From Cryomorphaceae bacterium BACL11 MAG-121001-bin54 (GTDB lineage: Bacteria; Bacteroidota; Bacteroidia; Flavobacteriales; BACL11), in contig CAJJAH010000001.1 of assembly GCA_905182255.1 (NCBI GenBank), forward strand, positions 124,001 through 188,000: a stretch of DNA of 64,000 nucleotides, written 5' to 3'. Under the pieces are notes generated by a model. That model was not told the DNA's origin. It saw only the letters and a program-made list of their open reading frames with translations, and searched no databases. This document shows, piece by piece, positions 1 through 64,000 of the stretch. Position 1 is the first letter of the stretch. Every line of letters begins with the position of its first letter. The translations under genes and the position numbers were made by a program.

Positions 1-326
1 TGGGAATGATTATATTAAATATTGATATTTCTGAAGGTACTCCTTCCACTCAATTAGGCCCAAGTATGGGAATGGAAGCTACCTCTCTATCCCGCTCAAT
101 AAACAAACTAGAAGATGCAGGAGTTATTGAAAGAAAGGATGATCCAAATGATAAGCGTAAATCAGTTATCCACTTAACACAATTAGGCATGGACTGGCGT
201 GAAGTAGCAAAGGGAGTAGTAATAGATTTTAACGAATCAATTCAATCACACTTTGAAGAAGAGGAAATGGAGACTTTCTTTGCAATACTAAAAAAGATAA
301 ACAAAATTATAGATGAAAAAAAATAG
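1..326 (+). CDS. MarR-family transcriptional regulator, 5'-truncated by the window edge
   Basis: The reading frame is already open at the left edge (codons in phase from base 3), so the methionine at base 6 is internal and the true start lies outside. The visible ~107 residues hold the recognition helix (TSLSRSINKLEDAGVIER), the wing with the family's D-x-N-D-x-R pattern (DPNDKRK) and a C-terminal dimerisation helix, as in MarR proteins. Its last 14 bases overlap the start of the beta-oxidation gene at 313, so the two are translationally coupled. MarR proteins usually bind small ligands, and in this position the obvious inference is a regulator of the downstream fatty-acid genes sensing an acyl-CoA or related compound; the sequence does not prove this. 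Confidence 0.88.
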   Translation, partial: GMIILNIDISEGTPSTQLGPSMGMEATSLSRSINKLEDAGVIERKDDPNDKRKSVIHLTQLGMDWREVAKGVVIDFNESIQSHFEEEEMETFFAILKKINKIIDEKK

Positions 327-2703
327 ACACATTAATAAAGTAGCAGTTATAGGCTCTGGAATTATGGGATCACGAATTGCTTGCCATTTTGCAAATATTG
401 GAGTAGAAGTTTTACTCTTGGATATTGTTCCTTTTGATTTAACAGAAGAACAAAAACAAGATAAAACAATAAGAAACTCCATTGTAAATGACGCTTTAAA
501 AAGTACCTTAAAAAACAAACCCTCTCCTATATATAGTAAGGAGTTTGTAATTAGAATTACAACAGGAAACTTGGAGGATGATTTGCATAAAATTGCAGAT
601 GTTGATTGGATTATTGAGGTAGTAATAGAAAGACTTGATATTAAAAAACAAGTTTTTGAAAAAATAGAAAAATTCAGAAAAGAGGGAACTCTAATTTCTT
701 CTAACACTTCAGGGATTCCTATTGAAAGTATGATTGACGGAAGGTCAGATGATTTCCAAAAACACTTTTGCGGAACCCACTTTTTTAATCCTCCAAGATA
801 TTTAAAATTATTGGAGATTATTCCTAGCACTAGAACTGACACTGAAGTTATTGATTTCTTAATGAACTATGGAGATAAGTTTTTAGGGAAAGACATGGTA
901 CTTTGTAAGGATACTCCTGCATTTATTGCCAACAGAATTGGAGTAGCCAATATCATGTCACTATTTCATTTGGTAAAAGAGTTAGATTTAACAGTGGAAG
1001 AAGTAGATTCCTTGAGTGGACCAATTATTGGTCGTCCGAAATCTGCCACTTTCCGTACTTGCGATTTAGTAGGATTAGATACCTTGATTCATGTTGCCAA
1101 TGGCGTATATGAAAACTGCCCGGATGATGAAATGAGAAGTAATTTTGAATTACCTGATTTTATTACCAAGATGAGTAAGAATAATTGGTTAGGAGATAAA
1201 ACTCAACAAGGTTTTTATAAAAAATCGAAAGATGCAAATGGGAAAAGAGTAATTGAAGCGCTTAACTTAAAGACTTTAGAATACGCACCAAAACAAAGAG
1301 CTAAATTCGCAACTATTGGAGCAGCAAAACAAGAAGATGACCTTTTAAAGAGGTTGAAAATATTGGTAAATGGGAAAGATAAAGCCGGAGAATTTTACCG
1401 TAAATCTTTTTATTCCTCCTTTGCATATGTATCACACAGAATTCCTGAAATAACTGATGACCTTTACAAAATTGACAGAGCACTTTCTGCAGGTTTTGGA
1501 TGGGAAGTTGGTCCTTTTCAAATGTGGGATGCTTTAGATGTTGAAAAAACACTATACAAAATGGAGGAAGCAGGATACAAAGCTGCTGCTTGGGTTTATG
1601 AGATGGTAAAATCAGGAAAAAAATCTTTTTACACTACAGAAAATGGGACTTTAAATTACTATAACATTCCATCAAAAGCACAAGAGAAAGTTGCAGGAAT
1701 GGAGAATTTTATTGTTTTAGATCATATCCGTGAGAACAATACAATCTGGAGTAATTCAGGATGTAACCTTACTGATATTGGAGATGGAATTGTAAACCTA
1801 GAATGGAGAACAAAAATGAACTCTATCGGGGGAGAAGTTTTAGAAGGAATACAGAAATCCATAGAAATTACAGAGAAAAATCATAAAGGGTTGGTAATTG
1901 CAAACCAAGGAACTAATTTTTCAGTTGGAGCAAATATCGCTATGATATTTATGATGGCGATTGAACAAGAATATGAAGAAATTGATTTTGCTATTCGTGC
2001 CTTCCAAAACACAACTGGAAGAATCAGAAACTCTTCTATTCCTGTAGTAGTTGCAACACACGGAATGACTTTAGGAGGAGGTTGTGAAATTGCCTTGCAT
2101 GCCGATCATGTACAAGCCTCAGCAGAAACTTATATTGGTTTAGTTGAAATGGGAGTTGGTGTTATCCCTGGCGGTGGTGGAACAAAAGAAATGGCAAGAA
2201 GAGCATCACAAGCTTACTTTTCAGGAGATATAGAATTACCTACTATAAAAGAAAGATATTTAAATATTGGAATGGCAAAAGTTGCCACCTCAGCTCAAGA
2301 AGCAATAGAGTTGGATTTATTATTAAAGAATAGAGATAAAGTAACCATAGGATTCAACAACCTAATTACAGATGCAAAAACAGCAGCACTTAATTTAGCA
2401 AACCAAGGTTACACACAAGCTGTTCCTGAAAAGATTAAAGCTTTAGGAAAGGCAGGATTAGGAATGTTTATGGTTGGTGCTCACTCTATGCATGCCGCAG
2501 GATACATTACTGAACATGAAAAGCTAATGTCCGAAAAATTAGCTTATGCAATTTGTGGTGGTGATTTATCAGCTCCTACTTTAGTTTCCGAGCAATATCT
2601 ATTAGACCTTGAAAGAGAAGCCTTTTTATCACTTTGTGGAGAAAGAAAAACTTTGGAAAGAATTGAGCATATGTTAAAGAAGGGTAAACCATTAAGAAAT
2701 TAA
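313..2703 (+). CDS. fadN: Bifunctional 3-hydroxyacyl-CoA dehydrogenase / enoyl-CoA hydratase (FadN-like)
   Basis: 796 residues, close to the length of Bacillus subtilis FadN. The N-terminal half is an NAD-dependent 3-hydroxyacyl-CoA dehydrogenase: the dinucleotide motif GSGIMGS is at residues 14-20, and the catalytic-histidine motif THFFNPP has its His near residue 156. The C-terminal part is a crotonase fold with oxyanion-hole segments SVGAN (about 537-541) and TLGGGCE (about 587-593). This dehydrogenase-first order is that of FadN and the reverse of E. coli FadB. It would hydrate trans-2-enoyl-CoA and oxidise the 3-hydroxyacyl-CoA in the cytoplasm. It overlaps the MarR gene by 14 bases and precedes the thiolase by 4 bases, so the three form an operon. 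Confidence 0.95.
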   Translation: MKKNRHINKVAVIGSGIMGSRIACHFANIGVEVLLLDIVPFDLTEEQKQDKTIRNSIVNDALKSTLKNKPSPIYSKEFVIRITTGNLEDDLHKIADVDWIIEVVIERLDIKKQVFEKIEKFRKEGTLISSNTSGIPIESMIDGRSDDFQKHFCGTHFFNPPRYLKLLEIIPSTRTDTEVIDFLMNYGDKFLGKDMVLCKDTPAFIANRIGVANIMSLFHLVKELDLTVEEVDSLSGPIIGRPKSATFRTCDLVGLDTLIHVANGVYENCPDDEMRSNFELPDFITKMSKNNWLGDKTQQGFYKKSKDANGKRVIEALNLKTLEYAPKQRAKFATIGAAKQEDDLLKRLKILVNGKDKAGEFYRKSFYSSFAYVSHRIPEITDDLYKIDRALSAGFGWEVGPFQMWDALDVEKTLYKMEEAGYKAAAWVYEMVKSGKKSFYTTENGTLNYYNIPSKAQEKVAGMENFIVLDHIRENNTIWSNSGCNLTDIGDGIVNLEWRTKMNSIGGEVLEGIQKSIEITEKNHKGLVIANQGTNFSVGANIAMIFMMAIEQEYEEIDFAIRAFQNTTGRIRNSSIPVVVATHGMTLGGGCEIALHADHVQASAETYIGLVEMGVGVIPGGGGTKEMARRASQAYFSGDIELPTIKERYLNIGMAKVATSAQEAIELDLLLKNRDKVTIGFNNLITDAKTAALNLANQGYTQAVPEKIKALGKAGLGMFMVGAHSMHAAGYITEHEKLMSEKLAYAICGGDLSAPTLVSEQYLLDLEREAFLSLCGERKTLERIEHMLKKGKPLRN

Positions 2704-2707
2704 AATT

Positions 2708-3886
2708 ATGAATACAGCATATATAGTAGCAGGATACAGGTCGGCAGTAGGCAAGTCAGGAAAAGGAGTTTTTAAATTCACTCGCCCTGATGACTTGGCA
2801 GCAGATGTAATTAAACATTTAGTTGCATCCGTTCCTGAATTAGATAAAGATAAAATTGATGATGTAATTTGTGGAAACGCAACCCCTGAAGCAGAACAAG
2901 GATTAAATATCGGCAGAATGATTTCCTTAATGGGATTAGACACCATAAAAGTTCCAGGAATGACCGTGAACAGGTATTGTTCCTCTGGGCTAGAAACCAT
3001 TGCCATTGCAAATGCAAAAATACAAAGTGGTATGGCCGAGTGCATTATCGCAGGTGGAGTGGAATGCATGTCCCCTATCCCATTTGGAGGCTGGAGAATT
3101 ATACCAAATTATGATGTCGCAAAAAATAATTCGGATTGGTATTGGAACATGGGCCTTACTGCAGAAGCAGTTGCCAAAAAATGGAATATTAGCAGAAAAG
3201 ACCAAGATGAATTCGCTTTTAACTCTCACCAAAAAGCATTAAACGCTATTGAAAAAGGATATTTTAAAAGTGGGATTGTTCCTATTACTGTAAAAGAAAC
3301 TTACCTTGATAAAAACGAAAAGAGACAAGAAAGAGAATACATTGTAGATACTGATGAAGGACCAAGAAAAGGAGGCTCTGCTGAGGCATTAGGAAAGTTA
3401 AGAACTGTATTTGCACAAGAAGGAACAGTAACGGCAGCAAATGCTTCACAAACTTCTGATGGTGCAGCCTTTGTTTTATTAATGTCAGAAAAAATGGTGA
3501 ACGAATTAAGTGTAAAACCAATTGCAAAACTATTGAGTTATTCGGTAGCAGGGGTGGAACCAAAACACATGGGAATCGGTCCTGTAGGAGCAATACCAAT
3601 GGCACTTAAAAAAGCAGGATTAAAACTAGAAGATATTGAGCAATTTGAATTGAATGAAGCCTTTGCTTCACAATCCTTAGCGGTTATTCGTGAGTTAGGA
3701 TTAAACCCAGAAATTGTAAATGTAAATGGAGGAGCAATTGCTTTAGGACATCCACTAGGTTGCACGGGAGGAAAACTAACAGTTCAGTTGATAAACGAAA
3801 TGAAAAGAAGAAATCAAAAATACGGAATGGTTACCATGTGTGTAGGAGCAGGACAAGGTGCAGCCGGAGTATTTGAAATTCTTTAA
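2708..3886 (+). CDS. fadA: Acetyl-CoA acyltransferase (3-ketoacyl-CoA thiolase)
   Basis: 392 residues, the standard thiolase length. The acyl-accepting cysteine lies in NRYCSSG (C91), the catalytic histidine in ALGHPLG (H348) and the second catalytic cysteine in MCVGAGQG (C378); the NEAFASQ motif is also present. It cleaves 3-ketoacyl-CoA with CoA to release acetyl-CoA, the last step of the beta-oxidation cycle. The start is four bases after the stop of the fadN-like gene. Degradative thiolase is preferred over a biosynthetic acetyl-CoA acetyltransferase because of the operon context; sequence alone separates these less well. Confidence 0.95.
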   Translation: MNTAYIVAGYRSAVGKSGKGVFKFTRPDDLAADVIKHLVASVPELDKDKIDDVICGNATPEAEQGLNIGRMISLMGLDTIKVPGMTVNRYCSSGLETIAIANAKIQSGMAECIIAGGVECMSPIPFGGWRIIPNYDVAKNNSDWYWNMGLTAEAVAKKWNISRKDQDEFAFNSHQKALNAIEKGYFKSGIVPITVKETYLDKNEKRQEREYIVDTDEGPRKGGSAEALGKLRTVFAQEGTVTAANASQTSDGAAFVLLMSEKMVNELSVKPIAKLLSYSVAGVEPKHMGIGPVGAIPMALKKAGLKLEDIEQFELNEAFASQSLAVIRELGLNPEIVNVNGGAIALGHPLGCTGGKLTVQLINEMKRRNQKYGMVTMCVGAGQGAAGVFEIL

Positions 3887-3924
3887 AAAAAACCTAACAA
3901 CCAAAACCAAAAACCACTTAAATC

Positions 3925-6435
3925 ATGACCAAAAAAAGATCCTTAAACGAATACCGACAGGTAAAGGAATACACTACTCCAAAGAAAAAAAAGGCAAATA
4001 GAAATAAAGAAGGAATACACAGTTATATTGTTGATTTATCAGAAGTAGAATTAAGCGATCTTGAATTAGTAGGAGGTAAAAACGCTTCCTTAGGAGAAAT
4101 GATTCAGAATTTAAAAGGCTTAGGAGTAAATATTCCTGGAGGGTTCGCGCTTACTGTTGATGCCTATTGGGAATTTATTCGGTTTAATAAATTGGATAGC
4201 ACTATTCGTTCTCTTATTAATGGGATGAAAAAAGATGATTTAGTTTCCTTAAGAAAAACAGGATTAGAAATTAGAGAAATCATCAGAAATGGACAATGGC
4301 CTGAAGATATGAAATTAGAAATTCAGAAACGATATACGCAACTTTCTCAGGAATACGGTTCAGATATTACTGATGTAGCGGTTCGTTCTTCAGCAACAGC
4401 AGAAGATTTACCTGACGCATCCTTTGCAGGACAACAAGAAACTTATTTAAATGTAAGAGGACCTGAACAAATTCTAACTTCTGTAAGGAATTGTTTTGCA
4501 TCACTATTTACAGATAGAGCTATCTCCTACCGAGATAATTTTGGTTTTGATCATTTTGATGTTGGTCTTTCAGTTTGTGTTCAAAAAATGGTTCGTTCTG
4601 ATTTAGCATCTGCAGGTGTTGCTTTTTCTTTAGATACAGAAAGTGGTTTTAAAGATGTGGTTTTAATTAATGGTTCTTACGGACTAGGTGAAAGTGTAGT
4701 ACAAGGAACAGTTTCTCCAGATGAGTTTTTGATTTTTAAACCAACATTAAAAAATGGTTTTGAATCTATTATCGAAAAGAAGATGGGGAAAAAAGAGAAT
4801 AAAATGATTTATTCTACTGACCCAGGACAATTGGTGAAAACTGTTCATGTTGGAAACACACAACAAGATCAATTTTGTATTTCAGATAAGCAAGCCCTTC
4901 AATTAGCGGAATGGGTATGTATTATTGAGGATTATTACACTAAACTAAAAGGGCATTGGTGCCCAATGGACACTGAATGGGCAGTGGACGGACTTACAGG
5001 AAAATTATTTATCGTACAAGCTCGTCCTGAAACAATTCATTCCAGAAAAAAGGACAATGATTTAGTAGAATATAGAATTGATAATACTGAAAATGCAGCA
5101 ATTAGATTAACAGGAATTGCAGTAGGAGATAAAATAGGACAAGGAAAGGTACAAAAAATGTATTCCCTTGATGGGAGAGATGGAACTTTTGATGGTGCTG
5201 ACTTTCAGGAAGGAGATATTTTAGTTACTGAAATGACAGATCCGGATTGGGAACCAATCATGAAAAAAGCATCTGCAATTATCACCAATAAAGGAGGAAG
5301 GACTTGCCATGCAGCAATTGTTGCTCGTGAGATGGGAGTACCTGCAATAGTAGGAACAGAAAACGGAACGGAAGTCCTTTTTAACGGAGAGGAATTTACA
5401 GTAAGTTGTGCAGAAGGAGATGTTGGAAAAGTATATGAAGGAATTGTTCCTTTCAAATTGAAAAAGACAAAACTGGATAATTTACCGCAAACCAAAACTC
5501 CAATCATGTTGAATGTAGCCTCACCTGATTTAGCCTTTAAATTTGCGCAAATACCTAATGCAGGAGTAGGATTGGCAAGAGAGGAATTTATCATTAACAA
5601 CTATATACAAGCACACCCTTTAGCACTTTTAAAACACAAAGAATTAGAGGATAAAGAACTATCAGAAAAAATAAGAGTACTAATAAGAGGATTTAAAGAT
5701 GAAGAAACTTTTTTCATCAAACGACTATCCTATGGAGTGGCAAAAATTGCATCAGCATTCTACCCAAAACAAGCCATTGTAAGGATGTCCGATTTTAAAT
5801 CGAACGAATATTACAACCTTTTAGGTGGAAGTTATTTTGAGCCAACTGAAGAAAACCCAATGATTGGATGGAGAGGAGCTTCTCGTTATTATTCCGAGCA
5901 ATACGAATATGCTTTCGGGATGGAATGTAAAGCCCTAAAAAGAGTAAGAGAGAAAATGGGACTGGACAATGTTACCATTATGATTCCTTTTTGCAGAACA
6001 GTTGAGGAGTTACAAAAAGTATACAAGGTGATGAAAAAGTACGGTTTAGAAAGAGGTAAAGACGGGCTACAAGTATATTTAATGGCAGAATTACCATCTA
6101 ATATTTTGATGGCAGAAGAATTTTCTGAACTCATTGATGGGTTCTCAATCGGTTCGAACGATTTAACGCAACTTACTTTAGGATTAGACAGAGATTCATC
6201 TTTAGTAGCCCATATTTATGATGAAAGAAATCCGGCAGTAAAACGCTCTATTTCTAACCTGATAAAAGTAGCAAAAAAGACAAAAACAAAAGTTGGAATT
6301 TGTGGACAAGGTCCATCAGATTATCCAGATTTCGCACAGTTTTTAGTAGAAGAAGGAATCGATACCATTTCGGTAACTCCTGACTCTATGTTAAAAACAA
6401 TAAAAGCAATTCATAAAATAGAAACAAAAAAATAA
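3925..6435 (+). CDS. ppsA: Phosphoenolpyruvate synthase (pyruvate, water dikinase)
   Basis: 836 residues. The ATP-grasp nucleotide-binding domain comes first (VRSSATAEDLPDASFAGQQE), then the swivelling phosphohistidine domain with GGRTCHAAIVAREMGVPA (His at residue 462), then the PEP/pyruvate barrel ending in the conserved VGICGQGPSD, whose cysteine is residue 793. It converts pyruvate, ATP and water to PEP, AMP and phosphate for gluconeogenesis. Compared with E. coli PpsA, the N-terminus carries an extra ~35 mostly basic residues rich in Lys and Arg before the VGGKNASLGEM motif. The gene sits between thiolase and acyl-CoA dehydrogenase with gaps of 38 and 4 bases, so it appears to be co-transcribed with beta-oxidation. 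Confidence 0.93.
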   Translation: MTKKRSLNEYRQVKEYTTPKKKKANRNKEGIHSYIVDLSEVELSDLELVGGKNASLGEMIQNLKGLGVNIPGGFALTVDAYWEFIRFNKLDSTIRSLINGMKKDDLVSLRKTGLEIREIIRNGQWPEDMKLEIQKRYTQLSQEYGSDITDVAVRSSATAEDLPDASFAGQQETYLNVRGPEQILTSVRNCFASLFTDRAISYRDNFGFDHFDVGLSVCVQKMVRSDLASAGVAFSLDTESGFKDVVLINGSYGLGESVVQGTVSPDEFLIFKPTLKNGFESIIEKKMGKKENKMIYSTDPGQLVKTVHVGNTQQDQFCISDKQALQLAEWVCIIEDYYTKLKGHWCPMDTEWAVDGLTGKLFIVQARPETIHSRKKDNDLVEYRIDNTENAAIRLTGIAVGDKIGQGKVQKMYSLDGRDGTFDGADFQEGDILVTEMTDPDWEPIMKKASAIITNKGGRTCHAAIVAREMGVPAIVGTENGTEVLFNGEEFTVSCAEGDVGKVYEGIVPFKLKKTKLDNLPQTKTPIMLNVASPDLAFKFAQIPNAGVGLAREEFIINNYIQAHPLALLKHKELEDKELSEKIRVLIRGFKDEETFFIKRLSYGVAKIASAFYPKQAIVRMSDFKSNEYYNLLGGSYFEPTEENPMIGWRGASRYYSEQYEYAFGMECKALKRVREKMGLDNVTIMIPFCRTVEELQKVYKVMKKYGLERGKDGLQVYLMAELPSNILMAEEFSELIDGFSIGSNDLTQLTLGLDRDSSLVAHIYDERNPAVKRSISNLIKVAKKTKTKVGICGQGPSDYPDFAQFLVEEGIDTISVTPDSMLKTIKAIHKIETKK

Positions 6436-6439
6436 AACA

Positions 6440-8215
6440 ATGATAAAAGGAGGAGAGTTTTTAATTAAAGACCAAGAAGCAAAGGATATTTTTATTCCAG
6501 AAGAGTTTGGAGAGGATCAATTGATGATGGCATCTGCAACGAAAGAGTTTGTAGAAAAAGAGTTAGATCCGCATAGAGAAAGATTTGAAAAGAAAGACTA
6601 TAAACTAACAGAGGACTGCATGAAAAAAGCAGGAGAGCTAGGTCTTTTAGGGATTAGTGTGCCTGCAGAATATGGAGGAATGGGTATGCCATTCAATACT
6701 TCCGTACTTATTTGTGATAAAATTTCAGGAGCAAATGGATCATTTTCAACTGCATTTGGTGCACATACAGGAATTGGAACTTTACCAATTTTACTTTATG
6801 GTGATGATGCACAAAGAGAAAAATACTTACCTAAATTAGCCTCTGGGGAGTGGATGGGATGTTATTGTTTAACAGAACCAGGAGCGGGTTCGGATGCAAA
6901 CTCAGGAAAAACAAAAGCGGTACTTACTGAAGATGGGAAACACTACCTTATTACAGGTCAAAAAATGTGGATTTCGAATGCAGGATTTGCAAATGTATTC
7001 ATAGTATTTGCCAGAATTGAAGATGATAAAAATATTACTAGTTTCATTCTAGAAAAAGGAATGGAAGGCATTACTTTAGGAGAGGAAGAAAATAAATTAG
7101 GATTGAACTCCTCCTCTACTCGTCAAGTATTTTTTAATGATGTAAAAGTTCCTATTGAAAGCCTTTTAGGAGGTAGAGAAAATGGATTTAAAATTGCAAT
7201 GAATGCACTTAATGTGGGGAGAATTAAACTTTCGGCAGCAGTATTAGATGCTTGTAGAAGAGTAATTAGCCTTTCAACTAACTATTCTAATGAGCGTATA
7301 CAGTTCGGAATTCCTATCTCTAAATTTGGAGCGATAAAGCATAAACTAGCTGATATGGCAGTAAAAACTTTTGCAGTTGAATCGGCAACTTACCGTGCAG
7401 GTGCAGAAATTGAAAAAAATATCCAAAGATTAGAATCAGAAGGAGTAGATCTTCAGAAAGCACACCTTAAAGGAATTGAAGAATATGCAATTGAATGTTC
7501 TATCGTAAAAGTATTAGGTTCGGACACCATACAATTCTGTTCGGATGAAGGAATTCAGATTTATGGAGGAATGGGATATTCGGCAGATGCACCTATGGAG
7601 GCAGCATATCGTGATGCACGAATTTCAAGAATATACGAAGGAACAAACGAAATCAATAAAATGTTATTAGTAGGCATGATACTTAAAAAAGCCATGAAAG
7701 GCGAATTGGATATTATGACTCCAGCAATGAAAGTTGCTGAGGGCTTAATGAGTATCCCCTCTTTTAACAAACCTGATGATAGTATCCTTTTTGAAGTTGA
7801 AAAAGAACATATTAAAAAACTGAAAAGAGCAATTTTGATGTGTGCAGGAAAAGCAGCACAACATTTTGCAATGACCATTGAAAGAGAACAAGAAGTGATG
7901 ATGAACTTGGCAGATATGGTTATTGAAGTATATACTGCAGAATCTGCAATTTTAAGAGCAGAAAAACTAGTTATTAAAAATGGAGAAGAAACTACAGAAC
8001 ATCAAATTACAATGAGCAAATTATTTTTATATCAAGCCATTATAAACTGTAACCAATCAGGTGAAGAGGTGATATTATCTTTTGCAGAAGGAGACGAACA
8101 AAGAATGTTATTAATGGGATTAAAACGATTCACAAAAGGATATACCATTAACCCAAAAGAAATGAGAAGAAATATTGCAGCAAAACTAATTGAAGAAAAT
8201 AAGTATTGTTTTTAA
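6440..8215 (+). CDS. fadE: Acyl-CoA dehydrogenase (FadE/YusJ-like, long form)
   Basis: 591 residues, the long acyl-CoA dehydrogenase type found with FadN and FadA in Bacillus. The FAD/substrate region CLTEPGAGSDANSG and the FAD-contacting TGQKMWISNAGFA are present. The catalytic glutamate is in RIYEGTNEI (E400). After the usual ~400-residue core there is a further helical C-terminal domain of ~190 residues. It introduces the trans-2 double bond, the first step of the cycle, and passes electrons to electron-transfer flavoprotein, which is not encoded here. The start lies four bases after ppsA. The purine-rich AGGAGG visible here is inside the coding sequence, just after the ATG, so it is not a ribosome-binding site. 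Confidence 0.95.
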   Translation: MIKGGEFLIKDQEAKDIFIPEEFGEDQLMMASATKEFVEKELDPHRERFEKKDYKLTEDCMKKAGELGLLGISVPAEYGGMGMPFNTSVLICDKISGANGSFSTAFGAHTGIGTLPILLYGDDAQREKYLPKLASGEWMGCYCLTEPGAGSDANSGKTKAVLTEDGKHYLITGQKMWISNAGFANVFIVFARIEDDKNITSFILEKGMEGITLGEEENKLGLNSSSTRQVFFNDVKVPIESLLGGRENGFKIAMNALNVGRIKLSAAVLDACRRVISLSTNYSNERIQFGIPISKFGAIKHKLADMAVKTFAVESATYRAGAEIEKNIQRLESEGVDLQKAHLKGIEEYAIECSIVKVLGSDTIQFCSDEGIQIYGGMGYSADAPMEAAYRDARISRIYEGTNEINKMLLVGMILKKAMKGELDIMTPAMKVAEGLMSIPSFNKPDDSILFEVEKEHIKKLKRAILMCAGKAAQHFAMTIEREQEVMMNLADMVIEVYTAESAILRAEKLVIKNGEETTEHQITMSKLFLYQAIINCNQSGEEVILSFAEGDEQRMLLMGLKRFTKGYTINPKEMRRNIAAKLIEENKYCF

Positions 8216-8225
8216 GGTTTACGAA

Positions 8226-9029
8226 ATGACAAAAATCAAAAACAAAACAGTACTTATTACGGGAGGTGCTTCCGGAATTGGAAAGCTAATGAGCCGTTTG
8301 TCCTTAGCACGTAAAGCAAAAGTTATCATTTGGGATATTAATACTGAAAACATAGCAAGTACCTTAAAAGAGTTAAGTTCTTTAGGAGATATTTCTGCTT
8401 ATGTAGTGGATGTTTCTAAACTGGAAGCAATAGAAGAAGCTGCACAACAACTCATAAAAAAACATGTAAATATTGATATTATCATTAACAATGCAGGAAT
8501 AGTGGTAGGAAAATATTTTCATGAGCATAGTGCAAAAGAAATTGAAAAAACTTTAAATATTAACAGCTCCGCTCCTATGCATATTTGCAATCAGTTTTTA
8601 GGAATTATGATAAAAAATAATACCGGTCATATCTGTAATATAGCATCTTCTGCCAGCTTAATTGCTAATCCTAAGATGTCCGTTTATGCAGCTAGTAAAT
8701 GGGCAGTTTTTGGATGGTCCGATAGCTTACGATTGGAAATGAAAGAATTAAAAAAGAATATTAAAGTCACTACTATTCTGCCATATTACATTAATACTGG
8801 CATGTTTGATGGAGTACAGTCTCGAATTCCTATTTTGGATGCAGAAGCAACTGCACTAACCATTATTAAAGCAATAGAGAAGAACAAAAAAATCATTACT
8901 ATTCCTGGGTGGATTTATCGTTTTACTCGTTTCGGACAAGCCCTAATGTCAGTTAATATGTTCGATTGGTTTGCAGGAATCGTAATGGGAATCTATAAAA
9001 CCATGGATGATTTTAAAGGGCGTAAATAA
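8226..9029 (+). CDS. Short-chain dehydrogenase/reductase, probably acting on fatty alcohol/aldehyde or acyl substrates
   Basis: 267 residues from the ATG at 8226. An upstream ATG at 8190 would add 12 residues overlapping the acyl-CoA dehydrogenase; 8226 is preferred because the Rossmann strand begins as usual a few residues later. Motifs are TGGASGIG (residues 12-19), NNAG (88-91), and the triad S141, Y154 and K158 with the classical 13-residue Ser-Tyr spacing. The C-terminal end has a hydrophobic, possibly membrane-associated stretch (SVNMFDWFAGIVMGIY). Its position between acyl-CoA dehydrogenase and a class-3-like aldehyde dehydrogenase suggests lipid alcohol or aldehyde metabolism, but the substrate cannot be read from the sequence. 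Confidence 0.88.
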   Translation: MTKIKNKTVLITGGASGIGKLMSRLSLARKAKVIIWDINTENIASTLKELSSLGDISAYVVDVSKLEAIEEAAQQLIKKHVNIDIIINNAGIVVGKYFHEHSAKEIEKTLNINSSAPMHICNQFLGIMIKNNTGHICNIASSASLIANPKMSVYAASKWAVFGWSDSLRLEMKELKKNIKVTTILPYYINTGMFDGVQSRIPILDAEATALTIIKAIEKNKKIITIPGWIYRFTRFGQALMSVNMFDWFAGIVMGIYKTMDDFKGRK

Positions 9030-9035
9030 TTAGCT

Positions 9036-9043
9036 TATCTTTG
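9036..9043 (+). promoter_or_regulatory. -7 promoter element TATCTTTG, four bases before the aldehyde dehydrogenase start
   Basis: Perfect match to the Bacteroidota -7 consensus TAnnTTTG, with only AAAC between it and the ATG at 9048. A transcript starting at the normal distance would begin at or next to the ATG and so be leaderless. No TTG was found 17-23 bases upstream, so promoter activity is uncertain. Confidence 0.45.
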
Positions 9044-9047
9044 AAAC

Positions 9048-10418
9048 ATGGATATCGCAAAAATCGTAAATCTGCAAAAGAGATTCTTTAATTCTAACGC
9101 TACAAAAGATCTTAATCTCAGAATTGAAAATTTAAAAAAGTTGAAACTCATTTTAAAAGAAAATGAGGAAAAACTATATACCTCAATTTATACTGATTTT
9201 AAAAAATCAAAATTCGAAACTTATCTAACTGAACTTTCTATTATTTACAGGGAACTAAATGATGCAATTCGTAACCTAAAAAAATGGAGTAAGCAAAAAA
9301 GAGTTCGTACCAATCTCGCAAACTTGCCAGCAAAAAGTTATATCATTCCAGAACCTTTAGGAACTGTTTTAGTTATTTCAGCTTGGAATTACCCTTACCA
9401 ACTTGCACTTATTCCAACTATTTCAGCATTAGCTGCAGGAAATACAGTAGTGATAAAACCATCTGAAATCCCAAAAAATACGAGCAAAATATTAGCCGAA
9501 ATTATCAATTCAAATTTCAACTCAAATTATCTTACAGTAATTGAGGGAGGAGTAAAAATAACTACAGAATTACTAAAAGAAAAATGGGATAAGATATTTT
9601 TTACTGGCAGTACTAGTGTCGGAAAAATAATTTACCAAGCTGCTGCTGAAAGTCTAACTCCTGTAACTCTAGAGTTAGGAGGAAAGAGTCCAACTTTTGT
9701 TTTAGCAGACTGTAACATTAAGATAACAGCTAAAAGAATTGTTTGGGCAAAATTCCTTAATGCAGGACAAACTTGTATTGCCCCAGATTATCTGCTAGTA
9801 GAAGAGAAAATTAAAGATCAATTATTACTTGCTTTGAAAAAGGAAATAGAAAATGCTTATCCAAATATCAAAGAGGTTCAGGAAAACTATGTTCAAATTA
9901 TTAATGAGCAAAATTTCAATCGACTAGAAAAACTTATTCCTAATCAAAAAGTTTATCATGGGGGACAAACAAATAATGAAAACAGAAGTATTGCCCCTAC
10001 CCTTTTGCACAACATAAATTTTGAGGATTCCATAATGGAAGATGAAATTTTTGGACCAATACTTCCTGTCATTGCCTTTGAAAATTTAGATGATGTAATC
10101 AACAAAATAAAAGAGAAAGAAAAGCCACTCTCCCTTTATGTTTACTCCAAAAACAAAAATATAATCAGAAAAATACTAAATGAAATATCCTTTGGAAGTG
10201 GAGCAATTAATGAATCCATAGTTCAAATATCTAATCCCAATTTACCTTTTGGAGGAGTAGGCGCTAGTGGAATTGGGTCTTACAATTCTAAAGCAGGGTT
10301 TGATACTTTTACACACTACAAAAGCATTTTACACAAAACCACTTGGCTAGAACCTAATATAAAATACACTCCATTTACAGAATTTAAAATGAGAATTCTG
10401 AAATTCATTTTAGAGTAA
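9048..10418 (+). CDS. Aldehyde dehydrogenase, class-3 / fatty aldehyde type
   Basis: 456 residues, short like ALDH3 enzymes (about 450-485) and not the ~500 of classes 1 and 2. The catalytic cysteine is C243 in NAGQTCIAPD and the general base is E209 in VTLELGGKSP, the same numbers as in mammalian ALDH3A1. The proline-rich SAWNYPYQLALIP segment and FTGS (cofactor loop) are typical. The C-terminal region (THYKSILHK... TPFTEFKMRILKFI) is amphipathic and could associate with membranes. It oxidises medium- or long-chain aldehydes to fatty acids with NAD(P). Its place directly after the beta-oxidation operon would feed that pathway. Confidence 0.9.
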   Translation: MDIAKIVNLQKRFFNSNATKDLNLRIENLKKLKLILKENEEKLYTSIYTDFKKSKFETYLTELSIIYRELNDAIRNLKKWSKQKRVRTNLANLPAKSYIIPEPLGTVLVISAWNYPYQLALIPTISALAAGNTVVIKPSEIPKNTSKILAEIINSNFNSNYLTVIEGGVKITTELLKEKWDKIFFTGSTSVGKIIYQAAAESLTPVTLELGGKSPTFVLADCNIKITAKRIVWAKFLNAGQTCIAPDYLLVEEKIKDQLLLALKKEIENAYPNIKEVQENYVQIINEQNFNRLEKLIPNQKVYHGGQTNNENRSIAPTLLHNINFEDSIMEDEIFGPILPVIAFENLDDVINKIKEKEKPLSLYVYSKNKNIIRKILNEISFGSGAINESIVQISNPNLPFGGVGASGIGSYNSKAGFDTFTHYKSILHKTTWLEPNIKYTPFTEFKMRILKFILE

Positions 10419-10427
10419 AGCTTTTAG

Positions 10428-10435
10428 TATCTTTA
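10428..10435 (+). promoter_or_regulatory. -7-like element TATCTTTA, four bases before the helicase start
   Basis: Five of the six fixed positions of TAnnTTTG match. The spacer CAAC places the ATG at 10440, the same four-base spacing as at 9048 and 61290. No -33 TTG was found at the expected distance. Confidence 0.4.
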
Positions 10436-10439
10436 CAAC

Positions 10440-11678
10440 ATGAATTTTAAGACATTTAAGTTCGGAAACGAACTTCAAGAAGGGCTTGACATGATGGGAT
10501 TTGAAAAAGCAACACCCATACAAGAACAAGCAATACCAATAATACAAAACGGAAAAGATTTAATTGCCTGTGCACAAACAGGAACAGGAAAAACAGCTGC
10601 TTTTGTTTTACCTATTCTAGATAAACTCACAAAATTAAAGCAAACTAATAAAGTGAAAGCCATCATTGTTGCGCCAACTAGAGAGTTAGCAAAGCAGATT
10701 GACATGCAAATAGAAGGATTTTCTTACTTTACAAACTCATCCTCCTACCCAATTTATGGAGGAGGGACAGGAACAGAATTTGAAAATCAGAAACAAGCCT
10801 TAGTAAATGGAACTGATATTATAATTTGTACTCCAGGTAGACTAATGGCACATTTGAAATTTAATTACTTTGATACTTCAGAAGTAGAACACTTCATACT
10901 TGATGAAGCTGACAGGATGTTAGATATGGGCTTTTATGATGACATAATGACCATTGCAAAACGATTGCCTGAAAAAAGACAGAACTTATTGTTTTCAGCA
11001 ACTATGCCACCAAAAATTAGGACTCTGGCAAATACTTTACTAAAAGAACCTGAAAGTATAAGTTTAGCGATATCAAAACCAGCGGCAGGAATTACGCAAT
11101 CTGCCTACATGGTGAATGATAACCAAAAAGTGAAATTGGTAAGAGAGATACTTAGAGAAAAAGGAAAAGATTTAAGTCATGTTCTTATTTTTGCTTCCAG
11201 TATAAAAAGTGTAAAAGAGATAAAACAAACCCTTAACAAAGCAGGAATGCGTGCAAGTGATATGCACTCAGGATTGGATCAGCACCAAAGAGAAGACACT
11301 ATACGCGACTTTAAGAATAAAAAAATTAGAATTTTAGTAGCTACAGATATTTTGTCCAGAGGGATTGATATTAAGGAAATTGGACTGGTAATTAACTATG
11401 AAGTCCCTCATGATGCTGAGGACTATGTGCATAGAATTGGGCGTACTGCTAGAGCAGATAGAACAGGAGAAGCTATTACTTTTATTAACCAAAAACAAAT
11501 CAGAAACTTTTTAGATATTGAAAAACTAATTGAAAAAGAAGTGCTAAAATTAGATTTACCAAAAGGATTTGAAGCTGGACCAAAATATAAAATAGCAGCT
11601 AAAAACAAGAATAAAAAACAGTGGAATAACAAAAAGAATTTTAAGAAGCCTGAGAATAGAGCTAACGCTCCAAAATAG
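10440..11678 (+). CDS. rhlE: DEAD-box ATP-dependent RNA helicase, RhlE type
   Basis: 412 residues. All core helicase motifs are visible in order: Q motif (KATPIQEQAIP), Walker A AQTGTGKT (45-52), PTRELA, TPGRL, DEAD (155-158), SAT, the motif-V equivalent LSRGIDIK, and HRIGRTAR (from residue 331). After the core comes a short basic tail rich in Lys and Asn, which probably binds RNA, as in the RhlE group. Likely roles are ribosome assembly and RNA unfolding, for instance in the cold. The last 17 bases overlap the 3' end of the convergent ubiD-like gene, leaving no room for a terminator between them. Confidence 0.93.
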   Translation: MNFKTFKFGNELQEGLDMMGFEKATPIQEQAIPIIQNGKDLIACAQTGTGKTAAFVLPILDKLTKLKQTNKVKAIIVAPTRELAKQIDMQIEGFSYFTNSSSYPIYGGGTGTEFENQKQALVNGTDIIICTPGRLMAHLKFNYFDTSEVEHFILDEADRMLDMGFYDDIMTIAKRLPEKRQNLLFSATMPPKIRTLANTLLKEPESISLAISKPAAGITQSAYMVNDNQKVKLVREILREKGKDLSHVLIFASSIKSVKEIKQTLNKAGMRASDMHSGLDQHQREDTIRDFKNKKIRILVATDILSRGIDIKEIGLVINYEVPHDAEDYVHRIGRTARADRTGEAITFINQKQIRNFLDIEKLIEKEVLKLDLPKGFEAGPKYKIAAKNKNKKQWNNKKNFKKPENRANAPK

Positions 11679-13386
11679 GGGCATGATTTAGTTTTATTCT
11701 GGCATCAATAATTGGAATAGAACACGAAAAATGTTTATTGATGTACTTAGAATTTAAACCATAAATATCATTTGCAGGATTGGAACGAGTAAAAGTAACC
11801 CATATCCAATTAGAAAAATTTTTACTTGCAAAACTAGCATCATCCACTAAAGTAATAAGTCCAATCCTTTCTAAATTCTGTTTTTCTAGACTAGAAAACA
11901 AATCTTGTAATTCTCCTTTTCCTTCTAAAATTAAGTTTCCATTACTGACCAACCTTGGAGTAGAAAATCCATCTGGTAAATTAAGCTTAGTTAAACTTAT
12001 AGCTAAGTCTCTTTTAATTTCTCCTGCTGCTGCAATAACAACTTTAGACCCTTCATTCAATCCATCTCCACTATAATCTAAAGTATCAATAGTAGTTTTA
12101 GTCTGAAAATGCAAATCCCTTTCCCAATTTACTCTTTCTAAAAAATGTGTAAAATATGCCTTTTCATCATTTACATCAGGAGCATTTTCATCATCACAAA
12201 TAAATAAATATTTTGCTAAGGACATTTGCCCTGTCCCTAGTATATGATTAGCAATAGTTAATAATTCTTGTGGTTTTTTGATAGGATTGTAAGGAGTATA
12301 TCGTTCACTACCCACAGCTAATAACAGTGGATGGACTCCTGCATCATCAACTGCATTAACAGCCTTCAACCCAGGAATTTCTTTTTCAATTGCTTTTCCA
12401 GTAATTGCATGTATAAGAGCTCCAAACTGAGAATCTTCTTGAGGAGGTCGACCTACAACTGTAAAAGGCCAAATAGCATTTTCTTTGGCATACACCTTTT
12501 TAACTTTCAAAACTGGAAAGTCATGTGTTAAACTATAATACCCCAAATGATCACCAAAAGGCCCTTCAGGTTTAACATCATTGGGATGTAATTCGCCACA
12601 AATAACAAAATCAGCATCTGCTGAAATAGTATAACCATCCTTTTTTGCATACCTAAAATTCCTGCCTCCTAATATTCCTGCAAATGAAACTTCTGACATA
12701 CCCTCTGGTAAAGGCATAACAGCTGCAAAAGTATGCGCAGGTGGTCCACCTACAAAAATTGAAACCTTTAAAGGCTCGCCATTTTGATTTGCATTTTTCT
12801 GATGCACACCAATACCTCTATGTATTTGGTAATGCATCCCTATCTCTTTATTGGAAATATAATCATTACCCGAAAGTTGAACTCTATACATTCCTAAATT
12901 AGAATTCATAATTCCAGGATTTTCAATATCTTCAGAGTAAACTTGAGGCAAAGTAATAAAAGCACCTCCATCTTCTTTCCAACATTTTACTTGAGGAATA
13001 TCTTCTATTTGTATTTCATAAAAACTACTTGGAAACCTAACCTTTAGTGGAATAGCGTAAATAGCATGCAAAGCAGCAAAAATAGATTTAAAAGGACTCT
13101 TAAAGGCTGAAGAAGGATTAGTTTTAAGATCAATCAATTGCTTAACCTTTTCTAAAGTATGACGGAACATAAACTTACTTCTATCTAAGGTCCCAAACAA
13201 ATTAGAAGCCGCACGAAATTTACTTCCCTTTATATTTACAAAAACAATTGCCTTACCTGATTTAGCAAATTCATCCAAATGCAAAGATGCCATTTCCAAA
13301 TTAGGATCAATTTCTTCTGTAATTGTAAGAATTTCCCCCCTCTTATCTAGTTTTGAAATACATTGCTGTAAGGATTTGTAAGCCAC
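11662..13386 (-). CDS. UbiD-family decarboxylase (probable menaquinone-pathway type)
   Basis: 574 residues, somewhat longer than E. coli UbiD (497). The prenylated-FMN decarboxylase family is recognised from the N-terminal YKSLQQCISKLDKRGEIL, the FAGILGGRNF and DHLGYYS segments, and the acidic RPPQED motif around residues 312-317. UbiD enzymes need prenyl-FMN made by UbiX, which is not in this window. Bacteroidota use menaquinone, so an aromatic-acid decarboxylation in menaquinone synthesis is the likely role, but other aromatic substrates are possible. The start is GTG (MAYKSL...): there is no in-frame ATG between it and citrate synthase, 15 bases upstream, and the N-terminus fits the family. 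Confidence 0.85.
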   Translation of the reverse strand: MAYKSLQQCISKLDKRGEILTITEEIDPNLEMASLHLDEFAKSGKAIVFVNIKGSKFRAASNLFGTLDRSKFMFRHTLEKVKQLIDLKTNPSSAFKSPFKSIFAALHAIYAIPLKVRFPSSFYEIQIEDIPQVKCWKEDGGAFITLPQVYSEDIENPGIMNSNLGMYRVQLSGNDYISNKEIGMHYQIHRGIGVHQKNANQNGEPLKVSIFVGGPPAHTFAAVMPLPEGMSEVSFAGILGGRNFRYAKKDGYTISADADFVICGELHPNDVKPEGPFGDHLGYYSLTHDFPVLKVKKVYAKENAIWPFTVVGRPPQEDSQFGALIHAITGKAIEKEIPGLKAVNAVDDAGVHPLLLAVGSERYTPYNPIKKPQELLTIANHILGTGQMSLAKYLFICDDENAPDVNDEKAYFTHFLERVNWERDLHFQTKTTIDTLDYSGDGLNEGSKVVIAAAGEIKRDLAISLTKLNLPDGFSTPRLVSNGNLILEGKGELQDLFSSLEKQNLERIGLITLVDDASFASKNFSNWIWVTFTRSNPANDIYGLNSKYINKHFSCSIPIIDARIKLNHAPILER

Positions 13387-13401
13387 AGTTCTAAAAAAAA
13401 A

Positions 13402-14688
13402 TTATCTATTTTCCATACTAATATAGCTTCTTTCAGTAGCTCCAATATAAACCTGTCTTGGTCTTCCAATTGGTTCATTATTCTCTCTCATTTCTTTCCA
13501 TTGCGCTATCCAGCCTGGCAATCTACCAATAGCAAACATTACAGTAAACATATCAGTAGGGATTCCTAAGGCTCTATAAATAATTCCTGAATAGAAATCA
13601 ACATTAGGATACAATCCTCTTGACTTAAAGTATTCATCTTCCAATGCAACCTTTTCTAATTTCATAGCAATATCCAATACAGGGTCTTCAATTCCTAACT
13701 CATTTAACACATCATCAGCAGCCTTTTTAATTATAGTTGCTCTAGGATCAAAGTTTTTATATACTCTATGGCCAAAGCCCATTAAACGGAATGGGTCTGA
13801 TTTGTCTTTTGCTTTAGCAACATACTTTTCAACATCACAACTATCTGCCTTAATTTCTTCAAGCATCTCAATCACTGCTTGATTAGCACCTCCATGCAGT
13901 GGACCCCAAAGTGCGGCAATACCTGCTGAAACTGATGCATATAAACTTGCGTGAGAAGAACCTACAATTCTTACGGTTGAAGCTGAACAATTTTGTTCAT
14001 GATCTGCATGTAATATTAGTAATTTGTCAAGAGCTTTTGAAATAATAGGATTTATCTCAGTATCCTGAGTAGGTAATCCAAACATCATATGTAAGAAGTT
14101 AGAAGTATAATTTAACTCATTTTTAGGATACATAATTGGTTGACGCCTTCTATTCTTAAAACTCCAAGCAGCTAAAGTTGGAAGTTTAGCTATAAAACGA
14201 ATAATAGTACCATTAATTTGTTCCTTCGACCGGTTAGGATCTAATGATTTTGGATAAAAAGCAGTTAAAGCTGAAACTAATGAAGAAAGTACTCCCATAG
14301 GATGCGCTTTAGAAGGATATCCATCTAATATAGATTTTACATCTTCATGAACTAATGAATGCTCAGTGATATCTTTAGTGAATTTATCTAGCTCAGTTTT
14401 AGTTGGTAATTCTCCATAAATCAGCAAAAATGATACTTCTAAGAAAGTTGATTTTTCAGCTAGCTCTTCAATAGAGTACCCTCTATATCTTAAAGTTCCT
14501 TCTTCTCCGTTTAAAAAAGTAATTGCGCTTTCAGTAGAGCCTGTATTTTTAAATCCTCTGTCTAAAGTGATTAGTCCCGATTCACCTCTTAATTTACTTA
14601 TATCAAGTGCATTTTCATTCTCAGTACCAGTAACAACTGGTATTTCATATACTTTCCCATCATAATGTAATTCAGCTTTCTTCCCCAT
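13402..14688 (-). CDS. gltA: Citrate synthase (type II, hexameric-type length)
   Basis: 428 residues, the size of Gram-negative GltA. It has the N-terminal beta domain (MGKKAELHYDGKVYEIPV), the active-site histidine segment GPLHGGANQ, the signature MGFGHRVYKNFDPRA and the catalytic aspartate region VDFYSGI. It condenses oxaloacetate with acetyl-CoA to citrate, the entry to the TCA cycle. It is transcribed with eno and carA upstream and the UbiD-like gene downstream. A purine-rich AAAGGAA sits two bases before the ATG, one of the few Shine-Dalgarno-like sequences in the window, though probably too close to the start to act. Confidence 0.97.
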   Translation of the reverse strand: MGKKAELHYDGKVYEIPVVTGTENENALDISKLRGESGLITLDRGFKNTGSTESAITFLNGEEGTLRYRGYSIEELAEKSTFLEVSFLLIYGELPTKTELDKFTKDITEHSLVHEDVKSILDGYPSKAHPMGVLSSLVSALTAFYPKSLDPNRSKEQINGTIIRFIAKLPTLAAWSFKNRRRQPIMYPKNELNYTSNFLHMMFGLPTQDTEINPIISKALDKLLILHADHEQNCSASTVRIVGSSHASLYASVSAGIAALWGPLHGGANQAVIEMLEEIKADSCDVEKYVAKAKDKSDPFRLMGFGHRVYKNFDPRATIIKKAADDVLNELGIEDPVLDIAMKLEKVALEDEYFKSRGLYPNVDFYSGIIYRALGIPTDMFTVMFAIGRLPGWIAQWKEMRENNEPIGRPRQVYIGATERSYISMENR

Positions 14689-14724
14689 TTCCTTTCTTTT
14701 ATTTAATCCTGCTAATATAATTAT

Positions 14725-17131
<2,407 letters not shown>

Positions 17132-17150
17132 CTTCAAATTTATTTATAAA

Positions 17151-17180
17151 AAAAGGATAAAACCTAAGCTTTACCCTTTT
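17151..17180 (-). terminator. Rho-independent terminator of the ribosomal superoperon
   Basis: On the minus strand, arms 17180-17170 (AAAAGGGUAAA) and 17161-17151 (UUUAUCCUUUU) pair fully with one G-U pair around an 8-base loop, and the second arm runs on into a T-rich stretch. It begins 27 bases after the rplQ stop and lies 20 bases before carA, so it separates the ribosomal and carA-eno-gltA units. Confidence 0.7.
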
Positions 17181-17206
17181 ATAAAATATTAAAAAGAAGT
17201 TAATTA

Positions 17207-17812
17207 CTACTCTCCTTTTTCTTCTTTTTCTTCAGAGTTATTATTCGCTTTATTAGTTTCTTCAACTACAGGAGTTTCTTCAACTACTGGAGTTTCTTCA
17301 ACTACTGGATTTTCTTCAACTACTGGATTTTCTTCAACTACTGGTGCATCTTCAATAATTACTGCATCTTCAACAACAGGAGTAACATCCTCAACTTTCT
17401 TAGATTTAGCTCTTCTTGCTTTTTTACGCTTAGGCTTATCAGTTGAATATTCTTCATTGTAGTCAACCAATTCAATAAACGCCATTTGAGCATTATCTCC
17501 TAAACGGTTACTTAATTTCAATATTCTAGTGTACCCTCCTGGTCTGTCAGCAACTTTAGTAGCAATATCACTAAATAACTCAGTAATTGCTTGTTTTTGC
17601 TTTAAGTAGGAAAATACAGTTCTTCTTGAGTGCGTAGTATCTTCTTTTGATTTTGTAATCAAAGGCTCAACATATACTCTCAATGCTTTTGCTTTCGCTA
17701 AAGTAGTTTTAATTCTTTTATGTTCAATTAATGAACATGCCATATTAGCAAGCATAGCCTTTCTGTGAGCTGCTTTTCTACTTAGGTGGTTAAATTTCTT
17801 TCCGTGTCTCAT
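17207..17812 (-). CDS. rplQ: 50S ribosomal protein L17 with a repetitive acidic C-terminal tail
   Basis: 201 residues. Residues 1 to ~130 are a canonical L17 ([21 protein letters not shown]; the E. coli protein is about 127 residues). After a basic linker ([14 protein letters not shown]) comes an acidic, proline-punctuated tail with five VVEE(T/N)P units and a Glu/Lys/Asn-rich end. The tail is coded by five 18-bp direct repeats, so its length could vary in frame. L17 sits near the peptide exit tunnel, and the tail would project into the solvent. The gene is the last of the superoperon, five bases after rpoA and just before a terminator. The tail's function is not known to me. Confidence 0.97.
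17256..17345 (-). repeat. Five tandem 18-bp repeats inside rplQ
   Basis: Units run 17256-17273, 17274-17291, 17292-17309, 17310-17327 and 17328-17345. On the plus strand the unit is (G/T)TTTCTTCAACTACTGGA with at most two changes. Each unit codes six residues (VVEE plus T/N and P), so loss or gain keeps the frame. Confidence 0.95.
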
Positions 17813-17817
17813 TTCTC

Positions 17818-18801
17818 TTATTCGTTATCTAAATTATACTTTTCAGTGTCAAAACCGAAAGTCAATCCTTTTTCCTCTATTAAATCTTCTAGTTCAGAAA
17901 GTGATTTCTTACCAAAATTTCTGAATTTTAACATATCAGATTTTTTGAAAGAAACCAATTCTCCTAATGTAAATACTTCAGCTGTTTTTAAGCAATTTAG
18001 TGCTCTTACTGATAAACCAAACTCCGTAAGTTCGGTTTTTAACAATTGACGCATATGTAAAGTATCCTCATCAAACTCTTCAACAATGTCTTCTTCTAAA
18101 CTAATTTTTTCATCAGAGAATAACATAAAATGTTGAATTAAAATTTTAGATGCCTCAGTCAACGCTTGTTTTGGCTCAATTGAACCGTCAGTTGTAATAT
18201 TTAAGTTCAACTTTTCATAATCCGTTTTTTGACCAACTCTGTAATCCTCGATATTATAATTTACATTTTTAATTGGTGTAAAAATAGAATCAATAGCAAT
18301 TGTTCCTAAAGGAGCATCCTCTGATTCATTTTCTTCTGCTGGCACATATCCTCTACCTTTAGCAATAGTGAATTGCATTTCAAATGTAACTTTCTTATCC
18401 AATTCACAAATTACTTGTTCAGGATTTAATACTTGAAAGTTTGATAAACTACTTGCTAGGTTAGCAGCTGTAATAATATCAGTTTTACTAACTTTTAAAA
18501 TCGCAACTTCAGACTCAACAGTTTCAATTTGTTGTTTAAATCTTACTTGTTTAAGGTTTAAGATAATTTCAGTAACATCTTGTACAACACCTTGAACAGT
18601 GGAAAATTCATGATCAACTCCTGTAATTTTGACTGATGTAATAGCATACCCTTCTAAGGAAGATAATAAGACTCTTCTAAGGGCATTTCCTACGGTTAAA
18701 CCATAACCAGGCTCTAACGGACGAAACTCGAAGTCTCCTTGGTTAGCAGCCTCATTAATCATTACTACTTCATCTGGCTTTTGAAAATCTAAGATTTGCA
18801 T
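17818..18801 (-). CDS. rpoA: DNA-directed RNA polymerase alpha subunit
   Basis: 327 residues, like E. coli RpoA (329). The N-terminal dimerisation domain shows the conserved [24 protein letters not shown] and [12 protein letters not shown] segments. A flexible acidic linker (about residues 225-250) leads to the C-terminal domain with [19 protein letters not shown]-like and [16 protein letters not shown] helices that contact DNA and activators. It is placed between rpsD and rplQ, as in most bacterial alpha operons. Confidence 0.98.
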
Positions 18802-18823
18802 GTTTTTTATTTTTTGATTATTC

Positions 18824-19429
18824 TTATTTAGAGTATAATTCTACAATTAACTGCTCTTTAATGTTTTCAGGAATCTGAATTCTCTCTGGAGCAGAAACTA
18901 CTTTTCCTAATTGCGTTTCTCCATTCCATTGTAACCATTCAGATTCATTAGAACTAGCAGCAATTGAATTTGTAATTGTTTCTAAAGATTTTGAACGAGC
19001 ACGTACTGAAACAATGTCACCAACTTTTAACGCATATGAAGGAATGTTTACATTCGCATCATTGACAGTAATGTGTTTGTGAGTAACTAGTTGACGGGCT
19101 GCTCTTCTTGACGGAGCAATGCCTAAACGATACACAACATTATCTAATCGCAATTCACACATTTGCAATAAGTTTTCACCTGTAACTCCTTTCCGTCTAA
19201 GCGCTTCTTTAAATAAATTAGAGAATTGCTTCTCTAAAATACCATAAGTGAACTTAGCTTTTTGTTTTTCCATTAATTGCACACCATACTCGGATTGTTT
19301 ACCTCTCCTCCTTTGGTTACCGTGCTGTCCTGGTCCGTAAGCTTTTTTTGCTAGTGCTTTATCTGGTCCAAAAATTGGTTCTCCAAATCTTCTCGCAATT
19401 CTTGATGTTGGGCCTGTATATCTTGCCAT
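18824..19429 (-). CDS. rpsD: 30S ribosomal protein S4
   Basis: 201 residues. The N-terminus ([20 protein letters not shown]) contains no cysteines before residue ~85, so this is the zinc-free form. The S4 RNA-binding domain is seen from about residue 93 ([20 protein letters not shown], then INVPSYxxKxGD-like [11 protein letters not shown]). S4 is a primary 16S rRNA binder that starts 30S assembly, and in other bacteria also a translational repressor of its operon. It is followed by rpoA 22 bases downstream. Confidence 0.97.
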
Positions 19430-19452
19430 ATTTTTATCTTAATATAAATGAA

Positions 19453-19833
19453 TTAAACTCTTCTCTTTTTCGGTGGACGACATCCGTTGTGTGGCAATGG
19501 AGTAACATCAACAATCTCGGTAACAATGATACCAGAGTTATGAATCGTTCTTATTGCTGATTCTCTACCTTGACCAGGTCCTTTAACATAAACTTTCACT
19601 CTTTTTAACCCTTTGTCAAGAGCTACTTTTGAGCAATCCTCAGCAGCCATTTGTGCAGCATAAGGGGTATTCTTTTTTGAACCTCTGAATCCCATCTTAC
19701 CAGCTGAAGACCAAGAAATTACTTGTCCTCCTTTATTAGTAAGTGAAATAATAATGTTATTAAAAGTTGCCTGAATGTGAGCTTGACCTTCAGCTTCAAC
19801 TCTTACTGTGTTCTTTTTAGTTGTTTTAGCCAT
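19453..19833 (-). CDS. rpsK: 30S ribosomal protein S11
   Basis: 126 residues. Typical segments are [18 protein letters not shown], the [21 protein letters not shown] loop, [13 protein letters not shown] and the C-terminal [18 protein letters not shown]. It forms part of the 30S platform next to S6/S18 and the mRNA exit. It lies ten bases after rpsM and 23 bases before rpsD. Confidence 0.98.
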
Positions 19834-19842
19834 AATTATATA

Positions 19843-20211
19843 CTATTTCTTTTTGTTAGCAACAGTTTTTCTTTTCCCTTTTCTGGTTCTAGAATTGTTT
19901 TTAGTTCGTTGTCCTCTTAGTGGCAGACCCATTCTATGACGAATTCCTCTGTAACATCCAATGTCCATTAATCGCTTAATATTCATTTTAGTTTCAGCCC
20001 TTAACTCACCCTCAACAGTAAATCTATCGCCAATAATTGCTCTGATCGCATTTGCTTGGTCATCTGTCCAATCTTGAACTTTAATATCGTGAGAGATATT
20101 TGCCTCATCTAATATTTCAACTGAAAAAGATGGGCCAATTCCATAAATATAAGTTAATCCAATAACTCCTCTTTTGTTTTTAGGTAAATCAATACCTTTA
20201 ATTCTTGCCAT
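19843..20211 (-). CDS. rpsM: 30S ribosomal protein S13
   Basis: 122 residues. It begins [20 protein letters not shown] and has the helix-hairpin-helix-like [10 protein letters not shown], the [18 protein letters not shown] motif and a very basic C-terminal tail that reaches the P-site tRNA. It lies in the 30S head and contacts L5 across bridge B1b. It starts two bases after the rpmJ stop. Confidence 0.98.
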
Positions 20212-20213
20212 TA

Positions 20214-20330
20214 TTAACCTTGTCTTTGTTTATACCTAGGGTTCTTCTTATTAATCACATAAACTCGTCCTTTTCTCTTAACGATTTTGCAATCTTCACT
20301 TCTTTTCTTTACTGATGCTCGTACTTTCAT
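20214..20330 (-). CDS. rpmJ: 50S ribosomal protein L36, zinc-ligand-free form
   Basis: 38 residues starting [20 protein letters not shown] and ending in the typical NPRYKQRQG. Classical L36 binds zinc with a C-x2-C-x12-C-x4-H motif; here only one of the four ligands remains (the Cys in SEDCK), the others being Ser, Asn and Tyr, so zinc binding is not expected. It lies between infA (14-base gap) and rpsM (2-base gap), the usual place for rpmJ. I translated it by hand from the minus strand. Confidence 0.96.
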
Positions 20331-20344
20331 TTCTTTTAATTTTA

Positions 20345-20560
20345 TTAGTACCTATATGTTATCCTTCCTTTTGTTAAATCGTAAGGTGACATTTCCATTT
20401 TTACTTTATCTCCTGGTAATAGTTTAATATAAAACTTCCTCATTTTACCAGATATATGAGCAACAATCTCATGTCCATTTTCTAATTCAACACGAAACAT
20501 AGCATTTGACAATGCCTGTGTTATCGTACCATCTAACTCTATATTAGCTTGTTTAGCCAT
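20345..20560 (-). CDS. infA: Translation initiation factor IF-1
   Basis: 71 residues forming a single OB fold, with [20 protein letters not shown], the [18 protein letters not shown] strand-loop and the end [12 protein letters not shown]. It occupies the 30S A site during initiation. Its first 8 bases overlap the end of map, which indicates coupling, and it precedes rpmJ. Confidence 0.98.
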
Positions 20561-21326
20561 TTATCTTTTTTTCTATTTCTTCAAAACTTGATAATATTTC
20601 CGCTTTTCCTTTTCGAACTACAATAGTATGCTCAAAATGTGCTGACGGTTTATTATCAATAGTTGTTATTGTCCATCCATCATTATGCTGCAAAATACGC
20701 TTAGTTCCCATATTAATCATTGGCTCAATTGCAATAACTAACCCTTCTTTAAGCATAACCCCCCTTCCTCTTCTTCCATGATTAGGAACTTCAGGACTTT
20801 CATGTAGATTCCTACCTACACCGTGTCCAACCAATTCTCTAACTACACCATATCCAAAACTTTCAGCATGGCTCTGTACAGCATAACCAATATCACCAAT
20901 CCTATTTCCAGCAACTGCCTGTTCAATTCCTTTGTATAGTGACTCTTTAGTAACTTTAAGTAATTGTTTAGTTTCAGCATCTACTTCTCCAACTTCGTAA
21001 GTAAAAGCAGAATCGCCATAATAGCCGTTCATAACTACTCCACAATCCACAGATAAAATTTCGCTATTTTCAAGACATCTATCATCGGGTATACCATGTA
21101 CCACCTGATCATTTGGTGACATACATAATGTATTTGGAAAACCACCATAACCTTTAAAAGCTGGAACCCCTCCATTATCCCTGATAAATTCTTCAGCAAT
21201 TTTATCTAATGCTAAGGTAGTTATCCCTGGTTTTATCAGCCCAGCTATTTCAGCGTGGGTCTTTGCAACAAGTAAAGAACTTTTTTTTACTAACTCTATC
21301 TCTTCTTCTGTTTTATAATAGATCAT
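20553..21326 (-). CDS. map: Methionine aminopeptidase, type I
   Basis: 257 residues. The metal-site residues can be recognised: the aspartates in [18 protein letters not shown], the histidine in [14 protein letters not shown] and the glutamates in IAIEPM and HFEHTIVV. It removes the initiator methionine from nascent proteins. The gene sits between secY (12-base gap) and infA (8-base overlap), matching the spc operon arrangement of many bacteria but without an adk gene. Confidence 0.97.
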
Positions 21327-21338
21327 AAATAAATATGA

Positions 21339-22676
21339 TTACATCATACTACCAGAAGATTTTCCTTTTATCCTTCCTGAATCCATTAATCCATCATAAT
21401 GACGCATTAATAAATGACTTTCTATTTGCTGGAGTGTATCTAAAATAACTCCAACTAAAATTAATAATGATGTTCCACCATAAAACTGAGCAAACTGCAT
21501 ATTAATTCCTCCAGCCATAGCGAATGCTGGCAAAATAGCTACTAAACCTAAAAATAAAGAGCCTGGAAAGGTAATTCTTGACATCACAGTATCTAAATAA
21601 TCAGCAGTAGATCTTCCAGGTTTTACTCCTGGAATAAATCCTCCATTCTTTTTCATATCATCAGCCATCTGATTAGGATTAACCGTCATAGCTGTATAAA
21701 AATAAGTAAAAATTACAATCATTACAAAGAACATCAAATTGTACCAAAACCCTCCAAAATCAGTTAATACTGCAGCAACTCCTTGTAAGCTTTCATTTTC
21801 AGAAAAGCCAACTAAAGTAATTGGGACAAACATAATTGCTTGTGCAAATATAATTGGCATTACTCCAGCAGCATTTACTTTCAAAGGAATAAATTGTCTA
21901 ACTCCTCCGTATTGTTTATTTCCAACCACTCTTTTAGCATACTGTACAGGTATCCTTCTAGTACCTTGAACCAAAAGAATAGTAACTAAAATCACAAATA
22001 ATAATGCTAACATTTCAACTAAGAAGATAACTAAACCACCACCTGCCGACCCTAATGCAGATACAAATTCTTGAACTAATGATTGAGGTAAACCAGCAAT
22101 AATACCAATCATAATTAATAATGAAATCCCATTACCAATTCCTCTGTCTGTAATCTTCTCACCTAACCACATTACAAACATAGTACCGGTGATCAAAATT
22201 ATAATTGAAGACAGCCAGAAACCTCCTGCAGGCAATAAGAATGCTGACTCAGGTAATGTTGCTTTTAAATTAGCAATATATCCAGGAGCCTGTCCTGCTG
22301 TAATTAATATAGTTAAATATCTTGTAATGTTATTAATTTTTCTTCTACCACTCTCGCCTTCTTTTTGTAACTTCTGGAAATAAGGAATAGCCATTCCTAG
22401 CAACTGTATTACAATAGAAGCTGAGATATATGGCATAATACCCAAAGCAAAAATAGATGCTTGTGAGAAGGCGCCTCCTGTAAACATATTTAATAAACCT
22501 AAAAGTCCATCAGAAGTTTGGTCCTGTAAAGCGGAAAGCTGAGCAGGATCAACTCCAGGAATAACAACAAAGGTTCCTAGCCTATAAATAGCTAGAATTC
22601 CTAAGGTTGTTAGGATTCGATTTCTCAAATCTTCAATTCCCCAAATATTCTTTATTGTATCTATTAATTTTCTCAT
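21339..22676 (-). CDS. secY: Preprotein translocase channel subunit SecY
   Basis: 445 residues with about ten hydrophobic membrane segments. The plug and early region carry RLGTFVVIPGVDP and GLLGLLNMFTGGAFSQASIFALGIMPYISASIVIQLL, and the cytoplasmic loop before TM9 contains VKPGRSTADYLDTVMSRITFPG. It forms the Sec channel with SecE and SecG. It would export the signal-peptide proteins seen later in the window, including the T9SS cargo. It lies directly after rplO, one base apart. Confidence 0.98.
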   Translation of the reverse strand: MRKLIDTIKNIWGIEDLRNRILTTLGILAIYRLGTFVVIPGVDPAQLSALQDQTSDGLLGLLNMFTGGAFSQASIFALGIMPYISASIVIQLLGMAIPYFQKLQKEGESGRRKINNITRYLTILITAGQAPGYIANLKATLPESAFLLPAGGFWLSSIIILITGTMFVMWLGEKITDRGIGNGISLLIMIGIIAGLPQSLVQEFVSALGSAGGGLVIFLVEMLALLFVILVTILLVQGTRRIPVQYAKRVVGNKQYGGVRQFIPLKVNAAGVMPIIFAQAIMFVPITLVGFSENESLQGVAAVLTDFGGFWYNLMFFVMIVIFTYFYTAMTVNPNQMADDMKKNGGFIPGVKPGRSTADYLDTVMSRITFPGSLFLGLVAILPAFAMAGGINMQFAQFYGGTSLLILVGVILDTLQQIESHLLMRHYDGLMDSGRIKGKSSGSMM

Positions 22677-22677
22677 C

Positions 22678-23133
22678 TTACTTTTCTAAAATAGTTGCAG
22701 TACCTCCCGCTTTTTCAATAGCAGCTATTGCAGTCGCAGAAAATGCATTTACAGTGATATCTAACTTTGCTGTCAAATCACCTCTGCCTAAAATTTTCAC
22801 TAAATCAGTTTTTTGTACAAGACCGTTATCAATCAAATCTTGTTTAACTACTTTTCCTTTCAATTTTTTTGAATCAACTAAAGCTTGAATAGTATCTAAG
22901 TTAACACCATTATACTCTACTCTGTTCGGATTTGTAAATCCAAACTTAGGAACCCTTCTTTGTAGAGGTTGTTGCCCACCCTCAAATCCAATTTTCTTAG
23001 AGTATCCTGAACGAGATTTCTGACCATTGTGTCCTCTAGTGGAAGTACCACCTTTTTTAGAACCTTCTCCTCTACCTACTCTTTTAGTACTTTTAATTGA
23101 CCCTTTTGCAGGTTTTAAATTGTGTAATTCCAT
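22678..23133 (-). CDS. rplO: 50S ribosomal protein L15
   Basis: 151 residues. The Gly/Arg/Lys-rich N-terminal extension (KRVGRGEGSKKGGTSTRGHN and on) threads into 23S rRNA and is followed by the globular domain ending in AIEKAGGTATILEK. It is a late-assembly protein of the large subunit. The start is 6 bases after the rpmD stop. Confidence 0.98.
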   Translation of the reverse strand: MELHNLKPAKGSIKSTKRVGRGEGSKKGGTSTRGHNGQKSRSGYSKKIGFEGGQQPLQRRVPKFGFTNPNRVEYNGVNLDTIQALVDSKKLKGKVVKQDLIDNGLVQKTDLVKILGRGDLTAKLDITVNAFSATAIAAIEKAGGTATILEK

Positions 23134-23139
23134 GTATGA

Positions 23140-23316
23140 TTATTCTACTAAAGTTATTAAGTGCTTAATTTTAGCAACCATTCCTAAAATTTGTGGTGTT
23201 GCATTATGTTCCACTACAGCATTCATTTTTCTTAGACCTAGAGCATCTAAAGTTCTCTTTTGATCTTTTGGTCTTCCAATTCTACTCCTAACTTGTTTAA
23301 TTTTTATCTTTTCCAT
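23140..23316 (-). CDS. rpmD: 50S ribosomal protein L30
   Basis: 58 residues, translated by hand from the minus strand: MEKIKIKQVRSRIGRPKDQK at the N-terminus, then the RTLDALGLRKMN motif and an end at ITLVE. This is the short bacterial L30 with a single ferredoxin-like fold. It lies between rpsE (11-base gap) and rplO (6-base gap), exactly where L30 is expected. Confidence 0.96.
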   Translation of the reverse strand: MEKIKIKQVRSRIGRPKDQKRTLDALGLRKMNAVVEHNATPQILGMVAKIKHLITLVE

Positions 23317-23327
23317 TATTAACTATA

Positions 23328-23852
23328 TTATCCGTTAAATACTTGATCCATTGTTATTCCTCTTTGCATTGCAATTGTTCTTGCATCTCTTAATTCTAAT
23401 AAAGCCTTTAAGGTTGCTTTGACTAAATTATGAGGATTAGAAGATCCTTTAGATTTTGCTAATACATCTTTCACACCAGCACTTTCCAATACAGCACGCA
23501 TCGCACCTCCAGCTTTTACTCCAGTACCAGGTGAAGCGGGCTTAATTAAAACTTGAGACCCACTAAACTTGGAAGCTTGTTCATGAGGAATTGTACCTTT
23601 AAAAACAGGGATTCTTACTAAATTCTTTTTAGCAGCGTCGATTCCTTTAGCAATAGCTGTAGCAACATCTTTGGATTTCCCTAGGCCTATACCTACAATA
23701 CTTTTTTCATCACCAACTACGACAATTGCTGAAAACCCGAAAGTTCTACCACCTTTAGTAACTTTTACTACTCTTTGTATTCCAACTAATCTGTCTTTCA
23801 ACTCGATATCACCAGAAATTGTAACTCTTTTATTTTGTGCTAATTTTAACAT
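23328..23852 (-). CDS. rpsE: 30S ribosomal protein S5
   Basis: 174 residues. It has the dsRNA-binding-like N-terminal domain ([29 protein letters not shown]) and the C-terminal S5 fold with [19 protein letters not shown] and the [14 protein letters not shown] motif. It is involved in decoding accuracy and mRNA unwinding at the entry site. It is followed by rpmD. Confidence 0.98.
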
Positions 23853-23861
23853 ATCTAATTC

Positions 23862-24203
23862 TTAAAATTTTAGTCCTGCATCACGAGCTGAATCAGCCAA
23901 TGCTTTTACTCTACCATGGTATAAAAAACCTCCTCTATCAAAAACTACTGATTCAACACCAGCTTTTTTAGCTGTTTCAGCAATTAGCTTCCCAACTTCA
24001 GCTGCTTGTTCTGTTTTTGTGCCTTTAGCCTCTTTGGAAGAAGCAGATGCAAGTGTACTTGAATTTATGTCATCAATGATTTGAGCATAAATTTCTTTAT
24101 TAGATCTGAAAATCGCTAATCTTGGTCTTTCTGAAGTACCAGAAACTTTCTTCCTAATAGCATATCTTACTCTTTGTCTAGAATCTTTTTTTGATTGTGT
24201 CAT
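23862..24203 (-). CDS. rplR: 50S ribosomal protein L18
   Basis: 113 residues. It shows the basic N-terminus ([20 protein letters not shown]), the [17 protein letters not shown] strands and the end [20 protein letters not shown]. It binds 5S rRNA together with L5 and L25. It is located between rplF and rpsE, with gaps of 14 and 9 bases. Confidence 0.98.
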
Positions 24204-24217
24204 CTTATTATCTTAAT

Positions 24218-24769
24218 TTAACTTGCAGCTGTTTTACCTGCTTTCTTTCTAACGTATTCATCAACATACCTAATTCCTTTTCCTTTGTAAGGCTCGGGCT
24301 TTCTTTCGGCTCTAATTCTTGCAGCAACAGCTCCTACTAATTGCTTATCACATCCCGAAATAGTTATTATTGGTGCCTTTCCTTTTTCAGTTTCAGCTAC
24401 AACCTTAATTTCAGTAGGAATATCAAATACTATATTGTGAGAGTATCCAGTTGATATGTCTAAGTTCTGCCCTTGAGTTGCTGCCCTGTAACCAACACCT
24501 CTTAATTCAAGCTTTTTAGAATATCCTTTAGTTACACCTTCAATCATATTGGCAACTAAAGCTCTGTATAAACCATGCTTTGATCTATGGTCTTTGTGAT
24601 CAGATTCTCTAGTAAATGTAATTATATTATCATCAATTTTTACAGATACACTTGGGTCAATATCTTGCGTAAGCTCACCTAACTTTCCTTTTACAGTTAT
24701 AATAGAACCCTCATGAGTTACAGAAGCTCCTTCAGCAATTGTTATTGGATTTTTTCCTATTCTTGACAT
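24218..24769 (-). CDS. rplF: 50S ribosomal protein L6
   Basis: 183 residues made of two related alpha/beta repeats. It begins MSRIGKNPITI and carries the signature PEPYKGKGIRYVDEYVRKKAGK near the C-terminus, next to the sarcin-ricin loop and the factor-binding site. It lies between rpsH and rplR. Confidence 0.98.
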   Translation of the reverse strand: MSRIGKNPITIAEGASVTHEGSIITVKGKLGELTQDIDPSVSVKIDDNIITFTRESDHKDHRSKHGLYRALVANMIEGVTKGYSKKLELRGVGYRAATQGQNLDISTGYSHNIVFDIPTEIKVVAETEKGKAPIITISGCDKQLVGAVAARIRAERKPEPYKGKGIRYVDEYVRKKAGKTAAS

Positions 24770-24781
24770 TTCTTTATCTTA

Positions 24782-25183
24782 TTAATATACGTGACAAATA
24801 ACTTCACCACCAACATTTAAATTTTTTGCTTCTTTATCAGTAATTATACCTTTTGAAGTAGAAAGAATAGCAATTCCTAAACCATTAATTACTCTTGGTA
24901 AAGTTTTTGAATCAGCATACTTTCTTAAACCAGGCTTACTGATTCTTATTAATTTTTTCATCGCTGGTAATTTAGTTTGTGTATTATACTTCAACGCAAC
25001 TTTAATATTACCTTGATTATTAGCAGTTTCTTCAAATTTAAAGTTAAGTATATAACCTTTAGTGTGAAGTATTTGCGTAATCGCTTTTTTCATATTAGAT
25101 GAAGGAATTTCAACAACTTTGTGACCTGCCATCTGAGCATTTCTGACTCTTGTTAAATAATCTGCTATTGGATCTGTAAACAT
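24782..25183 (-). CDS. rpsH: 30S ribosomal protein S8
   Basis: 133 residues beginning TDPIADYLTRVRNAQMAGH and ending with the conserved NGLGIAILSTSKGIITDKEA and GGEVICHVY. It binds the central domain of 16S rRNA and in E. coli represses the spc operon through an rplE mRNA site. It is located between rpsN and rplF. Confidence 0.98.
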   Translation of the reverse strand: MFTDPIADYLTRVRNAQMAGHKVVEIPSSNMKKAITQILHTKGYILNFKFEETANNQGNIKVALKYNTQTKLPAMKKLIRISKPGLRKYADSKTLPRVINGLGIAILSTSKGIITDKEAKNLNVGGEVICHVY

Positions 25184-25204
25184 TTTTCTTTATTCTTTAT
25201 TAAA

Positions 25205-25474
25205 TTACCAACTTGCTTTTTTCACACCAGGAATTAATCCAAAATTTGCCATTTCTCTAAACATAACACGAGAAATTCCAAATTGTCTCATATACCCTTT
25301 TGGTCTTCCTGTAAGTTTACATCTGTTATGCATTCTTATAGGAGAGGCATCTTTAGGTAATTTTTGCAATCCCTCATAATCACCAGCAGCTTTTAATGCA
25401 GCTCTTCTATCAGCATACTTAGCAACACACTTTGCTCTTTTTACCTCACGGGCTTTCATTGATTCTTTTGCCAT
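25205..25474 (-). CDS. rpsN: 30S ribosomal protein S14, zinc-free long form
   Basis: 89 residues, the long form. The C-terminal half has [19 protein letters not shown] and [15 protein letters not shown]. The two CxxC pairs of zinc-type S14 are absent, with only isolated cysteines left. It belongs to the 30S head. It starts only 3 bases after rplE. Confidence 0.97.
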
Positions 25475-25477
25475 GTT

Positions 25478-26020
25478 TTATTTTTTAAATGGTAAACCTA
25501 ATTCTCTAAATAATGCTAAAGCATCCTCATCTAGATTAGTGTCCGTAACAAAAGTCACATCCATACCTGTTATTTTATTAATTTTATCAATACTAATTTC
25601 TGGGAAAGCAATTTGCTCTTTTATACCCATAGTATAGTTTCCCCTACCGTCAAAACCTTTTAAAGGAAGTCCAGCAAAATCACGAACCCGTGGCAAAGTA
25701 GAAGTTACAAATCTGTCCAAAAACTCATACATTTGGTCACCTCTTAAAGTTACTCGTACACCAACAGGCATCCCTTTTCTTAACTTAAAATTAGAAATAT
25801 CCTTAGTTGAATTTGTAAGAACAGCTTTCTGACCAGTAATCATCGTCATTTCGTTCTGAGCAGCTTCAATTTGTTTTTTATCAGATGCAGCACTTCCAAT
25901 ACCTTGGTTAAGACAAATCTTAACTAATTTTGGCACTTGCATTACCGATTTATAGTTCCCTTTGAGATTATTTACAACCTCAACTTGGTACTTTTTCTTT
26001 AATCTTGGTGTGTATTCCAT
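25478..26020 (-). CDS. rplE: 50S ribosomal protein L5
   Basis: 180 residues. It carries [20 protein letters not shown], the [20 protein letters not shown] motif and the C-terminal [20 protein letters not shown]. It carries 5S rRNA into the central protuberance and forms a bridge to S13. Its start overlaps the rplX stop by one base (ATAATG context), suggesting translational coupling. Confidence 0.98.
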
Positions 26021-26343
26021 TATATAATTACTTCTCCTGAGTTCTTAGAATATCTAACTATTTTACCTGACTTTTCATCCATTTTTCTACCTATTTTAGT
26101 AGCTTCTCCTGACTTAGGATCAATCAACACCAAATTAGAAATATGAATCTTAGCCTCTTGCTTTACGATTCCTCCTTGTGGATTAGCAGCATTTGGTTTT
26201 GTGTGCTTTGATGCTAAATTAGCTCCTTCAACCATTGCTCTGTTTTCCGTTGGATATACTTTAATAACCTTACCTTTTACTCCTTTAGAGTTTCCAGTAG
26301 TTACTATAACTGTATCGTTCTTTTTTATTTTAATTTTTGCCAT
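26020..26343 (-). CDS. rplX: 50S ribosomal protein L24
   Basis: 107 residues with a KOW motif at the N-terminus ([20 protein letters not shown]) and the [10 protein letters not shown] and [11 protein letters not shown] segments. It is a primary 23S rRNA binder that starts 50S assembly, located near the exit tunnel. It overlaps rplE by one base and follows rplN by 10 bases. Confidence 0.98.
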
Positions 26344-26353
26344 TTTCCTTAGT

Positions 26354-26722
26354 TTATAACACCTCTGGTGCTAATGAAACAACTTTCATAAAATCATTGT
26401 CACGTAATTCCCTAGCGACTGGTCCAAATACACGAGTACCTTTCATTTGTCCGTTTTCATCAATAATGACGCAAGCGTTATCACCAAAACGAATATAAGA
26501 TCCATCGGGTCTTCTCACCTCTTTTCTAGTTCTTACCACAACAGCTTTTACAACCTGTCCTTTTTTAATACTTCCTGAAGGCATAGCATGTTTTACTGTG
26601 CCTACAATTTTATCACCAACTGAAGCGTAACGCTTTTTAGTACCCCCTAATACTCTTATACAAAGGATTTCTTTAGCGCCGCTGTTGTCAGCTACTTTTA
26701 ATCTTGATTCTTGTTGTATCAT
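26354..26722 (-). CDS. rplN: 50S ribosomal protein L14
   Basis: 122 residues starting [20 protein letters not shown], with [19 protein letters not shown] and the C-terminal [26 protein letters not shown]. It lies at the subunit interface and contacts 16S rRNA helix 14. It begins one base after the rpsQ stop. Confidence 0.99.
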
Positions 26723-26723
26723 T

Positions 26724-26978
26724 TTACTTAGCTCTTTCGATTATTTCAATTAATCTCCAATTTTTATTTTTACTTAATGGTCTTGTTTCCATGATCTTTA
26801 CAGTGTCACCCTCATTGCAAGAATTTTCCTCATCATGAGCAACAAACTTAGAAGTCTTTTTAAGGAACTTCCCATAAAGTGCATGCTTGACCTTTCTCTC
26901 AATAGAGACAACAATGGATTTCTCCATCTTGTTTGAGGTAACTACACCAATTCTTTCTTTTCTTAAATTTCTTTCCAT
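26724..26978 (-). CDS. rpsQ: 30S ribosomal protein S17
   Basis: 84 residues with an OB fold: [20 protein letters not shown], then [20 protein letters not shown] and [16 protein letters not shown]. It is a primary 16S rRNA binder. It lies between rpmC (5-base gap) and rplN (1-base gap). Confidence 0.98.
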
Positions 26979-26983
26979 CTTTA

Positions 26984-27181
26984 TTATTTTGAAGTATTTC
27001 TTCTTTTTGAAAGTTCTGTCATAATTCTTGCTATTGTTTTTCTAGCAAACTTAATTTGCAAAGGATTCTCCATTGGAGAAACTGCATGACTCATTTTCAT
27101 TTTAATTAACTTATCTCTTTCAGTCGCTAAAAGATCTTGAAGTTCATTTTCTGGCATATCTGATAATACTTGTGCTTTCAT
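26984..27181 (-). CDS. rpmC: 50S ribosomal protein L29
   Basis: 65 residues of two-helix coiled structure: [20 protein letters not shown] and the end [17 protein letters not shown]. It is located at the tunnel exit, next to the binding site for trigger factor and SRP. It lies between rplP and rpsQ. Confidence 0.97.
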
Positions 27182-27187
27182 CTTTTA

Positions 27188-27607
27188 TTAGTTTTGTAAA
27201 TCTCTTCTGATTACAAATTTAGTTTTGATTGGTAATTTTTGTGCTGCTAATCTTAATGCTTCTTTTGCAGTTTCCATATCTACACCATCACATTCGAAAA
27301 GCATTCTTCCTGGACTTACTGTTGCTGCCCAATATTCTGGAGCTCCTTTTCCCTTTCCCATCCTTACCTCTGCAGGTTTTTTAGTGATTGGTTTGTCTGG
27401 AAATATTCTAATCCAAACTTGACCTTGCCTTTTCATGTGACGAGTAACCGCAATACGCGCTGCTTCAATTTGACGAGCAGTCATCCAGCATTCCTCAAGT
27501 GCCTTAATTCCATATGATCCAAAAGACAATACATTACCTCTTTGAGCATTTCCCTTCATCTTGCCCTTTTGCATCTTTCTGAATTTTGTTTTCTTTGGTT
27601 GTAACAT
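27188..27607 (-). CDS. rplP: 50S ribosomal protein L16
   Basis: 139 residues starting [19 protein letters not shown], with [20 protein letters not shown] and the [20 protein letters not shown] loop that reaches towards the A-site tRNA. It is required for peptidyl-transferase-centre organisation. It follows rpsC by 28 bases, a gap larger than most in this run. Confidence 0.98.
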
Positions 27608-27635
27608 TTCTTAATTCTATTCTAAGTTCTAAAAA

Positions 27636-28343
27636 CTATCTTCTTCTATTATTTGGTTTCCCTCCTCCTGCACCTGATTTTTTCTTAGGAGCTTTAAAGT
27701 GTAACATTAAGTCGGGTCTACCATAAATCTCACCCCTACAGATCCATACTTTAATTCCGATAACACCATACTGTGTATGAGCCTCTGCTAAAGCATAATC
27801 GATATCAGCTCTGAAAGTATGTAATGGGGTTCTTCCATCTTTCATCATTTCTGAACGAGCCATCTCTGCTCCATTCAATCTACCAGAGATTTGAACTTTA
27901 ATACCTTCAGCTCCCATTCTCATTGTTGATGCAATCGCCATTTTAGTAGCTCTTTTGTAAGAAATCCTGCCCTCAACTTGTTTTGCAATACTATCTGCAA
28001 CCAAAGTAGCCTCAAGTTCTGGTCTTTTTACTTCAAAAATATTAATCTGAATATCTTTGTTCGTAATTTTTTTAATTTCCTGTTTTAAAGTTTCAACTTC
28101 TTGCCCTCCTTTACCAATAATAATACCAGGACGAGCAGTATGAATAGTAATAGTAACTAACTTAAGAGTTCTTTCAATAGCAATTTTAGAAACACTACCT
28201 TTAGCGAGTCTAACTCTTAAGTACTTTCTGATTTTAGCATCCCCTACTAATTTTTCTCCAAAATCGTTACCTCCATACCAGTTTGACTCCCATCCTCTGA
28301 TAATACCTAATCTATTCCCAATTGGGTTTGTCTTTTGTCCCAT
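27636..28343 (-). CDS. rpsC: 30S ribosomal protein S3
   Basis: 235 residues. It begins [20 protein letters not shown], has a KH domain with [11 protein letters not shown] and a C-terminal S3 domain ([30 protein letters not shown]). The end is a basic Gly/Lys/Asn/Arg-rich tail. It belongs to the mRNA entry tunnel. It is one base downstream of rplV. Confidence 0.98.
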
Positions 28344-28344
28344 A

Positions 28345-28755
28345 CTATTCTTTTGTGTCTATTTGTTTACTGTCCACCACTAAAGTTACATGGTTAGATC
28401 TTTTTCTGATTCTGTGTGCCCTTCCTTGAGGGGCAGGCTGAACTCTTTTTAACATTCTTCCTCCATCAACTGTAATTTCAGAAACATAGAGATTAGCTTC
28501 ATCCATTCTTTTACCTTCATTTTTTGTTTCCCAATTAGATAAAGCAGACAATAAAAGTTTTTCCATTCTACCAGAAGCTTCTTTTGGATTCAACTTTAAT
28601 TCTGCTAAAGCCTTATCAGCATCTAAACCTCTAATTAAGTCAGCTACTAACCTCATTTTTCTTGGTGAAGTTGGACAATTATTCAATTTAGCAAAAGCAA
28701 TTTTTTTTCTTGCTTCTTTCATTGCATCTGCTTTTATTCTTTTTCTAGCTCCCAT
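28345..28755 (-). CDS. rplV: 50S ribosomal protein L22
   Basis: 136 residues. A basic N-terminal extension of ~20 residues precedes the usual [20 protein letters not shown], and the extended beta-hairpin end [20 protein letters not shown] lines the exit tunnel at the macrolide site. It lies between rpsS (4-base gap) and rpsC (1-base gap). Confidence 0.98.
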
Positions 28756-28759
28756 TTAC

Positions 28760-29029
28760 TTATCTTTTTCTATTAGTTCCATGACCTCTATAAGTCCTTG
28801 TTGGAGAAAACTCACCTAATTTATGTCCTACCATATTCTCAGTTACAAAAACTGGTATAAATTGTTTTCCATTATGCACTCCGAATGTTTTACCGACAAA
28901 GTCAGGAGATATCATAGATGCTCTTGACCAAGTTTTGATTACTGAATTTTTTCCTGACTCATTCATTACATCAACTTTTTTCTGTAGTTTATAATGTATA
29001 AATGGTCCTTTTTTTAACGATCTAGCCAT
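28760..29029 (-). CDS. rpsS: 30S ribosomal protein S19
   Basis: 89 residues: [40 protein letters not shown] and [16 protein letters not shown]. It lies in the 30S head and forms a complex with S13 near the A site. It starts three bases after rplB. Confidence 0.99.
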
Positions 29030-29032
29030 AAA

Positions 29033-29860
29033 TTATTTCTTTTTTCTTCTTTCGATTATATACTTATCAGAAAGTTTTTTCTTATTTCTTGTTTTAAATC
29101 CTTTAGCAGGAACACCATTTTTATTTCTTGGAATACCACCTGAATGCTTCCCTTCACCACCACCCATTGGATGATCAACTGGATTTTTAATTGTTGCTCT
29201 AACATTTGGTCTTCTTCCTTGCCATCTACTTCTCCCTGCTTTACCAGAAACTTGTAATTGATGCTGTGGGTTAGATACTGAACCAATAGTAGCAAGACAA
29301 GTAACTAAAATTCTTCGTATTTCACCAGAAGCTAATTTTACAGTAGCATAATTACCATCTCTTGCCATAAGCTGTGCATAAGATCCAGCACTTCTAACCA
29401 TAATAGCTCCTTGACCTGGCTTCAATTCAATATTATGAATTACTGTACCTAAAGGTAATTCGCTTAGCGGTAAAGTGTTACCAACTTTAATTGAAGCTTC
29501 TTTAGATGAAATAACTTCCATACCAACCTCTAATCCTGCAGGAGCAACTATATATCTTTTTTCACCGTCAACATAATGTAATAATGCGATATTAGCGGTT
29601 CTGTTAGGATCATATTCTATAGTAGCAACTTTTGCAGGGATACCAAATTTATTTCTTTTGAAATCAATTATCCTGTATCTCTTTTTATGACCACCACCGA
29701 TATTCTCAATAGTCATTTTACCAGTGTCATTTCTACCTCCTGACCTATTCTTCTTAGCTAATAAACTTTTCTCTGGTCTAGCAGTAGTAATCTCATCAAA
29801 AGTAATTGCTACCTTATGTCTTTGACCTGGAGTTGTTGGGTTAAATTTTCTTAATGCCAT
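29033..29860 (-). CDS. rplB: 50S ribosomal protein L2
   Basis: 275 residues. The OB and SH3-like domains are followed by the highly conserved C-terminal segment around [13 protein letters not shown], whose histidine lies near the peptidyl-transferase centre. The N-terminus ([14 protein letters not shown]) is canonical. It is needed for subunit association. It lies between rplW and rpsS. Confidence 0.99.
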
Positions 29861-29871
29861 TTTTAATCTTA

Positions 29872-30162
29872 TTAAATGTTACTATAGAAATCTATAGAAT
29901 CACCTTCTGCTAAGGTTACTATCGCTTTTTTATAGGTAGCTGTCATTCCTACAATCATTCCGGACTTAGTTCCTCTTGCTCTTTTCTTTCCAATACAAAC
30001 CATAGTTCTAACTGAATCAACTGCTACATCAAACATTTCTTCAACAGCTTTTTTGATTTCAATTTTATTTGCCTTTCTATCTACAACAAAAGCAAAACGA
30101 TTAAACTTTTCGCTTGCGTCTGTCATTTTTTCGGTTATTACCGGTTTTTTTATAATACTCAT
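29872..30162 (-). CDS. rplW: 50S ribosomal protein L23
   Basis: 96 residues: [41 protein letters not shown] and a C-terminal strand. It sits at the tunnel exit and is the docking site for trigger factor and SRP. It is positioned between rplD and rplB, as in the S10 operon generally. Confidence 0.98.
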
Positions 30163-30172
30163 TACTTAAAGA

Positions 30173-30796
30173 TTAAAAATTCTTCTCAATTTCGTTGATT
30201 GATGATTCCATAACCATCAATTTATTAGCGTTCATCACATCGTAAGTATTTAATTCTGAAGCTAATACCACTTTTGCCTTACCTAAATTACGGGATGACA
30301 AAAATATATTTTTATTTGACTCAGCAAGCACTAATAACGTTTTATTATCTAATTGATCAAAGTTATTTAAGAAGTCCATGTAAGACTTGGTCTTTGGAGC
30401 ATCAAAAGAGAAATCCTCTAACACAATGATATTCTTATCCTTAGCCATATAGGACAGAGCTGATTTACGTGCTAAGCGCTTAACTTTTTTATTTAATTTA
30501 AAGTCATATTTTCTTGGTCTAGGTCCAAATACTCTACCCCCACCTCTAAACAATGGATTTTTGATGTCACCAACTCTGGCTGCACCACTTCCTTTTTGTT
30601 TCCTCAGCTTTCTCCTACTACCCTTAACATCTGATCTTTCTTTAGCTTTGTGGGTACCAGACCTTTGAGCTGCTAAATACTGCTTTACATCTAAATAAAT
30701 TGCATGATCATTTGGCTCAACACCAAACACATCTTTGCTTAAATCAACTTTTTTGGAAGTTTCTTTTCCTTTAATACTATGTACTGCTAATTTCAT
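30173..30796 (-). CDS. rplD: 50S ribosomal protein L4
   Basis: 207 residues. The central tunnel-reaching loop is seen as DVKGSRRKLRKQKGSGAARV with FRGGGRVFGPRPRKY, and the globular part ends at VMESSINEIEKNF. It lines the exit tunnel with L22. In E. coli it represses the S10 operon; no leader able to do so was recognised here. Its start overlaps the rplC stop by one base. Confidence 0.98.
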   Translation of the reverse strand: MKLAVHSIKGKETSKKVDLSKDVFGVEPNDHAIYLDVKQYLAAQRSGTHKAKERSDVKGSRRKLRKQKGSGAARVGDIKNPLFRGGGRVFGPRPRKYDFKLNKKVKRLARKSALSYMAKDKNIIVLEDFSFDAPKTKSYMDFLNNFDQLDNKTLLVLAESNKNIFLSSRNLGKAKVVLASELNTYDVMNANKLMVMESSINEIEKNF

Positions 30797-31410
30797 TATT
30801 TCTCTATTATTATGTATGAATTATTAGCTCCAGGAACAGCTCCTTTAACTACTATCATATTTTTTTCAACTAAAACTCTTAACACCTGTAAGTTTTCAAC
30901 TTTAATTCTTTCATTACCCATTTGACCAGCCATACGCATACCTTTAAATACTCTTGCTGGATAAGAAGCTGCACCAATTGAACCGGGAGCACGCAATCTG
31001 TTGTGCTGACCATGAGTTGCATCACCAACTCCTCTAAAATTATGACGCTTTACAACACCCTGAAAACCTTTACCCTTAGAAGTACCAGTTATAGTTACGA
31101 AATCGCCTTCTTCAAAAATATCAACATTGACTACATCACCTAACACAACGTCAGAATCCGCTGGAAACTCAATTAATTTTTTCAAAGGAGTGGAATCTGC
31201 CTTTTTAAAATGACCTAAAGCAGCTTTTGAAACTCTACTTTCTTTTTGATCAGCAAAGCCTAGTTGAATAGCATTATAGCCATCAATTTCTTCTGTTTTA
31301 ACCTGAGTAACCTTACAGGGACCTACTTCTAATATTGTACATGGAATGTTTTTACCTTCTTCAGAGAAGATAGATGTCATTCCTATTTTTTTACCTATTA
31401 AACCTGGCAT
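30796..31410 (-). CDS. rplC: 50S ribosomal protein L3
   Basis: 204 residues: [40 protein letters not shown], the [21 protein letters not shown] segment and [15 protein letters not shown]. It has an early 50S assembly role next to the peptidyl-transferase centre. It overlaps rplD by one base and follows rpsJ by 11 bases. Confidence 0.99.
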
Positions 31411-31421
31411 CTTTTTCTTTT

Positions 31422-31730
31422 TTAAATTACTTTAATTTCAACATGAACTCCACTTGGTAGCTCCAACTTCATCAATGCATCAATTGTTTTCGATGATGAA
31501 CTATAGATATCCATTAATCTTTTATGGTTAGCTAATTGGAACTGTTCTCTTGCTTGCTTGTTAACGTGAGGCGATCGCAATACTGTAAATATTTTTTTGT
31601 GTGTTGGTAATGGAATTGGACCACTAACAATTGCTCCTGAACTTTTAACAGTCTTAACGATCCTCTGAGCTGATTGATCTACTAATGTATGATCAAACGA
31701 TTTTAATTTTATTCTAACTTTCTGTGCCAT
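31422..31730 (-). CDS. rpsJ: 30S ribosomal protein S10
   Basis: 102 residues: [20 protein letters not shown], the [20 protein letters not shown] loop and the [12 protein letters not shown] end. It is a 30S head protein, also known as NusE in transcription antitermination. It follows fusA directly (11-base gap); no tuf gene lies between them, unlike in E. coli. Confidence 0.99.
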
Positions 31731-31741
31731 AGCTATATTAA

Positions 31742-33841
31742 TTATTCTCCTTTAATTTTCTTAATTACTTCTTCTGAGATATTTTTTGGTGCTTCAATGA
31801 AATCAAAAAATTCCATTGTAGATGTTGCTCTACCAGACGTAATTGTTCTTAAATCTGTAATGTATCCAAACATTTCTGATAATGGTACTTTTGCAGTAAC
31901 AACTTTAGCGCCTGCTTTATCATCCATTCCCTCAACTTGCCCTCTTCTTCTATTTAAATCTCCAATTACATCTCCCATATTTAATTCAGGAGTAATAACT
32001 GATAACTTCATAATTGGTTCAAGAATCTTTGGAGATGCTTGCTTTGCAGCTGCTTTAAATGCAATCTTAGCACACAATTCAAATGATAATGCATCAGAAT
32101 CTACATCATGATAAGAACCATCATACAATCTCACTTTCATTGTGTTCAATGGAAAGCCAGCTAACACACCATTAACCATGGCCATTTTAAATCCTTTTTC
32201 AACTGAAGGAATAAATTCTTTTGGAATATTACCTCCTTTAATTGCATTTTCAAACTGCAGACCCTCACCCTCAAAATCAGCATCAGCTGGAGATAATTCA
32301 AATTTTATATCTGCAAATTTACCTCTACCCCCAGATTGCTTTTTAAACACTTCTCTATGATCAACTGCAGTCGTGATTGATTCTTTATATGCAACTTGAG
32401 GAGCACCTTCATTACATTCAACACCGAATTCTCTTTTCAATCTATCCATGATAATTTCCAAGTGTAACTCACCCATTCCCGAGATAATTGTTTGTCCTGA
32501 ATCTTCATCAGTTTTCACTGTAAATGTAGGATCCTCTTCAGCTAACTTACCTAAAGAGACACCTAATTTATCTAAATCCTTTTGTGTTTTAGGCTCAATA
32601 GCAATACCAATTACTGGATCTGGGAAGTCCATAGATTCCAATACAATAGGGTTTTTTAAATCACATAAAGTATCTCCAGTTTTAATATCTTTAAAACCTA
32701 CTAAAGCTGCAATATCTCCAGCCTCTAAACTATCAATTTGATTTTGCTTATTTGCATGCATTTGATAAATACGAGAAATTCTCTCTTTTTTACCAGTTCT
32801 TGTATTCAAAATAAAAGTACCTTGATTTAACACGCCTGAATAAGCTCTTGTAAAACATAAACGACCAACATAAGGATCAGTTGCAATTTTAAAAGCTAAG
32901 GCAGCAAAAGGAGCTTCAACAGAAGGCTTTCTACTTTCCTCAGCATCAGTATCAGGATTTACACCAACAATTGATTCAACATCTAGAGGAGACGGTAAAA
33001 TTTCCATTACCATATCCAACATTGCTTGTACACCTTTATTTTTAAATGCAGAACCACACATCATAGGAATTACCTTCCCAGAGATAGTAGCTTCTCTTAA
33101 AGCTGCTAAAATTTCAGCTTCAGTTAATGAATTTTCATCTTCAAAATATTTTTCCATTAATGATTCATCAAATTCGGCTACAGCTTCTAACAACTTTCCT
33201 CTATAATCTCTTGCCTCATCAATAATATCAGCGGGGATTTCAACTTCTTTAAAAGTCATTCCATGATCATCTTCATTCCAAACAATACCTTTAAAGTTGA
33301 TTAAATCAACAACACCCTTAAACGTCTCTTCCGCTCCAATTGGTATTTGCAAAGGCAATGCGTGAGAACCTAACATTTCTTTTACTTGGCGACAAACATT
33401 TAAAAAGTCAGCACCTTGACGGTCCATTTTATTTACAAAACCAATTCTTGGCACATTGTAATTATCAGCTAATCTCCAGTTCGTTTCTGATTGTGGCTCA
33501 ACACCATCAACAGCAGAAAATAAGAAAACTAAACCATCTAGTACTCTTAATGACCTATTTACTTCAACTGTAAAATCTACGTGACCAGGAGTGTCAATAA
33601 TGTTTACATGATAATCAGTACCTCTGTATCCCCAAGTTAAAGTAGTTGCTGCAGAAGTAATTGTAATTCCTCTTTCTTGTTCTTGTTCCATCCAATCCAT
33701 TGTAGCAGCACCATCATGTACCTCTCCAATTTTATGAGAAACTCCTCCGTAATAAAGAATTCTTTCTGTAGTAGTAGTTTTTCCAGCATCAATGTGAGCT
33801 GCAATACCAATATTTCTTGTGTAATTTAAATCTCTAGCCAT
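31742..33841 (-). CDS. fusA: Translation elongation factor G
   Basis: 699 residues, the full bacterial length. The GTPase domain shows the P-loop [14 protein letters not shown] (about residues 15-28), switch [16 protein letters not shown] and the NKMDR base-specificity motif. Domains III-V follow ([56 protein letters not shown]). It drives translocation and, with RRF, ribosome recycling. It lies between rpsG and rpsJ, joining the str and S10 operons into one run. Confidence 0.99.
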
Positions 33842-33847
33842 TTCTAA

Positions 33848-34318
33848 TTAAAATCTAAAATGTGAAAATGCCTTATTTGCTTCTGCCATTCTATGGACAT
33901 CTTGCTTTTTCTTATAAGCAGTACCTTCTTCCTTAAAAGCGGCCATCAATTCTGCCGACAATTTAGCATCCATAGTTTTTTCATTTCTTTTTCTTGCAGC
34001 AGTAATCATCCACTTCATTCCTAAAGAAACTCTTCTATCCTCTCTTACAGGATGAGGTATTTGGAAAGTTGCCCCTCCAATTCTTCTTGATCTCACTTCA
34101 ACATGAGGCATTACATTTTCTAGCGCTTTTTCAAAAACTACTAATGCTTCTTCCTCTTCAATTTTAGCCGCAATACTATCTAAAGCGGTATAAAATACTT
34201 TAAAAGCAGTATTCTTTTTACCGTCTAACATTAGATTATTTACAAACCTTGTTACAGTTACACTACCGAACTTAGGGTCTGCTAATAAAATTCTTTTCTT
34301 GGCTTTTTTCTTTCTCAT
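33848..34318 (-). CDS. rpsG: 30S ribosomal protein S7
   Basis: 156 residues: basic start MRKKKAKKRILLADPKFGS, then VTRFVNNLMLDGKKNTAFKV, RRIGGATFQIPHPVREDRR and an end at HRMAEANKAFSHFRF. It is a primary binder of the 16S 3' major domain. It starts 13 bases after rpsL and stops 6 bases before fusA. Confidence 0.99.
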   Translation of the reverse strand: MRKKKAKKRILLADPKFGSVTVTRFVNNLMLDGKKNTAFKVFYTALDSIAAKIEEEEALVVFEKALENVMPHVEVRSRRIGGATFQIPHPVREDRRVSLGMKWMITAARKRNEKTMDAKLSAELMAAFKEEGTAYKKKQDVHRMAEANKAFSHFRF

Positions 34319-34331
34319 TACTTATTATGTA

Positions 34332-34706
34332 TTATTTCTTAGGTTTTTTAGCCCCGTATTTTGATCGTCTTTGAGTTCTCTCACTTACTCCTGATGTATC
34401 TAAAGCACCCCTAACTATGTGGTACCTTACTCCAGGTAAATCTTTTACTCTTCCCCCTCTAACTAATACTACAGAGTATTCTTGAAGATTATGACCTTCA
34501 CCTCCAATGTAAGCATTTACTTCATTGCCATTTGTTAACCTAACCCTTGCAACTTTCCTAAGCGCAGAGTTTGGTTTTTTAGGAGTTGTCGTGTAAACCC
34601 TAGTGCACACTCCCCTTCTTTGAGGGCAGCTTTTTAAGGCTAACGATTTACTTTTTTTCTGTATATTAGTCCTTCCTTTTCTTACTAATTGTTGTATTGT
34701 TGGCAT
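34332..34706 (-). CDS. rpsL: 30S ribosomal protein S12
   Basis: 124 residues beginning [20 protein letters not shown]. The decoding loop [18 protein letters not shown] has Lys at the positions where streptomycin-resistance changes usually occur, so it looks like the sensitive form; [17 protein letters not shown] is also present. It is the first gene of the ribosomal superoperon, with a -7 element 25 bases upstream. Confidence 0.99.
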
Positions 34707-34731
34707 ATTATATCTTTACTAAAATGGGCGG

Positions 34732-34739
34732 CAAATATA
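34732..34739 (-). promoter_or_regulatory. -7 element of the ribosomal superoperon promoter
   Basis: The minus strand reads TATATTTG, a perfect TAnnTTTG, followed by GCC and 25 bases to the rpsL ATG. A TTTG occurs only 13 bases upstream, closer than the usual 17-23, so the -33 half is weak. It is the only plausible promoter found before rpsL. Confidence 0.6.
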
Positions 34740-34860
34740 GTAATTTATTGATCAAAACTGAAATCACATTCATTTTTTTTCACCTATTTTAAAATCCTGA
34801 TTTTGTTCTAATAAACAGGTGTTAATATTATTCCTTTTAAAGTCACATTTTATGTGCAAT

Positions 34861-34892
34861 AAAAAAGGCACTAAACAAATAGTACCTTTTTT
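34861..34892 (-). terminator. Terminator after the first adhesin gene
   Basis: The arms 34861-34873 and 34880-34892 are 13 bases each around a six-base loop. Read on the minus strand they pair completely with one G-U pair and end in a T-rich run, 20 bases after the stop of the 1467-residue gene. On the plus strand the same site has a C-A mismatch, so minus-strand use is favoured. Confidence 0.75.
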
Positions 34893-34912
34893 CTTTTTTT
34901 GGATTTGTATTT

Positions 34913-37900
34913 TTAATTTACACTTAATTTAAAGATTACTTTTTCTTTTTGTTCCACTTCGATTTCTATAAAGTAGATGCCACTTGCTTTGTTTTCTCTT
35001 TTTAATATATATTTATCTGTGTCTCTAACACTATGCTCCTGTATTAACTTGCCAAACACATCAACCACCCTAAGGCTTGCCTGTTTTACCTCTCTACCAA
35101 AATCAACTGTCGTCTCTTGCTTAAATGGATTAGGGTAAATACTTAAAGCTATCCCAGAAGACAACTGACCAATACTCGTCCCAATATATTCGAAGATATT
35201 TGATTCTACAACACATCCATTCGCATCTGTTACAATAACAGAATAAGATCCATAATTACCAACAGTATACGTTATAGCACTACCTATTGATATAAGTGGA
35301 AAAGTCTGCTCTATCCAAGAATAGGAATAAGGAGCTGTACCTCCTGATGGAGTACCTGCAGTTAGCACATATGAACTCTCAGTAATATTTACACTTAATG
35401 CTTGAGGTTCTGTTACATTATAAGTGAAATCACGCTCACAATCATTACCATCTTCAACTGTTAACGTATAACTACCAGCGCTTAAATTATTCGCTAATGG
35501 CGTTATTTGACCCGAACTCCAAGCATAACTATAAGGAGAGATTGTACCAGAAGAAGAAGCTAATATACTTCCCGTAATACCACTATAACAATCTACATTA
35601 TCTATCGTAACAGTATTCATTATTGCTGAATACTCTATAATTTCTAAAGTATCAGTGACAGTACAACCAAACGTATTATTATAATCAGCTAATAAAACAT
35701 AAACACCTGCAGATAAACCATCCGCCTGTACACCAGATGAAATAATAACTCCTGTATTATTTGCATTCTCCCAACTATAACTATAACCAGCACTCAAATT
35801 AGGGTTTAAAACAGTTAACACCCCTGTTGAAGAAGCATTACAAATAGTAGTAGTAGCAGATATTGCAGCTACAGTATAAGCATCATAATTAACTACCTGC
35901 TGATTCACACCACCTGCAATAACAGAGGAGGGACAATTATTAATATCTGTTAAAGAAACTGTATAATCTCCAGAACAAACATTCAATATATAATCATTAT
36001 TAATAGAATGAGAAGTAATGGATCCTGTCTGATTATCTGTGAGCAAAGCACTATACAAAGCAACCCCCCCAGATAAACTATCAACCAATATAGTACCATC
36101 ACAAGCACCTAAGCAACTCTCTATAGTATTGATGGATGTATTAAAAGTCAAGCTAGAAGGCTCAGCTAAAACAATACTACCGTTTACCATACAGTCATTT
36201 GTATCTTTAATAGTTACTGAATAAAGTCCGGAATACAAATTATCAATAATAGCTGTTATGGCAGAAGAACCTCCATACCATTGATAAGTATAAGGTCCAT
36301 GACCTCCAAAAGCAGTTACCTGTGCACCTCCATCATTATAACCAAAACAGCTTACTTCATTACTATCTAAAACACCACTAGCGTACTGATATAAAGAAGT
36401 AACATTCACATCCATACTCTCTATATAAAAACGTAAGGTATCTGTACTCGCACTAGCAGTACACCCTTTATTATCTGTAACAGTAATAGTGTAAGAACTA
36501 TCAGATGAATTATAATTATCTGCCAGTAAAGAACTAGCAGTAGTTGTTGTTTGAGGTAAGTTTATGTTATCATCCCAAACATAAGTATAACCTGGAGTTC
36601 CCCCCTGAGCAACAGCAGATAAACTAGCAGTATTAACACCAATACAATAAGGTAGTATGGTTTGAGAATCATCTATATCAATTACTAATTCTGTAGGCTC
36701 ATTCGTAAATACTGTATCACTTGCACTGCACCCTTTTGCATCTGTAACTACAACTATATGTAAGCCTGGAGTTAGTGTATTAATGGTATCTCCTACCCAC
36801 TGCCCATTATCCCAATCAAAAACATAAGGCAAAGTCCCTCCTACTGCTGTTGCTGCTGCTAAACCATCATCAGCACCATAACAGTCTATCCGATCTAACT
36901 CAAACGCCTCCATACTCAAAGGCTCAGGCTCTGAAATGTAAATACTATCAACAACCTCACAGCCTAAAACATCTCTAGTAGTTACAAAATAACTACCCTG
37001 TAATAAACCTACTGCAGTATCCAAATTAACACCAACACTCTGCTGACCTTGACTCCAAAAATAAGTATACCCACTAGAAAATCCACCAAACGAACTAATA
37101 GTAGCAATACCATCACTATCTCCATAACAACTAACATTCTGAACAGTAGTTAAATCAGATTCTATCAAATCGTTCTCAGAAATATAAAGACTATCAATAA
37201 CCTCACAACCCCAATCATCTGACAAAGTAACCGAATGATAACCAGAAGTTAAACCATTAGCAATAACTGAAGTCTCACCATTGTCCCATAAATAAGCATA
37301 ACTAACCTGACCGCCACTAGCATATAAAATAGCCTTACCTACACTATCACTATAACAAGCTATACCCTCAACAAGAACTAAACTATCAATACTTAAAGCA
37401 ACAGGAGGCTCTGGAACATTCAAAGTATAATCAACAAAACATCCCCTAACATCATAAATATGTAATACATAAATACCAGAAAGTAAATCAAACAAAGTAT
37501 CGCGTTGGGAAATATAACTCGATGAAGATTGTAAAGTATCATTCTGAGAATCTAACCAATAATAAGTATAAGGACCCCAACCACCTCCAGCATCTCCAAC
37601 TAACATACCCGTATTATCACCCTTACAAGAAATACCAAAAATCTGAACAGAACCCTGAAGTGCAAGCTGAGGCTCAATAACATTAACAGAAGCAAAAGTA
37701 TCACAACCATTAGCATCCTCAACAGATAAATAATAACTACCCGCAATCAAACCAACAGCAGTGTCATTATCACTAAAACTAACAGGATTACCACTCTCAT
37801 ACCAAGAATAAGTATAGCCAGGAGTACCTCCAGCAGAAGAACCAACAACAACACCAGAACTATCACCATAACAAACAGCAACTTTAGAGGAAGCCAAAGC

Positions 37901-39316
37901 CTGTAATGGATAGGAAGGAGATGAGACTATTACAGTATCTCGCATCATACAATCATTATCGTCTACAACTGATATAATATAAGTCCCTCCTGAAAGATTT
38001 TCAAACAAACTATCTAAAGGGTAGGCGTTAAGACTAAGAATTCCATTTAAAAAGTATGTATAATGGTCATTTAATCCACCTTCAGCCAAGATACTGATTT
38101 GCCCATCAGAACCATTGTAACAATTTACACCAATAGGGAAAGAATTAACTGATACGGGGTTTTGTATTTGAACAGCAACAATTGTATCCTGAGAATTACT
38201 TATTCCAGCAGCAACATTAACAATATATGTTCCTGGAAATAAATTTGTAAAAGTATAACTACTTACAGATAGATTAAGTGCAGATAGAACTAAAGAGCCA
38301 TTCATATCAAGTAACTCTGCATTCCATAATGGCAGAAGAGTATCTGGACTACAAGTTATAGTTGCATCATCACCTAAACATGAAGCTTGAGTAGTCGTTA
38401 AGTCTAAATCAAAACAAGCTGAAACAGTTATCACAACTGAATCAGAAAGAATACCAGAAGCACAAGAACCTACAATTGAAGCAAAATATGTAGTTGATGA
38501 TGATATGTTAACAGGTAATGTTGGGCCTATACCTAAAATATTTCCATTCGCATCAGTCCAAGTATTTGATCCAGCTACAACAGGAACATAAGCAATTGTA
38601 TTAATGGTATATGAATTAGCTGGTGTATTTGGTAAAAACTCCCAACCTTCATTAGTTGCTGTCCAAGGAAGTGGCCAGTTTCTAGGTAATAACAGAACAG
38701 GATCAGTAACAATATCCCAATTAGCTGATGTAGCATCTACTAAACCATGAACTCCATTACCACCATTCCAACCAGTACATAAAGGCTTGTCTTGAAGAAA
38801 CATTTCAATCTTATCAGACCCTTCATACAAAACAACTTGCGCTGTATATAAATCCGAGGTACAAGAAAACATTGGCACAGCACACCAAGTTACAACAAAT
38901 TTTCTGTTTGGTGCAATCCCAATCATACCGTAATAAACTGCTCCTCCAATTCCTGTATTTATATCTTGCCAAGGTGCCATTATTGCATTCTCAGGCAATC
39001 CACCAGGATTAGGAATTGCTTGACCAATATTCCAGGGAGAATACGCACTAGCTTGAGTACCATCAAAAGTAATATAACTATTTCCAGAAACTACTAAAGA
39101 AGTGTACGGAACACCATAAAAATTAAAGGTGAAGCCAATCGGAACTAGTACATCGTGCTGATCATCAACTGACATTGAACTCTGATTAGCACTTAAAGCA
39201 TATAAAGTATCTTGATAGCTACCACACACTGAAGTATCATTAGAAATAATAATCTGTGCGTTAACTGAATTATAACCAATTAGTAATATCACCAAAAAAA
39301 ATAGCCCTCTTTTCAT
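34913..39316 (-). CDS. Giant secreted SprB-repeat protein A with type A T9SS sorting domain
   Basis: 1467 residues. A signal peptide (about 1-21, ending NAQ) is followed by a beta-rich N-terminal domain (about 25-245; segment GFTFNFYGVPYTSLVVSG), an Ig-like module (about 250-300), then about eleven SprB-type modules of ~80-90 residues. Each module has a C-x-x-x-x-x-G start, a GG-x-x-x-Y-x-Y-x-W centre, an A/S-G-x-Y turn and D-x-x-G/N-C near its end. The last ~85 residues form a T9SS type A domain (SIYPNPFKQETTVDF, KASGIYFIEIEV). It would be exported by Sec and T9SS to the cell surface, probably as an adhesin; no enzymatic motif was seen. Codons for about 985 residues (roughly 469-1453) are nearly identical to those of the gene at 43282; the N-terminus and the last 14 residues are not. 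Confidence 0.92.
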   Translation of the reverse strand: MKRGLFFLVILLIGYNSVNAQIIISNDTSVCGSYQDTLYALSANQSSMSVDDQHDVLVPIGFTFNFYGVPYTSLVVSGNSYITFDGTQASAYSPWNIGQAIPNPGGLPENAIMAPWQDINTGIGGAVYYGMIGIAPNRKFVVTWCAVPMFSCTSDLYTAQVVLYEGSDKIEMFLQDKPLCTGWNGGNGVHGLVDATSANWDIVTDPVLLLPRNWPLPWTATNEGWEFLPNTPANSYTINTIAYVPVVAGSNTWTDANGNILGIGPTLPVNISSSTTYFASIVGSCASGILSDSVVITVSACFDLDLTTTQASCLGDDATITCSPDTLLPLWNAELLDMNGSLVLSALNLSVSSYTFTNLFPGTYIVNVAAGISNSQDTIVAVQIQNPVSVNSFPIGVNCYNGSDGQISILAEGGLNDHYTYFLNGILSLNAYPLDSLFENLSGGTYIISVVDDNDCMMRDTVIVSSPSYPLQALASSKVAVCYGDSSGVVVGSSAGGTPGYTYSWYESGNPVSFSDNDTAVGLIAGSYYLSVEDANGCDTFASVNVIEPQLALQGSVQIFGISCKGDNTGMLVGDAGGGWGPYTYYWLDSQNDTLQSSSSYISQRDTLFDLLSGIYVLHIYDVRGCFVDYTLNVPEPPVALSIDSLVLVEGIACYSDSVGKAILYASGGQVSYAYLWDNGETSVIANGLTSGYHSVTLSDDWGCEVIDSLYISENDLIESDLTTVQNVSCYGDSDGIATISSFGGFSSGYTYFWSQGQQSVGVNLDTAVGLLQGSYFVTTRDVLGCEVVDSIYISEPEPLSMEAFELDRIDCYGADDGLAAATAVGGTLPYVFDWDNGQWVGDTINTLTPGLHIVVVTDAKGCSASDTVFTNEPTELVIDIDDSQTILPYCIGVNTASLSAVAQGGTPGYTYVWDDNINLPQTTTTASSLLADNYNSSDSSYTITVTDNKGCTASASTDTLRFYIESMDVNVTSLYQYASGVLDSNEVSCFGYNDGGAQVTAFGGHGPYTYQWYGGSSAITAIIDNLYSGLYSVTIKDTNDCMVNGSIVLAEPSSLTFNTSINTIESCLGACDGTILVDSLSGGVALYSALLTDNQTGSITSHSINNDYILNVCSGDYTVSLTDINNCPSSVIAGGVNQQVVNYDAYTVAAISATTTICNASSTGVLTVLNPNLSAGYSYSWENANNTGVIISSGVQADGLSAGVYVLLADYNNTFGCTVTDTLEIIEYSAIMNTVTIDNVDCYSGITGSILASSSGTISPYSYAWSSGQITPLANNLSAGSYTLTVEDGNDCERDFTYNVTEPQALSVNITESSYVLTAGTPSGGTAPYSYSWIEQTFPLISIGSAITYTVGNYGSYSVIVTDANGCVVESNIFEYIGTSIGQLSSGIALSIYPNPFKQETTVDFGREVKQASLRVVDVFGKLIQEHSVRDTDKYILKRENKASGIYFIEIEVEQKEKVIFKLSVN
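34954..37910. repeat. Long direct repeat, copy 1 (2957 bp)
   Basis: Pairs with 43320-46276 at a constant offset of 8366 bases, so without indels. By reading both copies I found only five differences: 35036/43402, 35096/43462, 37313/45679, and the adjacent pair 37885-37886/46251-46252. Four of the five lie within ~145 bases of an end. Both ends fall inside coding sequence. Confidence 0.95.
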
Positions 39317-39339
39317 AATTTAATGTTTTATTTTATAAT

Positions 39340-39370
39340 CAAAATTAGGTAATATTGTTAGAAACCACAA
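39340..39370 (-). promoter_or_regulatory. Promoter of adhesin gene A (TTG-N20-TAATTTTG)
   Basis: On the minus strand the -33 TTG is at 39370-39368 and the -7 TAATTTTG at 39347-39340, with a 20-base spacer. This fits the flavobacterial consensus TTG-N17-23-TAnnTTTG. The gap to the ATG is 23 bases. It is the best full promoter match in the window. Confidence 0.7.
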
Positions 39371-39392
39371 TACGTTATAAAGCGTAATTTTG

Positions 39393-39434
39393 TTTTATCT
39401 TAATTTCTTTTATCTTAATTTCTTTTATCTTAAT
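39393..39434. repeat. 15-bp tandem repeat spanning the stop codon of adhesin gene B
   Basis: The plus-strand unit TTTTATCTTAATTTC occurs at 39393-39407 and 39408-39422 with a third partial copy from 39423 (TTTTATCTTAAT). The stop codon at 39425-39427 and the last codons of the gene lie in the third copy, so the array continues from coding into non-coding DNA. Confidence 0.9.
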
Positions 39435-42400
39435 AATGTTACCGAACCTTTTTTGTCATAATGATGACCATCAACACCCTTTCCTTCAAAAACATAAAAA
39501 TAAACGCCCGCTGGCAAATCTTTTCCAGTCGATTGATCAACGCCTGCCCATGATTTATCCGATCCAACCCATGTATATACTGATTGCCCCCATCTATTAA
39601 ATATTTGGACATCCACTATTCCCATGGCATATTCAAAGAACAAAAACTCATCATTAATACCATCTTGATTAGGAGTAAATACATTATTAACTTCTGGTAT
39701 ACCTTGAACTTCAATGATAAATTCAACAGAATCTTGGCAACCTGTAACTTCATTAGTTAACATTACAAAGATATAATTAGTGCCTAATTCTTTTTCCAAA
39801 AACTCATGATCAAAGACTTGATTATCTATTTGATTAACTCCATTAAGATATTCTGCTGAACCATTTTGCCAAATCCATTCAAACCCATAAGATTCTACAG
39901 AAATAGTTGAATCAATGAAGCGAATTTTCTTAGGACCATGAAAAGGACCTGCATAATTGATTGTAGTAACCTGTGCAATAAATTCAATCGGCTCAGTGTA
40001 CAAAATAGTAGTTGCAACATCAACGCATCCGTTGGCATCATTGACAGAAACGGTATAGCTAAATCCTGCTGATAAATTATAAGCTATAGTGTCTCCAATA
40101 ATTGTATTGCCAGCACTATTTGACCAATAAATATCATATCCAAAAATATTATTATTTTCAACTCCACCATCTATTGTTACTTCAGCCCATCCATCAGCTG
40201 CATCAAAACAAGAAACTTGGTAATTGGAAGATGGGTTTGATTCAACGACAGAAATAATAAGTTCAGATGGCTCAGTAATTAAAATAGAACCACTTCCTTC
40301 ACATCCATTTATATCAGTTGATGTAACCGTGTATTGCCCCGCACTTAAAATTGTAGCAGTATGCTGATCAGACGATACTAAAACTCCAGCATTATCAAAC
40401 CATTCAAAAGAAACACCAGATCCTGTAGCAATAGCTGAAGCATCAGAAGCTCCAAAACAACTGACATCAAAATCTCCATAATATAATGAATCTACTTCAA
40501 CTGAAGCAACAGGAGCGGCAGGCTGAAGAATTACAATGGTATCAGTGTAAGTACAGCCTTGAGCATCAGATACTATAACCGTATAATTTCCTGCAATTAA
40601 TCCAGTTGCAGTTTGAGTTACTTGAGTGTTACTCCATAAATAACTAATTGTTCCTGATCCAGTAACGGTATTCACAATTGCATCTCCATCACTTAGACCA
40701 AAACAACTAACATGATTTGGAATAATATCACTAATTATAGATGCATTTTCTGTTACTTCGTAATCTTGCGTAGAAATACACCCCTGTGCATCAGTAATTT
40801 CTACTGCATAGGTACCTGCAGTAAGATTTGATAATACAAACCCACTATTAATATTTACTAATAATCCATTTGGATATACACTTGTTGTATCCCAGTTTAA
40901 AGAATATGGTGAATTCCCTCCTGAAATAGTTAAATCTATTTCACCATCATCTAAAGAATAACAACTAACGTTTGTAATATTTACAATATCTATAATTGGA
41001 GTCGATCCAGGGAGAATAGTAAATGACACACTATTATCACATCCATAATATGGAATTCCAAAAGAAGCACTATCAGCGTAGTGAGTAACTAACCAATAGT
41101 CTCCAGAGGAAAAAGCACCAAAATAAGTCCCAGCTCCATTACTAATATCTAATCCTGATGGATTTCCAGAGTTATCATTTTCCCAAGTGTAAGTAAATAA
41201 AGGATCAGGGTCTAGTACCTGCGCTGTACCATCATTAGTGTTATAACAAGTTGTAGAAGATGTTGTAAAAACAGGATCAGGTATAGTTAATAAAGCATTT
41301 ATCTCTCTCTGAAAACCCTGTGAACCAGTACCAAAGGTAACTGCACCCTCACAATTATTATCATCTGTAATATAAATAGAATGCATACCTGTTGCTAAAT
41401 TAAAAATCAAAGAATCATTTATTATTGGAACTTGATTTAGTGCAGGAATAGGAAATGAATTGGCTTCTAAAATGTCATAATAATATCCTCCTGTACCACC
41501 ATTAACATGAACCCAAAACTGTCCATTTTCAGCACCTAAACAAGTTGCATCAACTTTATTATAAATATCATATTGTAATTGATCTGGTTGATTTAAATAT
41601 GTTCCAATTGTTATTTTACAACCATTAAAATCCTCAATAACAACCGCATAACTACCAAAAAATAATGAACTAATATTGTTACCTGTTCCGGTGTAAGAGT
41701 TTGGGCCATTCCAGCTATACGAAAAAGGAGCAATACCTCCAACAACATTAGTCGCTGTTAAAGCTCCATCATATAAACCAAAACAAGATACTGAATTTTC
41801 TGTTATAATCACTGAATCCGGATTCATACTATTGGTAATAGAATCTAAATCAAAGCTAGCCTGAGCAATACAATTTCTTTCATCCATGACTGTAATCGTA
41901 TATTGATCTGGTTGCAAATTATATGCGCAAGGTGTAGTTTGTAATATTACATCGTTCCAGGCATAAGCATAATTTGGGGTTCCTCCACTAGCAATAGCAC
42001 ACAATTCACCTGAAAAAGTATTAGAACAATATGCGTATATAGCTAGACTATCAATTATTTCAACTTCTAACTTAGTAGGCTCAGTAATTAATACAGTATC
42101 TGATGCTGTACATCCATTTGCATCTGTAACATAAACTGTATGTATACCGGGTGTTAAACTATCAATATTCTGACCAGTAGGTCCGTTAATACTATCCCAA
42201 ACAAAAGTATAACCTAAAGTTCCTTGAGTAGCAGAAGCAAAAGCCGTACCATCATTGAAACCAAAACATTGTACAGGTTGAGTTGGTAATTGACCTGGTA
42301 TTGGAGCACCATTACCTATTGCATTAGCAAATAATTCATCTGGCTGAGTAATAGTAAATGTAATTGTCTTCCTACATCCTATTGCATCCTCAATCAAAAC

Positions 42401-43180
42401 ATCATGACCACCATAACACATGTTAAAAGCAGTATCAGGCCCACTTCCATTATAAACCTGACCAATATCCCAGTTGTATGTATGTGGTAAAATACCACCT
42501 CCTGAAGAAAATTGAATATTTGCATCGCAGGCTCCAAAGCAAGAAACTTGATTTAATATATTAACAACTCCTGTAATAGCAGGATGAGAATTTACAATAT
42601 CAATAGACGATTGAGACGTACATCCATTTGCATCAGTTACTGTAACAGTATGAGTTGCTGCCCATAAATTAACAGCTAATTGTGTGTTTTGACCATTATC
42701 CCATGCATAAGTGTATGGGAATGTACCTCCAATTGCATTCTCTGCATAAGCAATTCCTGAAGAATCTCCATAACAATCAACATCCGAGTACAAGGTTGTT
42801 ACTGTACTTAAAGGGTCTTGAGGTTGAGTAACAGTAAAAGAAGTGTCCTGAGTACAAGTTGGATTTGCCAAATCCGTAATTGTAACATTGTACGTTCCTA
42901 AAATTAAATTATTAATTTCACTTATTGTTCCAGTTTGTCCATTTGAGAATGCATAAGAATAAAGTCCAACTGTATTTAATGGCACTAAATTTATAGACCC
43001 ATCTGTACCTCCATAACAACTAATATCCGTTACAATTATACTGTCAATAATTTGACAATTCTGAGACTTAACTGTAATTGAAAATAGCAGTCCTATAAAT
43101 AGAAAGAGTACCGACTTAATTCTAACAGCACTTTTTGATAATTTATTTCTCATATTTTTAGTTATATATTTATTCTTCAT
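39425..43180 (-). CDS. Giant secreted SprB-repeat protein B with gliding-motility-associated (type B) C-terminal domain
   Basis: 1251 residues. A second ATG at 43153 (MRNKLSKSAV...) would give a more typical signal peptide ending SITVKSQ; the first ATG is kept here but the choice is open. After the signal come about twelve SprB-type modules, each with CxGxxDG-like starts (SCYGGTDGSINL, DCYGDSSGIAYA, SCFGLYDGALTA) and DANGC-like ends. The last ~90 residues are a CHU_C-type domain: NVFTPNQDGINDEFLF, FNRWGQSVY, LPAGVYFYVFEGKG. Such type B signals are known to direct T9SS cargo that needs PorP/SprF-like partners, none of which is in this window. Some modules are distant homologues of those in A and C, but no long identical stretch was found. 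Confidence 0.92.
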   Translation of the reverse strand: MKNKYITKNMRNKLSKSAVRIKSVLFLFIGLLFSITVKSQNCQIIDSIIVTDISCYGGTDGSINLVPLNTVGLYSYAFSNGQTGTISEINNLILGTYNVTITDLANPTCTQDTSFTVTQPQDPLSTVTTLYSDVDCYGDSSGIAYAENAIGGTFPYTYAWDNGQNTQLAVNLWAATHTVTVTDANGCTSQSSIDIVNSHPAITGVVNILNQVSCFGACDANIQFSSGGGILPHTYNWDIGQVYNGSGPDTAFNMCYGGHDVLIEDAIGCRKTITFTITQPDELFANAIGNGAPIPGQLPTQPVQCFGFNDGTAFASATQGTLGYTFVWDSINGPTGQNIDSLTPGIHTVYVTDANGCTASDTVLITEPTKLEVEIIDSLAIYAYCSNTFSGELCAIASGGTPNYAYAWNDVILQTTPCAYNLQPDQYTITVMDERNCIAQASFDLDSITNSMNPDSVIITENSVSCFGLYDGALTATNVVGGIAPFSYSWNGPNSYTGTGNNISSLFFGSYAVVIEDFNGCKITIGTYLNQPDQLQYDIYNKVDATCLGAENGQFWVHVNGGTGGYYYDILEANSFPIPALNQVPIINDSLIFNLATGMHSIYITDDNNCEGAVTFGTGSQGFQREINALLTIPDPVFTTSSTTCYNTNDGTAQVLDPDPLFTYTWENDNSGNPSGLDISNGAGTYFGAFSSGDYWLVTHYADSASFGIPYYGCDNSVSFTILPGSTPIIDIVNITNVSCYSLDDGEIDLTISGGNSPYSLNWDTTSVYPNGLLVNINSGFVLSNLTAGTYAVEITDAQGCISTQDYEVTENASIISDIIPNHVSCFGLSDGDAIVNTVTGSGTISYLWSNTQVTQTATGLIAGNYTVIVSDAQGCTYTDTIVILQPAAPVASVEVDSLYYGDFDVSCFGASDASAIATGSGVSFEWFDNAGVLVSSDQHTATILSAGQYTVTSTDINGCEGSGSILITEPSELIISVVESNPSSNYQVSCFDAADGWAEVTIDGGVENNNIFGYDIYWSNSAGNTIIGDTIAYNLSAGFSYTVSVNDANGCVDVATTILYTEPIEFIAQVTTINYAGPFHGPKKIRFIDSTISVESYGFEWIWQNGSAEYLNGVNQIDNQVFDHEFLEKELGTNYIFVMLTNEVTGCQDSVEFIIEVQGIPEVNNVFTPNQDGINDEFLFFEYAMGIVDVQIFNRWGQSVYTWVGSDKSWAGVDQSTGKDLPAGVYFYVFEGKGVDGHHYDKKGSVTLLR

Positions 43181-43210
43181 TTCTCAATTTTATCTTTTTT
43201 AACAATTTTG

Positions 43211-43218
43211 CAAATATA
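43211..43218 (-). promoter_or_regulatory. -7 element upstream of adhesin gene B
   Basis: The minus strand reads TATATTTG, a perfect TAnnTTTG, 30 bases before the ATG at 43180. No TTG is at the expected -33 distance. Confidence 0.5.
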
Positions 43219-43281
43219 CGCTTATATTAATTAGCACTTATTTAGTAGGTAATATTTAGCAACAATCAATTTTTAATAAAC

Positions 43282-46200
43282 TTATTCTATTATTATTTTA
43301 TGAAACAATTTAACTCCACCCACTTCGATTTCTATAAAGTAGATGCCACTTGCTTTGTTTTCTCTTTTTAATATATATTTATCTGTGTCTCTAACACTAT
43401 GTTCCTGTATTAACTTGCCAAACACATCAACCACCCTAAGGCTTGCCTGTTTTACCTCTCTTCCAAAATCAACTGTCGTCTCTTGCTTAAATGGATTAGG
43501 GTAAATACTTAAAGCTATCCCAGAAGACAACTGACCAATACTCGTCCCAATATATTCGAAGATATTTGATTCTACAACACATCCATTCGCATCTGTTACA
43601 ATAACAGAATAAGATCCATAATTACCAACAGTATACGTTATAGCACTACCTATTGATATAAGTGGAAAAGTCTGCTCTATCCAAGAATAGGAATAAGGAG
43701 CTGTACCTCCTGATGGAGTACCTGCAGTTAGCACATATGAACTCTCAGTAATATTTACACTTAATGCTTGAGGTTCTGTTACATTATAAGTGAAATCACG
43801 CTCACAATCATTACCATCTTCAACTGTTAACGTATAACTACCAGCGCTTAAATTATTCGCTAATGGCGTTATTTGACCCGAACTCCAAGCATAACTATAA
43901 GGAGAGATTGTACCAGAAGAAGAAGCTAATATACTTCCCGTAATACCACTATAACAATCTACATTATCTATCGTAACAGTATTCATTATTGCTGAATACT
44001 CTATAATTTCTAAAGTATCAGTGACAGTACAACCAAACGTATTATTATAATCAGCTAATAAAACATAAACACCTGCAGATAAACCATCCGCCTGTACACC
44101 AGATGAAATAATAACTCCTGTATTATTTGCATTCTCCCAACTATAACTATAACCAGCACTCAAATTAGGGTTTAAAACAGTTAACACCCCTGTTGAAGAA
44201 GCATTACAAATAGTAGTAGTAGCAGATATTGCAGCTACAGTATAAGCATCATAATTAACTACCTGCTGATTCACACCACCTGCAATAACAGAGGAGGGAC
44301 AATTATTAATATCTGTTAAAGAAACTGTATAATCTCCAGAACAAACATTCAATATATAATCATTATTAATAGAATGAGAAGTAATGGATCCTGTCTGATT
44401 ATCTGTGAGCAAAGCACTATACAAAGCAACCCCCCCAGATAAACTATCAACCAATATAGTACCATCACAAGCACCTAAGCAACTCTCTATAGTATTGATG
44501 GATGTATTAAAAGTCAAGCTAGAAGGCTCAGCTAAAACAATACTACCGTTTACCATACAGTCATTTGTATCTTTAATAGTTACTGAATAAAGTCCGGAAT
44601 ACAAATTATCAATAATAGCTGTTATGGCAGAAGAACCTCCATACCATTGATAAGTATAAGGTCCATGACCTCCAAAAGCAGTTACCTGTGCACCTCCATC
44701 ATTATAACCAAAACAGCTTACTTCATTACTATCTAAAACACCACTAGCGTACTGATATAAAGAAGTAACATTCACATCCATACTCTCTATATAAAAACGT
44801 AAGGTATCTGTACTCGCACTAGCAGTACACCCTTTATTATCTGTAACAGTAATAGTGTAAGAACTATCAGATGAATTATAATTATCTGCCAGTAAAGAAC
44901 TAGCAGTAGTTGTTGTTTGAGGTAAGTTTATGTTATCATCCCAAACATAAGTATAACCTGGAGTTCCCCCCTGAGCAACAGCAGATAAACTAGCAGTATT
45001 AACACCAATACAATAAGGTAGTATGGTTTGAGAATCATCTATATCAATTACTAATTCTGTAGGCTCATTCGTAAATACTGTATCACTTGCACTGCACCCT
45101 TTTGCATCTGTAACTACAACTATATGTAAGCCTGGAGTTAGTGTATTAATGGTATCTCCTACCCACTGCCCATTATCCCAATCAAAAACATAAGGCAAAG
45201 TCCCTCCTACTGCTGTTGCTGCTGCTAAACCATCATCAGCACCATAACAGTCTATCCGATCTAACTCAAACGCCTCCATACTCAAAGGCTCAGGCTCTGA
45301 AATGTAAATACTATCAACAACCTCACAGCCTAAAACATCTCTAGTAGTTACAAAATAACTACCCTGTAATAAACCTACTGCAGTATCCAAATTAACACCA
45401 ACACTCTGCTGACCTTGACTCCAAAAATAAGTATACCCACTAGAAAATCCACCAAACGAACTAATAGTAGCAATACCATCACTATCTCCATAACAACTAA
45501 CATTCTGAACAGTAGTTAAATCAGATTCTATCAAATCGTTCTCAGAAATATAAAGACTATCAATAACCTCACAACCCCAATCATCTGACAAAGTAACCGA
45601 ATGATAACCAGAAGTTAAACCATTAGCAATAACTGAAGTCTCACCATTGTCCCATAAATAAGCATAACTAACCTGACCACCACTAGCATATAAAATAGCC
45701 TTACCTACACTATCACTATAACAAGCTATACCCTCAACAAGAACTAAACTATCAATACTTAAAGCAACAGGAGGCTCTGGAACATTCAAAGTATAATCAA
45801 CAAAACATCCCCTAACATCATAAATATGTAATACATAAATACCAGAAAGTAAATCAAACAAAGTATCGCGTTGGGAAATATAACTCGATGAAGATTGTAA
45901 AGTATCATTCTGAGAATCTAACCAATAATAAGTATAAGGACCCCAACCACCTCCAGCATCTCCAACTAACATACCCGTATTATCACCCTTACAAGAAATA
46001 CCAAAAATCTGAACAGAACCCTGAAGTGCAAGCTGAGGCTCAATAACATTAACAGAAGCAAAAGTATCACAACCATTAGCATCCTCAACAGATAAATAAT
46101 AACTACCCGCAATCAAACCAACAGCAGTGTCATTATCACTAAAACTAACAGGATTACCACTCTCATACCAAGAATAAGTATAGCCAGGAGTACCTCCAGC

Positions 46201-48180
46201 AGAAGAACCAACAACAACACCAGAACTATCACCATAACAAACAGCAACTTCCGAGGAAGCCAAAGCCTGTAATGGAAATCCAGGAGCTGAAATAGTTACT
46301 GGAACATTTAACAAACAAGATGAAGAATTGTCAACAACAGTAATGATGTGAGAACCAGCACTTACATTATTAAAAAAAGTATCTAACGGATGAGCATTAG
46401 TATTTAAAACACCATCTAAATAAAAATCATAAAACAAAACATTAGTATAGTCCTCAACAGAAACCTGAATTGAGCCATCTGTATCGTCCCAACAGTTAAT
46501 GTTAGTATTTGAAATAGCAAAATAAATTGGAGAGATTGTATCAGAAGATAATGAATTTTCAGCACACGTAGATTCTGAAGTTAAATAAAAATATTTAATA
46601 CCACCAACAAGTGATGAGGCAGGAACTACTTCTGACTCATTTGGGTAGCTAACATCAGATAAGATAGTGTAAGGACCCCCAATGTTTGCAGCACCATAAA
46701 TATGATAAACTGTTGATGAACTTGCACCAATACTTGAATTCCAATTAAAAGTAACATCTCCATTTGGGGATTCCCAAGCACATTCAAAATCAGGAGCAGG
46801 CAAAGAATCAGCCGCAGTAACTTCAATAGTAATGGTTGCGATTGTAATTGCATTAGCAGGGCAAAAATCATCAAAAGCTTTTATTGCAAAAGTATATGTG
46901 TTAGATGTAATCCCACATCCAGCATCTGTAGCAACATGACTACAAGCAGTTTGCCACTCAAAGACCCCCTCCACAAGTTGAAGTCCTGTTATAGGTGGTG
47001 CTAAACCAGAGGTGTTCACAAAAGTAGCACAAGGAGGATTATCGCAAAGAGAATTAGTGATATAATCATCAGATACTTGCCCTCCTGAAATTTCAAGAGT
47101 AACATCTTGCAATAATCCATTAGCATATAAATCATTATCAGTAGCAGTAATATTAAATGTGACTAGGTCTCCTGCTGAGACAGTTTGAAAACTTAAAGAA
47201 GGTGGAGAAGTGCTTAAAACAGGAGGAAGATTAATTGCTCCATTAGGCAAAATAGGGCAAGCAATTAAAACAGATTGAATCTCCCTGTAAATTGAAGCAA
47301 CTTTTTGACCACACTTAAACGCATCTACCCTAATTACAGAAGAAAAATTACCAGCTATATTTGATGCATAATTAATCTCTCCTGTTTGAGCATTAAGTGT
47401 AACTCCTCCTGGCAAAGGATTGTTAAAAGTATAAGGTGCAATAAAAGCAATAGGCAAAGGATTCAGACCAGGATTATAAGCTGTTCCAAAACCAATGTCA
47501 TCTAAAGGTTCATCCCAAGAATATGACAAACTATCTAATTCAAAATCAGAAGCATTTGGTGTGTAAGAAAAAGAATAACCAATACATATAATTGTTTTAG
47601 GACTTTCATTAAATTTTGGAGAATTATCATAGCAAGGATCAGCAGGCAGAATATTACCATTAGCATCAGTAAAAGGAAACATAGAAGCTCTTAAAGTAAA
47701 TCCTTCACTTGGGTTTGCTGGAGTAAGGATGACTAAATTAGATATTGCTCCATTTCTACAACAAGAATCCCATGTGAAAAACCAGCCAGTAGCAGGAGGA
47801 GTCCCTGGTAAAGCAACAGGTTGTGATTCATATAGATATTCTTCAACTGCACCAACAGGATTCGTATTGCAATCCAAACAAGCATTACCGCTATTAAGAG
47901 CATCTCCTGGAGGTGAAATATCAGTACTAGACACATAATCAAGACTAATATTGGATATTGGATTTACCCCACCATCCCAAACATCTATTGTCTGTGCAAA
48001 AGTAGAAAGAGTAGTTCCATCACAGTCACGATAAACTTTCATTTTAAAAATATACTTACCAACATCTGGGTTATTAGGGTCTTTAATACATTCCCATGTA
48101 ATTTCACCTCCCATTATGTGAGTTGCATGAGTATTAACAAAAGCAAATAACACAAGTATTATTAGTATAATTTTTTTCAT
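43282..48180 (-). CDS. Giant secreted SprB-repeat protein C with type A T9SS sorting domain
   Basis: 1632 residues. The signal peptide (about 1-19) runs straight into HIMGGEITWECI and KVYRDCDGTTL, an N-terminal domain common in Bacteroidota surface proteins. A cadherin/Ig-like region follows (about 150-460; ITATDNDLYANGLLQDV), then a fibronectin-like stretch and eleven SprB-type modules. The C-terminal T9SS type A domain (SIYPNPF) ends EIEVGGVKLFHKIIIE, whereas protein A has EIEVEQKEKVIFKLSVN. About 985 residues are nearly identical to protein A; just N-terminal to this block both have a diverged homologous module (A: YPLDSLFENLSGGTYIISVV; C: HPLDTFFNNVSAGSHIITVV). The role is probably surface adhesion or gliding; the function is inferred only from architecture. 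Confidence 0.92.
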   Translation of the reverse strand: MKKIILIILVLFAFVNTHATHIMGGEITWECIKDPNNPDVGKYIFKMKVYRDCDGTTLSTFAQTIDVWDGGVNPISNISLDYVSSTDISPPGDALNSGNACLDCNTNPVGAVEEYLYESQPVALPGTPPATGWFFTWDSCCRNGAISNLVILTPANPSEGFTLRASMFPFTDANGNILPADPCYDNSPKFNESPKTIICIGYSFSYTPNASDFELDSLSYSWDEPLDDIGFGTAYNPGLNPLPIAFIAPYTFNNPLPGGVTLNAQTGEINYASNIAGNFSSVIRVDAFKCGQKVASIYREIQSVLIACPILPNGAINLPPVLSTSPPSLSFQTVSAGDLVTFNITATDNDLYANGLLQDVTLEISGGQVSDDYITNSLCDNPPCATFVNTSGLAPPITGLQLVEGVFEWQTACSHVATDAGCGITSNTYTFAIKAFDDFCPANAITIATITIEVTAADSLPAPDFECAWESPNGDVTFNWNSSIGASSSTVYHIYGAANIGGPYTILSDVSYPNESEVVPASSLVGGIKYFYLTSESTCAENSLSSDTISPIYFAISNTNINCWDDTDGSIQVSVEDYTNVLFYDFYLDGVLNTNAHPLDTFFNNVSAGSHIITVVDNSSSCLLNVPVTISAPGFPLQALASSEVAVCYGDSSGVVVGSSAGGTPGYTYSWYESGNPVSFSDNDTAVGLIAGSYYLSVEDANGCDTFASVNVIEPQLALQGSVQIFGISCKGDNTGMLVGDAGGGWGPYTYYWLDSQNDTLQSSSSYISQRDTLFDLLSGIYVLHIYDVRGCFVDYTLNVPEPPVALSIDSLVLVEGIACYSDSVGKAILYASGGQVSYAYLWDNGETSVIANGLTSGYHSVTLSDDWGCEVIDSLYISENDLIESDLTTVQNVSCYGDSDGIATISSFGGFSSGYTYFWSQGQQSVGVNLDTAVGLLQGSYFVTTRDVLGCEVVDSIYISEPEPLSMEAFELDRIDCYGADDGLAAATAVGGTLPYVFDWDNGQWVGDTINTLTPGLHIVVVTDAKGCSASDTVFTNEPTELVIDIDDSQTILPYCIGVNTASLSAVAQGGTPGYTYVWDDNINLPQTTTTASSLLADNYNSSDSSYTITVTDNKGCTASASTDTLRFYIESMDVNVTSLYQYASGVLDSNEVSCFGYNDGGAQVTAFGGHGPYTYQWYGGSSAITAIIDNLYSGLYSVTIKDTNDCMVNGSIVLAEPSSLTFNTSINTIESCLGACDGTILVDSLSGGVALYSALLTDNQTGSITSHSINNDYILNVCSGDYTVSLTDINNCPSSVIAGGVNQQVVNYDAYTVAAISATTTICNASSTGVLTVLNPNLSAGYSYSWENANNTGVIISSGVQADGLSAGVYVLLADYNNTFGCTVTDTLEIIEYSAIMNTVTIDNVDCYSGITGSILASSSGTISPYSYAWSSGQITPLANNLSAGSYTLTVEDGNDCERDFTYNVTEPQALSVNITESSYVLTAGTPSGGTAPYSYSWIEQTFPLISIGSAITYTVGNYGSYSVIVTDANGCVVESNIFEYIGTSIGQLSSGIALSIYPNPFKQETTVDFGREVKQASLRVVDVFGKLIQEHSVRDTDKYILKRENKASGIYFIEIEVGGVKLFHKIIIE
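43320..46276. repeat. Long direct repeat, copy 2 (2957 bp)
   Basis: Counterpart of 34954-37910 in the same orientation. One of the five observed differences changes the protein (Glu here, Lys in copy 1, in the sequence ALASS(E/K)VAVCYG). The two plus-strand phantom reading frames of 61 codons at 36039 and 44405 are identical because of this duplication. Confidence 0.95.
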
Positions 48181-48197
48181 ATCATTCGTATTTTCTA

Positions 48198-48213
48198 CAA
48201 AAATACAAAATTA
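48198..48213 (-). promoter_or_regulatory. Two overlapping -7 elements upstream of adhesin gene C
   Basis: The minus strand reads TAATTTTGTATTTTTG, two back-to-back matches to TAnnTTTG (48213-48206 and 48205-48198), 25 and 17 bases before the ATG. No -33 TTG is at the usual distance from either. Confidence 0.45.
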
Positions 48214-48366
48214 TCAGCTTAAATCGACAGTATTTTTCTGCAATCTTAGGTACTCAAACAGTAAAAAAGAAAATGCAATAGCTAATCCAATTTATATCAA
48301 TAAAATTAATAATCTATTTATCACAAAAAAAATACAAACAAGCGGTATTCAACTTAGATATAAACG

Positions 48367-48374
48367 TACTTTTG
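48367..48374 (+). promoter_or_regulatory. -7 element upstream of the UvrD-like helicase
   Basis: TACTTTTG matches TAnnTTTG and lies 17 bases before the ATG at 48392. The 211-base gap to adhesin gene C contains divergent -7 elements but no other recognisable structure. Confidence 0.45.
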
Positions 48375-48391
48375 AAATTCTAAAAAATATT

Positions 48392-50671
48392 ATGGAAGAC
48401 TATTTACAAAAATTAAACCCAGAACAAAAATTAGCTGCTCAACACCTTAAAGGCCCCTTAATGGTAATTGCTGGAGCAGGTTCAGGCAAAACAAGAGTCC
48501 TTACTTATCGCATTGTTCACTTGCTAAAGACAGGAGTTAATCCACACAATATTTTATCATTAACCTTTACAAATAAAGCATCTAAAGAGATGCGAAACAG
48601 AATAGAAAATATTGTAGGAAAAAATAATGCAAGGAGCCTTTGGATGGGTACATTCCACTCAGTATTTTCAAAAATATTACGCTTTGAAGCTGATAAACTA
48701 AACTACCCTTCTAATTTTACAATTTATGACACTGATGACTCCAAAAGTTTAGTGAGAAGTATCATAAAAGAACTAAATTTAGACAAAGATATTTATAAGT
48801 TTGGCGTTATCAGAAATAGAATTTCTTCTTTAAAAAACAACTTCATTACTCCTGCTGGATACGCAAATAAAGCAGAATTATTACAAACTGATAAAATTGC
48901 AAAGCGAACAGAATTTGGAAGGATTTATCAAACATATGTCCAAAGATGTGAAAAAGCTTCAGCCATGGACTTTGATGATTTACTATTAAAAACCTATCAA
49001 CTACTAGATAATCATCCAGATGCTTTATTAAAGTACCAGCAGAAATTCAAATACATATTGATTGACGAATATCAGGACACCAATCACATTCAATACCTGA
49101 TCATTAAAAAACTTGCTGCCCTTAACGAAAATATATGTATTGTTGGTGATGATGCACAAAGTATTTACGCATTTAGAGGCGCTAATATTCAGAATATCCT
49201 CAACTTTAAGATAGATTATCCTGATTTCAAAACCTATAAGCTAGAACAGAACTATCGATCTACTTCCACTATTGTTGAGGCGGCTAATAGCATAATAAAA
49301 AATAATGAAAAACAACTTGAAAAAAACATCTGGACCAACAACATTAAAGGCCATAAAATAATTGTTTGCAAAACAGGCTCAGACAATGACGAAGGAAGAT
49401 TGATTGCAAACACAATTGGCGATATTGAAATGCGCGAACAAGCCCAGCATAAAGAATTTGCAATTTTATACAGAACAAATGCTCAGTCAAGGGCTTTTGA
49501 AGAATCATTACGAAAAAGAAACATAGCTTACAAAATTTATGGTGGACTTTCGTTTTACCAAAGAAAAGAAATAAAAGATTTACTTGCTTATTATCGTTTA
49601 GCAATTAACCCAAATGATGAGGAGGCTTTTAAGAGAATTATAAATTACCCAACAAGAGGTGTTGGGGCAACAACTATTCAAAGACTTAATGTTTTTGCGA
49701 ATGAATATGATAAAAGTATTTGGGAGGTTATTAATAATTTGGATGAGATAGAAATTAATATCAATAAAGGTACCCAAATTAAGCTTAAAGAATTTGCCCT
49801 AATGATTAACAGCTTTATCATAAATACTAGAAAAAAAGATGCTTATATTGTTGCGGAAGAAATTGCAAAACAAAGTGGATTATTTAGCGATTTATACACT
49901 GATAAAACTCCCGAAGGTGTTAGTAGATTTGAGAATATTCAGGAGTTGTTAAACGGAATAAAGGATTTTAGTGAAACAGCTGAAAAAGGAGTTAATAAAC
50001 TACCTGATTTCATGCAAGATGTTGCCTTATTAACAGATCAAGATAAAGAAACTGAGGAAGATTTTAATAAAGTAACTTTAATGACTGTTCATGCGGCTAA
50101 AGGATTAGAATTTCCTTACGTATTTGTTGTTGGTCTGGAAGAAAATCTTTTCCCTAGCATGATGAGTGGCGAAAGTCAGGAAAATTTAGAAGAAGAAAGA
50201 CGTCTTTTCTATGTTGCCATAACAAGAGCTGAAAAAAGATTATTTTTATCTTTTGCCTCATCTCGATTTAAATGGGGACAATACACAGATTGCGAACCAA
50301 GTCGATTTATAAGTGAACTGAATGAAAGCTTTTTAGAAAAACATGAAATTACACCAAAAAATAAAAACGAACTAAGTCCTCATAAAATTTATGCTAAAAC
50401 TAAGTTTAAGAAACAAGAAATCTCTCCTGCTACAAAAAAGTTTATTGCCCCTAAAAACTTAACAAATATTAATAGAGCAAAAAATATCAGTATTAATGAG
50501 AGTGATCTTAGTAAAATACAATCTGGAATGAAAGTAAAACACGCCAGATTTGGAGAAGGAAAAGTTTTGACTGTTTCAGGAGAAGGAGCTGACAAAAAAG
50601 CAGGTGTATTTTTCAGTAATATTGGACTAAAACAACTATTACTTAAGTTTGCCAAACTTGAAATTTTATAA
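48392..50671 (+). CDS. UvrD/PcrA-type superfamily 1A DNA helicase
   Basis: 759 residues. Motifs in order: Walker A AGAGSGKTR (27-35), motif Ia FTNKAS, Walker B/motif II DEYQDTN (225-231), motif III VGDDAQSIYAFRGA, motif IV QNYRST, motif V TVHAAKGLEF, motif VI YVAITRAEKRL. A C-terminal Tudor-like module (VKHARFGEGKVLTVSGEGAD) is typical of PcrA/UvrD and binds RNA polymerase or partners. It is a 3'-5' helicase in nucleotide excision and mismatch repair and removes RecA filaments. UvrD and PcrA cannot be separated from sequence alone. It converges on ribF 32 bases downstream. Confidence 0.94.
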   Translation: MEDYLQKLNPEQKLAAQHLKGPLMVIAGAGSGKTRVLTYRIVHLLKTGVNPHNILSLTFTNKASKEMRNRIENIVGKNNARSLWMGTFHSVFSKILRFEADKLNYPSNFTIYDTDDSKSLVRSIIKELNLDKDIYKFGVIRNRISSLKNNFITPAGYANKAELLQTDKIAKRTEFGRIYQTYVQRCEKASAMDFDDLLLKTYQLLDNHPDALLKYQQKFKYILIDEYQDTNHIQYLIIKKLAALNENICIVGDDAQSIYAFRGANIQNILNFKIDYPDFKTYKLEQNYRSTSTIVEAANSIIKNNEKQLEKNIWTNNIKGHKIIVCKTGSDNDEGRLIANTIGDIEMREQAQHKEFAILYRTNAQSRAFEESLRKRNIAYKIYGGLSFYQRKEIKDLLAYYRLAINPNDEEAFKRIINYPTRGVGATTIQRLNVFANEYDKSIWEVINNLDEIEININKGTQIKLKEFALMINSFIINTRKKDAYIVAEEIAKQSGLFSDLYTDKTPEGVSRFENIQELLNGIKDFSETAEKGVNKLPDFMQDVALLTDQDKETEEDFNKVTLMTVHAAKGLEFPYVFVVGLEENLFPSMMSGESQENLEEERRLFYVAITRAEKRLFLSFASSRFKWGQYTDCEPSRFISELNESFLEKHEITPKNKNELSPHKIYAKTKFKKQEISPATKKFIAPKNLTNINRAKNISINESDLSKIQSGMKVKHARFGEGKVLTVSGEGADKKAGVFFSNIGLKQLLLKFAKLEIL

Positions 50672-50703
50672 TAAGTTAAATGAAATAGCGTAATCGGTAT
50701 TTT

Positions 50704-51660
50704 TTAATTTATATCATTGTTCGTTTTATTTATAATGTTCAAATACTTCTTGCAATTATTTTCGTCAATCTTTAACTGACTTTGCAAATCCGCTAGAGAT
50801 TCAAAATATTTTTCATCTCTCATTCTTTTTAAAAATTCTACTTTTATCTCAGCATCATAAATGTCATCTGAAAAATCAAAAATATGCACCTCTAATGAAT
50901 GCTTACACTCATTAAGAGTTGGTTTATTACCAATATTTAACATACCAAAACATTGCTTATTTTTCAAAATTACTTTCACAACATACACCCCATCAAATGG
51001 AAGTAATTTCCATTTATTTTCAATCAGAATGTTAGCGGTAGGATAAGATAATGTTCGCCCAATTTTATTTCCTTTTACTACAATACCACTAATTGAATAC
51101 TTATACCCCAAATAAGCATTGGCTTTTTCTATAAATCCCTGAGACAATAACTTTCTTATTTTTGTTGAACTAACAGTAACTTCTGACTCATCCTGTGGTG
51201 GAATTTTTTCTAATGTAAAATTATATAATTCTGAAAGTTCTTTCAACTCATTGTACGACCCCTCTCTATTTCTTCCGAAATGATGATCGTAACCAACGAC
51301 CATGTGTTTCATTTTCAATTTATTTACCAATAAATCTCTTATAAAATTAACTGATTTTGTTCTTGAAAAATCTTTTGTAAACTCGTGAATAATAAAATGC
51401 TGAATTCCAGATTTTTCTAATTCTTTTATTTTCTCATCAATCGTGTTTAATAATTTCAGTTTCTGATCCTCAGGCTGTAGAACGTGCCTAGGATGAGGAT
51501 AAAAAGTTAGCAAAACACTTTCTCCTCCTTCATTCTGAGCAATTTCATTCATGCGTTTCAAGACATATTTATGACCCTTATGCACCCCATCAAAAGTACC
51601 TAAAGTTAATACTGAATTAATATCTGAAGGGAACTGATCTATTGAATGATAAACTTTCAC
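50704..51660 (-). CDS. ribF: Bifunctional riboflavin kinase / FAD synthetase
   Basis: 318 residues. The FAD synthetase half has LTLGTFDGVHKGHKYVL (residues ~19-35), FYPHPRHVL and VGYDHHFGRNREG; the riboflavin kinase half has GIVVKGNKIGRTLSYPTAN and DGVYVVKV. It makes FMN and then FAD, the cofactor of the acyl-CoA dehydrogenase and dihydrolipoyl dehydrogenase here. The start codon is GTG: a TAA stop immediately precedes it in frame and no earlier ATG exists, while the N-terminus MKVYHSIDQFPSD matches the family. Confidence 0.96.
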   Translation of the reverse strand: MKVYHSIDQFPSDINSVLTLGTFDGVHKGHKYVLKRMNEIAQNEGGESVLLTFYPHPRHVLQPEDQKLKLLNTIDEKIKELEKSGIQHFIIHEFTKDFSRTKSVNFIRDLLVNKLKMKHMVVGYDHHFGRNREGSYNELKELSELYNFTLEKIPPQDESEVTVSSTKIRKLLSQGFIEKANAYLGYKYSISGIVVKGNKIGRTLSYPTANILIENKWKLLPFDGVYVVKVILKNKQCFGMLNIGNKPTLNECKHSLEVHIFDFSDDIYDAEIKVEFLKRMRDEKYFESLADLQSQLKIDENNCKKYLNIINKTNNDIN

Positions 51661-51752
51661 TTATTTTTTAATTTTAGGTATGTTGAAAAAGTGTTCAAAA
51701 TTAACAATTAATTTAAACCGATTAATATTAGTACAATACAATTTAAAAATAG

Positions 51753-53315
<1,563 letters not shown>

Positions 53316-53322
53316 TTAAAGT

Positions 53323-53559
53323 ATGATTTTAGAAATAATAACACCAGAAAAAGAAGTTTTTAACGGAGAAGTCACTTCAGTAAAATTCCCAGGAGAATCA
53401 GGTGAATTTGAAGTACTAAATAATCACGCTTCTATCATTTCAACTTTAACAAGTGGAAATGTAAGAGTGATTACCATTGAAAATAAAACTGAAAACTTCA
53501 CAATAAATGGTGGCGTAATTGAAATGAAACAAAACAAAATTATTGTTTTAGCTAATTAA
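53323..53559 (+). CDS. atpC: F0F1 ATP synthase epsilon subunit, beta-sandwich domain only
   Basis: 78 residues. The sequence LEIITPEKEVFNGEVTSVKF, FPGESGEFEVLNNHASIIS and FTINGGVIEMKQNKIIVLAN covers the N-terminal beta-sandwich that binds the gamma subunit and c-ring. The C-terminal two-helix domain of the ~130-residue E. coli protein, which inhibits ATP hydrolysis, is absent. The stop is followed by a strong terminator, so this is a natural end. Short epsilon forms occur in other bacteria. Confidence 0.95.
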   Translation: MILEIITPEKEVFNGEVTSVKFPGESGEFEVLNNHASIISTLTSGNVRVITIENKTENFTINGGVIEMKQNKIIVLAN

Positions 53560-53580
53560 TTTTTAAGCATTAAATTTAGA

Positions 53581-53612
53581 AAGAGGATTACAATGTAATC
53601 CTCTTTTTTTTT
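53581..53612 (+). terminator. Rho-independent terminator of atpD-atpC
   Basis: A perfect 11-bp stem (53581-53591 with 53595-53605), a three-base loop and a T run to 53612. It starts 22 bases after the atpC stop and ends 13 bases before the next gene. Confidence 0.93.
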
Positions 53613-53613
53613 G

Positions 53614-53621
53614 TTATTTTG
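53614..53621 (+). promoter_or_regulatory. Imperfect -7 element TTATTTTG, four bases before the lipoprotein start
   Basis: Five of six fixed positions of TAnnTTTG match, and the ATG at 53626 is four bases downstream, the same spacing as at 9048, 10440 and 61290. It directly follows the T run of the atpC terminator, so chance T-richness is a real alternative. Confidence 0.25.
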
Positions 53622-53625
53622 AAAA

Positions 53626-54282
53626 ATGAAAAATCACTTTTTTATAATTCTTCTTTGCGGTATTCTTCTAAGCTCATGTTTACCAAAACAAAAATTTGAA
53701 TTACAGGAGGGTGATTTATTATTTCAAGATTTAGATTCTTCTCCACTTTGTGATGCAATTGAAAAGGTAACACCTGGATACAAAGATGCTAATTTATCAC
53801 ATATTGGCTTAGTAGTTTTAGATAATGATACATTAAAAGTTTTAGAGGCTATTCCACCAGAAGTTATTTTATCAGATATAAAATTGTTCTTTAATCGTTC
53901 TAATGATACAGAAGGGAAACCAAAAATAATAGTAGGAAGATTGAAAAAAGAGTTTCAACATTCAATTAAAGATGCCATTATTTATTCTAAAAGTAAACTA
54001 GGGATAAAGTATGATGAAGAATTTCTAATCAATAACAACTCATACTATTGTTCGGAACTAATCTTTGAAGCATTTGAAAAAGATTCTATTTTCAAACTAA
54101 ATCCAATGACATTTTTAGATCCTGTGACAAATGAAGCACTGTCTGTTTGGGTGAATTACTATTCTAAACTAGGTGTTAAAATACCACAAAACGAACCAGG
54201 AATTAACCCCGGAATTATGTCCTTATCAAACAAAATTGAAATAATATATTTATATGGAATTCCTGATGGAATGAAATATTAA
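53626..54282 (+). CDS. Lipoprotein with permuted papain-like (YiiX/YebB, NlpC/P60-related) hydrolase domain
   Basis: 218 residues. The N-terminus (MKNHFFIILLCGILLSSCLP) is a lipoprotein signal with the lipidated cysteine at residue 18. The following domain shows the order seen in permuted NlpC/P60 proteins: EGDLLFQDLDSSPLCDAI, then the histidine in LSHIGLVV (about residue 62), and later the cysteine in YYCSELIFEAFE (about residue 143) after KLGIKYDEEF. Known members cleave amide or ester bonds; the substrate here could be peptidoglycan or lipid. The catalytic Cys and His appear intact. It is followed by a TonB-dependent receptor after 81 bases, possibly transcribed separately. Confidence 0.82.
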   Translation: MKNHFFIILLCGILLSSCLPKQKFELQEGDLLFQDLDSSPLCDAIEKVTPGYKDANLSHIGLVVLDNDTLKVLEAIPPEVILSDIKLFFNRSNDTEGKPKIIVGRLKKEFQHSIKDAIIYSKSKLGIKYDEEFLINNNSYYCSELIFEAFEKDSIFKLNPMTFLDPVTNEALSVWVNYYSKLGVKIPQNEPGINPGIMSLSNKIEIIYLYGIPDGMKY

Positions 54283-54312
54283 AAAGCCCTATTTCATATT
54301 CATTAATAATTA

Positions 54313-54320
54313 TATATTTA
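54313..54320 (+). promoter_or_regulatory. Possible -7 element TATATTTA upstream of the TonB-dependent receptor
   Basis: Five of the six fixed positions of TAnnTTTG match, 43 bases before the ATG at 54364. The region is very A/T-rich, so the match has limited weight. Confidence 0.3.
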
Positions 54321-54363
54321 CAAATTAGAATACAAATAATCAACTAAAATAGATACAACTATT

Positions 54364-56253
54364 ATGAAAAAAATAATATTAATTACACTTACCTTTACAC
54401 TTACAATATGTAATTTAAAAGCACAAAATTTACTCAAAAAAAATCTTAATGAAGTTATTGTATCTGCAAACAGGGCGCAAACTAAAGGAAACATTACTAA
54501 TATTCAAATAATTGGCCAGCAAGAAATTGAAAATGCACCTGTACAAACTATCGAAGATTTATTAGAATACGCAATGAATGTAGATGTAAGACAAAGAGGA
54601 GGACAGGGCGTTCAAGCAGATATTAGCATGAGAGGAGGTTCCTTCGAACAAGTACTTGTCATGCTAAATGGCATTAAGTTAAATGATCCTCAAACAGGAC
54701 ATCATAACATGGACTTACCTGTAAATTTAGAGCAAATTGAAAGAGTTGAAATAATAACTGGAGGAGCAAGTAGAGTTTTTGGAAATTACGCATACACAGG
54801 AGCTATAAATATTATTACAAAATCAGATATGGCTAATTCTATAGGCATTAGTACTGGCGAAAATAAATTTAAAAGTGGGAGCATTAATTACCATACTTCT
54901 ACTGGCAAGCTGAAACATAACATTTCAGTAAACCAGAAAGAAAGTGATGGATATATTGAAGGTATGGACTATAAAATAAAAAACTACTATTACCAAGCAA
55001 AAACAAATATTGATGGAATAAATGCACTCTTTAATGCAGGTTACACTAACAAGGAGTTTGGAGCATTCAGTTTTTATACGCCAAAATACCCTGATCAATT
55101 TGAAAAAACACAAACTACTTTTGCTTCATTGCAAATTAGAAGGGAGGGTGAAATAACTTTAGATAATAAGATCTCATGGAGGAAACACAATGATGAATTT
55201 ATATTATTTAGAGAAAATCCATCTTGGTATCACAACTTTCATGAAACTAATGTGTTTTCTATGGATATGAATGCCATACAAAAAACAAAAACAGGAACTA
55301 ATGTAATAGGAATGGAAATAAGAACTGACAATATCATATCTAATGTTTTAGGAGAGGATCTCGAAAATCCAATTAAAATTGATAGTAATAATTTTTATTA
55401 TAAAGGAGCTAGTAGAACAACTACAAATCTTTTTATTGAAAAAAATATTAACTTTAATGATTTAACAATATCTGCAGGAATTATGATGAATATTGATTCT
55501 GAATATGGAAATGAGTATTTTCCTGGTATTGATATATCATATGATGTTAACAGTAATATTAAAGTATTCGTTTCAAGTAACAAATCAATGAGGACTCCAA
55601 ATTATACAGAATTGTATTATGAATCTCCTACTGACTCAGGAAATATCAATCTTACAGCTGAAAATTCTATTAATAAAGAAATCGGTCTAAAATGGAATGG
55701 TCGTTCGCATAATACTACATTCACTTACTACGAAAGAGAAGGAAGAAATATGATAGATTGGGTGTTAATAAATGGAGATAGTATTTGGAGGACCCAAAAC
55801 CTAAATCAACTTACAACGATAGGATATGAATTTAACTCTAGAATTAATATTAATAAAATGTTCAACTCTAATTTTCCAATTTCTTTTTTAAGTATTAACT
55901 ATTCAATGAATGAATCAGATAAAAATTCAGATGGCTTTCAATCAAGATATGTTCTAGATCATTTAAAATCAAATTTTTCATTGACTGCAAGTCAAGATAT
56001 TAGTAAGAAGTTAAGAATTGACTGGAGGGCATCCCATCAAGATAGAGAAGGAGGATTTACTGATTTTTATAGCAAAGAAGAAGTCGAATACCTTCCTTTT
56101 TGGTTAATATCCACAAGACTTTCATTCAAAGTATTTAGTAACAATACAATGTTCTTAGAGATAAATAATCTACTTAATAATGAATATGTAGATTTTGGAA
56201 ATATACCTCAACCAGGAAGATGGATGAGAGCTGGAGTTAAAATTACAATATAA
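54364..56253 (+). CDS. TonB-dependent outer-membrane receptor (BtuB/cobalamin-receptor-like)
   Basis: 629 residues. A signal peptide (about 1-21, ending LKAQ) precedes the plug domain: NEVIVSANRAQTKGN, QTIEDLLEYAMNVDVRQRGG, DISMRGGSFEQVLVMLNGIK, IERVEIITGGASRVFG and GAINIITK. A ~500-residue 22-strand-type barrel follows, with FLEINNLLNNEYVDFGNIPQPGRWM and a terminal aromatic-alternating strand (AGVKITI). There is no carboxypeptidase-like N-terminal domain, so this is a classic, not SusC-type, receptor. BtuB-like size and plug suggest cobalamin or a metal complex, but no cobalamin riboswitch or transport partner is next to it, so the substrate is open. Its stop abuts the convergent mazG-like stop. 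Confidence 0.93.
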   Translation: MKKIILITLTFTLTICNLKAQNLLKKNLNEVIVSANRAQTKGNITNIQIIGQQEIENAPVQTIEDLLEYAMNVDVRQRGGQGVQADISMRGGSFEQVLVMLNGIKLNDPQTGHHNMDLPVNLEQIERVEIITGGASRVFGNYAYTGAINIITKSDMANSIGISTGENKFKSGSINYHTSTGKLKHNISVNQKESDGYIEGMDYKIKNYYYQAKTNIDGINALFNAGYTNKEFGAFSFYTPKYPDQFEKTQTTFASLQIRREGEITLDNKISWRKHNDEFILFRENPSWYHNFHETNVFSMDMNAIQKTKTGTNVIGMEIRTDNIISNVLGEDLENPIKIDSNNFYYKGASRTTTNLFIEKNINFNDLTISAGIMMNIDSEYGNEYFPGIDISYDVNSNIKVFVSSNKSMRTPNYTELYYESPTDSGNINLTAENSINKEIGLKWNGRSHNTTFTYYEREGRNMIDWVLINGDSIWRTQNLNQLTTIGYEFNSRININKMFNSNFPISFLSINYSMNESDKNSDGFQSRYVLDHLKSNFSLTASQDISKKLRIDWRASHQDREGGFTDFYSKEEVEYLPFWLISTRLSFKVFSNNTMFLEINNLLNNEYVDFGNIPQPGRWMRAGVKITI

Positions 56254-56580
56254 TTAAGATTTTAATTTCTTATTATTCAGATGTCTATTAGCATCTCTTT
56301 TTGTCTTAAGTTGCATCTTTTTGTCAAATGATTTCTGCAAATCAGTATCCGTTTGGTTTGCCAGACAGAGTAATACAAATAATACATCAGAGAGTTCCTC
56401 TCCTAAATCTTTTTGATCTGTTTCTTTAAAGGACTGTTCACCATATTTTCGTGAAATTATACGGGCGACCTCACCTACTTCTTCTGTTAGGACTGCCATA
56501 TTAGTAAGCTCGCTAAAATAACGAACTCCATATTTTTTTATCCAAACATCAACTTGTTTTTGTAATTCAGTAATTGGCAT
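56254..56580 (-). CDS. MazG-like nucleotide pyrophosphohydrolase
   Basis: 108 residues. All-alpha NTP pyrophosphatase motifs are visible: EEVGEVAR near residues 32-39 (first metal-binding E-x-x-E) and GEELSDVLFVLL near residues 60-71 (E-x-x-D). The length is that of the small dimeric MazG-like/dCTPase group, not full MazG (about 260 residues with two domains). It probably removes aberrant or excess dNTPs. It starts within the stop of dtd (TAATG overlap of one base), so both are translated together. Confidence 0.9.
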   Translation of the reverse strand: MPITELQKQVDVWIKKYGVRYFSELTNMAVLTEEVGEVARIISRKYGEQSFKETDQKDLGEELSDVLFVLLCLANQTDTDLQKSFDKKMQLKTKRDANRHLNNKKLKS

Positions 56581-57032
56581 TATTCTTTATTTTTTGTATC
56601 AATTATTATAGTTACAGGACCATCATTGACAAGGCTAATCTTCATATCCGCACCAAATACCCCAGATCGCACCAGGCTACCAATTGCTAAAGACAAGTTT
56701 TTTTTAAATTGTTCATAAAGAGGAATTGATTTTTCTAATTTGGCTGCCTTCATATATGATGGTCGGTTTCCTTTTTTAGTTTTAGCATGTAAAGTAAATT
56801 GACTCACAACAATTACCTCTCCACCTGAATCAATAATGGACTTATTCATCACTCCTTTTTCATCTGAAAAAATTCTAAGTGCCGCAATTTTACTTGCCAA
56901 CCAAAAAGCATCTTCTTCAGTATCCTCAATTTCAATTCCTAAAAAAACTAAAAGTCCGTGATCAATTTTTGTAATTTCTGTTTCTAAAATTACGACTGAT
57001 GCTTTTTCTACTCTTTGAATTACAGCACGCAT
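56580..57032 (-). CDS. dtd: D-aminoacyl-tRNA deacylase
   Basis: 150 residues, the normal DTD length. The active-site signature VSQFTLHA, the cross-subunit GNRPSYMKAAK segment (Gly-x-Pro-type motif in other DTDs) and the end FGADMKISLVNDGPVTIII are present. It removes D-amino acids, and achiral glycine, from mischarged tRNAs. It sits between rsgA (3-base gap) and the mazG-like gene in a small housekeeping operon. Confidence 0.96.
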   Translation of the reverse strand: MRAVIQRVEKASVVILETEITKIDHGLLVFLGIEIEDTEEDAFWLASKIAALRIFSDEKGVMNKSIIDSGGEVIVVSQFTLHAKTKKGNRPSYMKAAKLEKSIPLYEQFKKNLSLAIGSLVRSGVFGADMKISLVNDGPVTIIIDTKNKE

Positions 57033-57035
57033 AAG

Positions 57036-57962
57036 TTAATAATCGTTTGTTCTAAAATGCTCCTCTTCTTCTATTAGCATTTTCAGGTAATTTCTATAAC
57101 GACTTTCAGCAATATCTCCTTTTTCTAATTCAGACTTCACAGCACATTGAGGTTCATTTTTATGAATACAATTATGGAATTTACATTTTAATTTTAATGC
57201 AAAAAATTCAGGAAAATAATTAGCTATTTCAGTTGCTTTTAATTCAACAAGGCCAAACCCTCTAATTCCTGGTGTATCAATGATGGATGCCCCAAAATCA
57301 AGATCATGTAACTCCGAAAATGTTGTTGTGTGCTGACCCTGCATATGAGTGTCAGAAACCTTCTTAGTGTTAATATGTAAATCAGGTTGTAAATAATTTA
57401 CTAGCGTAGATTTACCCACTCCAGAATGCCCTGAAATCATATTCAATTTTCCTTTCATCACCTCTTTTATATTTGATAAGTCATCATGAATAACAGAAAT
57501 AGCGAAACAAGTATAGCCAATTTCTTCATACACTTTTTTCAGTTTATCGTATTGGATTTTCAATTTATCACTTAATAAATCTACTTTATTAAATAGAAGT
57601 ATTACTTCAATTCCATAAGCATTAGCAGCAACTAAAAAACGATCAATAAATCCAGTACTAGTAACAGGACTATTTAAGCTTATCATAAGTAACGCTTGAT
57701 CAATATTGGCTGCAATAACATGAGTTTGCTTACTTAGGTTTACTGATTTTCTGAGAATATGATTTTTTCTATCGTGTAAATTAGTAATCATCCATAGTTC
57801 TGAATCTTGAACCACAGCAACCTTATCACCAACTACGATTGGACTAGTACTTTTTATTCCTTGAATACGAAATTTACCCTTAAGACGACATTGTACTAAT
57901 TCTCCTGTATCCGTTTTGACGGAATAGCGTTTGCCCGTTGTTTTTGTAACTACTCCATTCAT
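57036..57962 (-). CDS. rsgA: Ribosome small-subunit-dependent GTPase A
   Basis: 308 residues. An N-terminal OB fold (GKRYSVKTDTGELVQCRLKG) precedes a circularly permuted GTPase domain: the G4 motif NKVDLL comes before G1 GHSGVGKST and G3 DTPGIRG. The C-terminal zinc motif is seen as CKFHNCIHKNEPQCAVK. It assists late 30S maturation. The start is five bases after a perfect -7 element, so the transcript would be leaderless or nearly so. Confidence 0.96.
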   Translation of the reverse strand: MNGVVTKTTGKRYSVKTDTGELVQCRLKGKFRIQGIKSTSPIVVGDKVAVVQDSELWMITNLHDRKNHILRKSVNLSKQTHVIAANIDQALLMISLNSPVTSTGFIDRFLVAANAYGIEVILLFNKVDLLSDKLKIQYDKLKKVYEEIGYTCFAISVIHDDLSNIKEVMKGKLNMISGHSGVGKSTLVNYLQPDLHINTKKVSDTHMQGQHTTTFSELHDLDFGASIIDTPGIRGFGLVELKATEIANYFPEFFALKLKCKFHNCIHKNEPQCAVKSELEKGDIAESRYRNYLKMLIEEEEHFRTNDY

Positions 57963-57965
57963 TGG

Positions 57966-58000
57966 CGCAAATATACAATTAGATTTTTCTTATATTTGCG
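57966..58000. promoter_or_regulatory. Divergent back-to-back -7 elements between rsgA and the 58021 gene, forming an inverted repeat
   Basis: CGCAAATATA (57966-57975) and TATATTTGCG (57991-58000) are perfect inverted copies separated by 15 bases. The left arm is TATATTTG on the minus strand, five bases before the rsgA ATG. The right arm is TATATTTG on the plus strand, 22 bases before the ATG at 58021. Whether this is two promoters or an operator cannot be decided from sequence. Confidence 0.55.
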
Positions 58001-58020
58001 TATAATAAAAACTATTAATT

Positions 58021-58995
58021 ATGAAGAAAATACTCGCTTTATTGTTCTCTATTCCACTTTTAGGAATTGCACAAAACACAGTTTGTTTTAATATTGAAGC
58101 GAATCCTAGTCCTAATGTTTTAGCTCTTTCACCTTTTACAAAATATGTAGATGTGCTAGGATGCTTTAGTATCTATGCAGAAAGCACTATTTCAGATTCT
58201 AAAGTTTTACATGCAGCAGCTGTAGCTGCCGAATTATTAGACAACAATGAGGATGGAATAGTGGATGATCCTCAAATTGAAGCGCAACTTATAAACGAAA
58301 GTGCATTAATACCAATATTCTTTCAAGATGGGAATCAGGCAATGTATACTTTTTTCAATAATTACAATGGTGATGGAGTAAGTGCAGTTTTATATAACAA
58401 TGAGATAGACCCAACTCAAACAGGACACTGGGGGAATGATGCCTCAGTGGAAGAAATAATGCATACAATCAACCATGTAGGACATACTAATGTCTATCCT
58501 AATGCATTTAGTTTACAGGTAAACTCTTCACTTTTGACTGCTGCAATGGATATAGCTAGAGGAGGACAATTTATGAGCGTACCTAACAGCTACCCCGCTT
58601 CTGCATGGTATCATTACTATGACCAAACTTGCGATTATGAGTGCATGGCAATTGAATATATCTATTGGGCACAAGTAAGTAATATGGGAATTTTGGATGA
58701 TGCTCAAACTGCTTCTGGAATTGCAAACGAATGGGAACCTTACAATGCTTCTCTTTTACAGACTATGGATTCGTTGATCTTTATCTTAATTACTGACCCC
58801 CAATACAAATTACCACAGATAGCTCCTAATGGAAATTACTGCCCCACTCCTTCAGCTATTTCTGAAATACAAACAGAAAAGAAATTAATAAATATTGTAG
58901 ATGTATTGGGGAGAAATACAACAGCTAAAATTAACAATCTACTCTTCTATATTTATGATAATGGAATTGTAGAGAGAAAAATTATTATTAATTGA
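58021..58995 (+). CDS. Secreted protein of unrecognised fold with a short T9SS-like C-terminal domain
   Basis: 324 residues. A signal peptide (MKKILALLFSIPLLGIAQ) is followed by a domain I do not recognise. It contains a calcium-loop-like LLDNNEDGIVDD near residue 75, EEIMHTINHVGH near residue 145 (spaced histidines after Glu, possibly metal-binding), and CDYECMAIEYIYWA near residue 215. The C-terminal ~38 residues (KLINIVDVLGRNTTAKINN..., LFYIYDNGIVERKIII) resemble the end of the next gene and look like a T9SS sorting segment lacking the usual YPNP motif. A secreted metal-dependent hydrolase is one possibility; the evidence is weak. The stop overlaps the TTG start of the CotH-like gene. Confidence 0.75.
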   Translation: MKKILALLFSIPLLGIAQNTVCFNIEANPSPNVLALSPFTKYVDVLGCFSIYAESTISDSKVLHAAAVAAELLDNNEDGIVDDPQIEAQLINESALIPIFFQDGNQAMYTFFNNYNGDGVSAVLYNNEIDPTQTGHWGNDASVEEIMHTINHVGHTNVYPNAFSLQVNSSLLTAAMDIARGGQFMSVPNSYPASAWYHYYDQTCDYECMAIEYIYWAQVSNMGILDDAQTASGIANEWEPYNASLLQTMDSLIFILITDPQYKLPQIAPNGNYCPTPSAISEIQTEKKLINIVDVLGRNTTAKINNLLFYIYDNGIVERKIIIN

Positions 58996-61259
58996 AAAAA
59001 CTAATACTGATATTTACATTCTTGTCTTTAGTATTATTTTCACAAAATACTAATCATTGGGAAACAGTAGTTTTTGAAGATGACTATTGGAAATATCTGG
59101 AAGGTAATTTTGAGCCAGATTCTAATTGGAGAGAATTAACTTTTAATGACTCTAACTGGCTTCAAGGTATTGGAGGTGTAGGATATGGAGATGGTGATGA
59201 CAATACTATTATCAACCCAGTAACATCACTTTATTTACGGAATATTTTTGTTATTACTGATACTTCCGAAATTTCTGAAGCAATTCTTAACATTGATTAT
59301 GATGATGCTTTTGTTGCTTATCTAAATAATGTAGAGATTGCCAGGTCAAATATTGGAAGTTTTGGAGATCATCCATTATACAGCCAGGGATCATCTTCAC
59401 TTCATGAAGCTCAAATGTATCAAGGAGGAAGTCCTGATCAATTTATTATAAATACCCAACTATTAAATAATACCTTACAACAAGGAAATAATATCTTGTC
59501 TGTGCAAGTACATAATGATAATATTTCTTCTTCAGATTTAACAGCACGAATATTTCTTTCAGTAGGAGTTAGTACTACAAATACTAATTATTCACCAACT
59601 CCTTCTTGGTTTCAACCTCCTCTTATTTTCACAACATCTAACCTTCCTATTGTGGTAATCAACACTAATAGTCAAAATATCATGGATGATCCAAGAATTA
59701 TCTGTGATATGGGTATTATTGATAATGGGTTTGGAACTGTTAACTCAATAAATGATCCATTTAATGATTACAATGGTAAAATTAGCATAGAATATAGAGG
59801 AAGCAGTTCACAATCCTTCCCTAAAAAACCTTATGCGCTGGAAACTCAAGATTTAAATGGAAACAATAATAATGTTTCACTTTTGGGTATGCCTATAGAA
59901 AATGACTGGATATTATATGCTCCTTATTCAGATAAAGCATTGATGCGTAATTTTTTAACTTTTGATTTAGGAAGAAAAATGGGGCATTATTCGCCAAGAA
60001 CTGTTTATTGTGAACTGGTAATAAACGGAGAGTATAAAGGTATCTATATATTAATGGAAAAAATAAAAAGAGATAATGATAGAGTAAATATTGCTAAATT
60101 AGATTCGGACGATTTAGCAGGGGATAGTTTGACTGGGGGATATATAATTAAAATAGATAAGTATACAGGAAATGGCGGTTTAGATTGGATGTCAGACTTT
60201 CCTAATACAGGTGGAGACCCATTGTATATTCAGTATCATTATCCTGAAGCTACAGCATTACAACCACAGCAATTAAATTACATTGAACAATATGTAGATA
60301 GTTTTGAATACGCGTTAAATGGCTCTAATTTTACTGATACTTCTATTGGATATTCTAAATATATTGATATCAATTCTTTTATTGACTTTTATATAATAAA
60401 TGAGTTTGCAAAAAATATTGATGGATACAGACTTAGCACCTACATGCATAAAGACAAAGAAAGTAAAGGAGGTAAACTCGCTATGGGTCCATTTTGGGAT
60501 TTTAATTTAGCATTTGGAAATGCTGACTATTGTAGTGGTGGAGTTATATCAGGGTGGGAAGTAGATGGTGGCTGTGGATATAATAATCCTTTTTGGTTTG
60601 AGCGCCTTTTGGATGATACATTATATGAGAACAAACTTAAATGTAGATGGGAATATTTACGAGAAAGAAGTTTTCATCAAGATTCTCTTTTTAACTTTAT
60701 TGATAGCTTAGCTCTTTATTTAGATGATGCTCAGCAAAGAAATTTCCAAAAGTGGAATACTTTAGGCACTTATGTTTGGCCTAATTATTTTGTAGGGAGT
60801 ACTTATCAGCAAGAACTAATTTTTTTTAAAACATGGATTGGGAATAGACTATCATGGATAGATAATAATTTAGGAGGAAATTGTTATGAAGTTTTAGGTT
60901 GTACCGATCCATATGCATGTAATTATAATCCACAAGTAAATACTAATGATGGGAGTTGTAATTATGATTCAGCATCATATGATACGCTTTTTTCAAATAT
61001 AAGTATAATTTGGAATGGGTTAAATTTATTATCATCAGGAAATTATTCTTACCCTTTAATTAACTCCTCTGGATGTGATAGTATTGCAAATATTAACTTT
61101 ACTATTATTATTTCAGACATCTACAATATTTCTAATTATCAAAACAAGTATTTGATTAAAATAACAGATGTTTTAGGTAGAGAAGTAAAAGCAATTAGGA
61201 ATAAAACCCTTTTATACATCTATAGTGATGGAAGTGCAGAAAAGAAAATTTTTAAGTAA
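58992..61259 (+). CDS. Secreted CotH-kinase-domain protein with short T9SS-like C-terminal domain
   Basis: 755 residues, starting with TTG in the overlap TTGA with the preceding stop. The TTG begins a good signal peptide (KKLILIFTFLSLVLFSQ), and the next Met is ~140 residues later, so the start is well supported. After a beta-rich N-terminal part (about 20-195; YLRNIFVITDTSEI, LSVQVHNDN) comes a CotH domain: YRGSSSQSFPKKPY, DWILYAPYSDKALMRNFL, INGEYKGIYILMEKIKRD, then GPFWDFNLAFGN with the metal-binding DFN. A Cys-rich module CTDPYACNYNPQVNTNDGSC (GCTD-type, common in marine Bacteroidota) and a short sorting segment (DVLGREVKAIRNKTLLYIYS) end the protein. CotH proteins of Bacillus phosphorylate spore-coat proteins; here a secreted or surface kinase role is inferred. 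Confidence 0.88.
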   Translation: MKKLILIFTFLSLVLFSQNTNHWETVVFEDDYWKYLEGNFEPDSNWRELTFNDSNWLQGIGGVGYGDGDDNTIINPVTSLYLRNIFVITDTSEISEAILNIDYDDAFVAYLNNVEIARSNIGSFGDHPLYSQGSSSLHEAQMYQGGSPDQFIINTQLLNNTLQQGNNILSVQVHNDNISSSDLTARIFLSVGVSTTNTNYSPTPSWFQPPLIFTTSNLPIVVINTNSQNIMDDPRIICDMGIIDNGFGTVNSINDPFNDYNGKISIEYRGSSSQSFPKKPYALETQDLNGNNNNVSLLGMPIENDWILYAPYSDKALMRNFLTFDLGRKMGHYSPRTVYCELVINGEYKGIYILMEKIKRDNDRVNIAKLDSDDLAGDSLTGGYIIKIDKYTGNGGLDWMSDFPNTGGDPLYIQYHYPEATALQPQQLNYIEQYVDSFEYALNGSNFTDTSIGYSKYIDINSFIDFYIINEFAKNIDGYRLSTYMHKDKESKGGKLAMGPFWDFNLAFGNADYCSGGVISGWEVDGGCGYNNPFWFERLLDDTLYENKLKCRWEYLRERSFHQDSLFNFIDSLALYLDDAQQRNFQKWNTLGTYVWPNYFVGSTYQQELIFFKTWIGNRLSWIDNNLGGNCYEVLGCTDPYACNYNPQVNTNDGSCNYDSASYDTLFSNISIIWNGLNLLSSGNYSYPLINSSGCDSIANINFTIIISDIYNISNYQNKYLIKITDVLGREVKAIRNKTLLYIYSDGSAEKKIFK

Positions 61260-61277
61260 TAATTCTTTTCTCTTTTT

Positions 61278-61285
61278 TATCTTTA
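61278..61285 (+). promoter_or_regulatory. -7-like element TATCTTTA, four bases before the gldA-like start
   Basis: Same seven-base core TATCTTT and same four-base spacer to ATG as at 9036 and 10428. Five of six fixed positions of the -7 consensus match; no -33 TTG was found. Confidence 0.4.
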
Positions 61286-61289
61286 CAAA

Positions 61290-61991
61290 ATGTCAATCAA
61301 CATTAATAAAGTCAATAAATTTTATGGAAATCAGCAAGCACTGACTAATGTTTCCTTTTCGCTGAACAAAGGGGAGATAGTCGGATTCCTTGGCCCTAAT
61401 GGAGCTGGGAAATCTACCTTAATGAAAATTATAACTTGCTATTTAGAACAAGACAGTGGTAAAGTTCAAGTTTGTGATTTGGATACTATAGAGCAAAACT
61501 TAAAAGTAAAAGCAAAAATTGGTTACCTGCCAGAAAACAATCCGCTTTATACTCACATGTACATTAAAGAATACCTAACTTTTGTTGGTAGAATTTATAA
61601 AGTTGAAAATCTTAATAACCGTGTTACTGAAATTATTCAACAAACAGGTTTAACCGCTGAACAAAACAAAAAGATTGATGAACTTTCAAAAGGATTTAAA
61701 CAAAGAGTTGGTTTGGCTGCAGCCCTAATTCACAATCCTGAAATTCTAATTCTTGATGAACCTACAACAGGCTTGGATCCTAATCAATTGTTAGAAATAA
61801 GAAATCTGATAAAAGAAATAGGAAGGGATAAAACTGTACTACTTTCCACACATATTATGCAAGAAGTAGATAAAATGTGTAACCGAGTAATTATTATCAA
61901 TAAAGGTAAAATTGTAGATGATAAATTGATTTCCAACTATCAGAAAAATAATATTGACTTAGAAGAACATTTCAGGAAATTAACTAGTTAG
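61290..61991 (+). CDS. gldA: GldA-like ABC transporter ATP-binding protein
   Basis: 233 residues. Walker A is GPNGAGKST (about 35-43), the signature LSKGFKQRVGLAAALIHNPE, Walker B ILILDEPTTGLDPNQ and the H-loop STHIMQE. The SINKVNKFYGNQQALTNVSF and YLPENNPLYTHMYIKEYL segments resemble gliding-motility GldA closely. GldA proteins are usually ~300 residues; this one stops shortly after the ATPase core (NIDLEEHFRKLTS), lacking ~65 residues. Its membrane partners GldF and GldG are not in the window. It may act with them in gliding, or as another export ATPase of this type. Confidence 0.85.
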   Translation: MSININKVNKFYGNQQALTNVSFSLNKGEIVGFLGPNGAGKSTLMKIITCYLEQDSGKVQVCDLDTIEQNLKVKAKIGYLPENNPLYTHMYIKEYLTFVGRIYKVENLNNRVTEIIQQTGLTAEQNKKIDELSKGFKQRVGLAAALIHNPEILILDEPTTGLDPNQLLEIRNLIKEIGRDKTVLLSTHIMQEVDKMCNRVIIINKGKIVDDKLISNYQKNNIDLEEHFRKLTS

Positions 61992-62044
61992 AAAAATACC
62001 CAATAAATAAAAAATAAAAATAACAGCAATTTTATAAAATTTTA

Positions 62045-62052
62045 TAAATTTG
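62045..62052 (+). promoter_or_regulatory. -7 element of the metK promoter
   Basis: TAAATTTG, a perfect TAnnTTTG, ends nine bases before the 5' arm of the SAM-II-like aptamer. A transcript starting a few bases later would carry the whole aptamer at its 5' end. The -33 half is not clear. Confidence 0.6.
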
Positions 62053-62057
62053 CAAAG

Positions 62058-62110
62058 TAAAGTGGATAGATTTGGCCTATTGCAACCACTGAAAAAAATG
62101 CTAAAACAGT
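62058..62110 (+). ncRNA. SAM-II-like riboswitch in the metK leader
   Basis: P1 pairs AGUGG (62061-62065) with CCACU (62086-62090). The loop contains GAUUUGGCCUAUUGCA, very close to the SAM-II loop GAUUUAACCGUAUUGCA recalled from the metX aptamer, and after an A-rich linker comes UGCUAAAACAG, matching the conserved GCUAAAA. The pseudoknot can form GCA-UGC and CU-AG pairs at the expected places, although it is weaker than in metX. It ends 62 bases before the metK ATG. No terminator is seen downstream, so control of translation is more likely. SAM-II is known in Alphaproteobacteria and some Bacteroidota; metK makes SAM, so feedback is logical. Confidence 0.78.
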
Positions 62111-62172
62111 ATTTCCTTTAGCGCTTATTCGCCAAATCTTCCTTAATAAAAATTAAACTTAAAATTAAGAAG

Positions 62173-63432
62173 ATGTCATATTATTTCACATCAGAGTCCG
62201 TCTCAGAAGGACACCCAGACAAAGTAGCAGACCAAATTTCGGATGCATTATTAGACAATTTTTTAGCCCAAGATCCCCACTCAAAAGTAGCATGTGAAAC
62301 ACTAGTAACTACAGGACTAACAGTACTAAGTGGAGAGGTAAAAACAGAAGGCTATGTTGATGTGCAAAAAGTAGCGCGCGGGGTAATCCGTAAGATTGGA
62401 TATATAAAATCAGAATATCAATTTGATGCTGATAGTTGTGGTGTTATTTCAGCAATACACGAACAATCTGCTGATATTAGACAAGGAGTAGTTGAGGGAG
62501 AAGGTCTGAATAAAGAGCAAGGTGCAGGTGACCAAGGAATGATGTTTGGATATGCAACAAATGAAACTGAAAATTTGATGCCATTGGCCTTAGATATTTC
62601 TCACAAAATATTGATTGAATTAGCAGCAATTCGTAAAGCAGGAAAAGAAATGACTTACCTGCGTCCAGACTCCAAGTCCCAAGTTACTTTAGAGTACAAT
62701 GATGACCACACTCCTAAAAGAATTACAGATATTGTTGTTTCTACGCAACATGATGATTTTGCAGATGAAAAACCAATGCAACAACAAATTGAATCTGATG
62801 TAAGAAACTTATTGATCCCCAAAATTAGAGCACAGTTATCTATTGAAAATTCGGCTTTATTTGGAGAAGAAAAATACCATGTAAACCCTACTGGAAAATT
62901 TGTAATTGGAGGTCCTCACGGAGATACAGGATTAACTGGAAGAAAAATTATTGTAGATACCTATGGAGGGAAAGGAGCACATGGTGGTGGTGCTTTTTCA
63001 GGAAAAGACCCAAGTAAAGTTGACCGTTCGGCAGCTTATGCTACTCGTCATATTGCAAAAAACCTAGTAGCAGCTGGTGTAGCTGAGCGTATATTGGTAC
63101 AAGTAAGTTATGCTATTGGTGTAGCTGAGCCAATGGGAATTTTTGTGGACACATATGGAACTTCAAAATTAAATTTAAAAGATGGTAAGATTGCTGAAAT
63201 AGTAAAAGAAATGCCTTGCTTCAACTTGAAACCAGCTTCAATTATCAGCCGTTTAAAGTTGAAAAATCCTATTTATTCAGAAACTGCAGCTTATGGACAC
63301 ATGGGAAGAAAATCTGAAACTAAAATCGTTAAATTTTTAGTTGGAAAGGAAGAAAAAGAATTTGAAGTAGAAACTTTTACTTGGGAGAAATTAGATTGCC
63401 AAGAAGAAGTGAAATCTGCTTTTGGATTATAA
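62173..63432 (+). CDS. metK: S-adenosylmethionine synthetase
   Basis: 419 residues, longer than E. coli MetK (384). Motifs: [36 protein letters not shown] (the ATP-binding signature), and [20 protein letters not shown]. It makes SAM from methionine and ATP. A ~30-residue C-terminal extension ([20 protein letters not shown]) lies beyond the usual end. The gene is preceded by a SAM-II-like aptamer and followed by a strong hairpin. Confidence 0.98.
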
Positions 63433-63450
63433 TATAAAAATATTATAAAC

Positions 63451-63478
63451 AAAAAGCCAAGCAAATGCTTGGCTTTTT
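63451..63478. terminator. Bidirectional terminator between metK and lpd
   Basis: The arms 63451-63463 and 63466-63478 pair perfectly (GCCAAGC core with A/T flanks) around a small loop, with A's on one side and T's on the other. It lies 18 bases after metK and 33 bases after lpd in the opposite direction, so it can serve both converging genes. Confidence 0.92.
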
Positions 63479-63511
63479 TATATCAAAATTACTCGTTATC
63501 AGCAGTAATCT

Positions 63512-64000
63512 CTAAATATGTATTACCTCATCATAAGCATCAGCAACTGCTTCCATAACCGCTTCACTCATTGTTGGATGAGGGTGAATAGCTTTCAATA
63601 CTTCATGCCCTGTAGTTTCTAATTTACGAGCAACTACTGCTTCAGCAATCAATTCTGTAACATTATATCCTATCATATGGCAACCTAACCACTCTCCATA
63701 TTTAGCATCAAAAATAACTTTTACAAAACCATCTTTATGTCCAGCTGCAGATGCTTTTCCAGATGCTGTAAAAGGAAATTTACCAACTTTAATTTCATAT
63801 CCTGCTTCTTTTGCAGCTGCTTCAGTCATTCCTACTGATGCAATCTCAGGACTAGCATAAGTACAACCAGGAATATTTCCATAATCAATCGGTTCAGGCT
63901 TTTGACCAGCAATTTTCTCGACACAAGTAATTCCTTCAGCTGACGCAACATGAGCAAGTGACTGATTTGGTAATACATCACCAATTGCATGATATCCACT
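63512..64000 (-). CDS. lpd: Dihydrolipoyl dehydrogenase, 3' part (continues beyond the window)
   Basis: The frame is open to the right edge (last readable codons SGYHAIGDVLPNQSLAHVAS), so the methionine at 63829 is internal. About 162 C-terminal residues are visible: the FAD-binding GDV segment followed by the dimerisation domain, with the PGCTYASPEIASVGMTE motif and the catalytic base histidine in AIHPHPTMSEAVMEA. It reoxidises dihydrolipoamide in the pyruvate and 2-oxoglutarate dehydrogenase complexes and possibly the glycine cleavage system. Confidence 0.95.
   Translation of the reverse strand, partial: SGYHAIGDVLPNQSLAHVASAEGITCVEKIAGQKPEPIDYGNIPGCTYASPEIASVGMTEAAAKEAGYEIKVGKFPFTASGKASAAGHKDGFVKVIFDAKYGEWLGCHMIGYNVTELIAEAVVARKLETTGHEVLKAIHPHPTMSEAVMEAVADAYDEVIHI

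Follow-up and report, generated by a model that had tools for sequence, protein, structure and literature searches.

A secreted EExxH protein family of marine bacteria and archaea, probably of metal-binding enzymes, and a CotH kinase gene as its occasional neighbour

Two overlapping genes in a flavobacterial genome raise the question of whether a secreted protein without a recognisable family and a secreted CotH-type kinase act as one functional unit. Both lie in the 64,000-nucleotide stretch of DNA analysed here (the window), at the coordinates that the original prediction had given. Gene A (58021-58995, plus strand; 324 aa) runs from an ATG at 58021 to a TGA stop that ends at 58995. Its product consists of a signal peptide, a core domain of about residues 19-275 (58075..58866, plus strand), which served as search query and founds the EExxH family described below, and a short C-terminal tail, KKLINIVDVLGR...LLFYIYDNGIVERKIIIN (58879..58992, plus strand). 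Gene B (58992..61259, plus strand; 755 aa) encodes a secreted CotH-type protein with a tail of the same type, KYLIKITDVLGRE...LLYIYSDGSAEKKIFK (61146..61256, plus strand). It begins with a TTG placed over the stop codon of A, in the sequence TTGA (58992..58995, plus strand). This unusual start is supported by a relative (G189; loci L002/L043), in which B begins with ATG at the same codon and overlaps A by the same 4 bp, as ATGA. Signal peptides of A and B were judged by inspection. Together with the common tail of about 38 residues, which lacks the YPNP half in both proteins, they give A and B the secreted appearance first proposed for them.

The proposal that A and B form an unusual unit fails when gene order is followed through the relatives. 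Where the gene after A could be read, at 11 loci of the same family, it is a CotH gene in 2; this count excludes one masked locus, one ending at a contig end, and fragments. One of the two is the window itself; the other is G189, which is apparently the genome that also holds L002. At the other loci, as named by sequence inspection, A is followed by an acyltransferase-like gene, an epimerase-like gene, a gene for a secreted protein or for a small lipoprotein, or a convergent gene, or the ABC ATPase comes immediately after it. Among 40 relatives, A is present in 13, fragments among these, and a full-length B orthologue occurs in nine genomes with the window included (73-90% identity outside the window). 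Six genomes carry both A and a full-length B orthologue (G000, G189, G199, G084, G036, and G136). The two genes are together in two of them and apart in four, either on separate contigs or, in G199, at a distance of about 349 kb. A and B are thus not kept adjacent in relatives, an outcome that the original prediction had named as refuting it.

The overlap itself appears to be a general habit of B, since in G199, G084, G136, and G219 it shares 4 bp with another secreted gene that carries the tail; no such overlap was seen at B in G036, G151, and G165. A dedicated kinase-partner unit, in which B phosphorylates A or both act on a common surface target and translational coupling holds them together, would account for the same-strand 4-bp overlap, its retention in G189, and the single tail type on both proteins. 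Against it stand the scarcity of the pair among readable loci, the separation of A and B in most genomes that carry both, and the overlaps of B with other tail genes. In addition, A has other surroundings in the archaeal and Marinimicrobia loci read. We consider such a unit very improbable, and we rejected it as a conserved arrangement on the first three of these counts. By gene order, B is only an occasional neighbour of A, probably by chance. Recombination between homologous tail DNA may have brought B to A: the junction between tail and B in G199 is similar to the one in L002, and pairwise tail identities of 59-87% speak neither for nor against this route.

The flanks of the locus are steadier than its interior. 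The gene upstream of A (57036..57962, minus strand), presumably an rsgA-like GTPase from its sequence, is a conserved upstream neighbour in the same-family relatives read. Downstream, the conserved flank is a gene (61290..61991, plus strand) that we take, likewise from its sequence, to be ABC ATPase-like. What lies between A and this ABC ATPase (58996-61289 in the window) varies from one relative to the next, being a different gene or none, as also seen at L001, L008, L041, L048, L050, and L113. Genes turn over at this spot, next to a block that is conserved. Downstream of A, L001 (8483-10237), L008 (8174-9967), and L049 contain stretches masked as N, and some genes there are unreadable. At L105, L106, L108, and L109, tail-bearing secreted genes form tight clusters, several of them overlapping by 1 to 4 bp.

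The shared tail had been offered as a further mark of pairing. Its presence on both proteins stands; its value as a sign of pairing does not, because the tail is standard across the window's family. A profile built from 14 tails and searched against the 40 relatives matched in 29 and gave no match in 11. All 25 genomes of the window's family carry the tail, at 8-53 copies each, and on these copy numbers the tail was rejected as a pairing signal. The window's genome has 28 tail places, a few of them on duplicate contigs. Outside the family, three other families contributed a single genome each, with 36, 7, and 5 copies, and a genome of one further family had one weak match. In the window's genome (G000), identical tail or domain matches recur on two contigs for the pairs C2/C3, C1/C6, and C3/C5, which suggests overlapping or duplicated contigs.

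The tail looks like a lineage-wide sorting tail resembling the second half of the type A sorting domain of type IX secretion (T9SS), and it is predicted to direct export. Like that domain (PF18962, TIGR04183), it is C-terminal, carries a DxxGR strand and a final Lys strand, and is found on many secreted proteins. It differs in its length of about 38 residues, in lacking the YPNP half, and in being missed by the Pfam and NCBIfam models. Four tails compared with both libraries gave no match to a T9SS model at E<=10. Full type A domains also occur in the window's genome, with 33 matches at E<=1. When the tail profile was set against 16 type A tails from that genome, 17 columns aligned over the DxxGR strand at a probability of 43.8. 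A half-length signal is plausible because, according to passages of a review (PMC10202324), the last 22 residues of the HBP35 C-terminal domain, covering motifs D and E, suffice for export of GFP. SprA, a core protein of the T9SS, was found in 34 of the 40 relatives; no copy turned up in the genome of the window, which is 53% complete, or in the tail-carrying G170 and G199. If the prediction holds, the short tail would add T9SS cargo that has gone uncounted, at 8-53 copies per genome in this family and unmodelled in both libraries.

The assignment of B to the CotH kinase family holds, with a match to PF08757 at E 2e-66 over positions 1-322 of the 322-position profile. The CotH domain covers residues 266-623 (59787..60860, plus strand). 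Within it, D477 (60420-60422, plus strand) and D503 (60498-60500, plus strand) are invariant in six of six orthologues and are candidate catalytic residues; the alignment of B to 5jd9 stops short of both. The catalytic aspartates of Bacillus CotH are D228 and D251, as stated in excerpts of PMC7821199. B shares the full Pfam profile with Bacillus CotH and differs from it by a signal peptide and a sorting tail in a T9SS-positive lineage. The literature search returned nothing that joins a CotH kinase with type IX secretion. B, presumably a secreted CotH kinase, may move from one cluster of tail-bearing genes to another. A repeat of roughly the form GCTD-x-x-A-x-NY...AN-x-x-DGSC lies at 60897-60974 of the window (about residues 636-661 of B), and the same type of repeat occurs in the N-terminal region of the archaeal A homologues L012 and L080. 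Over this repeat, a profile of B weakly matches macrophage-expressed gene 1 in the PDB (E 0.23).

Protein A is the find of this locus, and the tail is ordinary for the lineage, though unmodelled. In line with the original prediction, which saw no recognisable fold in A, neither Pfam nor NCBIfam gave a match at E<=1, and a comparison with the sequences of solved structures returned noise only. Sixteen family members compared with Pfam and NCBIfam yielded tails, dockerins, and noise, and subfamily 3 gave nothing convincing in either library. A first scan with A recovered 14 loci at 58-83% identity, in bins labelled Flavobacteriales, Crocinitomicaceae, Marinimicrobia, Myxococcales, Saprospiraceae, and Poseidoniales. 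The core was present in 26 of 395 genomes of the order, 2 of 395 genomes sampled across the phylum, 7 of 292 genomes from the phylum of a Poseidonia bin (G741), and 49 of 245 genomes from that of a Marinimicrobia bin (G743). Simple mis-binning of the archaeal members is argued against by the N-terminal membrane segment and the extra region before the core that L012, L013, L080, and L081 have in common. Eukaryotic relatives of A may exist. On its sequence distribution, A founds an undescribed secreted family that spans marine bacteria and archaea, probably of metal-binding enzymes.

What follows the core varies among members. By inspection, some members end in the short tail, others in a type A domain with YPNP or in a dockerin-like pair, and others have nothing after the core; many tail-less members start with a lipoprotein-like signal. 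The core appears to carry whichever surface anchor its host uses. Of 90 protein rows, 82 were unique and 80 were aligned after the fragments L014 and L061 were dropped; ten of the 80, being fragments or poor rows, were excluded from a tree of 70. Host labels change four times for Marinimicrobia, four for Flavobacteriales, and twice for archaea on this tree, whose deep joins depend on long branches. Four Flavobacteriales rows group inside Marinimicrobia with starred support, suggesting transfer between phyla. The core may have passed between distant lineages, archaea included, and may have been re-anchored in each host by the local device, whether a sorting tail, a type A C-terminal domain, a dockerin, a lipoprotein signal, or a membrane anchor. 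At L052 (G099), next to rsgA, locus and tail are typical of the family, and the core groups with copies from another family inside Marinimicrobia. This placement suggests replacement of the core in situ by a transferred copy. Carriage of A by phages or plasmids was not supported, with no match in the viral contigs, phages, or plasmids searched.

The conserved residues of A cluster in two motifs. A 13-row alignment of the core has a mean column identity of 75%, with the loop Asp, EExxH, N151, and H155 columns invariant, which places loop and EExxH motif beyond chance. The calcium-loop-like motif noticed at the outset is therefore real: it is an EF-hand-like loop, DNNEDGIVDD, at residues 74-83 (58240..58269, plus strand). 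Across the 80 aligned rows, which fall into three subfamilies of 57, 19, and 4, loop positions D74 and D82 are kept in 78 of 78 rows with a residue, and D78 in 73 of 78. The second motif, also singled out earlier as His-rich, is EEIMHTINHVGHTN (residues 144-157). Its EExxH part is general. Its richness in histidine is not, as subfamilies 2 and 3 have Tyr, Trp, or Phe at H155.

Within this second motif, EEIMH (58450..58464, plus strand) resembles HExxH, with Glu in place of the first His (E144-E145-x-x-H148). E144 is Glu in 80 of 80 rows, E145 in 78 of 80 (the exceptions being one Ser and one X), and H148 is His in 79 of 80. A candidate third metal ligand, E212 (58654..58656, plus strand; CMAIEYIYW), lies on a downstream helix predicted at residues 206-221, 64 residues from H148, and is Glu in 77 of 78 rows with a residue. 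In one member, L060, Ser, Thr, and Lys stand in place of E145, H148, and E212, and E144 is retained. Such joint loss suggests that the three residues form one site, decayed in this member. In subfamilies 1 and 2, D177 offers another candidate acid; it too is lost in L060, which has Asn there. By the HExxH test for zinc sites A fails, position 1 being Glu in every row; because the first zinc His is missing in every member, canonical zinc peptidase activity is not predicted from the motif.

In fold prediction, which had been suggested at the outset for the 324-residue protein, gluzincin-like neighbours appeared twice, and no match was significant. The full-length model averages a pLDDT of 67: most of residues 21-130 reach about 90, residues 141-150 score 86, residues 211-230 score about 72, and values fall to 39-46 between residues 161 and 200. 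The core-only model is worse than the full-length one (mean 58.6). Foldseek returned no match at E<=1e-3 for either. The best hits of the full-length model were clostridial collagenase domains (E 0.071) and PPEP-2 (0.32), and those of the core-only model were collagenase H (0.022), then collagenase T and PPEP-2. VIA gave Z of 5.1-6.3 for the full-length model and a maximum of 6.3 across both, below the Z of 8 under which it warns of a mere common arrangement. All 50 VIA entries listed for the full-length model are, judged by entry title, zincin-fold metallopeptidases. Both models rank gluzincins first (M9 collagenases and PPEPs), at E>=0.02 and Z<=6.3. Each fold score taken singly would count as background, and the weight comes from agreement in kind and the match to conserved residues. 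With low-to-moderate confidence, the modelled core of A points to a gluzincin metallopeptidase fold.

Three readings of A compete over this evidence. We judge it somewhat likely, as a whole, that A is a calcium-stabilised, gluzincin-like metallohydrolase of the cell surface and that B is a secreted CotH kinase and its chance neighbour. A is probably a peptidase-like metallohydrolase, with Glu replacing the first zinc His at a predicted site in a predicted fold. A would be displayed on the cell surface and stabilised by calcium; E144-E145-x-x-H148 on the active-site helix and E212 on the downstream helix would hold one metal ion, with E145 as general base and H148 and E212 as metal ligands. E144 stands where HExxH has its first His and may make the site prefer another metal (Mn or Fe) to zinc; the likely targets of cleavage would be extracellular peptides or surface polymers.

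It is doubtful, yet worth weighing, that A has a zincin-like fold and is not an enzyme. The EExxH motif and the acidic downstream helix would then be structural or metal-holding parts of a surface adhesin or binding protein. The first His is absent in all 80 rows, and the high column identity over the whole core (13 rows) could mean a binding surface. However, E145, H148, and E212 are kept across otherwise dissimilar subfamilies and lost jointly in L060, the pattern of a catalytic set. Quite unlikely, in turn, is a metalloenzyme of other fold or chemistry, such as an Fe/Mn hydrolase or oxygenase, whose zincin likeness would stem from a poor model. Fold scores are weak throughout, and blocks in the second half of the full-length model have pLDDT of about 35-73, as such an explanation would have it; yet two differently built models give the same neighbours, and the motif sits on a predicted helix (residues 142-158 of the full-length model), like the active-site helix of zincins. 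Extending the metallohydrolase reading to its fullest form, a cross-domain family of secreted gluzincin-fold enzymes with an EExxH plus Glu site that uses Mn or Fe rather than Zn and is a real extracellular hydrolase of the ocean, makes a claim that we regard as unlikely.

Zincin metallopeptidases are identified by the HExxH rule, and a widespread secreted marine family that has EExxH in all members read would escape that rule as well as Pfam and NCBIfam. If A is active, the zincin scaffold would tolerate a carboxylate where a zinc His is the norm, possibly along with a different metal, and A would add an extracellular enzyme common to marine bacteria and archaea. A zincin-like enzyme class would then exist beyond the HExxH rule. 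In the literature searched, no mention of EEIMHT or YIYDDG was found, and EEXXH appeared, at the level of titles or abstracts, only for metal or zinc transporters.

Among these transporters, ZIP8 and ZIP14 (SLC39) have EEXXH as their metal site, and conversion of EEXXH to HEXXH in ZIP8 abolishes Mn transport, as described in parts of PMC10457451. They resemble A in having Glu for the first His with metal still handled, a change linked there to Mn selectivity. They differ as membrane transporters of unrelated fold, and offer a precedent for the motif change only, by analogy and not homology. Closer in setting is the FP0506 elastase of Flavobacterium psychrophilum, described in sections of PMC6414381 as a Flavobacteriaceae lipoprotein of 296 aa with a predicted gluzincin fold and no named family. 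It has the canonical HExxH and ExxA motifs, unlike A, and is likened to A by description, not by sequence. With the gluzincins at large (M9 collagenases, PPEP/anthrax lethal factor types, and M1 aminopeptidases), A shares the predicted order of strands and helices, an xExxH helix, a Glu on a downstream helix, a calcium-type loop, and secretion; it differs in having EExxH in place of HExxH and in showing no sequence match. In clostridial collagenases, as excerpted from PMC3711286, the HExxH helix gives two His ligands, the third is a Glu that follows 28-30 residues later on an adjacent helix, and both calcium and zinc are needed; the spacing of 64 residues in A is longer. Judged by HExxH, A falls outside the gluzincins, although it may work like one.
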